A DNA stretch of 33,070 nt from a virus (IMGVR_UViG_3300006733_000031:1-33070), one strand, 5' to 3'. Shown: positions 1-33,070, numbered from the stretch's first letter. Made by a program: numbers and translations. Notes: a model not told the origin generated them from the letters alone.

Positions 1-12
1 ATGTGTATGTGG

Positions 13-234
13 TTATTTGTTAATATATTTATAAAGGACAGCCATGAGTATATACCAGAACGAGCAGTACAGAGCTGTCATAATAAGTATCATCGTAAAT
101 CCTACCATTGCATCTGAGAAATCATTAACTTTTCCTGCTTCCCAAGCACCCCATGCGACACCAAAGACAAGTATAGTTATTGCGCTACATGCGTGAATTC
201 TGATCAGAGTGTTGATTATTTTTTTGCTGAACAT
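13..234 (-). CDS. Small two-helix membrane protein
   Basis: Encodes 73 aa with two hydrophobic stretches (about residues 16-31 and 46-68) and a basic N-terminus, so it is probably an integral inner-membrane protein with a short central loop. No family is recognised. It is the last gene of the leftward early operon. It follows the 49-aa gene after a 4-nt gap, and a TTAAC pentamer lies 11 nt before its ATG, matching the initiation signal used across this window. Small early phage membrane proteins often act in host takeover or superinfection exclusion, but nothing here shows which. A holin role is possible but unlikely, because it sits far from the late genes. Confidence 0.7.
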   Translation of the reverse strand: MFSKKIINTLIRIHACSAITILVFGVAWGAWEAGKVNDFSDAMVGFTMILIMTALYCSFWYILMAVLYKYINK

Positions 235-238
235 AGTT

Positions 239-388
239 TTATTTGGTTAAATCTTTTGCTATTTCTAAAATCAATTTTTCTAGATCTTCATAAGAAGCGT
301 TGAAAAAACAGCTCATATGCGTATCTGTTGAACAAGAAATCCCCCACTCAGAGAGACGTTTTATTGCTTCTTTCTTTTCTTGTTTCAT
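239..388 (-). CDS. Small hypothetical protein, 49 aa
   Basis: Reading leftward from an ATG at 388 gives 49 aa: a lysine/glutamate-rich start, a Cys/His-containing middle (CSTDTHMSC) and an amphipathic C-terminal helix ending in LTK. Its ATG overlaps the TGA of the upstream 33-aa gene in an ATGA arrangement, the usual sign of translational coupling, and it ends 4 nt before the next gene. Coding status rests on this tight packing and on the absence of any other frame that fills the gap. The two Cys and one His are too few and too close to call a zinc site. No function is assigned. Confidence 0.6.
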   Translation of the reverse strand: MKQEKKEAIKRLSEWGISCSTDTHMSCFFNASYEDLEKLILEIAKDLTK

Positions 389-486
389 ATTTGTGTGATT
401 AAGAGATAAACAAATGTTGCAGCCCAGCTTGCTATGAATATCCAGAACGCTGCCCAGAATATTCTAAATAAAATGTCAGGTTTCAT
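385..486 (-). CDS. 33-aa single-pass membrane peptide
   Basis: A 33-aa peptide starting MKPDILFRIF, in which almost everything after residue 5 is hydrophobic or aromatic (three Trp), compatible with one membrane-spanning helix. It starts inside the end of the 118-aa gene (11-nt overlap, different frame) and its TGA overlaps the ATG of the next gene. This chain of overlaps is the main evidence that it is real. Phage early regions often carry such micro-membrane peptides that target host envelope functions. No homologue is recognised, and a non-coding explanation cannot be excluded. Confidence 0.5.
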   Translation of the reverse strand: MKPDILFRIFWAAFWIFIASWAATFVYLLITQI

Positions 487-832
487 AGGATGTGAGGTTA
501 TGATCTTTTAAATGATTTTTAGATAAACTTTGATAACAACTTAATTTCGTTTCAAGTGCTTTTACGTTAGCGTATGCTTTATTATAATCAGCAGAGGTTT
601 TACTTAATCCAGTCAAATAATCCTGATACTCATTGTCTCCCAAGGCACGTCTTTGTATCTCTGCTTGTGAGAATTCTTCTTCAGAATGTTTCAATTCGTA
701 GACTGCTAAAACAGCTTTCTTTTGATTATCCAGATTTTCGTGCTCGGTTTTAGCACGCGCATATTCAGCGTAAACTTTGTTACAGTTTTGAATAATCGAA
801 CGCAGTCCTCTATTTATCATCGGTAGATCCAT
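476..832 (-). CDS. Coiled-coil hypothetical protein, 118 aa
   Basis: A 118-aa protein rich in Glu, Lys, Ala and Leu, with long predicted helices (about residues 14-65 and 75-105). A charged segment around ALGDNEYQDYLTGLSK separates the two helices. It is probably cytoplasmic and oligomeric through coiled coils. It has no Cys cluster, no signal peptide and no nuclease motif. Its ATG lies inside the end of the 40-aa gene upstream, and its own 3' end overlaps the 33-aa peptide gene. It belongs to the leftward early operon downstream of the SSB-like and exonuclease genes, so it may be an accessory DNA-metabolism or takeover protein. That is inference from position only. Confidence 0.7.
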   Translation of the reverse strand: MDLPMINRGLRSIIQNCNKVYAEYARAKTEHENLDNQKKAVLAVYELKHSEEEFSQAEIQRRALGDNEYQDYLTGLSKTSADYNKAYANVKALETKLSCYQSLSKNHLKDHNLTSYET

Positions 833-932
833 CTAACAATAAATTAATAATTATTTGTTGCTGTTCTGCGATCTTTTTCCATTTAAGTAATTGCTGGTAT
901 ATAAATTCTTGATTTTGTTCGGTAATGTTCAT
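810..932 (-). CDS. Small hypothetical protein, 40 aa
   Basis: Reading leftward from an ATG at 932 gives 40 aa, glutamine-rich (QEFIYQQLLKW, then EQQQIIINLL), predicted as one amphipathic helix with a short acidic tail. The ATG forms an ATGA overlap with the stop of the 83-aa gene, and the end overlaps the next gene by 23 nt in another frame. These overlaps support translation in a packed operon. No function is recognised. It could be a small adaptor helix or a leader whose translation lets ribosomes reach the 118-aa gene. Confidence 0.5.
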   Translation of the reverse strand: MNITEQNQEFIYQQLLKWKKIAEQQQIIINLLLDGSTDDK

Positions 933-1180
933 GTTAATTTATCTATTATTTCATTCATATTTTTTTCTAAATCGTTTAATCTTCTTCTTACTGTTCCTAA
1001 TTCGTGTGCATGAAAATTAAGTAATTCAGATATGTTTTCTTGCATGGCCTGAGTAAATCCATATGCTGAGGGTTCAACACTAGTTTTTTTTCTCATTCTT
1101 CCCGATTTATAATAATACCATTTTTCATAGAATTTTTTAAGCCTAGGTCTTTTAGTTTTTCTGATCTTAATTTTTTTCAT
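929..1180 (-). CDS. Basic hypothetical protein, 83 aa
   Basis: An 83-aa protein with a very basic N-terminal half (KKIKIRKTKRPRLKKF, later RMRKK) and a C-terminal coiled-coil-like helix ending EKNMNEIIDKLT. The basic arm would suit nucleic-acid binding, and the helix would suit dimerisation. No known domain is recognised. It overlaps the genes on both sides by 4 nt (ATGA), so it is probably translationally coupled to the acidic 78-aa protein upstream and the 40-aa protein downstream. The alternation of a basic and an acidic partner is notable but not proof of interaction. Confidence 0.65.
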   Translation of the reverse strand: MKKIKIRKTKRPRLKKFYEKWYYYKSGRMRKKTSVEPSAYGFTQAMQENISELLNFHAHELGTVRRRLNDLEKNMNEIIDKLT

Positions 1181-1413
1181 AAATCACATATTAAAAATAA
1201 TAAATCTGTATACTTTTTAAATAATTCACTTTTTCTTCTATTGCCCTTACAAAGATTGTCCAAATCTTCTTTAAATTGTATTTCTAAAGCTGTAGGATCA
1301 ATTTCACTTAAAGTAGTACACATACATCCATCATCACGATCATTATGGCAATCATGATTATCTATGTCTTCTTCTGTCCATATATTGCCGTTCATGTCTT
1401 TATATAATTTCAT
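1177..1413 (-). CDS. Acidic Cys/His-containing hypothetical protein, 78 aa
   Basis: A 78-aa acidic protein. The N-terminal part has a cluster of Asp, His and Cys (NHDCHNDRDDGCMC, about residues 19-32) that could bind a metal. The rest is helical. The ATG at 1413 is chosen over an upstream TTG because a TTAAC pentamer stands 10 nt before it, the same signal as at other genes here. The gene ends in an ATGA overlap with the 83-aa gene. Function is unknown. The metal-site reading is a guess from residue spacing. Confidence 0.65.
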   Translation of the reverse strand: MKLYKDMNGNIWTEEDIDNHDCHNDRDDGCMCTTLSEIDPTALEIQFKEDLDNLCKGNRRKSELFKKYTDLLFLICDL

Positions 1414-1424
1414 AGTTTTCAAGG

Positions 1425-1832
1425 TTAAAATGGTAAATCATTGGAATAATCATATTCTTTTTCAGGTGGTGGATCTGGAGGTGGTGGCTCCTCCTCTAAC
1501 GTCTCAGCAGGCGTGCCTCCCTTTGATTCTAAGAGATTTAATCTCTCTTCTAGTAGTTTGACTCGTTTTTCTAGCAAATGTGTTTCAGAGGGAAGTTTAA
1601 AGTTGATGAAGTCACCACTCTTTTCTACATCTAATTCTACCGTTTGTCCTTCTTTGAGATTATTTGTTTGATCTTTGTAGTCGCACATACCCATCCGCAC
1701 ATCTTTTCCGTCGAGTCCTGTGGTGAATATAGTGACATAAGCGAACTTGTTTCCACGTTTGTCGACATATTCTGTACCGTCTTTTTTGTGTGTGTTGCGG
1801 TAAATCTTATTAATTTTTATAGATTTAAGCAT
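1425..1832 (-). CDS. SSB-like single-stranded DNA-binding protein
   Basis: A 135-aa protein. Residues 1-80 have the alternating beta pattern of an OB-fold. Residues about 84-103 form a helix (LEKRVKLLEERLNLLE). A proline-rich acidic linker (PPPPDPPPEKE) leads to the C-terminal tip SNDLPF. Bacterial and phage SSBs end in an acidic tip of the DDIPF type that docks partner proteins, so this ending is strong support. The likely role is to coat single-stranded DNA during replication or recombination and recruit partners. The gene overlaps the end of the exonuclease gene upstream by 16 nt, the usual pairing in phage recombination modules. The 80-residue core is shorter than the E. coli SSB fold, so a divergent OB protein is also possible. 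Confidence 0.72.
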   Translation of the reverse strand: MLKSIKINKIYRNTHKKDGTEYVDKRGNKFAYVTIFTTGLDGKDVRMGMCDYKDQTNNLKEGQTVELDVEKSGDFINFKLPSETHLLEKRVKLLEERLNLLESKGGTPAETLEEEPPPPDPPPEKEYDYSNDLPF

Positions 1833-2575
1833 GGTTGATTGGTTTTATTAAATTTTAGTTCTTTCATACGGCGGTGCAGGGTTAAAGCCCCTAGAAAAGC
1901 TTCAAGATTTTGTTCGAAGTCGTTCATATGTTGTACCTCGAATGCCCCATCTTTCCCGCACCGCACGATGATAGTATGGTCCACTTTAATACTTGGAAAC
2001 TCCTCTTGTAAAGCTTGTTTATAAGCAGCCAGTTGGAGCCAGTATTCGTCCCATATTCCGCTAGATGTTTTTATGTCTCCCGCTACGGTCTTGCCGTCTA
2101 TGACTGCCGTGAAATCCATTGTGCCTGCGTAACCGTGTTTCTTTGAGTAAATGATTCTTTCGCTGTCTCTGAACTCTACTTCATTCTCAGTAGCCCATTT
2201 TAAGAATTGTTCGACAGCTCTTCTCAACATGGGATTGGTTGGCATTTTAGGATCTTCTTTTAAAATATATTGCTCGACCCACGTGTGGAACATAGTCCCG
2301 ATGTCTGCTGCTCGTGTAGTAAAATCACGATGCGCTTTTTTACAATTATCCACAAGACTTTTCTTTTCAATCTCGTCAATAGCTTTACCAACTTGTAAAT
2401 GTTTTTCTATGTATTCACTTGCTTTGTTCGCACTCCAGTATATGAGCGCAGGTTTAGCAATTATGTTGAGGACGCTGGTAACTCCGTCAACAGTTTCTCC
2501 GTCAACAGTATAGTGGTGTCGCTCCTCGTTGAATTTTAATTCAATCTCCCCATTGTACATTTTAGTTATTTCCAT
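1817..2575 (-). CDS. RecB/Cas4-like PD-(D/E)XK exonuclease
   Basis: A 252-aa nuclease of the RecB/Cas4-like PD-(D/E)XK superfamily. Visible motifs, in order, are a conserved His in GTMFHTWVE (H97, E101), the GTMDF motif (D154), the D-x-K core GDIKTSSG (D167, K169), and the YWLQLAAYKQAL motif (Q181, Y185) typical of this branch. No Cys cluster for an iron-sulfur centre is seen, so it resembles the phage exonuclease branch more than Cas4 proper. The likely role is processing double-strand DNA ends for recombination or replication, with the adjacent SSB-like protein as partner. A TTAAC pentamer 11 nt upstream supports the start. No RecT/Beta-type annealing protein was recognised nearby. Confidence 0.85.
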   Translation of the reverse strand: MEITKMYNGEIELKFNEERHHYTVDGETVDGVTSVLNIIAKPALIYWSANKASEYIEKHLQVGKAIDEIEKKSLVDNCKKAHRDFTTRAADIGTMFHTWVEQYILKEDPKMPTNPMLRRAVEQFLKWATENEVEFRDSERIIYSKKHGYAGTMDFTAVIDGKTVAGDIKTSSGIWDEYWLQLAAYKQALQEEFPSIKVDHTIIVRCGKDGAFEVQHMNDFEQNLEAFLGALTLHRRMKELKFNKTNQPCLNL

Positions 2576-2579
2576 ATTG

Positions 2580-2786
2580 TTAGTTGGTTAAACCAGAATT
2601 GATATCATCATAATAATTATTCCATTTTTCATTTTCACATGTTTTAGCGAATCGTTGATGTCCATAATATTCACTTTCTAAACGACGAATACTGCTTCTA
2701 GTGTCACTAAAAGCACATCCGAACGAACAATAGAAATCAGTGTTGTGCAACGATTTTTTGCACACTAGGCATTTGAGTGGCTTCAT
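2580..2786 (-). CDS. Small zinc-finger protein, 68 aa
   Basis: A 68-aa protein with a CLVCKKSL motif at residues 6-13 and a second pair, CSFGC, at residues 20-24. The CxxC...CxxxC arrangement is expected to bind one zinc ion. The rest is polar and rich in Asn and Tyr. A TTAAC pentamer 10 nt upstream supports the ATG. It lies between the ribbon-helix-helix gene and the exonuclease gene, so it could be a transcription or DNA-repair accessory factor. Similar tiny treble-clef-like proteins are common in phages and mostly uncharacterised. Confidence 0.65.
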   Translation of the reverse strand: MKPLKCLVCKKSLHNTDFYCSFGCAFSDTRSSIRRLESEYYGHQRFAKTCENEKWNNYYDDINSGLTN

Positions 2787-2797
2787 AGGAATGGTGG

Positions 2798-2935
2798 TTA
2801 AGATTTATTTTCTACTTCTTTTGTCATGATAGTTCTAACGTATGCGCTCCGGGACAATCCAAATGCTCTTGACGCATTGTCTAGCTTTTTTAAGAGTTCT
2901 TCAGAAACGTTGATCATAATCCTGATATTATTCAT
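2798..2935 (-). CDS. Ribbon-helix-helix DNA-binding protein, 45 aa
   Basis: Reading leftward from an ATG at 2935 gives 45 aa. The pattern is a short beta strand (NIRIMINVS), helix A (EELLKKLDNASRAFG), the turn LSRSAYVR and helix B to the end. This is the CopG/Arc/MetJ ribbon-helix-helix fold, which dimerises and reads DNA with the strand. It is the first gene after a good sigma70-like promoter with internal dyad symmetry, so it probably autoregulates the leftward operon below it. No toxin partner follows it, so an antitoxin role is less likely. Confidence 0.75.
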   Translation of the reverse strand: MNNIRIMINVSEELLKKLDNASRAFGLSRSAYVRTIMTKEVENKS

Positions 2936-2960
2936 ATTACTTTTATTATGTGACAGCTAC

Positions 2961-2990
2961 ATGATAGCATGCTGGTAGCAAGGTTGTCAA
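2961..2990 (-). promoter_or_regulatory. Sigma70-like leftward promoter with dyad operator
   Basis: On the minus strand the -35 TTGACA (2985-2990) is separated by 18 nt from the -10 TATCAT (2961-2966), 26 nt before the ribbon-helix-helix start codon. The spacer and -10 contain a GCTAC...GTAGC inverted repeat with an AGCATGCT palindrome inside, which suits an operator for a small dimeric regulator such as the adjacent ribbon-helix-helix protein. A perfect -35 hexamer in AT-rich DNA makes chance less likely, but no transcript data exist. Confidence 0.6.
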
Positions 2991-2998
2991 ATGAAAAA

Positions 2999-3397
2999 TC
3001 AAATTTCTTTTCTAAATTCTAAAAATTCTATTAATTCTTTTCGGTCGAGGATTTCTTTTTCTCCAGTGATTAAATTTTCTACAAATGTTCTGTCATATGG
3101 GGGATTGCCTTTGACTATATATGCTTCAAATTTATGCTTAGCGATCTTGTTAATATATTTAAAAACCTTTGCTAAAACTGTTAACGCTTCTAACTGTGAC
3201 GCCGGCGTTTTTTCTCTTTCGTGTTTGGATTCTATTATCCTTAAAATCTTTTTACTGCGTTTGTATTGGAGCATGTCAATGTTGATAACCGTCATTTGTT
3301 TTGAACATTCTGTGTGTGCAAATTCGTTAAGGTCTGATCCGAAATATTTTAATTTCCTTTCTTTGTCTAATTGTTTTTTTGATTTAAAGTTAAGCAT
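2999..3397 (-). CDS. Putative PD-(D/E)XK-type nuclease, 132 aa
   Basis: A 132-aa protein with the spacing of a minimal PD-(D/E)XK nuclease: D41 in INIDMLQ, E56-S-K58 in IIESKHE, then SQLEAL with a Gln one helix later. A conserved-looking C-terminal part contains GNPPYD. Such small phage enzymes include Holliday-junction-resolvase and nickase-like types, and here it follows the methyltransferase. The ATG at 3397 is preferred over an upstream TTG. It overlaps the end of the methyltransferase gene by 8 nt. A restriction-like pair with the methyltransferase is possible but unproven. Confidence 0.55.
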   Translation of the reverse strand: MLNFKSKKQLDKERKLKYFGSDLNEFAHTECSKQMTVINIDMLQYKRSKKILRIIESKHEREKTPASQLEALTVLAKVFKYINKIAKHKFEAYIVKGNPPYDRTFVENLITGEKEILDRKELIEFLEFRKEI

Positions 3398-4451
3398 GGA
3401 ATCTTGATTTAGAAATATTAAAAGATTGCTCGTCAATCTCAACGCCGATAGCTTTGCGTTTAAGTTGATGAGCTATATGTGGAAAAGTTCCAGATCCCAT
3501 AAACGGATCAAGGGCTGTGTCACCTGGGCTTGAGAACGCTTCAATTAATTTTGATGCTCCGTCTTCTCCTTGTTGCCAATCGTGTCCGTCTTTTTCCATT
3601 TTATCATCACCTACGTAATCCTGAAAAACTTCTGGAATCTTTTTGAATGGAGGTTTCTGGAAGACAAGCACTGGTTTCCATCTACACATAACCCCTCTGG
3701 GATGAATGATTTGTGTAGATCCTGTATGATATAAACAGAACGTCCAATAATAATCTAAATGTTCAGACAATCTTTGGTAAACTTCCGGAAGATGTAATTG
3801 TCCTGAATAACATACGAGAAATCCTGAAGGTTTTAAAACGTTTGCTGCTAATTTCGCGAGATCGCTCCATAGCGGAAGATACTCTTGTGGATATGGAGGA
3901 TCTGTTAAGATTAGATCAATTGATTCTGGTTCAAAATGAATATTTCTAAAGTCATCATTATAAAATTTCGCAGGAACGCCGGCGTTTTTCCCTTGCTCGG
4001 CGGACTCATTCCTGCGCTTTTCTTTCTGGAATAATTTTATTTCGCTTCTTAATCGTTTTGCTGACCAACCATTGTCTTCTGCTAAAACAAGCATTTCTTC
4101 TTGTTCGTTGGCTTCCAAGCCGGCAACTTCTTGATGATGCGCAAAGCTTAGATTGTTACGTCGACTTAACATTTGAACATGTTCGCAGACAAATTTGATT
4201 TGCCTTAATGTGTCGTAAGTGTATTTAGTTTCTTCTAACGCTTGTGAATATATTTCACCATATTTTTGTTCGCCAAAAGCTATCCAGTCACCCACCCACC
4301 ATTGAACAGACTTAGTAGTTGATTGAAGTAATTCACCTAATTCGCACCAGTCTCCATAACTTATATTTTGATCTATTTCTAATCCGGATTCGTTAAATTT
4401 ACACTTTGAAGAAACGAGTTTACCTTGCTCGTATTGGATTAGTTGTGTCAT
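3390..4451 (-). CDS. DNA amino-methyltransferase (N6-adenine or N4-cytosine)
   Basis: A 353-aa protein. Residues about 160-353 form a SAM-dependent DNA amino-methyltransferase. The catalytic motif TDPPY (D184-Y187) comes before the SAM-binding motif DPFMGSGT (315-322), followed by AIGVEID. That order is the beta class. Residues 1-150 are a helical N-terminal extension with no methyltransferase motif and a helix-rich WWVGDWIAFGEQ start, perhaps for target recognition or DNA binding. The likely role is modifying phage DNA against host restriction, or epigenetic control. The ATG at 4451 is preferred over a GTG at 4490 because CTAAC stands 9 nt upstream and the longer form would extend to the -10 region. 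It is the first gene of the leftward unit. Confidence 0.88.
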   Translation of the reverse strand: MTQLIQYEQGKLVSSKCKFNESGLEIDQNISYGDWCELGELLQSTTKSVQWWVGDWIAFGEQKYGEIYSQALEETKYTYDTLRQIKFVCEHVQMLSRRNNLSFAHHQEVAGLEANEQEEMLVLAEDNGWSAKRLRSEIKLFQKEKRRNESAEQGKNAGVPAKFYNDDFRNIHFEPESIDLILTDPPYPQEYLPLWSDLAKLAANVLKPSGFLVCYSGQLHLPEVYQRLSEHLDYYWTFCLYHTGSTQIIHPRGVMCRWKPVLVFQKPPFKKIPEVFQDYVGDDKMEKDGHDWQQGEDGASKLIEAFSSPGDTALDPFMGSGTFPHIAHQLKRKAIGVEIDEQSFNISKSRFHA

Positions 4452-4480
4452 ACTGTATTTGTTAGTTGTTAAACGCTGAC

Positions 4481-4519
4481 ATTGTAGCACTCCTTCCGCA
4501 GAAATGCAAGGAGTGTTAC
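4481..4519 (-). promoter_or_regulatory. Leftward promoter overlapped by a 12-bp dyad (putative operator)
   Basis: On the minus strand, -35 TTGCAT (4504-4509) and -10 TACAAT (4481-4486) have an ideal 17-nt spacer, about 30 nt before the methyltransferase ATG. A 12-bp inverted repeat covers the same bases: the plus-strand left arm GTAGCACTCCTT (4484-4495) and right arm AAGGAGTGTTAC (4508-4519), with one wobble and a 12-nt centre. Such a dyad across -35 to -10 is what a dimeric repressor would use. On the plus strand it is followed by TTTTT, so it could also act as a terminator for rightward transcripts, but no rightward gene precedes it. Confidence 0.6.
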
Positions 4520-4526
4520 TTTTTAC

Positions 4527-4568
4527 TTGATTTATTTCTTGATTCGCTTATGATGACACTGGTAGTAT
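4527..4568 (+). promoter_or_regulatory. Candidate rightward promoters for the initiator gene
   Basis: Two overlapping sigma70-like pairs precede the initiator ATG at 4585. The first is TTGATT (4527-4532), 16-nt spacer, TATGAT (4549-4554). The second is TTGATT (4539-4544), 18-nt spacer, TAGTAT (4563-4568). The second would give a very short leader. Which one is used cannot be told from sequence. Together with the leftward promoter they make this a divergent early control region. Confidence 0.4.
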
Positions 4569-4584
4569 CCATTAATAAGCTCCT

Positions 4585-5241
4585 ATGTATACGACGATTG
4601 TTCACCCGTTGAGAAAGATGTATAATATGTCTATTAATGAATATTGTGTGCTTGAGGCTGTGCACAATTTATCAAACAACACCAAGTATGACGGTTGGTG
4701 TGTCCTTTCATTTGAAAAGATTGCGGCGGCGCTTGATTTAAGCAGACCTACGGTTATTCGTGCGTTTAAAAAATTGGAAGGAACTAGTCTCATAGAAAAG
4801 CGCAGGCAAACCAAGCAAGACACTGCTGTGAGAACATGTGACGAGTGGAACGAATGGTTTATGCCAGAAAAAGCACATTTGCTGGTAGGGATGAAAACTA
4901 ATAACAATGAAATTGTTGGAATCATTCCAAAGCCTGGTTCTGATGGTGACACCACTAGTATCAAGTTGACACCAGACCAGTATCAAAATGATACTGCAAC
5001 TAGTATCAAAATGATACCTAATACTAATAAAGATACTAATAATAATATAACCACTACAGGAGTTGACAAAAAGTTAATTAAATGGTTAAAAGGGATGGAA
5101 GACGTTTCGTCTCCTAAAGGACTAGCATCTACCTACTTGAAAAGGTATGATTGGCGGGCGATTGACAAAGCACTGGGGAACTTGTGTTGTACCAGTAGGT
5201 CAAAGTTTACTGAATTATGTGAACATTATGGAAATATTTAA
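4585..5241 (+). CDS. Winged-helix replication initiator-like protein
   Basis: A 218-aa protein. Residues about 10-80 are a winged helix-turn-helix (NEYCVLEAVHNLSN, then LSFEKIAAALDLSRPTVIRAFKKLEGTSLIEKRR), the MarR/GntR-like fold used by phage replication initiators of the lambda O type. A low-complexity linker (about 120-160) follows. A helical C-terminal domain (about 160-218) resembles the separate 67-aa protein encoded at 5887. The linker-coding DNA carries three 15-bp repeats spaced 22-23 bp, then AT-rich DNA, as in initiator genes that contain their own origin. The inferred role is binding the origin and loading a host helicase. A plain transcription regulator is the alternative. Confidence 0.65.
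   Translation: MYTTIVHPLRKMYNMSINEYCVLEAVHNLSNNTKYDGWCVLSFEKIAAALDLSRPTVIRAFKKLEGTSLIEKRRQTKQDTAVRTCDEWNEWFMPEKAHLLVGMKTNNNEIVGIIPKPGSDGDTTSIKLTPDQYQNDTATSIKMIPNTNKDTNNNITTTGVDKKLIKWLKGMEDVSSPKGLASTYLKRYDWRAIDKALGNLCCTSRSKFTELCEHYGNI
4958..5045 (+). repeat. Iteron-like repeats plus AT-rich segment (candidate origin)
   Basis: Three copies of GTATCAAnnTGAyAC occur at 4958-4972, 4980-4994 and 5003-5017, spaced 22 and 23 bp apart, about two helical turns. Each is itself nearly palindromic. Copies 2 and 3 are identical. They are followed at 5021-5045 by AT-rich DNA with repeated TACTAATAA-like words, as expected for a DNA unwinding element. The repeats lie in the linker-coding part of the initiator-like gene, the arrangement known from lambda-type origins. 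They could instead reflect a repeated Thr-Ser-Ile-Lys peptide, but the palindromy favours a protein-binding site. Confidence 0.55.
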
Positions 5242-5271
5242 CAATTAGTATTTAGGACTCTCAGCAGAAAT

Positions 5272-5486
5272 GTTGAGTTGGAGAGAATGGCTCTTTGGCT
5301 CTCAACTTAGCTGGTGGCGGAATAGGTAGACGCTAGCCATAACGCAGGAGTGAACGCCTGTTTATAGCTTCACGGGGCTTTCTGTGGGGCGGTAGAGGTA
5401 AGAAGTGAAAAGCTGGAGTGCTTTCGTGGCCACGCAACCTCAACAATCTTATGCAAGGTGCAAATCCTTGCCCAGCTAATGTTGAG
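5272..5486 (+). ncRNA. tRNA-Leu-derived structured RNA with ~85-nt insertion
   Basis: Positions 5308-5478 have a tRNA frame. The acceptor TAGCTGG (5308-5314) pairs perfectly with CCAGCTA (5472-5478). A tRNA-Leu-like D arm lies at 5317-5333 (GCG stem, G18-G19 present). A T arm has stem CAAGG/CCTTG (5454-5470) and loop TGCAAAT, in which U55 is replaced by G. Between the arms are about 120 nt instead of the roughly 35 expected, with a hairpin at 5335-5369 and a nested stem at 5395-5441. No CCA is encoded. The flanking CTCAAC (5301-5306) can pair with GTTGAG either at 5272-5277 or at 5481-5486. It is not a normal tRNA, and no group I intron core is seen. Candidates are a tRNA mimic, a stable phage RNA or an intron-bearing tRNA. 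Confidence 0.6.
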
Positions 5487-5503
5487 GGTTCTGAATATTA
5501 AAT

Positions 5504-5890
5504 ATGAGTAATATGAGTAATTGGTTAAAAAGGGTAAAAACAGGCAAGAAAAAGAGGGGGCGGGCAGAGTGGATTGAATCTACGGTGGTGAACCGAGAAA
5601 TGTTTGTGCAAGCCCAGTCTACGATCAGGAAGGGAGATCGTCACTTTTACAAGAGACATATTGTTTGTTGCGCTGAATGTGGGAACAAGTTTAAGATGGA
5701 TAGGAATAAGGCTCGTGCTTATGATCATAGTGGATGGAAAAAGAAATGTCCTCTTTGCAAAAGTGAGCCTGAAAAGAAATATTTAATGGTTGGTAAGAAG
5801 CAGAAGTTAACGATAAAAAGATTACACGAAGCTCAAGGATGCACTGTTAGAAAAATGACCTTAGAAGAAAAAAAGAAATTTAAAGTATGA
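5504..5890 (+). CDS. Basic zinc-ribbon protein, 128 aa
   Basis: A 128-aa very basic protein. A CAEC motif (C56, C59) and a CPLC motif (C82, C85) are separated by about 22 residues, the spacing of a zinc ribbon. The N-terminus (KRVKTGKKKRGR) and C-terminus (EEKKKFKV) are lysine-rich, suggesting nucleic-acid binding. The start is the first of two in-phase ATGAGTAAT repeats at 5504 and 5513, and either could be used. It follows the tRNA-derived RNA by about 20 nt and overlaps the next gene by 4 nt, so it could share a transcript with, or act on, that RNA. No specific family is recognised. Confidence 0.65.
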   Translation: MSNMSNWLKRVKTGKKKRGRAEWIESTVVNREMFVQAQSTIRKGDRHFYKRHIVCCAECGNKFKMDRNKARAYDHSGWKKKCPLCKSEPEKKYLMVGKKQKLTIKRLHEAQGCTVRKMTLEEKKKFKV

Positions 5891-6090
5891 ATAAAATAGC
5901 AACAAGATATCTTAAATGGATTTCACAACGTCATCCATCAAAATCCAACGAGTATCACCGTGAAGTTGCACGCAAACACTGGGACAAGTACGGACGTGAG
6001 GTGATTGAGAAAGCTATGAACCACAGCAGTTGTACTTCCTTAGCTAATTTCGTCAACCTTTGTAAACATTACCTTGAAAAATCTTCGTAA
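5887..6090 (+). CDS. 67-aa protein resembling the initiator C-terminus
   Basis: A 67-aa all-helical protein coupled to the zinc-ribbon gene by an ATGA overlap. Its last 45 residues align by eye with the C-terminal domain of the initiator-like protein at 4585. Shared features are a basic W/Y-containing helix, an I-x-KA pair, CTS, then F-x-x-LC-x-HY near the end. This suggests a duplicated small domain, here free-standing. If the domain recruits a helicase or loader in the initiator, the free copy might compete with or assist it. That role is inference. The similarity itself is visible. Confidence 0.6.
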   Translation: MNKIATRYLKWISQRHPSKSNEYHREVARKHWDKYGREVIEKAMNHSSCTSLANFVNLCKHYLEKSS

Positions 6091-6102
6091 ATGTGCTATA
6101 TC
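6074..6102 (+). promoter_or_regulatory. Candidate promoter for a small RNA
   Basis: TTGAAA (6074-6079) and TATATC (6097-6102) are separated by 17 nt. The predicted start near 6108 coincides with the first base of the AGCCTTTC arm of a long-range stem in the downstream element. The -35 lies in the end of the 67-aa gene. The -10 is only a fair match, so the case rests on the fit with the structure and the terminator downstream. Confidence 0.35.
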
Positions 6103-6107
6103 TAAAC

Positions 6108-6244
6108 AGCCTTTCACGCATACATCTTCCATAGAGCTTACATCACTCTATTGAAAAGCCCGATGAAAGGCTAGTTTCATAGGAATGAGAAGTCAAAGAG
6201 AACTAACTCTGGCATGGGTAATCTCTCTTTGGCTTTACTTTTTT
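6108..6244 (+). ncRNA. Candidate ~135-nt small RNA ending in an intrinsic terminator
   Basis: This gene-free stretch is highly structured. AGCCTTTC (6108-6115) pairs with GAAAGGCT (6165-6172), enclosing a hairpin ATAGAG/CTCTAT (6131-6151). A 12-bp stem with one wobble, AAGTCAAAGAGA (6190-6201) with TCTCTTTGGCTT (6224-6235), is followed by TACTTTTTT and looks like a Rho-independent terminator with a long loop. With the promoter candidate upstream this would make a discrete RNA of about 135 nt. Alternatively only the terminator is real and ends the early rightward operon. A 24-codon ORF through it (6185-6259) is explained by the stem. Confidence 0.45.
6190..6244 (+). terminator. Rho-independent terminator candidate
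   Basis: A 12-bp stem (6190-6201 with 6224-6235, one G-T pair), a 22-nt loop and a T-rich tail ending in six T at 6239-6244. It lies between the early rightward genes and the packaging operon, a sensible place to end transcription. The long loop lowers certainty. Confidence 0.5.
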
Positions 6245-6271
6245 ATGTTTTTGTGGTAGCCTTCTGGTGTT

Positions 6272-6436
6272 ATGATATTTTATTATAATGATAATCAGAA
6301 GAAAGCGTTCATGGATTTTCATAATAATGAAACCATTGAAGACTTTGAAAGCTTCTCTGAGGCCGTAGATAAAGCGTTTGATGTCTTTCTTGATAGGATA
6401 CATAAAAATAAAAAACTAATTCCAACTAACTCCTAA
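6272..6436 (+). CDS. Small acidic hypothetical protein, 54 aa
   Basis: An ATG at 6272 opens a 54-aa frame starting MIFYYNDNQKKAF, with an acidic helical middle (ETIEDFESFSEAVDKAFDVF) and a basic tail. It ends 3 nt before the next ATG. Codon choice and amino-acid balance look coding, while the opposite-strand frame across the same bases has a composition unlike the other genes. The initiation pentamer is absent, so the start is less certain. It is the first gene after the candidate terminator and may begin the packaging operon. Function is unknown. Confidence 0.5.
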   Translation: MIFYYNDNQKKAFMDFHNNETIEDFESFSEAVDKAFDVFLDRIHKNKKLIPTNS

Positions 6437-6439
6437 ATC

Positions 6440-6661
6440 ATGGAAAAACCTAAAAAATTATATTCAGTCTCTCTAACTGAAGAAGAGATAGGTCAACTGG
6501 GGGAATTATTAAATCTAGCGGTAAAACAAGCTGGACTGACCGGTAACGTAGCAAGAGCAGCTTTACATTACGTAGACAAACTAACAGCAATAATAGATAA
6601 ACCAACAAACATAGGCGATCCTACAGGGTCTAAACCTGAAGATAAAAAGAAAACAAAATAA
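6440..6661 (+). CDS. Hypothetical protein before the terminase, 73 aa
   Basis: A 73-aa soluble protein. After a strand-like KLYSVSLTEEE segment come two helices (QLGELLNLAVKQAG and NVARAALHYVDKLTAII) and a disordered basic tail (KPEDKKKTK). CTAAC lies near the start. It precedes the small terminase by 32 nt, so it may be a packaging accessory or a small regulator. The strand-helix-helix order recalls ribbon-helix-helix proteins, but the helices are too far apart to be sure. Confidence 0.65.
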   Translation: MEKPKKLYSVSLTEEEIGQLGELLNLAVKQAGLTGNVARAALHYVDKLTAIIDKPTNIGDPTGSKPEDKKKTK

Positions 6662-6693
6662 ACTTTACAAACTGTCAACGTTTTTAACATAAT

Positions 6694-7014
6694 ATGCCTT
6701 TCGAACCAGGAAATCAATACGGTAAGCGGAATCGGGGAGTCAAGAAAACCAAGAATCAGCAATGGGAAACTTTCGCGCTTTGGTTTATGAGTAAAGGAAT
6801 GGAAAGACTGGAAACAGAATTGGCGACTTTAGAGGGAAAGGATTACGTGGTGATTGTTAAAGATATGCTTGAATACTTTAAACCCAAGCTTGCTAGAACC
6901 GAAAACAAACATGAAGGAGAAGTGGGGATTAAAATAACTACTAAGGATTATGCAAAAGCAGCCAATATTCCTTCCCCGCCAATATCAATTGAAGCTGATG
7001 GCAGCAATGGATAA
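6694..7014 (+). CDS. Terminase small subunit-like protein
   Basis: A 106-aa protein starting MPFEPGNQYGKRNRG, the FxPGNxxGxxxRG signature at the N-terminus of many phage small-terminase-like (DUF5681-type) proteins. It continues with a helical region (WETFALWFMSKGMERLETELATLEG) and a polar tail. It immediately precedes and overlaps the large terminase gene by 65 nt in another frame, the usual order. Its expected role is to recognise phage DNA and direct the large subunit to the packaging site. It is short compared with typical 140-180-aa small terminases, so the C-terminal portal-binding part may be reduced. Confidence 0.7.
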   Translation: MPFEPGNQYGKRNRGVKKTKNQQWETFALWFMSKGMERLETELATLEGKDYVVIVKDMLEYFKPKLARTENKHEGEVGIKITTKDYAKAANIPSPPISIEADGSNG

Positions 7015-8236
7015 AGGTTATAAACGGATATTTTGTTTATGGCATAGAAGAAGCGGCAAGGATCTTACGTTGTGGAACATGATTGTGAAAAAAGCTTTAG
7101 AAGATATAGGGTTGTATTATTATCTCCTTCCAACATATACGCAGGCTAAGAAAATTATCTGGGATGGAATAACAAATGATGGTGCGAAGTTTATAGATTA
7201 TGTTCCCAGACAAATTATTGAGAATCAGAATGGACAAGAGATGAAAATCACTTTAAAAAATGGATCAATGGTTCAGCTTGTAGGTACAGATAATTACGAT
7301 AGTATACGTGGAACAAATCCTAAAGGATGTGTGTTTTCTGAATATGCATTTCAGAATCCTATGGCTTGGGAGGTTATTAAGCCGATCTTAAGGGTCAATA
7401 AAGGTTGGGCAGTCTTCAATACAACTCCTAACGGAAAGAACCATTCATACGAATTGGATTTGATTGCACGTGAAAGCCCTCATTGGTTTAGAGAAAAGCT
7501 GACAATAGATGATACTAGTGTGGTTTCTAAAGAAGATATAGTGTTGGAAAGGGCCGAAGGGATGACTGAAGAGATGATTCAACAAGAATATTTCTGTAGT
7601 TACGATGTTGGTACTCTGGGAGCGTATTATGCTAGTCTCGTTAATCACGCTAATGATGAAGGAAGGATCACAGGTGTAGCGTACGAACCGAATGTCCCTG
7701 TGAATTTATGGTTAGACCTTGGACGTAACGATGCTACCTCGATCATATTTGAACAAACCATGGGGAACGAGGTTAGGTTGATAGACTTTATAGAAGCTAC
7801 GGGAGAGACCGTGGCATATTATGCTAAAGAGCTAGACAAAAAACCGTATCGATATGGGACGATGTATTTACCACATGATTCACAAGCTAAACGGATGGAA
7901 AGTCAGAAGACTATTCAAGAACAATTTGATGAAGCTGGGTTTCGAACAGATGTAGTTGAAAAGCTGGACATTATGCATGGAGTACAGCAGGCGCGTAAAC
8001 TTTTTCCTCGTATATGGTTTGATAAAGAGAAATGTAAACAACTAATCAGAGCGCTGGAGAATTACCATAAGGAATGGGATGAAAAGGCTAAGGTTTTTAA
8101 GCCGCATCCTAAACATGACTGGAGTTCACATGCAGCTGACGCGTTTAGATACCTGGCTGTTGGACACGAGGATTCCTTGTATCACAATGTCGAGACGACA
8201 GAAAACGTAGTATTTGACCAGTTTGCACCACTTTAA
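6950..8236 (+). CDS. terL: Terminase large subunit (packaging ATPase-nuclease)
   Basis: A 428-aa protein that powers DNA packaging into the prohead and cuts the concatemer. The ATPase part has a Q-like motif (FLPRQYQLKLMAAM, 7-20), Walker A HRRSGKD (32-38), a Walker-B-type strand CVFSEY (127-132) and the coupling motif FNTTPNGK (156-163). The C-terminal RNase-H-like nuclease has acidic residues in LWLDLGRND (D256), LPHDSQ (D310) and DWSSHAADAFRY (D390, D397). The start at 6950 is kept despite the 65-nt overlap, because starts at 6998 or 7007 would remove the Q-like motif. Length is normal for the family. Confidence 0.95.
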   Translation: MQKQPIFLPRQYQLKLMAAMDKGYKRIFCLWHRRSGKDLTLWNMIVKKALEDIGLYYYLLPTYTQAKKIIWDGITNDGAKFIDYVPRQIIENQNGQEMKITLKNGSMVQLVGTDNYDSIRGTNPKGCVFSEYAFQNPMAWEVIKPILRVNKGWAVFNTTPNGKNHSYELDLIARESPHWFREKLTIDDTSVVSKEDIVLERAEGMTEEMIQQEYFCSYDVGTLGAYYASLVNHANDEGRITGVAYEPNVPVNLWLDLGRNDATSIIFEQTMGNEVRLIDFIEATGETVAYYAKELDKKPYRYGTMYLPHDSQAKRMESQKTIQEQFDEAGFRTDVVEKLDIMHGVQQARKLFPRIWFDKEKCKQLIRALENYHKEWDEKAKVFKPHPKHDWSSHAADAFRYLAVGHEDSLYHNVETTENVVFDQFAPL

Positions 8237-8247
8237 CAAATTAAAAT

Positions 8248-10239
8248 ATGCCTAAAACAATACGGGAATACGAAAACCCTCCTAGGGTTGATTATACTGA
8301 AGATGAACTCGAACAGCGTAGCCAGATAATGGTAGACGCGAGACATGCTAATAATCAGCGCGCACAGTCTTATACGGAACTGGATGATATGGATTACGAG
8401 ACCTGGTATTATAGAGCTAAAAAGGCTTCACAAGGTTATATAATGCCTAAACGTAATGAAGAGGAGGTTAAGGTTGTGACTGGAACTACGAGAGAAAAGG
8501 GGAACACTTTGGTGAATACTTTTTTGAATTACAATCTTGAAGCTGATGTTATCGCGTACGATGAAAAGAATCTAGCTGTGAATGAATTGGGTGAAGTAAT
8601 GGAGAAGATGATCAGGAAGTCTAGAAAACTTGAAGCGCCCGATTACGAGATTAAAAGACCGCTGATTTACCTTGAGCTTATTAATCAAGGTAATGTTTTT
8701 ATCAGAGAAGCATGGGACGAATACGCTGTAACCAATAAAGAGATCGAGGACAAGAAAGCTTTAGAGGAGGATGAAGTGCGATTAGATAAACTCAAGTGGA
8801 AAGAAAAGTTACAGAAAGTTTATTCGCAATGTAATTCTATACTGATTCCTGGCCTTGAAATGTTCCCGGGGAATATCAGGGAATTCTTTATGGAGTTGCA
8901 ACCTTATGTGATTACTCGGAGAGTTGTGTCTTATACTGAAGCTGAGTCGATGTATGGGAATTGGGAAAGGTTTAAGAATGTTTCTAAGTTTTTGGAAAGA
9001 GCTACGGAAATCCAAGATAATAATCAAAGATATGACGATTGGCAAATGATAGAAACGGAGGTTGATTTAGTTGAGGTTATTGAATATTTCAATAAATGGA
9101 CTAACACGTATCAGATAATGTTGAACGGCGTATTAATGTTGCCTGTAGGGTTCCCGTTAAGTATCTTTACTGGACTATGTGAGTATCCTTTCTCTAAAGG
9201 AGACAACGAGCCTATTAGCCCAAATTTCTTTTATTCTCGCGGTATTGGATCAAAAACAAGAATGGATCAAGCGATCATTGACGAGATGTTCAAGATGATG
9301 ATAATCAAAACGCGTAAAAGTTATAAACCGCCTTTGGCCAATAAAGGGAATTACAATATAGGCCCAAGCGTTTATATGCCTGGAAAGATCTTTAAAGGTA
9401 TTGATCCAGAGAAGTTACAGCCGATTGGTGACGCTACGGGAGTAACTCCAGCAGAATTTAATATGACGCAATTCGTTAAATCGGTGATAGATGAGAAGAC
9501 GGTTGATCCAATAGCTGAAGGGCAAGCCCCTGAAAAGAAGGCTACTGCTAGACAGGTGATGATCCAACAACATCAATCAATGGTCAAGATGGGGATGGCT
9601 ATGCTTGGAGTCGTTAACCTTGAAAAGAGAATGGCGTGGTTAAGGTTGAATAACATATTGCGTCATTGGACAGAGCCAATTGATGAGCGAATAGTAAAAA
9701 CCAAGGATGGCGTTAAAACGTTAAATAAATATAGGAATGTAACAGTTGAAGGTTCTTTAGATGACGGGCAAGAAGGGATGAACATAATCGAATTCACTGA
9801 TAACGTACCAGTGACGCAACAGGTTTTGGCTGAAGAAAAGATCATTGAACAAACCAGGGGACAAAAGGTTAAGAAATATTATCTGGACGCCGAAGAGCTT
9901 AGAAGCCTCAAATATACTTGGGAGATAAACATTACACCCACAGAAAAGAATAGCAGCATGTTAAAAGCTGCGATGTTTAACGAAAGTTTACAACAGATGC
10001 TTGCAATCTTTGCACCGTTGGGAAAAGTTCCTAACATGGATTATCTTGGAGATAGATGGGCAGTATTGAACGATGAAGATCCTGAACAGGTATGGACAAA
10101 ACAACCACCAGCGATGCCAGGGATGCCACCGCAAGGTGTACCGCCAGGTGCAGCGCCTCCACAACAAAAAACAGCACAGGCTACAGCACCAACCAAGCCA
10201 ATGCCTAAGCCAAGTATAAACACATTGGCTGAGGCCTAA
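8248..10239 (+). CDS. Portal protein (head-tail connector)
   Basis: A 663-aa protein immediately after the large terminase, in the position and size range of podovirus portals (P22 gp1 is of similar size). It forms the dodecameric ring through which DNA enters the head and to which the tail attaches. The N-terminal half has the mixed charged helices of portals. The central part (residues about 330-440, FFYSRGIGSKTRMDQAIIDEMFKM) is the expected helical stem region. The last 45 residues are Pro/Gln/Ala-rich (QPPAMPGMPPQG) and probably disordered. A TTAAC pentamer is 11 nt upstream. Assignment is from context, length and general pattern rather than a short signature. Confidence 0.85.
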   Translation: MPKTIREYENPPRVDYTEDELEQRSQIMVDARHANNQRAQSYTELDDMDYETWYYRAKKASQGYIMPKRNEEEVKVVTGTTREKGNTLVNTFLNYNLEADVIAYDEKNLAVNELGEVMEKMIRKSRKLEAPDYEIKRPLIYLELINQGNVFIREAWDEYAVTNKEIEDKKALEEDEVRLDKLKWKEKLQKVYSQCNSILIPGLEMFPGNIREFFMELQPYVITRRVVSYTEAESMYGNWERFKNVSKFLERATEIQDNNQRYDDWQMIETEVDLVEVIEYFNKWTNTYQIMLNGVLMLPVGFPLSIFTGLCEYPFSKGDNEPISPNFFYSRGIGSKTRMDQAIIDEMFKMMIIKTRKSYKPPLANKGNYNIGPSVYMPGKIFKGIDPEKLQPIGDATGVTPAEFNMTQFVKSVIDEKTVDPIAEGQAPEKKATARQVMIQQHQSMVKMGMAMLGVVNLEKRMAWLRLNNILRHWTEPIDERIVKTKDGVKTLNKYRNVTVEGSLDDGQEGMNIIEFTDNVPVTQQVLAEEKIIEQTRGQKVKKYYLDAEELRSLKYTWEINITPTEKNSSMLKAAMFNESLQQMLAIFAPLGKVPNMDYLGDRWAVLNDEDPEQVWTKQPPAMPGMPPQGVPPGAAPPQQKTAQATAPTKPMPKPSINTLAEA

Positions 10240-10266
10240 TGTATACTTTAACTCGCTACGCAGTGC

Positions 10267-10632
10267 GTGAATCTGCGTGACAATATGAGAAAATTCATCG
10301 CTAAATTATACAATAAGTATTGCCGTGCAAGGGTCGGAACATTGTTTTTGGGAGGACTACAAAGAGACTTTGAGAAGACTTTAAATGTTAAAGAGGAGAA
10401 GGAAAGGAACTTGAGTTGTAAGACATTTGTTGAGTCCAAGGTGTGTGAATGGGTATTTAATGAGCTTTTGAAGGAGTATTCGGAAGCGCTTTTTAGTATG
10501 GGGGAAACTGAAGATGCTAGAAATATATTGCATAATAATATAAACGTTCTTCTTCAAGCTGAACAAAAGATACGTGGCTATGCTAACTGGGAAGAGGAAT
10601 GTAAAGAATTTGATGAATATCAACCATTATAA
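10267..10632 (+). CDS. Hypothetical protein between portal and scaffold, 121 aa
   Basis: A largely helical, charged protein of 121 aa from GTG at 10267, or 115 aa from ATG at 10285. Neither start has the initiation pentamer at the usual distance (TTAAC is 14 nt before the GTG). It has four Cys that are not clustered, and the C-terminus is acidic (ECKEFDEYQPL). It is one gene after the portal, so a head-assembly accessory is likely. No family is recognised. Confidence 0.6.
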   Translation: MNLRDNMRKFIAKLYNKYCRARVGTLFLGGLQRDFEKTLNVKEEKERNLSCKTFVESKVCEWVFNELLKEYSEALFSMGETEDARNILHNNINVLLQAEQKIRGYANWEEECKEFDEYQPL

Positions 10633-10649
10633 TTTTAACCCCCATAACT

Positions 10650-11282
10650 ATGACTGATGAAAATCAAGTTGAAGAAGAGGAGGAGGAGAAAGAAGTCGGT
10701 GAAGAATCGAAAGATGATGCCAACGAGAATGATGAACGGCTTGAGCAATTGGAAACACAGATGAAAGAGTTGAAAGAGTCTCTTCAAGAGAAGGAGGAGG
10801 AATTACAAAAGGAGAAAGAGAAGGAAAAGAATTTTGGAACATTTAGGGCAAAAGAGAAGGGCAAGCGAGGGAAGTTGTCTGAGCAGATAGATGAGCTTAA
10901 AGGACAAATCGAAAAGGAGCGTGATAGCCGACAAGAGATGCAAGAAAGTATGTTTGCTGAGACAAGGGAGACGGCGCTTAATCAGTTGGCTGGTAGTGAT
11001 AAAGATTTAAAGCAGAAGTTAACTGAACGGGTAAAAGAGAGTGAGGCGTATTTGGGTACACCTAAAACGTCCGCAGAGATAATTGAACGTTATGAGAAGG
11101 CTTACGGGTATCTTAAAGGTGAACAAAGAAAGGTAAACAAACTTAATGCGTTCCATCCTGTTACTGGGCAGCAAGAAGATCCTACTAGGAAAAAGAATTT
11201 CACTGAAACGGCGGAAGGTAAAGCATTGTTTGAAAGTAAGTTTCCTCAAATTGCTGAATTAGAAAAAAAGAATAAAAAATAA
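10650..11282 (+). CDS. Scaffolding protein candidate
   Basis: A 210-aa protein, extremely rich in Glu and Lys, with a long coiled coil over about residues 26-110 (repeated LEQLETQMKELKESLQEKEE-type heptads) after an acidic disordered N-terminus. A more compact C-terminal part (KTSAEIIERYEKAYGYLKGEQ) could touch the capsid protein. This composition, together with its place between portal and capsid genes, is typical of internal scaffolds that guide capsid assembly and are later removed. No protease gene is recognised nearby. A TTAAC pentamer 10 nt upstream supports the start. Confidence 0.72.
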   Translation: MTDENQVEEEEEEKEVGEESKDDANENDERLEQLETQMKELKESLQEKEEELQKEKEKEKNFGTFRAKEKGKRGKLSEQIDELKGQIEKERDSRQEMQESMFAETRETALNQLAGSDKDLKQKLTERVKESEAYLGTPKTSAEIIERYEKAYGYLKGEQRKVNKLNAFHPVTGQQEDPTRKKNFTETAEGKALFESKFPQIAELEKKNKK

Positions 11283-11300
11283 TATTTAACCCAATTAATT

Positions 11301-12077
11301 ATGTCCAGAGCAAATGATAGATTAGATGAATTGAAAACGAAGACTATAGGTAAAGGCGGCTATTTCTCTTTAAGTGCTGAAGAGCGTAAAGAGTATCAGG
11401 CTTTAAAGAAGCAGCTTGAAGAGGAGAAAGAGGGTAAACCGATAGAAATGTCTGTAAAGCCCATAAAGGAGGATCAGGAGGTGTCACTTACCAAAAGTGA
11501 GCTAGAGAAGATGGTGAATGAGGCTGCGGGAGCGGCTGTGAAAAATTTAAAAGCAGAAAATGAGCAGTTGAAACAAAAAGTGTTTGGACAATGGGAAGAG
11601 CGAGAAGATGCTGATGTTGGTAATAAGCAGGCTACGTTAAAGGTTTATAGAAAAGACGCTAAAAGTAAGCCAGGATTGGTTGTTCGTCAAGATTATCTAA
11701 AGACTGTTTGGGATGAGATGAGTCATAAATACGATAAGATTATTTATGAAATTGAAATATTATATGCTGATGATACAACCGAGACGGCAGAAGTAGATGC
11801 GGTTCAGTATGCGAGAATGAATGAGACTGAATATGTAGAGCTTATAAAAAATGAACGTAAAGCTTTGAGAAAGGTAGACGGAACTGTTTCTATCCCTCCT
11901 AAGGATAAAGATGGATATAGTATAAGAAATGCAAACATGGAAGGGTATGGGGAAATTCCTGTACGAGGCCCAGCGGGCGAAGTAGATTTAGAGGTGGTAA
12001 AATATCAAGAAATTTTTACGGCTAAGCGTAAGAATGGACAGGAGTTTAAAATAAACGCAATATATCTTAACAGTTAA
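11301..12077 (+). CDS. Hypothetical head-region protein with coiled-coil N-terminus, 258 aa
   Basis: A 258-aa protein in two parts. Residues 1-100 are coiled-coil-like and charged (ERKEYQALKKQLEEEKEG, then LKAENEQLKQKVFGQWEER). Residues about 105-258 are beta-rich (KIIYEIEILYADDTTETAEV; IFTAKRKNGQEFKINAIYL), like a small adaptor or Tudor/SH3-like fold. It sits between the scaffold and the capsid genes, so it is probably a head component or assembly factor. A TTAAC pentamer 10 nt upstream supports the start. No name can be given. Confidence 0.65.
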   Translation: MSRANDRLDELKTKTIGKGGYFSLSAEERKEYQALKKQLEEEKEGKPIEMSVKPIKEDQEVSLTKSELEKMVNEAAGAAVKNLKAENEQLKQKVFGQWEEREDADVGNKQATLKVYRKDAKSKPGLVVRQDYLKTVWDEMSHKYDKIIYEIEILYADDTTETAEVDAVQYARMNETEYVELIKNERKALRKVDGTVSIPPKDKDGYSIRNANMEGYGEIPVRGPAGEVDLEVVKYQEIFTAKRKNGQEFKINAIYLNS

Positions 12078-12079
12078 TC

Positions 12080-12739
12080 ATGGACAAGGAATTATTTGAA
12101 CAAGAAACAAAAGCACGTAGAAAAAAAGATGTGCATGAATTGGGTACACAGGTTTTAGCAAAAATGTTAAAGCAAGATGTACGAATGTTTGATACGCATT
12201 ATATTCGTGATAGAGTGGTTCAAATCACAGAGCAGACAGTAAAGAAGCTTAAATTCAAGAATGAAGAAATAGAACGTGCGAGAAGGGCGTTTATGGATGT
12301 TCTAATTGATGGTATGCAAGAAAACATGTTTGATGTCAACGATGAGATAAAAGCTGCTAAGAAGTTGATAAAATCTAAGGATAAGGAGAAAAGGAGAAAA
12401 GCTGTTGAGAACTTAAGTAGGCTGGAAAGGATCAGGGATCATAAGCCAAAGGAAGCTACTGAGGAGCGTGACGTGGAGTGTGAACCCGTTTGTCAGTTTA
12501 TAGCCAAGCAGCTTTTAAGTAAGGACTGGTTGTTGAAGAATGATGATTATGTGAAAGGAGTGATTGAGTTGGACAACGAGTTATTGATATTGGTAAATGC
12601 TATGCAGTATGTATCAGCGGTGTTTGAGGTTTTATACGATGCGTTGGATCAAAGTTATTTAAGGGCTAACGAGAAGAATTGGGGATGTTCGCGGGAAAAG
12701 ATTCGATTAAGTCAACTTGATAACAGATTGAAAGAATGA
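12080..12739 (+). CDS. Helical hypothetical protein, 219 aa
   Basis: A 219-aa, almost entirely helical and charged protein, with a lysine-rich segment (AAKKLIKSKDKEKRRKAV, about 94-111) and a C-terminal half with DWLLKNDDYVKGVIELDNELL. TTAAC stands 8 nt before its ATG, and the stop overlaps the kinase gene in an ATGA arrangement, so it is coupled to the enzyme cassette. It may be a structural or assembly protein, or a partner of the enzymes that follow. The sequence gives no catalytic motif. Confidence 0.62.
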   Translation: MDKELFEQETKARRKKDVHELGTQVLAKMLKQDVRMFDTHYIRDRVVQITEQTVKKLKFKNEEIERARRAFMDVLIDGMQENMFDVNDEIKAAKKLIKSKDKEKRRKAVENLSRLERIRDHKPKEATEERDVECEPVCQFIAKQLLSKDWLLKNDDYVKGVIELDNELLILVNAMQYVSAVFEVLYDALDQSYLRANEKNWGCSREKIRLSQLDNRLKE

Positions 12740-13095
12740 TTTTGTATATAATCGGTCCGTCAGGTGCAGGGAAGACTACATTAGCCAAAAGGTTTAAAGG
12801 TGCTATTAACTTGGATGGTGACGATGTTAGGAAAATATGGCCAGATTTAAAATATAATCCAGAAGATAGATGTGAAAATAATCTACGTGTAGCACGTTTA
12901 GCTAAGCTCTTAAGCGAGCAGGGGCAAGCTGTAATAGTTTCTACGATTTGTCCGTATAGAGAGCTTAGAAGTGAAATACAGAAAATTTGTAATCCGTTAT
13001 TTATAAGAGTTGATCATAAGGGTGCGAAAAGCAGAAATGATGATGCGGAATTTGAAGAGATTCTTAGTCCGTTGTTATTTAATATTTCAATATGA
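12736..13095 (+). CDS. APS-kinase-like P-loop kinase (short)
   Basis: A 119-aa P-loop kinase. Motifs are Walker A GPSGAGKT (7-14), LDGDDVR (26-32), the NPEDRCENNLRVARLAKLL helix (41-59) and STICPYRELR (69-78). This set and order match adenylylsulfate kinase (CysC), which phosphorylates APS to PAPS, the sulfate donor. Typical CysC is about 180-200 aa. Here the C-terminal part after RVDHK is cut short, so substrate choice is uncertain. It overlaps the genes on both sides by 4 nt. A PAPS-type sulfotransferase three genes downstream supports the assignment. An alternative is a ribosyl-nicotinamide- or nucleoside-type kinase acting with the next gene. Confidence 0.72.
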   Translation: MILYIIGPSGAGKTTLAKRFKGAINLDGDDVRKIWPDLKYNPEDRCENNLRVARLAKLLSEQGQAVIVSTICPYRELRSEIQKICNPLFIRVDHKGAKSRNDDAEFEEILSPLLFNISI

Positions 13096-13436
13096 ATTAT
13101 GTTTATAGTGCGTTCATAGGTCGATTTCAGCCGTTTCATTTAGGACATGCGACTATTATTCGTAAGTTATTAGATGAAGGGAAACGTGTGGCGGTTTTGG
13201 TAAGAGATACGGGAATAGATGCGGATAATCCTTATAATTTTTCTGAGCGGAAAGCGATGATAAAAAGATCTTTCTTGAAAGAGTATCGTGATGACGATAG
13301 ATTAATAATTAGATCGATACCAGATATTTCAGAAGTTGTTTATGGGCGTGAGGTTGGATATGAAATAAGGGAGATAAAATTAGGCAAGGATATAGAAAAT
13401 ATTTCATCAACTAAAATACGCAATGCAAAAAAATAA
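13092..13436 (+). CDS. HxGH nucleotidylyltransferase (NMNAT-like)
   Basis: A 114-aa Rossmann-type nucleotidylyltransferase. The motif IGRFQPFHLGH (9-19, with H16 and H19) is the ATP-binding HxGH signature. NPYNFSERKAMI (46-57) and ISSTKIR (104-110) complete the pattern seen in NadM/NadR-type adenylyltransferases. It joins a nucleoside monophosphate to a phosphorylated substrate with release of pyrophosphate. By family it most resembles NMN adenylyltransferase (NAD synthesis). In this cassette it could instead make a nucleotide-activated sugar, or substitute for ATP sulfurylase, which belongs to the same superfamily. At 114 aa it is short. It is coupled to both neighbours. Confidence 0.75.
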   Translation: MNYVYSAFIGRFQPFHLGHATIIRKLLDEGKRVAVLVRDTGIDADNPYNFSERKAMIKRSFLKEYRDDDRLIIRSIPDISEVVYGREVGYEIREIKLGKDIENISSTKIRNAKK

Positions 13437-14061
13437 ACAAATTATGGTAGCAATACCGAGTTATTCAGGAGATGTTCCGTTAAGGGTTATAAGTCGATTG
13501 AATAATATGATTATGCCAGAAGGATATGATGCTAATTTTGCATATACTGAAAGAGTTCCCATTGATAAGGCTAGACATGGCATAGCGCATATGTGCCTTA
13601 TACATGATAATGATTATTTATTTTTCTGTGATAGCGACCAGATCCCTAGTAGGAACGCTATAGACGAATTCATAAAACTTGACAAGGACATAGTGGGATG
13701 TCCTATACCAAGTAGACGTGGAGAGAAGTTTATAGCTGTATTTGATGAGAATATTGATAGATTGACTGAATGGAAAGGGACTAAGCAGTGTGGAGCGCTT
13801 GGCATGGCGACAACAATGATAAAGAGACATGTTGTTGAAGAGCTTATGAATAAATGGTCTAATCCTTTTGCTTTTGAATGTGAGCAGAATGATAAAGGTG
13901 TTTGGGTGGAATACTCAGAAGATGTTATGTTTTGCAGAAGGGCAAGGGATTTAGGTTTTGAGGTTTGGTGTACGGATAAAGTAAATTCTGAACATATAGG
14001 TGATCCCGTAACATATTGGTATGACGGGGAGTATAAAAATTCATTTAATCATAAGTTATGA
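13423..14061 (+). CDS. GT-A family glycosyltransferase
   Basis: A 212-aa GT-A-type glycosyltransferase-like protein. An N-terminal IMVAIPSYSGDVPLR strand-loop is followed by the DxD metal/nucleotide-sugar site in LFFCDSDQIPS (D70, D72). A later region (ALGMATTMIKRHVVE, then EYSEDVMFCRRARDLGFEVW) is like the acceptor and catalytic segments of family-2-like enzymes. It has no membrane segment, so it is cytoplasmic, and the acceptor may be a protein or a soluble precursor. It overlaps the nucleotidylyltransferase gene by 14 nt and the sulfotransferase gene by 4 nt. The likely job is putting a sugar on a phage or host target that is then sulfated. Confidence 0.78.
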   Translation: MQKNKQIMVAIPSYSGDVPLRVISRLNNMIMPEGYDANFAYTERVPIDKARHGIAHMCLIHDNDYLFFCDSDQIPSRNAIDEFIKLDKDIVGCPIPSRRGEKFIAVFDENIDRLTEWKGTKQCGALGMATTMIKRHVVEELMNKWSNPFAFECEQNDKGVWVEYSEDVMFCRRARDLGFEVWCTDKVNSEHIGDPVTYWYDGEYKNSFNHKL

Positions 14062-14714
14062 AAATACGTAAAGACATAACGTTCCCAGTTATAGTGGGCA
14101 CAGGATGTGCCAGGAGTGGTACAGCATTTTTAGCCAATCTGTTGACACAAGGTGGTATTCCAATGGGGCATGAAACATATTATGGGTGTCCAGGTTTTGG
14201 TGAATGGCGAGATGGGATGGTTGGTGACGTGTCGTGGTTAGCTGGGCCGTTTTTGCCTAAAGAGAAAATAAGAGGAGCTATCACGATACAAATTGTCAGA
14301 CATCCATTGAAGCATATTAGTTCGATGAATCATGTACATACATTTGAAGATCATAATTTTAGGGCTAATATATATACGATATTTAAAGAATTGTATCTGC
14401 CAACTATGAGAAGATATAGGGTTTTAGACAGATATATTTATAATTGGATTAGATGGAATAAGATGATAGAAGATCACGTGGATTTAATTTATAGATTAGA
14501 AGATCTTGTGAAAAACCCTAAAGAAATCTTTGAAGATTTGGGATGGGACATTGGGAAAAAGAAGTTGAACACCAAGAAGGTTAATACTTATAGTAATGTC
14601 AAACAATATGAATGGAAAGATTTTAGAGATTGTTTACTTTATAATGAATTGTTAAACGCAGCAGGACATTATAAATATTTAACCGAACAAGAGATTAAAG
14701 ATTTGAAGAAATAA
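14058..14714 (+). CDS. PAPS-dependent sulfotransferase-like protein
   Basis: A 218-aa protein. The 5'-phosphosulfate-binding loop GTGCARSGTAFLANLL (14-29) matches the G-x-x-RSGT-x-(F/L)L pattern of PAPS sulfotransferases. The 3'-phosphate motif IVRHPLKHISSM (79-90) has the expected Arg and Ser. YRLEDLVKNPKEIFEDLGW (165-183) matches the conserved late segment. The enzyme should move sulfate from PAPS to a hydroxyl of a glycan or protein. It lacks a signal or membrane anchor, unlike eukaryotic Golgi enzymes. It is the last gene of the coupled cassette and ends just before a promoter-like element. Confidence 0.82.
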   Translation: MKIRKDITFPVIVGTGCARSGTAFLANLLTQGGIPMGHETYYGCPGFGEWRDGMVGDVSWLAGPFLPKEKIRGAITIQIVRHPLKHISSMNHVHTFEDHNFRANIYTIFKELYLPTMRRYRVLDRYIYNWIRWNKMIEDHVDLIYRLEDLVKNPKEIFEDLGWDIGKKKLNTKKVNTYSNVKQYEWKDFRDCLLYNELLNAAGHYKYLTEQEIKDLKK

Positions 14715-14717
14715 TGC

Positions 14718-14747
14718 TTTACTTTTTAGTCATTTTATGCTTATAAT
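14718..14747 (+). promoter_or_regulatory. Sigma70-like promoter before the capsid genes
   Basis: TTTACT (14718-14723), an 18-nt spacer and a perfect TATAAT (14742-14747), lying 3 nt after the sulfotransferase stop. It points at the decoration and capsid genes and would place the start near 14754, just upstream of the attenuator-like hairpins. It could boost capsid expression independently of the long upstream operon, or make a short terminated RNA. Confidence 0.55.
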
Positions 14748-14766
14748 GTAAAGTGCTTTCGGTAGC

Positions 14767-14812
14767 AGGTCTCCGTTATGACCTCACAGGTATAATGTGA
14801 GGTTCTTTTTTC
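14767..14812 (+). terminator. Attenuator-like terminator/antiterminator leader
   Basis: A perfect 8-bp hairpin, ACCTCACA (14781-14788) with TGTGAGGT (14796-14803) and a 7-nt loop, is followed by TCTTTTTT. This is a textbook intrinsic terminator. Upstream, AGGTC (14767-14771) can pair with GACCT (14780-14784), sharing ACCT with the terminator's left arm, so the two hairpins exclude each other. The element lies between the promoter at 14718 and the capsid genes. It could regulate read-through, end the cassette transcript, or define a ~60-nt RNA. Confidence 0.7.
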
Positions 14813-14910
14813 GTTTCAATCCTTACATTATATGGACACGTAAGACGGTTTTCGTGCGTCTAGAAAAGAAACAAGGATAGTGCAAATACTATTATTTAAC
14901 AATTTTTAAG

Positions 14911-15318
14911 ATGGCATTTGAACCAAGTAGTAGAGATTGGAGTGTTATGAAGGTTCCAACTAAAGCGTCCGTGACTTATTCAGCAGGGATGTTTATTTAT
15001 AATGATGGTACTGACAATATTCCGACAGCCACTTCTACACAGGTAGGGGCTTTGGGGATTGCTTTAGAGGCAAAAGCTTCAAGCACTACAACTACAGACA
15101 TACACGTACTTGTACCTAATGGTGGTATGTCTACTTTTAAAGCTGATGCGTCAGGGACTCTCACTAAAGCGTTGGTGGGTGATTTCTTTGATTTCGCAGC
15201 AGGAGGTACACGAGTCGCTCAAGGAGCGTCAACTTATGACACTGTTCAATTGGTTAAATTTATTTCTTCTTCAAAGGGAGTGTTTAGATTGAATCCAACT
15301 TATGGTGTTGAAAACTAA
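14911..15318 (+). CDS. Capsid decoration/stabilisation protein candidate
   Basis: A 135-aa beta-rich protein, low in charge and high in Thr, Ser, Gly and Ala, with no Cys. The pattern (SAGMFIYNDGTDNI, VGALGIALEAKAS, IHVLVPNGGMSTFKA) resembles small capsid-cement proteins (DUF2190 or lambda D-like), usually encoded just before the major capsid protein, as here. It would bind the outside of the expanded head. A TTAAC pentamer 10 nt upstream supports the start. The roughly 95-nt 5' leader after the terminator also contains hairpins (AGACG/CGTCT and ATAGT/ACTAT). Confidence 0.65.
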   Translation: MAFEPSSRDWSVMKVPTKASVTYSAGMFIYNDGTDNIPTATSTQVGALGIALEAKASSTTTTDIHVLVPNGGMSTFKADASGTLTKALVGDFFDFAAGGTRVAQGASTYDTVQLVKFISSSKGVFRLNPTYGVEN

Positions 15319-15339
15319 TATTTTTTAATCTGAAATTAA

Positions 15340-16356
15340 ATGGCTGGATATACTTTGGTTTCGTCATTATCATTTTCAGACTTTGTTGATACTACAGAAA
15401 GAGTACATGCAAAGGGTGAAATGTTAGTGGCAGACTTAGAGGCTGCAAAAAGTCTCTATATGGTAGAACAGGTTCCTGCTAATACAGGAAGTCAAAGAAT
15501 CTATGACGAATATGATTCAGAGACATATGCTAGATATAAGTCTGAAGGGGCTGATGCTAGTAAAGTAGCTGCTATCAAAGGATGGAGCAAAACTATGTAC
15601 ATGAGACGGTTTGCTGCTGAAATTGATATCACATGGGAAATGAGGAATGTGGGTAAGGATCAAGATATTGTACGAAGATTAGTCAGTCTTGCGACTTATT
15701 GTCCGCAAAGAATGGCTTTAGATCTTACACACAGATTTTCGTTTGCTACTTCAACTTCTTATACTGATATGGATGGAGAAACTGTAGATGTTTCAATGGG
15801 TTATACTACTTCAACAGCGCTTGTTGACAGTACGCATGATCTTACTGGAACAACTACGACTTATAGTAATGTAATTACTGGAACTCCTTATTTTAGTAAA
15901 GGAGCATTCCAGGTTGCTAGAGAAAGGGCTAACACTCAAATCCTTAGTAACTTTGGAGAAAGAAGGGTTTATAATTTTAATACAATTGTAACAAGTGATG
16001 ATCCTGCTACTATTGATGATGTTCAAGTTCTTCTTAAATCAAAAACTGATCCAACTCAAAACAATCAAGGGGTTGTTAATACTTATTTGGGCGGGTTCAG
16101 GCATGTTGTTCTTCCACGATTAGCTACAACTGCTACTGGAGCATATGACTCCACAAAAATAAAGTGGTGGTATTATGTAGCTGTAGGGGAATGGCAAGGA
16201 CATTGTGGATTATGGGAATCTCCTAATCTAAAGACACCTTCAACAGGCAACAACGGCGAAGACATTCATAACGACAACTGGACATTCGGTTCAAGATGTG
16301 CGTATGGAATCGCTGTAGTTACAGGTAAAGGTGTTCTTGGTTCGTGTCCTACCTAG
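15340..16356 (+). CDS. Major capsid protein candidate
   Basis: A 338-aa protein in the canonical place after the decoration protein, with the size and composition of an HK97-fold capsid protein. It has an extended N-arm (SLSFSDFVDTTERVHAKGEML), a long helix (IVRRLVSLATYCPQRMALDLTHRFSFAT) as in the spine helix, and beta-rich A- and P-domain segments (VYNFNTIVTSDDPATIDDV; GGFRHVVLPRL). It has no protease domain and shows no delta domain of its own, consistent with the separate scaffold gene. The initiation pentamer is weak here (TTAAT). The fold assignment is by context and length, not by a short motif. Confidence 0.75.
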   Translation: MAGYTLVSSLSFSDFVDTTERVHAKGEMLVADLEAAKSLYMVEQVPANTGSQRIYDEYDSETYARYKSEGADASKVAAIKGWSKTMYMRRFAAEIDITWEMRNVGKDQDIVRRLVSLATYCPQRMALDLTHRFSFATSTSYTDMDGETVDVSMGYTTSTALVDSTHDLTGTTTTYSNVITGTPYFSKGAFQVARERANTQILSNFGERRVYNFNTIVTSDDPATIDDVQVLLKSKTDPTQNNQGVVNTYLGGFRHVVLPRLATTATGAYDSTKIKWWYYVAVGEWQGHCGLWESPNLKTPSTGNNGEDIHNDNWTFGSRCAYGIAVVTGKGVLGSCPT

Positions 16357-16363
16357 TATTTAC

Positions 16364-16419
16364 GTTTATTCGCTAAGGCAACATTGGATCCCTGGTTGGT
16401 TGGAGGAAGCGTAATAAAC
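16364..16419 (+). other. Intercistronic stem after the capsid gene
   Basis: GTTTATTCGCT (16364-16374) pairs with AGCG, one bulged T and AATAAAC (16408-16419), giving an 11-bp stem around a 33-nt loop that can itself form CAAC/GTTG. No T-run follows, so it is not an intrinsic terminator. Its place between the capsid gene and the next gene suggests protection of the capsid mRNA 3' end or a processing site. Confidence 0.4.
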
Positions 16420-16434
16420 ACTAACAATAAAAAT

Positions 16435-17439
16435 ATGGCTTATAATCAAAATTCAGGCTATGGACAAGCGCTTGTGAATGCGGTTAGAGCGCAAATACCT
16501 TTCTTTGGAAAGATTTTTGTAGTTCTTGATCCAGATGATACGGATGAAGAAAATTATGATCGGTTGACAGAGATTTATCCGCCTGATCCTGCTGGAATAG
16601 TTCGTTTTTATACGAGTCTTTCTAATGCATATGATGCAACTGAGAGTAATAATAATGATGTTATCGTGCTTGATGGTAATAGTACGCATACATTGTCTGC
16701 TATGCTTTCTGTAACTAAAAACAGAGTTCACTTTGTTTCGATGGAGTACTTGGCTGGTATACGTAGGCGGTATGGACATTCTACGAAGATCTCTTTAGGA
16801 GTAACAACTGCGGCGACCGATCTTGGTACAATTAGTTGTACTGGAGTTAGATGTTCATTTAGAGGGATGAAAATCATTAATAACAATACAGTAGCTCAAG
16901 GTATCTATAGTTTTGTAGATGGTGGTGAGTATACATATCTGGATTGTTGTGAGATTTACAAATCAACAGATTTGAATGTCACAGGAGCAGCAGAATTAGT
17001 TGCCAATGGTGATAGTTCGCATTATAAAAGATGTTACATTGGATCAACGGCGAATGCTTTAACAGGGGCAGTAATACGTCCTTGTGTGACTGTTACAGGT
17101 GGTTTAGCAGCGACAGGTAAAAAAGCTCGTGATGTTACTTTTGAAGATTGTATCTTTGCTAGAAAATGTGGAAATACAGCGAATAGGTTTGTTTATGGAG
17201 CGAATGCCACAGACGTTGAACGTCTAATGTATTTCAAGGATTGTTTATTCTATAATAATCTTTTGGCAGCAGCAGATCCAGCAGAGGGTATAGATTTTGG
17301 AGCTGCACAAACAGAGGGTTCCGTTATCTTGAAAGGGTGTGCTTCTGTTAGTACAACTGCTCTTGCAACACAAACCGGTATTTTCTCTGCTGATCCTGCA
17401 TCAGATGCAGCAGGTGGAGAATCTACACAAATGGCTTAA
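16435..17439 (+). CDS. Right-handed beta-helix virion protein candidate
   Basis: A 334-aa protein. Residues about 60-330 have the rhythm of a parallel beta-helix (pectin-lyase-like): VIVLDGNSTHTL, KNRVHFVSMEYL, VRCSFRGMKIINN, YTYLDCCEIYKS, VTFEDCIFARK, LMYFKDCLFYNN, VILKGCASVS. The DC/KDC/EDC pairs suggest stacked turns. Such proteins next to the capsid gene often decorate the head or form spikes, sometimes with polysaccharide-binding or -cleaving activity. No clear catalytic triad is visible. The ATG at 16435 is chosen over a TTG at 16384 because CTAAC lies 9 nt upstream. Confidence 0.7.
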   Translation: MAYNQNSGYGQALVNAVRAQIPFFGKIFVVLDPDDTDEENYDRLTEIYPPDPAGIVRFYTSLSNAYDATESNNNDVIVLDGNSTHTLSAMLSVTKNRVHFVSMEYLAGIRRRYGHSTKISLGVTTAATDLGTISCTGVRCSFRGMKIINNNTVAQGIYSFVDGGEYTYLDCCEIYKSTDLNVTGAAELVANGDSSHYKRCYIGSTANALTGAVIRPCVTVTGGLAATGKKARDVTFEDCIFARKCGNTANRFVYGANATDVERLMYFKDCLFYNNLLAAADPAEGIDFGAAQTEGSVILKGCASVSTTALATQTGIFSADPASDAAGGESTQMA

Positions 17440-17457
17440 TATTTAACATAAATTAAG

Positions 17458-17604
17458 ATGGCAAAAATAGAACTTCATAGAAATTCTGACCTAGTAGAAT
17501 GTGGAGTGGATGAATACGAGCATTTAAAGTCGGCTCCAAAAAAGAAAAAAGCAGTGAAAAAGGAAGAGAAAGTTGTGGAAGAAAAAGACACTTTAAACCC
17601 GTAA
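17458..17604 (+). CDS. Small lysine/glutamate-rich protein, 48 aa
   Basis: A TTAAC pentamer 10 nt before an ATG at 17458 opens a 48-aa frame. A short folded-looking start (MAKIELHRNSDLVECGVDEY) is followed by a very charged tail (KSAPKKKKAVKKEEKVVEE). It ends 3 nt before the next ATG. The clear initiation signal and close spacing support it as real. Such small proteins between capsid and tail genes are common and unnamed. A head-associated role is a guess. Confidence 0.6.
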   Translation: MAKIELHRNSDLVECGVDEYEHLKSAPKKKKAVKKEEKVVEEKDTLNP

Positions 17605-17607
17605 ACC

Positions 17608-17781
17608 ATGGCTGACAATTATAATATTTACAAGAAATGTAGATTTTGTGGAGGTGATGGAATAGAAGAGGATTCTAGTATGGGTGGTGATGATGGAATA
17701 GAGCAAAGACAATGTGATAATTGCATGGGGTCTGGTGAAGTTTATTGGGGACAAATGAGAGAAGAAGAATCAGAAGAATGA
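17608..17781 (+). CDS. DnaJ-type zinc-finger-like small protein, 57 aa
   Basis: A 57-aa protein with CRFCGGDG (residues 11-18) and CDNCMGSGEV (36-45). These are two CxxCxGxG repeats, the zinc-binding hallmark of the DnaJ cysteine-rich domain and of small phage proteins that use one such hairpin pair. The rest is acidic. The repeats are 20 residues apart, enough for one zinc. It could be a chaperone-like assembly helper or a host-modulating factor. The start has a TTAAAC-like variant of the initiation signal, 9 nt upstream. Confidence 0.68.
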   Translation: MADNYNIYKKCRFCGGDGIEEDSSMGGDDGIEQRQCDNCMGSGEVYWGQMREEESEE

Positions 17782-17861
17782 CCTTTACGGTAGGAGGAGG
17801 GGCTAATCTATGGACGATTGGTCCTCCCCCGTAGAGGTTAGAAAAATAATTACTTTCTAAC
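17782..17861 (+). other. Tandem intercistronic RNA hairpins
   Basis: Directly after the stop codon, CCTTTACGG (17782-17790) pairs over 9 bp with CCGTAGAGG (17829-17837). Inside it, an apical stem of about 10 bp with a bulge (17796-17808 with 17816-17827) encloses a 7-nt loop. A second hairpin, GTTAGAAA (17837-17844) with TTTCTAAC (17854-17861), sits just before the next gene and contains the first bases of its initiation signal. There is no T-run. The pair may stabilise the upstream mRNA and lower initiation of the 474-aa gene. Confidence 0.5.
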
Positions 17862-17871
17862 TAATATAACA

Positions 17872-19296
17872 ATGTTATTAAATCAACAACATCAGGCGGA
17901 CGTAGATGGGATTACTCCTATGCCTACAGATCGTACGGATGATACTTCGACAGTTAATACTTCAACAGCAGAAGCGATTGTTTGGTATTACAGTAATTCA
18001 GGAGTATGGGCTGCGGCTTCAGGGCAAGCGGCTGGAACAATGTGTGTAGCTAAAACTACGTATACAGGGATTTTAAATTCAAATGATAGTGCGATAGGTT
18101 GCAAGAATGATACTTCGTTAAGTTTTGCAGCAGCAACTAGAGCGTCAACTTTGGTAGAAGTTCCAGAGGAGGCATTTTCAAAGATGTTAAGCATGACCGT
18201 GGCTCAAAAGGTGGCTTATATTGCTACATGGCTTGATACAAATGGAGATTACGCGATAGATCATAGAAGGGGTGAGATATGGCTTTTAACTAAAGCTGAT
18301 CCTACTAATGATGCAGCTACTTATACTTATGCGACTACTCTTTCAGGCGGAGGTACGGGTGATAAGGTAGATCTTATTAAGATAGGTGGTGTCAGTACAA
18401 TAGCTGATGATGGAGCATTTACAGCAGGGACTTCAACAGGAATAGTAGCATTTGGATTTGCGGATGAGACTAGTCCAGATTCGGTGAGCGAAGGGGATTG
18501 CGGAGCATTAAGAATGACTTTGGATAGAAAACTATTAACAGCTTCGGATCAAATCCTTGGAACGGCTACATACGCAGAAGCTACTACTTATGGAAATGTA
18601 TTGGGTGTAGTGAGAAATGACACGCTTGCAGCGTTAGCGGATACTGATAACGAAATCGCTCCATTGCAGGTAAACGCAAGTGGAGCTTTATATGTAGTGA
18701 CTACTGGTACGGGTGCAGGACAATTTGCTGAAGATTCAGCTCATACAACTGCGGATATAGGAACTCATGTATTAGCGGTTAGAGATGATTCTCTTGCGGC
18801 TAAGGCAGGCACAGATGGTGACTATGGATCACTTTCAATTGATGACACTGGGTATCTGTATGCAAGATTAAGAGGTTATGACACGGGAACAGATTCAAAT
18901 AAATCATTTGAAGTTAATCCAGTTAGTGAGCATCATGTTGAAGAGACTTTGATAGACGAGACTAATATCACTACCAATACGACAACATATGGCTATATAG
19001 ACATGGATGGATATAGGAATTTCTCTTTACAGGGAGAGACTTCTGATGCAGCACCAACAGATGTATTGACCGTGACAATTGAAGCGTCTAATCAAGATGA
19101 TGGGACTGCGGCAGCTAGTTGTGCTTACGATGATGTCACTCAGGCTTTATTTGGGGTAGCGAGTTGGGTGGATACAGACTTTATGGCAATAGTAGATACG
19201 CCGACAGCGTTCAAATATGTAAGAGTGAAATATGTCACAAGTAATGGTGCTGGAAACGATGCTGATCTTACTGTATATGCGAAGAAAATCTGGTGA
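17872..19296 (+). CDS. Repeat-containing structural protein, 474 aa
   Basis: A 474-aa Thr/Ala/Gly/Asp-rich protein with few Lys. Three degenerate repeats of about 50-60 residues (near 172-222, 223-275 and 285-336) each end in a G-x-L-x-V strand. The clearest pair is VLGVVRNDTLAALADTD and VLAVRDDSLAAKAGTDG, followed by LQVNASGALYV and LSIDDTGYLYA. The C-terminal 100 residues form a separate beta domain (FSLQGETSDAAPTDVLTVTIEAS). Repeats like this are common in phage fibre and virion surface proteins. The likely role is structural. The start has CTAAC 10 nt upstream, partly inside a hairpin. Confidence 0.7.
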   Translation: MLLNQQHQADVDGITPMPTDRTDDTSTVNTSTAEAIVWYYSNSGVWAAASGQAAGTMCVAKTTYTGILNSNDSAIGCKNDTSLSFAAATRASTLVEVPEEAFSKMLSMTVAQKVAYIATWLDTNGDYAIDHRRGEIWLLTKADPTNDAATYTYATTLSGGGTGDKVDLIKIGGVSTIADDGAFTAGTSTGIVAFGFADETSPDSVSEGDCGALRMTLDRKLLTASDQILGTATYAEATTYGNVLGVVRNDTLAALADTDNEIAPLQVNASGALYVVTTGTGAGQFAEDSAHTTADIGTHVLAVRDDSLAAKAGTDGDYGSLSIDDTGYLYARLRGYDTGTDSNKSFEVNPVSEHHVEETLIDETNITTNTTTYGYIDMDGYRNFSLQGETSDAAPTDVLTVTIEASNQDDGTAAASCAYDDVTQALFGVASWVDTDFMAIVDTPTAFKYVRVKYVTSNGAGNDADLTVYAKKIW

Positions 19297-19298
19297 TC

Positions 19299-19862
19299 TT
19301 AAACAAGATTTGATTTTAAAATATTTTTTTTGCTCTTTGACAATCTGTGATAACGTTGATGTTCTGACTGTGATGGAAATAGGTAAAGATTTTCGATTCG
19401 GTCATCATCCTTTATTCCATTAATATGGTGGGTTACTTCTTTCTCCTTAAGGGGACGACCAAGTGTCTCTGAGGTTAGAAAGCGTGCACGCTTGATATAA
19501 CCAGTGGAATCAGAATGGGGGTGATCGGGTTTAAAAAGAAGAACATATCCAGCGTGCTTTTCAAATTTGATCCCACCTTTCCAGCATGGGGCCTTTGTTC
19601 CAGAGCGGACAGATCGGGCACATTTTAAAGAACAAAATTGGGTATCACCTCTCTTTAATCTACTGGGCCAGACTTCAAAGATTTTACTGCAAGCTAGACA
19701 TTCCAATTTAATTTTGCCGAGACCAGTACCTTTCTTAGGAGATGGAATTCCTTTTCTGGATTTAGCCCAGCACTTACGAGAGCAGAATTTGCCATTTCCT
19801 TTCTTAATATCAAATGGGCGTGCATAAAAAGATTTTTCACAAGTTAGACATTCAACATTCAT
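19299..19862 (-). CDS. Free-standing HNH homing-type endonuclease
   Basis: A 187-aa protein encoded antisense to the late operon. Two tandem zinc ribbons come first (C5/C8 with C27/C31; C55/C58 with C77/C81), then the HNH nuclease: EVTHHINGIKDDDRIENLYL (H145, H146, N148, N158) and SEHQRYH (H168, H172). This is the architecture of mobile phage HNH endonucleases that cut intron-less or neighbouring loci and spread by repair. The ATG at 19862 is preferred over a TTG at 19871. The gene starts only 3 nt beyond the end of the 474-aa gene and is flanked by AT-rich DNA, as expected for an insertion between two structural genes. Confidence 0.88.
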   Translation of the reverse strand: MNVECLTCEKSFYARPFDIKKGNGKFCSRKCWAKSRKGIPSPKKGTGLGKIKLECLACSKIFEVWPSRLKRGDTQFCSLKCARSVRSGTKAPCWKGGIKFEKHAGYVLLFKPDHPHSDSTGYIKRARFLTSETLGRPLKEKEVTHHINGIKDDDRIENLYLFPSQSEHQRYHRLSKSKKNILKSNLV

Positions 19863-19941
19863 AGATTTCAAATTAATATATGCGAATTATATACTAAATT
19901 AACAGTCGAATCAACATAATTAATAATTAACCAAATATAAT
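19863..19941. other. AT-rich gap between HNH and 587-aa genes
   Basis: Seventy-nine bases, almost all A/T, hold the upstream region of the antisense HNH gene and, at the right end, the TTAAC signal of the 587-aa gene. It is probably the right boundary of the HNH insertion. No clear promoter or terminator was seen. Confidence 0.4.
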
Positions 19942-21705
19942 ATGACCATACATAGATCGAGCGACTTGCATCCATACTTGCAGTCTGGAGCTGGGACGGC
20001 GTCTTCGGCAGATGGAGTAGGAGGGGACATGTACGTTGTTGACGATTTAGAAGTTGACGGATTGTCCACCCTTGGAGGCACAGTCGAAACGAGTGGTTCT
20101 CCTTCTGTATTGACCGTCGTTGGCCCTGCACATACTGGCTTGGCCAGTAACGTTATAGCCCCAGACGCTCATTTTGACCTTGACAGAACGGTTCAATTTG
20201 CCACTGGAGCGTTTACAAATATTCAGCCTGCGGTTTTTATTGAGGCTCCCACTTATGCTTTTGTTGGCGTGTCGACTATGTCGTTCGCTATGTCGTTTGC
20301 AGTAGACGGAGCGCCTGACCAAGGAACTAACGCCACTGTCAGCAATTCTTTTGGCATGGGAATAGGTACAATTACTGGAAGAACCAACTCTTCGGATTCT
20401 GTTACAACTGCTATTTATTTACCAGAAGGGATTACTGACGGAGTAGGCAATGTTAGCAGCAGAGGGATATTAAGCGTGTCTGGTGGGGCGGTCAACACCT
20501 CGCTGGGCGATCAGACAGCCAACTTGAACGCTTTTCGTGCTATGAGCATCTCTGCTATAAACTTAGAATCAACTACTAATACTAGAACGGTATTAACGTC
20601 CGCCTCTCTTTATATTGCAGGACCTCCTGTTGATGCTGGTAATATTACTTTTACAGATGGCCCATATGCCATTGACGTCGACAACGCTGCTTGCAAGTTC
20701 GATGTGGACGATACACATCAAATCCAGATTGACGTTAAGACAAGTGGTTATACAGGGACTGATGGAGTTGTAGATTTGAATTTTGATGCTGGAGCGGATA
20801 ACGCAAGGGGTTTTTATGTTGACGTGGATTTATCGGGTGATCATGATGGAGCGAGAGCGTATGAAGCTGATGTTGCGGGATATGACGCAGGCATGACTGG
20901 AGGAAAGATTGTTAGCGGCTTTTATGGCGTTGTCGCTACAGACGCAGATGACACTGATGGTGTTTACAGAGCTTTTCATGCTGCTAACGCAACAGATAAT
21001 GGGGGAACTAATGTTATAACAGCTTACCATGTAGGGACTGCTTACGACTATGCTTTCAATTCTGAATCTGGAGATATTCGACTTGAAGATGGTAAGGTCG
21101 AAATAGTTAAAGCTCAATTTATAGATGAGTTCTGGAGTGGTGTTAAGTCTGTATGGGCTACGCGTACAACTACAGGTGCGGTGGCAGCTCAAGGTACTAG
21201 TAACGGCATTTATAGATTGACGACTGGCGCAGTAGACGATAACGAGGAATCAATTGACTGGAATGATATTTGTACTTTTCAAAACACTTTAAGGCCAAGT
21301 TTTCATTGTAGATTAAAAATGGATCAGGCTTCAGATATACAAGTTCGAATAGGTTTGACTGAATCAGCGGCTGTAGGGGTGGATGATTTTATTTGTTTCA
21401 GGGTGAATTCTGATACAGACACTAATTGGTATTTAGTAGCAAGTGATGGAGGTGCAGAGACAACAGACTCAGGACCAGCAGCAGGGACAAGCTTAGTAGA
21501 TTTTAAATTTGAATTCACATCTGACACAGCTTTAGAATGGTTTTATTCGACTGACGGTGGGGTCACTTGGACTTCTCAAGGGACGGTAGCGGCTAATGTT
21601 CCAACGGAACAATTGCAACCATTTGCTGAAGTTATAGTGAGGAATAATGGTGGAGCTAGATATATTGAGCTTGATAAAGTAGAAATTTGGCAAGATCGGG
21701 TTTAA
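19942..21705 (+). CDS. Virion surface or fibre-like protein, 587 aa
   Basis: A 587-aa protein. After an N-terminal YVVDDLEVDGLSTLGG segment, of a type common in phage fibre proteins, residues about 50-390 are beta-rich, Gly/Asp/Thr-rich and repetitive (DGVVDLNFDAGADNARGFYVDVDL; GARAYEADVAGYDAGMTGGK). Residues about 393-587 form a separate jelly-roll-like domain (FCRVNSDTDTNWYL-type strands; DFKFEFTSDTALEWFYSTDGG; VEIWQDRV) that could bind glycans. The first two thirds use more C-ending codons than the last third and its neighbours, hinting at a mosaic origin. A TTAAC pentamer 10 nt upstream. Confidence 0.68.
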   Translation: MTIHRSSDLHPYLQSGAGTASSADGVGGDMYVVDDLEVDGLSTLGGTVETSGSPSVLTVVGPAHTGLASNVIAPDAHFDLDRTVQFATGAFTNIQPAVFIEAPTYAFVGVSTMSFAMSFAVDGAPDQGTNATVSNSFGMGIGTITGRTNSSDSVTTAIYLPEGITDGVGNVSSRGILSVSGGAVNTSLGDQTANLNAFRAMSISAINLESTTNTRTVLTSASLYIAGPPVDAGNITFTDGPYAIDVDNAACKFDVDDTHQIQIDVKTSGYTGTDGVVDLNFDAGADNARGFYVDVDLSGDHDGARAYEADVAGYDAGMTGGKIVSGFYGVVATDADDTDGVYRAFHAANATDNGGTNVITAYHVGTAYDYAFNSESGDIRLEDGKVEIVKAQFIDEFWSGVKSVWATRTTTGAVAAQGTSNGIYRLTTGAVDDNEESIDWNDICTFQNTLRPSFHCRLKMDQASDIQVRIGLTESAAVGVDDFICFRVNSDTDTNWYLVASDGGAETTDSGPAAGTSLVDFKFEFTSDTALEWFYSTDGGVTWTSQGTVAANVPTEQLQPFAEVIVRNNGGARYIELDKVEIWQDRV

Positions 21706-21723
21706 TAATTTAACAATATAAAC

Positions 21724-22839
21724 ATGGGGAATATATTAACAACAGATGGTCAGAGAGCGGCTGATGTGACCAGCCAGATTCATACTGAAACTGGTACATC
21801 TGGAGCGACGTTCGAAGATAGGACGATGAGAGTCGCGCCTACAGCTGTAAGTGCAAGTCAGCATATAGGTGATCAATTGACACTGAACCATACTAATGCT
21901 TCTAATCTCACGAATACTTTTAGTATGATTGGTAGAAAGACCATAGTGGATAGCAGTGGTGCTGGGACTAATGTATATAATGCAGGAAACATGGTGGATA
22001 TGAAAGTAACAGGTGCAGGTACTGCATCAGCCCTTGTTGGTTATAATGTTAGTTACAATGTAGCTAATGCGGATGGTACTGCATATGCAATAGCTTTTAA
22101 CACGACTAATAATGCAGGGGGAGGATCGGCAACAGCTGTTAAATTTTTCGATATATCAAGTGAATATTACACAAATTATGGTATTCATTGTTCAGGACCA
22201 GGTGAATATGTTGTAGTTTCAGATTTTTCTACTGGTGTAAGGATAAGTAATGCTGATGTTTCTTTTGGCGTTTACACTAGCACAACTGGAGCAGGGAATA
22301 ACACTGATGTATTTGCATCAGCAGCGGCAGGAGCAGGAGATGATAATGGAGGGGTATTGAGTTTGTATGGTGGTACTTCTACAGGTGTAGGGACTCAAGG
22401 TTATACAAGGGTTGGTAATTCAGGAACACCTGCGACAATGACACCAACATTTAGCGATTTGTTTGTGAGCGCACAGGCAGAATTTGATGGAGCTGTGTTT
22501 TTTGATAATATAATAAGATTAACACCTGACGCTATTACTTCGGATGCTGCGGGTGTAGCTGCTTCGGTTACTACTTCTCTTACTGAAATAACTACTGATG
22601 GTGATCAAAATTTAGATAACGTGACTCTTGCAGCTGGAGCTGATGGGCAGATTAAAGTATTCTCAGTTGTTGCCGTAGGTAATGTAGCTGATTCAGTTAA
22701 GGTAACACCTGCCAGTATGATAGGAGGAACACAAATAACATTCGCAGCCAGTCCTTTAGGATTAGGTTGTATTATGTGCTATGACGCAGGAGCAGCTGGC
22801 TGGATTGTTGTAGCCAATAATGGAGGAGCGATAGCTTAA
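21724..22839 (+). CDS. Structural/fibre-like protein, 371 aa
   Basis: A 371-aa Ala/Gly/Thr/Asn-rich beta protein. The middle (IHCSGPGEYVVVSDFSTG, then FGVYTSTTGAGNNTDVFASAAAG) is like its 587-aa neighbour in style, and may be related to it. The last 80 residues (GDQNLDNVTLAAGADGQIKVFSVVAVG; AGWIVVANNGGAIA) match a C-terminal domain seen in many phage structural proteins, in which a short strand set ends in GW-x-V-x-NNGG. The likely role is virion fibre or surface. TTAAC 9 nt upstream supports the start. Confidence 0.68.
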   Translation: MGNILTTDGQRAADVTSQIHTETGTSGATFEDRTMRVAPTAVSASQHIGDQLTLNHTNASNLTNTFSMIGRKTIVDSSGAGTNVYNAGNMVDMKVTGAGTASALVGYNVSYNVANADGTAYAIAFNTTNNAGGGSATAVKFFDISSEYYTNYGIHCSGPGEYVVVSDFSTGVRISNADVSFGVYTSTTGAGNNTDVFASAAAGAGDDNGGVLSLYGGTSTGVGTQGYTRVGNSGTPATMTPTFSDLFVSAQAEFDGAVFFDNIIRLTPDAITSDAAGVAASVTTSLTEITTDGDQNLDNVTLAAGADGQIKVFSVVAVGNVADSVKVTPASMIGGTQITFAASPLGLGCIMCYDAGAAGWIVVANNGGAIA

Positions 22840-22861
22840 TTAATATTTAACAATATAAAAA

Positions 22862-23107
22862 ATGGTAGAATTATTATCAGCATTAATGAAGGGGCAAGCA
22901 ACTGTTCAAGACCATGAAAGCGATCCTGAGTTAATGATAGTTACATATGCTTATGAGCAAGATGTTCCCAAGAAGGAATATCTACAAGCGAAAGCAGTAT
23001 TTGATAAACATGTAATTGCTTTAGAAGCCGTTGATACAGATGGACTGAAAGCTGAGCATGAAGCCAAAGTGGCAGCACTAAAAACTGAACAAGCAAAATT
23101 AATTTAA
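22862..23107 (+). CDS. Small helical protein, 81 aa
   Basis: An 81-aa, mostly helical and acidic protein (PKKEYLQAKAVFDKHVIALEAV; AEHEAKVAALKTEQAKLI), with a C-terminal coiled-coil-like helix and no Cys. TTAAC 10 nt upstream. It sits between two surface-protein genes, so it could be a fibre-assembly chaperone, as phages often encode just after fibres. No family is recognised. Confidence 0.62.
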   Translation: MVELLSALMKGQATVQDHESDPELMIVTYAYEQDVPKKEYLQAKAVFDKHVIALEAVDTDGLKAEHEAKVAALKTEQAKLI

Positions 23108-23121
23108 TTAACCAAAATAAC

Positions 23122-23430
23122 ATGGAAAATCTTTCAAAGTCCCTTGAAGGGAAAACGTTAGAAGATCTGCAAACAGTTTCGAAAGCTGGTGTGAGTAATT
23201 TTATTGAACCAACGCAAGAAGAAATCGAATTGATTCTTGCAGCATTAGCAGAAGGAAAAGGTTATAGTGAGATCAAAAAAACTGTTCGTCGAGTAGAAAT
23301 GGCTGGTGAGACACAAATAAGTGCTAAAGGATTCTCTTATGGTCAAATTAAAGAGATTGATTTAGCTAGACATGTTAAGATAAAAGAATTAATACCTGAA
23401 CCTGTAGAGGAAGTAATAGCAGAATTGTAA
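23122..23430 (+). CDS. Small protein with HTH-like pattern, 102 aa
   Basis: A 102-aa protein. Residues about 30-80 (EEIELILAALAEGKGYSEIKKTVRRVE, then FSYGQIKEIDLARHVKIKEL) read like a helix-turn-helix with the GKGYSEIKK turn, the kind found in DNA-binding or assembly factors. It lies inside the late structural cluster and is spaced 14 nt from its upstream neighbour. A TTAAC pentamer is 9 nt upstream. Position favours an assembly role, while the pattern would also fit a late regulator. Neither is certain. Confidence 0.6.
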   Translation: MENLSKSLEGKTLEDLQTVSKAGVSNFIEPTQEEIELILAALAEGKGYSEIKKTVRRVEMAGETQISAKGFSYGQIKEIDLARHVKIKELIPEPVEEVIAEL

Positions 23431-23447
23431 AACTAACTTAAAATATT

Positions 23448-24713
23448 ATGGCTAAAAACGCTCAGATACATGCTGAAGATTCGATATTTCGAGAGAATTT
23501 TATTAATACTGCTTATGTTTCTGATAACGGGGGGACTTTAACAGCGGCTCCAGCAGTTGATAATGGAGTGACTTTAAACGGCACATCGCAAACAGTAACA
23601 TTCAGTAATATTGAAGATATTGTAATACATACTTCGCTGACTTTCGAGATGTGGTTTACGCCAGATTTTGATTATGATGATGATGCCGATATTATGTTTT
23701 TCGATTCTACGAGTGGGAGATATTATATTTATAAAGATGATAATGCAGGTAATAACGTGTTAACTGTCAGGCTTGGTAGTGCCACAATCGGTAGCATTAC
23801 AGAAGGAATATATAGTAGCTATTGGAATGTAGGAAGTTTAAATCATTTGGTAGTTGCATCAAATGGGACTACTACTGATGTTTATTTGAACAATAATTTG
23901 ATAATGGATGCAGATGCTACTGCTTGGACACCATTGTCAACAACTACTTTTTATATTGGGGCTAATCAGGGATCAGGTTGGTGGTTTGATGGAATTGTAA
24001 ATTCTTTCTCAGTTTATAAAAGAAAATGGACAGCAGCAGAAGTGTCTGACGCTTATAACAGAATAACCTTTGATGAACTGGATGCCAGTAAATCATTGTC
24101 ATATTTGCCTTTAAGAAGTCATTATGACGATTCAGGTACAGAGAAAACTGCTGATTTAATAGCTAGTGCTGCTACATGGGGAGATGGAAGTACTACAACA
24201 ACTTATCCAACACAACAAACTCCACATGGAATAGATTGTGATGGTGGTGATTATGTGCAAATGCAAGATGGTCCAAATACTTCAGGGACAATGATGTGTG
24301 GATTTGTATCTGAAGGTACAGGCTCAAGAATAATGATGGGTAGCCAAACTGCCTCTCCTAATTCAAGGTGTTATTTAAGTAATAACGCTGGAAGTTTTTC
24401 GGGTGGAATCGGTACGGATAATTTTGGAACAATCGCTGGTGGAACAGTTGTACAAAACACTTTTTATACAGGGGCGATAACATGGGATGGTACGACAGTA
24501 AATTTATATTTAGACGGAGAGAATACATATTCAGCTGGACAAAATGGTGTTCCTTCCACAATAGATATATGGGTAGGAGCAAATAGTTTAGATGCAGTAT
24601 TAAATAGTGCATGGATAGGTAAAGTATTCCAGCCGTCATTATGGCCTGTGGTATTAACTCCTACACAGATTAGAGCTGAACATAACAGAATTCGTAGACA
24701 ACTTAACATTTAA
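23448..24713 (+). CDS. Two-domain LamG adhesin-like protein, 421 aa
   Basis: A 421-aa protein with two concanavalin-A/LamG-like domains. The first is about 40-215 (DNGVTLNGTSQTVTFS, LTFEMWFTPDF, HLVVASNGTTTDVYLNNNL, FDGIVNSFSVYKRKWTAAEV). The second is about 255-415 (GGDYVQMQDG, YTGAITWDGTTVNLYLDGE, AWIGKVFQPSLWPVVLTPTQIRAE). The strand order, the N-terminal G-x-x-V-x-F-S start and the final helix after PVVLTPTQI are typical. LamG domains often bind glycans. With the 522-aa and 972-aa proteins it makes a set of three LamG proteins. A host-glycan binder or virion surface role is inferred. CTAAC 10 nt upstream. Confidence 0.8.
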   Translation: MAKNAQIHAEDSIFRENFINTAYVSDNGGTLTAAPAVDNGVTLNGTSQTVTFSNIEDIVIHTSLTFEMWFTPDFDYDDDADIMFFDSTSGRYYIYKDDNAGNNVLTVRLGSATIGSITEGIYSSYWNVGSLNHLVVASNGTTTDVYLNNNLIMDADATAWTPLSTTTFYIGANQGSGWWFDGIVNSFSVYKRKWTAAEVSDAYNRITFDELDASKSLSYLPLRSHYDDSGTEKTADLIASAATWGDGSTTTTYPTQQTPHGIDCDGGDYVQMQDGPNTSGTMMCGFVSEGTGSRIMMGSQTASPNSRCYLSNNAGSFSGGIGTDNFGTIAGGTVVQNTFYTGAITWDGTTVNLYLDGENTYSAGQNGVPSTIDIWVGANSLDAVLNSAWIGKVFQPSLWPVVLTPTQIRAEHNRIRRQLNI

Positions 24714-24716
24714 ACC

Positions 24717-26285
24717 ATGATAAAAGAATCATTAGCAAGTAATATAGTTTTATGGCAAAACTACCGTGAAGGAACTTTTTTAGATAAAAGTGGGAATTCT
24801 AATGACGGTACTCCTACTAGTACGATTTGGCGAAATGGTCCAAAAGGTCGTGTGATAGATTTTTCAACAAGCAGTGGACGCATAGATGTTTCTGACAGTA
24901 ATGAACTTCAATTAACCACAGGGACTATTGTTGTATTTGGTGAATTTGAAAGTCAAACTGCTTCACATCGTTTTTTGGCAAAACGAGATGGTGGAGGGAC
25001 TAATTATGATTTTTATGAACATTCGGCAACTCAACTTGCTGTATATGACGGGACTACAACCTCTATAGCGACAGTTGATATCGTGAATACACAAATGGTT
25101 GGTTGCGTTTTTGCAAATGGGAACGCAGCTAAATTCTATACTGATGGGAATCATATAGCTGATGGGGCACTTTCTAATACTGTTTCAGTAGATGATGCGC
25201 CTCTGAAGATTGGTAGTGCTTTAGACAACACTCAGAATAATGCTGACCGATTTTACGAAGTGCTTATTTTTGATATTGCGCTTACTGGTCAGCAAATAAG
25301 TGAATTATATAATGAATGGTTACAGGAAGCTAATCTGAACAAAATTCCAGAAAAGACAAATTTACCTGAAATTTCTGCATACAATGAATTTGAAAGAGAT
25401 TTAGAATGGACAAAAGGTACAGGATGGACTATTGCTAATGGAAAGGCTTCGAGTGATGGTTCTCAAACAGATGACAGTGATTTAACACAAAATATAGGAA
25501 CAATTGGGAATACATATACAATAGAATATTCTGTTTCAAATTATTCTGCTGGTAATATTACAGGTTTAGCGGGTACGGCTGAAGGTACGGATAGAGCGGC
25601 TAATGGTGTTTACACTGATGGGATAACAGCAGCAGGAAGTGGCTTGTTAGGTTTGAGAGCAGATTTGGATTTTGTAGGTGATATTGATTGGATAAAAATA
25701 GGTGATGGAGTTAGAGTAGATTATTATGCTGATGGCAAAGATTGGAATACTTCAGTTGGAAATGTAACTGCTGGATTTTTAGAGAATACTGGCTGGGAAA
25801 TTTCTACAGGTACATGGCAAGTTGATGATAGTACTGGTGCAGATAAGCAAATAACTAATATAGCTGCTGGAATACTTTTCATAAGATCAGATCAAGCTTA
25901 TGGACAGTGGGAATTTGATATTTATAAGGATAATACTGCTAATATATTAGATGTGATGTTTATGGCTGATACTATTGGTGGAGGAGAAACAGCAGGACAG
26001 GATGGATATGGGATAAGATTTGATGATGATGAAACTATAGCAATCTTTGAATCAGTTAATGGCACTCCTACAGATTTGGTAACTTCAACAGCGTTATCAC
26101 TTCAAACTTGGTATTCAATTAAGGTTACACGTACAGCAGCAGGGTTGTTTACTTTATATATTGATGGAACAAGTACAGGAACACCAGCAACAGATACTAC
26201 AACTACTGCGAGTACATATACAGCAATTGATGCAGATGCAGCCGATGCGATAAGGAATTTTAGATATTCTGAGATTATTACTTAA
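24717..26285 (+). CDS. LamG plus second jelly-roll protein, 522 aa
   Basis: A 522-aa protein starting 3 nt after its neighbour's stop. Residues about 8-200 are LamG-like (NGPKGRVIDFSTSSGRIDVSD, GTIVVFGEFESQ, YTDGNHIADGALSN, RFYEVLIFDIALTGQQISELYNEWL). Residues about 220-325 form a beta module with DLEWTKGTGWTIANG, like a carbohydrate-binding module. Residues about 345-522 are a second concanavalin-like domain (GQWEFDIYKDN, LSLQTWYSIKVTRTAAGLFTLYIDG). Its layout mirrors that of glycan-binding surface proteins and suggests duplication from the 421-aa protein. TTAAC 9 nt upstream. Confidence 0.78.
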   Translation: MIKESLASNIVLWQNYREGTFLDKSGNSNDGTPTSTIWRNGPKGRVIDFSTSSGRIDVSDSNELQLTTGTIVVFGEFESQTASHRFLAKRDGGGTNYDFYEHSATQLAVYDGTTTSIATVDIVNTQMVGCVFANGNAAKFYTDGNHIADGALSNTVSVDDAPLKIGSALDNTQNNADRFYEVLIFDIALTGQQISELYNEWLQEANLNKIPEKTNLPEISAYNEFERDLEWTKGTGWTIANGKASSDGSQTDDSDLTQNIGTIGNTYTIEYSVSNYSAGNITGLAGTAEGTDRAANGVYTDGITAAGSGLLGLRADLDFVGDIDWIKIGDGVRVDYYADGKDWNTSVGNVTAGFLENTGWEISTGTWQVDDSTGADKQITNIAAGILFIRSDQAYGQWEFDIYKDNTANILDVMFMADTIGGGETAGQDGYGIRFDDDETIAIFESVNGTPTDLVTSTALSLQTWYSIKVTRTAAGLFTLYIDGTSTGTPATDTTTTASTYTAIDADAADAIRNFRYSEIIT

Positions 26286-26296
26286 TTCAAATAACG

Positions 26297-26584
26297 GTGC
26301 CTGAACTTAAAATCCTTGAATCGAAATTTAAAGATCATTGTGAAGCTAATTCAAAGGAATTTAATAATTTAGCACTTTCAATGAAAAATCTTAAAAGAGA
26401 ATTGTCACATATAAGAGAAAATCATCTTGAACATATCAAAAGTGCAATAACTGATTTAAAAGTTCAAGTCAGTGATAATCGTAAAGATATAAAATGGTTG
26501 GCTAAAATCCAATGGGCGGTTGTAACTGGTCTTGCAGGAAATTTGATTGGAGTTATATATTTAATAATGAATAAAACATTTTAA
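26297..26584 (+). CDS. XhlA-like coiled-coil membrane protein (lysis candidate)
   Basis: A 95-aa protein. A coiled coil over residues about 20-65 (KNLKRELSHIRENHLEHIKSAITDLKVQV) is followed by a hydrophobic C-terminal segment (AVVTGLAGNLIGVIYLIM, about 74-91). This order (coiled coil, a KWLAKI-type junction, one transmembrane helix) is that of XhlA-type holin-associated proteins. It starts with GTG 12 nt after the LamG gene, and no ATG occurs near the N-terminus. A lysis role fits, but no endolysin was found, so a tail-membrane interaction is also possible. Confidence 0.6.
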   Translation: MPELKILESKFKDHCEANSKEFNNLALSMKNLKRELSHIRENHLEHIKSAITDLKVQVSDNRKDIKWLAKIQWAVVTGLAGNLIGVIYLIMNKTF

Positions 26585-26642
26585 TGTTAAATCAGATTGC
26601 TTTTAACAATTCGTTTAGATTTAATACTTAACCCAAATTATT

Positions 26643-28115
26643 TTGGCTACTTCGAAATTACTTCAAAAACCAAAAATTATAGAAATCTTAGGTTCAACGG
26701 TTCGTGTAGCTCATCCTGATATTTCTGGGAACACTAGAACGTATTTAGCTTCACAGATAGCAGCTGCGGGTACAGCGATGACAGTTCTTGATAATAATGA
26801 TTTTTTAGACAATGATTGGATGGTTGTAGGCAATCCTGGGGATCAAGAAACTGAGACGGTGGATGTAAATGGGGCAGTTACTAGGGGTAAGTCTATGACT
26901 GTAACTAATAGTTTGTATTTTGATCATGAGCTTGATGCACCGGTTACTAAAATAAACGAAAGGGGGATAGCTATTTATGGTGCAGCTACAGATGGCGGTA
27001 CGGGAACATTAATTGCTTCAATTGATGCTTTGACAGCTAGCGGTAAACAATTAGCTGATGCTGTGATGATCGAATGGGATAAGGAATATACTGAACATGT
27101 ACTTATTTCCACTGATACAACTTATGCTTATTATTATGCGAAATTCACGGATGGTACGACTTCTAGTGATGCTAGTGACTATGTACTTGCTGCTGGTCTG
27201 GGTGCAACTTCTGTTGAATATTTTATACAACAAGCTTTATCAATGACTAATTCCAAAATAGATGGGAATTTATTGAAACGTGAAGATTTAGTGAAACAAG
27301 CGAATGATTGTCAGACTGCGATAGCTCAATTTAGATATCAAGACCCTCGTACGAGGGAATATCAGCAAGTTAATTGGGAATTTGAAATGCTAGAAGATAC
27401 AACTTCTTTAACTGTAAGTACAGGTGAACACAAATATGCTTTATCAGGATTAACAGTAAGTCCTAAATGGGAGTCAGAACGAACAATAATGAGCGTTCGT
27501 ATAGGTTCTGAGGGGAAAGTCAAGAAACAGCATGTAGCTGATTATGATGATGAAACAGAAGAGTATACGAGAACAAATTGTGCAACAACAGGAGTGGTTA
27601 GCGCTACTTCGTTAGTGGTAGATTCCAATGTGGAATTTGACAGTTCAGGAACTTTGTATTCAGGTGATAATACTCTTACTTATACGGGGACAACAGGAAC
27701 TACTACGTTTACAGGAATACCAGCTAGCGGGAGTTCTTCTATTGAAACTCAAATAGAAGTAGACGATCCTGTGTGGCAGGGAATACAATTAGGATTACCA
27801 GATAAATATACCTATTTTGATGGATATATTATTTTTAATAGACCACCAGCGGATGATTATGATGGTTATCCAATAAAGATAAGATATTTTAAACGATTAC
27901 CAGTATTAACAGAAGCTTCTGATGTAACCGAAGTCACTTTTACAAATGTGTTCCAATATTATTTAGCTAGTTGGATTGAACGGAGAAAAGGGAATGAAGA
28001 TAAGGCCGTTCAATATATGACAGAATTTAATACTAAAGTTCTAAATAATGCTTTGGCAGTTAGTATACCAACTATAGACGAAATAGAATATTACCAATTT
28101 ACTGATGAATATTAA
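26643..28115 (+). CDS. Head-tail adaptor / tail-associated protein, 490 aa
   Basis: A 490-aa protein. The N-terminal 300 residues are beta-rich with two longer strand sets. The last 80 (DGYIIFNRPPADDYDGYPIKIRYFKRLPVL, then NVFQYYLASWIERRKGNEDKAVQYMTEF) look like the C-terminal part of adaptor proteins that join portal to tail (P22 gp4 and similar). It starts with TTG, supported by TTAAC 10 nt upstream and no good ATG near. It overlaps the next gene by 11 nt. The next gene being gp10-like fits a podovirus tail order. Confidence 0.62.
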   Translation: MATSKLLQKPKIIEILGSTVRVAHPDISGNTRTYLASQIAAAGTAMTVLDNNDFLDNDWMVVGNPGDQETETVDVNGAVTRGKSMTVTNSLYFDHELDAPVTKINERGIAIYGAATDGGTGTLIASIDALTASGKQLADAVMIEWDKEYTEHVLISTDTTYAYYYAKFTDGTTSSDASDYVLAAGLGATSVEYFIQQALSMTNSKIDGNLLKREDLVKQANDCQTAIAQFRYQDPRTREYQQVNWEFEMLEDTTSLTVSTGEHKYALSGLTVSPKWESERTIMSVRIGSEGKVKKQHVADYDDETEEYTRTNCATTGVVSATSLVVDSNVEFDSSGTLYSGDNTLTYTGTTGTTTFTGIPASGSSSIETQIEVDDPVWQGIQLGLPDKYTYFDGYIIFNRPPADDYDGYPIKIRYFKRLPVLTEASDVTEVTFTNVFQYYLASWIERRKGNEDKAVQYMTEFNTKVLNNALAVSIPTIDEIEYYQFTDEY

Positions 28116-29577
28116 TATTACAAATTTGCTTGGAGGAGCAAACACAAGTCTTTCTCCATTGGTGCAACCTGAAAATTCAGCAATGGTTCTGAATGGTTGT
28201 AATCCTAGCTATAAGTTAGGTGCTTTGTTAAAAGACGTGGGATATTCTCAAGTAGGAGATACGATCGAATCTGGTAAAGATGTAACTGGTTTATACGACT
28301 TTCATCAGAATCCTAGTACGCAAAAGATATTGGCAACTATAAATAATTCAGGTGATACGAATCTTGTGCTTGCTTATAATAATGCGGGTACGTGGACTGA
28401 TATAACTTTAACTAATGCGTGGGATGGTTTTGAGGATAGTGTTGTAGAAATGGAAGGGTTTATAGGTTATTGTTTCTTTGTCGGATACGATGCAACAGAT
28501 GGCGTGTTCTTACCTGTAGGGAGTTTAACTGGAACAACCTTCTCCGTTGCCACAAATGTTACGAATATGCCTCAGGCGAAGTATATTAAGCGTTATAGGG
28601 ATAGGTTATACGTAGCTCATTGTTATACTGGTGCAGTTTTATATGAATATAGGGTTTATTTTTCTAGCATACCAAGTGCTGGAGCGATTACATGGACGCC
28701 TGCAAGTGATTTTCTTGACGTTGATTATGGTGAGCAGATAATGGGGATAAATAGTAATTGGGATAGATTAGTCGTGTTTACTGAGCATAGAGCATGGTTT
28801 TACGATCAAAGTATATGGAAACATACCTGGGATGTGGGATGTTCAAATCATAGAACAATACAAACACAAGGTCCTTATATGTACTGGGCAGATTACGACG
28901 GGGTATGGAGATCAACGGGAGGGCAACCTGAAAACATAGGTGGTCCAATAATAGATTTTATTCGTAATGGTTCTCCTAGAAACTTTTTTGCAACAATAGT
29001 TGATGAAGAATACCGATTATATGTAGGAACGGTTACAGTAAATGGTGTTACTTATACGAATTGTGAATTAGCTTTTAATCTTCCAACTTCACTTTGGAGA
29101 TGGAGGGAATATGCTGATGATTTTACTGTTTATGCTAGATATAATGATTCAGGAACAATGAGACAATATATGGGTGCAGCGGATGGTGAGGTAATGAATA
29201 AAGGGAAATATACAGATTCAACACTTGTTTCAACTGATGATGGTACGGCTATTTCTTCTAATTTTGAATTAGCCCCATTTTGGTTAGGTTCGTTGGGGAT
29301 TTCTAAACGAATAAAAAGATTAACTTGTTTTGCTGATAGAGCGCAAGGATTAAATTTACAAGCTAGAATGCTGGATAGAAATATAAGGGTTTTAACTCCA
29401 TATAAGCCATTAGGGCAATTGACAAAATATATAAATGATTTTGATATAAACGCGGATAAAGGAGTGATGTTACAAATCGCTGGTTCAGAATATTCAACTA
29501 ATCCTTATTGGTCTTTACTTGGAATAGAAGCGGACATTGTCCCTGATTCAAATATATTAAAAAATGCTAACAGGTAA
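28105..29577 (+). CDS. P22 gp10-like tail hub protein
   Basis: A 490-aa protein of repeated short beta blades. Recognisable elements are KYIKRYRDRLYVAHCYTG, MGINSNWDRLVVFTEHRAWFYDQ, HRTIQTQGPYMYWADYDGVWRSTGG and DDFTVYARYND, a beta-propeller-like pattern used by podovirus tail-hub and DNA-stabilisation proteins of the P22 gp10 kind. Its expected role is sealing the packaged head and forming the tail hub to which fibres bind. It begins inside the preceding gene (11-nt overlap). Together with the adaptor it is the strongest sign of podovirus morphology. Confidence 0.75.
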   Translation: MNINITNLLGGANTSLSPLVQPENSAMVLNGCNPSYKLGALLKDVGYSQVGDTIESGKDVTGLYDFHQNPSTQKILATINNSGDTNLVLAYNNAGTWTDITLTNAWDGFEDSVVEMEGFIGYCFFVGYDATDGVFLPVGSLTGTTFSVATNVTNMPQAKYIKRYRDRLYVAHCYTGAVLYEYRVYFSSIPSAGAITWTPASDFLDVDYGEQIMGINSNWDRLVVFTEHRAWFYDQSIWKHTWDVGCSNHRTIQTQGPYMYWADYDGVWRSTGGQPENIGGPIIDFIRNGSPRNFFATIVDEEYRLYVGTVTVNGVTYTNCELAFNLPTSLWRWREYADDFTVYARYNDSGTMRQYMGAADGEVMNKGKYTDSTLVSTDDGTAISSNFELAPFWLGSLGISKRIKRLTCFADRAQGLNLQARMLDRNIRVLTPYKPLGQLTKYINDFDINADKGVMLQIAGSEYSTNPYWSLLGIEADIVPDSNILKNANR

Positions 29578-29579
29578 AC

Positions 29580-32498
29580 ATGCCATTAGTTGAGAGTACT
29601 CTCAAAAAATTAGGATTCAATCAGTTCAATAGGAAAGAAGGATACGTTTCTAATTTGGCTGAACCTGTTGATTTACAGAAAGAAATTCCATTAGTTGATA
29701 CTGCTCAAATTATTCCTGATAAAAGTATTAGTTATGAACAAGTTACTTTTCAAATATTTAATGTTAATCAATGGATAAGGGGAGGGGCTGATGGATATGA
29801 CAGTGGAACAGGTTGGTGGATAGGACATGATACTAATGATTATAAATTTTTCATTGGTAATAGTGGAGGTAATAAATTAACTTGGGACGGGATAACATTA
29901 ACAGTGAGTGGGATTTTGGTAGCAGGTGAAATACATATTCCAGACGTAGACATAACTGCTAATAGTCTTCATGTAGAAACGGATGGTGAATTATATATGG
30001 GAGCTACTCAGACTAATAAGGCAACCGCGCCTGTGCAAATAAGTCCCGCTGGGTTGATGAAATTAGGAGACATAGGTTCAGGTTCATTTCTCAACTTAGA
30101 TGGTCCTAATCAGCGGATACGTACCTCTAATTATGTTTCAGGCTCTTTCGGTGCAGGCTTTACTTTAGAGCCTGATATGTTAGAAGTTGGTAATATTTTA
30201 GCTAGAGGACGTTTTCAAACTATGAATTTTGTTACTAATAATGTTTCTGCTGTAAGTGGAGACATGGTGGTCATGAAAGGGTCAGATGTTTTAGATGCAG
30301 ATATGACAGCTTTGGATGCAAGTACATTAACAATTGCAGGTGATGTTACTTTTGCTGTGAATGATATATTAAGAATGAAATCTGGATCAGATGATGAATG
30401 GTTACTTGTAACTAACGATGCTTCAGCGCCTACTTATACTGTTACAAGAGATCAGGGTACAGCATATGCAGCAGATAATAATCCTGCTTGGACAATAGGT
30501 ACTACCGTAGTTAATTATGGTCAATCTGGAGATGGAGGAGTGTTTATAACAGCGAATGATACAGATGCTCCGTTTGTCGCTATATTAGATCATGCAGGTA
30601 GCCCTTGGTCGGCTACAACTACACATTTACGGCTTGGTCAACTAGACAATTTTCTTGACTACTCAGCCAGCGCTTATGGAATAGGGATAGGGACAACTGA
30701 TGCTTTTATGAGTTACGACACGACTAACGGCTTAAGAGTCAAGGGCACGGTTGAGGTATTAGCTGGTAGCGTTTTAAACACCATGCCTTCTGACGCGAAC
30801 CTGGCAGGGTACTGGAGTTTTGACGAGGGAGGTGGAAGCGTCGCGGTTGATTCGACATCAAATGCCAATGATGGAACTATAACCACAGCAACTTATGCGG
30901 CAGGGATTTCGGGAACTTCTTTGAATTTCAATGGTGCAAGTGGAAACGTATTGGTCGCTGATAATGCGGCTATACAAAACATATGGGATGGTGGAGGGTC
31001 TATAAGTTTTTGGATTAACCCTAACAGTGATGGTGAAGGTGACCAGGCGAGAGTTGTATTGAAATCAGGATGGAATGTTGTTGTGCAAAACGAAGCAGGG
31101 GGATTAATACGTTTGAGGCTTACCGTAAACTTTTCTGGCGATGATGGAACCTGGAGGACTCCTGTTGAGATCCCTATAAATACGTGGACTCATGTTGTTA
31201 TAACTTATGACGCTGACGATGTAGCGAATGATGCGACCATTTATTTGAATGGACAATCGGCTACGGTGTCGGAAACGAGTACCCCCACAGGGACGCGGGA
31301 TACTGATGTAGGAGGTGTTCTTTATTTTGGGAATATTGCTGCAGACACCAGGACTTTTGACGGAGAAATAGACGAAATAAGATTTTACACAACTGAATTA
31401 ACAGCCTTAGAAGCCTATACGCTATACCAGAACGCAGGAGGAATGACGAACCTTGGAGTGAAACAGTTAGGCGGAAAATATAATACCGCAGCAAGTGGCG
31501 CTAGGGTACAATTATTCCCTGATTCTAATACAGGAATACTGGCAGAAGACTCAGGAGGGAATAACGTATTTGAAGTTATAGTGGGAGGCACAGACGTAGG
31601 TGACGTGATTATGGGGGAAGAGTCAAGTGGCGAATATGCTAAATGGGATGACAGTGCTGCTGAGTTTATAGTGAACGGTAGTCGATTGTTTTTTAATCCA
31701 TATTATGGAGATGGAGATGATGGGACTGTGACTATATCTGGTAATACTACACTTTCTGCTGATATGTTTTACGATGATTTAACCATTGATAATGGAATAA
31801 CTTTAACTACGGCTGGTTATAGAATATTTGTTAAGGGAACTTTAACCAATAATGGGACAATTGATTTTAGCGGCAATGATGGGGCTGATGGTGCTGGAGC
31901 TGGAGGAGCTGGAGGAGCTGCTTTAGCAGGAAATTCTGTTGGAGGGTCTAGCGCGGGTGGTGATGGAGCCCAAGCTGGTGTTCCTGGAAATCCTGGGGGT
32001 AATTTAGATCCAGCAGAGGGCGGAGAAGGTGGTGATGGTGGTGACACTACCACAAACAATGGAGGAGCAGGTGGGACGGTTACCAACTCTGATATTGGGT
32101 TACGCGCTTATCCGTTTGCTGCAATTCTTCAAGACAGTAGTGGTGCACAAATTGACGGAGGAACTGGAGGTGGTGGCGGAAGCGCTGGAGCTGTTGGGAA
32201 TAATGGTGGTGGAGGAGGAAGTGGTGGTGGAATAATGTTCATTACGGCTAAGGAATTTATAAATAGTGCAACAGGAGTTATCAGCTCAATTGGTGGCGAC
32301 GGCGGGGATGGATTGGTTGGAGCTGGAGAAGATGGAGCTGGTGGCGGTGGCGGGGGAGGTGGTTTTATAGTGCTAGTATATTCTGCGCTAACCAACAGTG
32401 GTTCTATAACGGTTGCAGGAGGAGCTGCGGGTTCAGGCGGTTCCGTTACCGCTCCTGAAGCGGGAGATGCTGGAGATATTTTACAAATTCAAATGTAA
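29580..32498 (+). CDS. Long tail-fibre/adhesin with LamG domain and glycine-rich tip
   Basis: The largest gene, 972 aa. Residues 1-90 are a virion-binding-type N-terminus. Residues about 90-400 form a beta-rich shaft (NSLHVETDGELYMG, LMKLGDIGSGSF). A LamG domain follows at about 403-618 (LAGYWSFDEGGG, SLNFNGASGNVLVAD, TWTHVVITYDADDV, FDGEIDEIRFY), then a short shaft. Residues about 763-972 are dominated by glycine clusters (DGADGAGAGGAGG; GGTGGGGGSAGAVG; GAGGGGGGGGF) separated by strands, much like polyglycine-II tips of T-even-type adhesins. It is probably the receptor-binding fibre. CTAAC 8 nt upstream. Confidence 0.78.
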   Translation: MPLVESTLKKLGFNQFNRKEGYVSNLAEPVDLQKEIPLVDTAQIIPDKSISYEQVTFQIFNVNQWIRGGADGYDSGTGWWIGHDTNDYKFFIGNSGGNKLTWDGITLTVSGILVAGEIHIPDVDITANSLHVETDGELYMGATQTNKATAPVQISPAGLMKLGDIGSGSFLNLDGPNQRIRTSNYVSGSFGAGFTLEPDMLEVGNILARGRFQTMNFVTNNVSAVSGDMVVMKGSDVLDADMTALDASTLTIAGDVTFAVNDILRMKSGSDDEWLLVTNDASAPTYTVTRDQGTAYAADNNPAWTIGTTVVNYGQSGDGGVFITANDTDAPFVAILDHAGSPWSATTTHLRLGQLDNFLDYSASAYGIGIGTTDAFMSYDTTNGLRVKGTVEVLAGSVLNTMPSDANLAGYWSFDEGGGSVAVDSTSNANDGTITTATYAAGISGTSLNFNGASGNVLVADNAAIQNIWDGGGSISFWINPNSDGEGDQARVVLKSGWNVVVQNEAGGLIRLRLTVNFSGDDGTWRTPVEIPINTWTHVVITYDADDVANDATIYLNGQSATVSETSTPTGTRDTDVGGVLYFGNIAADTRTFDGEIDEIRFYTTELTALEAYTLYQNAGGMTNLGVKQLGGKYNTAASGARVQLFPDSNTGILAEDSGGNNVFEVIVGGTDVGDVIMGEESSGEYAKWDDSAAEFIVNGSRLFFNPYYGDGDDGTVTISGNTTLSADMFYDDLTIDNGITLTTAGYRIFVKGTLTNNGTIDFSGNDGADGAGAGGAGGAALAGNSVGGSSAGGDGAQAGVPGNPGGNLDPAEGGEGGDGGDTTTNNGGAGGTVTNSDIGLRAYPFAAILQDSSGAQIDGGTGGGGGSAGAVGNNGGGGGSGGGIMFITAKEFINSATGVISSIGGDGGDGLVGAGEDGAGGGGGGGGFIVLVYSALTNSGSITVAGGAAGSGGSVTAPEAGDAGDILQIQM

Positions 32499-32500
32499 AA

Positions 32501-32758
32501 ATGAAATTAATTTACAGAAAAAAAACAGGAAGAGTAGTAATGGTTAGTGAATTGGCGATTGAGAATGAAAAGTTGTCAGGGCTTGATCATGAATTAACTA
32601 AGGAAGAGGAGCTTGGGCTGAATGCGGGAGAGCCATTGCATATAAAAGAAGGTGTGCTTATTTTTGAGGAGACGGGAAAAGAGAAAAAGGAAAAGGAAAT
32701 TGACAAGGCTGATAACGTACAAGATCTAAAAAATATATTAAAAAAATACTTAACTTAA
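32501..32758 (+). CDS. Small protein after the fibre, 85 aa
   Basis: An 85-aa protein starting 2 nt after the fibre's stop, with strand-rich residues 1-55 and a lysine/glutamate-rich helical tail (TGKEKKEKEIDKADNVQDLKNILKKYL). The position suggests a fibre-assembly chaperone, which phages often encode right after the fibre. No recognisable domain. Confidence 0.62.
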   Translation: MKLIYRKKTGRVVMVSELAIENEKLSGLDHELTKEEELGLNAGEPLHIKEGVLIFEETGKEKKEKEIDKADNVQDLKNILKKYLT

Positions 32759-32765
32759 AAAAAAT

Positions 32766-33070
32766 ATGGCTGATACACCAGGTAATTTAGATCCTAATAT
32801 GGAGGTAGAAATTTTGGACTTTGAACCATCCAATAATCCACAAGAATCAGGGACTGTTAAAGTTTCTGTTGGAGGAGAGATTATGCGAATAGCAATGGGG
32901 CATGGACACATTTGGATTGCAAAAGGTGATTCAGGACCAGGGGTGAACTATAAGGCTTCTAGTCCAGGGATACAAAATATGCTAGGCAATTATGGCGACA
33001 AATGGGGCCAGATGAATGAGGGGACGCAAGTGATGTCTTTGGCTATAAAAGCTGCTAAAAATTATTTTGC
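32766..33070 (+). CDS. Hypothetical protein, cut by window end
   Basis: TTAAC stands 11 nt before an ATG at 32766, and the frame stays open to the last base (101 full codons). The visible part has acidic residues 10-30, a beta segment (GTVKVSVGGEIMRIAMGHGHIWIAKGD) and a helical stretch (QNMLGNYGDKWGQMNEGTQVM). It is at least the N-terminal part of a late gene. No family is recognised, and an endolysin cannot be excluded because the end is missing. Confidence 0.65.
   Translation, partial: MADTPGNLDPNMEVEILDFEPSNNPQESGTVKVSVGGEIMRIAMGHGHIWIAKGDSGPGVNYKASSPGIQNMLGNYGDKWGQMNEGTQVMSLAIKAAKNYF

Follow-up and report, generated by a model that had tools for sequence, protein, structure and literature searches.

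Four overlapping genes in the head operon of a virus raise the question of which chemistry they encode together and on what it acts. They lie in a window of 33,070 nucleotides, which is the whole stretch of DNA that was analysed (IMGVR_UViG_3300006733_000031:1-33070). The genes and signals concerned are:

12080-12739, plus strand: conserved gene for a 219-aa protein, left border of a variable slot
12736-13095, plus strand: P1, ORF of 119 aa
13092-13436, plus strand: P2, ORF of 114 aa
13423-14061, plus strand: P3, ORF of 212 aa, with a possible alternative start at 13444
14058-14714, plus strand: P4, ORF of 218 aa
14718-14747, plus strand: promoter-like site (10/12 match, consensus only) preceding the decoration and capsid genes
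14780-14804, plus strand: terminator-like hairpin (9-bp stem, CTTTTTT tail; consensus match only) closing the operon
14911-15318, plus strand: probably a cement (head-decoration) gene, bordering the slot on the right (Phage_cement_2, 19.9 bits, below cut-off)
15340: gene in the capsid position, downstream of the decoration gene

The ORF calls confirmed the four-gene set described in an earlier note on this DNA, with overlaps in ORF coordinates of 4, 14 and 4 nt for P1/P2, P2/P3 and P3/P4, respectively, and another of 4 nt between P1 and the preceding gene (12080-12739). To place this cassette in the head operon was fair, because a terminase gene (phrog_2) and genes in portal and scaffold positions lie 5' of it, with the genes in decoration and capsid positions on its 3' side. 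The note had also put a capsid promoter after the cassette; a promoter-like site is indeed present at 14718-14747, but it is a consensus match only, from a scan whose total was that expected by chance (14 found, 14.0 expected). Elsewhere in the window, an N6/N4 DNA methylase (65.8 bits) is encoded on the opposite strand (3390-4490, minus strand).

P1 is readily assigned to the APS-kinase family of P-loop kinases, in a short-lid form. It passes the cut-off of Pfam APS_kinase (65 bits, 1e-17; cut-off 21.1) with a match that spans profile positions 4-104 of 152 only, that is, the first two thirds, and it matches APS kinases of the PDB, down to 9e-13. Against the apsK model TIGR00455 it scores 63.6 bits (profile positions 20-118/184), under the equivalog cut-off of 138.7. 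The P-loop GPSGAGKTT and the LDGDDVR, NPEDRCENN and ICPYRELR motifs are retained, and the APS-kinase lid (KGLYKKAR..FTGIDSPYE), which some family members have, is absent from the P1 sequence. The nearest viral relatives (L084-L086) are likewise short, and a scan of viral contigs with P1 alone found no relatives.

P2 is an NMNAT-fold nucleotidyltransferase (NTase) from which most of the acceptor region of NadM-type enzymes is missing. It matches Pfam CTP_transf_like (4.9e-11) and contains the motifs GRFQPFHLGH ... YGREVGY ... ISSTKIR, and its AF2 model (pLDDT 90.6) adopts the NMNAT/PPAT fold with both HxGH and SxTxIR in place (Foldseek, 2qjt at 1e-4; 1ej2, Z 11.0, 2.5 A over 107 residues). NadM is nearest in sequence and fold, with a profile-profile score of 99.9% (hhalign) as opposed to 0.4% for the Sat family (PF01747), while the score against the NadM model TIGR01527 is 44.5 bits, under the equivalog cut-off of 181.2. 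No Sat chain was returned by a PDB profile search with P2 at E<=1, nor was Sat found among the Foldseek/VIA matches listed. Homology to Sat was dropped in view of the hhalign value, and since P2 has no profile relation to ATP sulfurylase, the sulfurylase activity proposed below is derived from context. Alignment of the P2 family with archaeal NadM revealed deletions of 16- and 9-residue blocks, the first of which holds a conserved Trp; a near-invariant YGRxVG stands in place of the lost blocks, and these changes would fit a small-anion acceptor.

P4 is, on sequence evidence, a divergent PAPS-type sulfotransferase. Its score against Sulfotransfer_3 (24.3 bits, 4.2e-5) is slightly under the 27-bit cut-off, and an ortholog scores 18.2 bits, below cut-off, against Pfam sulfotransferase, but a sulfotransferase profile is matched at 95.9% (hhalign, E 6e-9), and both PAPS motifs can be recognised, a 5'-PSB-like GCARSGTAFL (R19SGT) and a 3'-PB-like R81-x7-S89, with equivalents in the related viral contig L009. 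A scan of viral contigs with P4 alone found no relatives, and a two-sequence P4 profile recovered only L009's own contig. The AF2 model of P4 was unusable (pLDDT 31), probably owing to a shallow alignment, and PDB profile searches with P3 and with P4 yielded nothing significant. P3 is probably a GT-A glycosyltransferase. It has a DSD motif and matches phrog_1574 (1.2e-11), a PHROG family with no assigned function, as well as two PHROG glycosyltransferase families, weakly (E 0.002-0.007); no Pfam family scored above cut-off, and relatives of P3 fall slightly under the Glycos_transf_2/Anp1 cut-offs. Thus, of the enzymes named in the earlier note, the APS-kinase-like protein, the HxGH nucleotidylyltransferase and the PAPS-type sulfotransferase were borne out, as was the presence of the first and last of these in one operon, whereas for the GT-A assignment the PHROG matches are weak and no Pfam family passed its cut-off.

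P1 and P2 form a real module. When viral sequences were scanned with the NTase alignment, 212 loci were found and 80 of them kept. An APS-kinase-like partner accompanies the P2 relative in 39 of 43 non-redundant viral-side loci, which comprise viral contigs, the window and three annotated phage records, and in all 28 bacterial family loci; the two domains may be fused in either order, adjacent, or nearby. By comparison, none of 52 plain NadM-like bacterial loci has an adjacent kinase, and two have a kinase-profile match about 4 kb off, the split into 28 and 52 having followed, unblinded, the scan identity ranking and the kinase matches. Some kinase partners keep a complete lid, including that of L093 (189.6 bits, 3-152/152) and those of L087 and L089, in which kinase and NTase are fused. 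In the closest viral relatives, L084-L086, the NTase, a DUF2061-like gene and the kinase are separate and lie beside glycosyltransferase genes, with sulfotransferases present in L085 and L086. In Casjensviridae, the fused kinase-NTase adjoins an NADAR gene, and no sulfotransferase was recognised nearby.

Other genes in these loci were noted as well. A DUF2061-like small membrane protein is encoded in about half of the 43 viral-side loci, and its gene repeatedly adjoins the pair (L084:4101-4307, L085:5322-5537, L095:5319-5534, L099:5333-5533); its role is perhaps sulfate-related. A truncated pyruvate-kinase-like protein (barrel domain) adjoins it in CPR and SAR11 bacteria (L225:6327-7361; also L220, L224 and L227). 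A gene annotated as cysteine dioxygenase lies a few kb upstream of the Casjensviridae fusion and its NADAR neighbour (L002:6142-6585, L002:2770-3447), and long glycosyltransferase-like ORFs occur in L084 (142-2613), apparently with an intein-like (Hint) insertion as judged by eye, and in L106 (1135-3273).

The pair also keeps company with sulfotransferases. Pfam Sulfotransfer_2 or Sulfotransfer_3 (E<=1e-3) was found in 14 of 30 viral records with the NTase but in none of the 20 viral controls (p=1.6e-4), both sets being hand-picked from the loci examined, with some matches far from the NTase; the NTase records are longer in sum (1.43 vs 0.73 Mb), which explains part of the difference only. DUF2061 (Pfam) shows a similar distribution (12/30 vs 0/20). 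Local profiles, followed by a Pfam check, took the place of a sulfotransferase regular expression that was overly strict; as several local-profile matches, those in L089, L091, L105, L112, L117 and L126, had no Pfam support, the Pfam-based counts alone were used for statistics. Bacterial neighbours of the pair include Sulfotransfer_3 proteins (75 and 70.8 bits) and a TauE/SafE transporter (131.9 bits). Of the 28 bacterial genomes that hold the pair, 18 gave no match to Sat or CysD that reached or approached the cut-off, which is suggestive only, because several of these are MAGs or single-cell genomes. In the G012 class, two of eight clear NTase genomes have Sulfotransfer_3, both nearby, numbers too sparse to use.

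A second sulfur context is found in SAR11, which is among the most abundant groups of ocean bacteria. The P2 family occurs in 59 of 118 Pelagibacteraceae genomes, and in 11 of the 20 SAR11 loci examined (L332-L351) its gene is clustered with aprM and aprB (TIGR02060), and with aprA where the contig reaches (TIGR02061, 1000 bits). It lies directly before aprM in eight of the 11 clusters; in the other three, a CADD-family gene intervenes and a kinase is present too. The clusters (11/20 loci) also hold a gene of 116 aa, in many cases with a TauE-like gene as well, and a sub-threshold ATP-sulfurylase Pfam match (17.8 bits; G006:C5:8294-8521, minus strand) apparently overlaps one SAR11 P2-family gene. 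This synteny represents few evolutionary events, and the co-occurrence with Sulfotransfer_3 in SAR11 genomes is modest (33/59 with the NTase vs 17/59 without, p=0.0025, with no correction for phylogeny). P. ubique was reported to be devoid of cysDNC and sat (PMC5069961), and the P2-family gene is a candidate for the missing sulfurylase of SAR11, where an APS:phosphate (ADP sulfurylase) reaction is also possible.

Since APS kinase and APS reductase have APS as their shared metabolite, the simplest prediction for P2 is that it adenylylates sulfate. The case for sulfate activation is stronger than in the earlier note, because relatives of the HxGH protein pair with APS-kinase-like proteins and adjoin genes for sulfotransferases or APS reductase. 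P2 thus appears to be an overlooked type of sulfate-activating enzyme. With moderate confidence, we propose that its family is a third, independent class of ATP sulfurylase, minimal and NadM-derived, which in phages and ultra-small bacteria would serve sulfation together with APS kinase and sulfotransferases, and beside AprBA in SAR11 would provide the missing step of sulfite oxidation. Literature searches, whose coverage was partial, returned no description of the phage set or of a P2-type NTase as a sulfurylase.

The comparison with the nearest relatives bears on the acceptor. Three viral contigs (L009, L010 and L011) have portal and head genes in common with the window, and each has an ortholog of the 219-aa gene (44-45%) just before a sulfotransferase or glycosyltransferase gene, and one of the decoration gene (54-60%) after the slot. 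Between these borders, L009 holds a sulfotransferase gene only (55% identity to P4), and L010 and L011 a glycosyltransferase gene only (51% identity to P3), so the four genes were not inherited as a block, and the slot looks like an exchangeable site for particle modification. The earlier note had made its proposal depend on APS-kinase similarity of the kinase, which P1 shows, and on co-occurrence of the set in related phages, which was half borne out: it was not seen in these nearest relatives, but the kinase, NTase, sulfotransferase and glycosyltransferase do occur together in the unrelated viral contigs L085 and L086, and probably in L087 and L089, whose sulfotransferases are without Pfam support.

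We consider it fairly probable that the cassette encodes a complete sulfation pathway of its own, with the particle as the most likely target. P2, as a NadM-derived sulfate adenylyltransferase, would convert sulfate and ATP to APS and PPi; P1, to judge by its family and despite the missing lid, would convert APS to PAPS; P4, given its motifs and profile match, would transfer the sulfuryl group from PAPS to the acceptor; and P3 might add the sugar that serves as that acceptor or gives rise to it. The position of the slot among head genes, together with relatives that have the sulfotransferase or the glycosyltransferase alone, makes a decoration or capsid protein, or the glycan that it bears, the most likely acceptor. 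Phage particles are, to our knowledge, not usually regarded as sulfated. Counted against the pathway are the lidless P1 below the apsK cut-off, the lack of a profile relation between P2 and ATP sulfurylase, the sub-threshold Pfam score and poor model of P4, the Casjensviridae fusion beside NADAR, the lack of four-gene co-occurrence in the nearest relatives, and in SAR11 the few evolutionary events and modest sulfotransferase co-occurrence.

The same APS/PAPS chemistry might instead be directed at an envelope or capsule glycan of the host, blocking superinfection or altering adsorption. Fused or paired relatives in L085, L086 and L087 adjoin several glycosyltransferase and NAD-epimerase genes, as in surface-polysaccharide clusters, but both in the window and in its nearest relatives the slot lies in the head operon beside decoration and capsid genes, and a host acceptor is possible though on balance unlikely, a likelihood that, like that given next to DNA, overlaps with that of particle sulfation, the chemistry being common to both.

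Sulfation of the phage DNA, on a modified or glycosylated base, is more doubtful still. A role of this sort has been proposed for phage operons that contain glycosyltransferases and sulfotransferases, and PMC10829341 cites Iyer et al. 2013 (NAR 41:7635) for such nucleotide-modification systems of phages. However, the cassette belongs to a late head operon, and among the ORFs scanned no thymidylate-synthase-like protein, base hydroxylase or other base-modification enzyme was found beside it.

No more probable is a different donor, either a 3'-phospho-nucleotide with a non-sulfate group or an ordinary NDP-X, made by the kinase and the NTase. Not every CysC-like kinase is an APS kinase, and that of the Campylobacter methyl-phosphoramidate pathway reportedly makes a non-sulfate 3'-phospho-nucleotide; moreover, P1 has no lid and the acceptor of P2 is only a prediction from context. 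The adjacency of sulfotransferase, TauE/SafE and aprMBA genes nevertheless points to sulfate and APS. That the four are unrelated accessory genes sharing an operon, with no joint pathway, would agree with the single members in the nearest relatives, but is very unlikely given the near-universal pairing of kinase and NTase and the enrichment of sulfotransferases. NAD salvage, with P1 phosphorylating nicotinamide riboside and P2 adenylylating NMN, is the least credible proposal, since the kinship of P2 with NadM and the NADAR neighbour in Casjensviridae are set against the deletion of the NadM blocks around the conserved Trp, an APS-kinase-like P1 and contexts related to sulfur.

If the cassette does carry out sulfation, the phage would produce PAPS for itself and consume it while particles are assembled. 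A small NMNAT-like family would likewise explain APS-kinase/sulfotransferase systems in bacteria with no detected Sat or CysD, and in SAR11 it would give AprBA its missing partner, closing sulfite oxidation without sat.

Several known systems resemble parts of this one. The phage 'kinase' family phrog_10255 (230 aa; Stenotrophomonas DLP6, Bhz60 and Xanthomonas AhaSv) has the same two domains as P1 and P2, but fused, annotated just as kinase or hypothetical, and with no sulfotransferase recognised beside them in those phages. NadM-type NMN adenylyltransferases share with P2 the fold and the active-site motif GRFQPFHxGH ... SxTxIR; P2 differs in the two missing blocks, including the conserved Trp region, and in the near-invariant YGRxVG. 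The aprM-aprB-aprA clusters of SAR11 contain a P2-family gene, in most cases directly before aprM, but unlike the cassette they are mostly without a kinase, and the enzyme would presumably run in reverse there, from APS to ATP and sulfate. Another parallel is PAPS synthetase, in which APS kinase and ATP sulfurylase, fused or separate, serve sulfotransferases, just as the module combines an APS-kinase-family protein with an HxGH-superfamily adenylyltransferase, often fused and with a sulfotransferase nearby. The adenylyltransferase of the module, however, has about 114 aa and derives from NadM/NMNAT rather than Sat, and many members, P1 among them, have a shortened kinase lid. PAPS-dependent sulfation itself is already known, and it is the class of sulfate-activating enzyme that is probably new.
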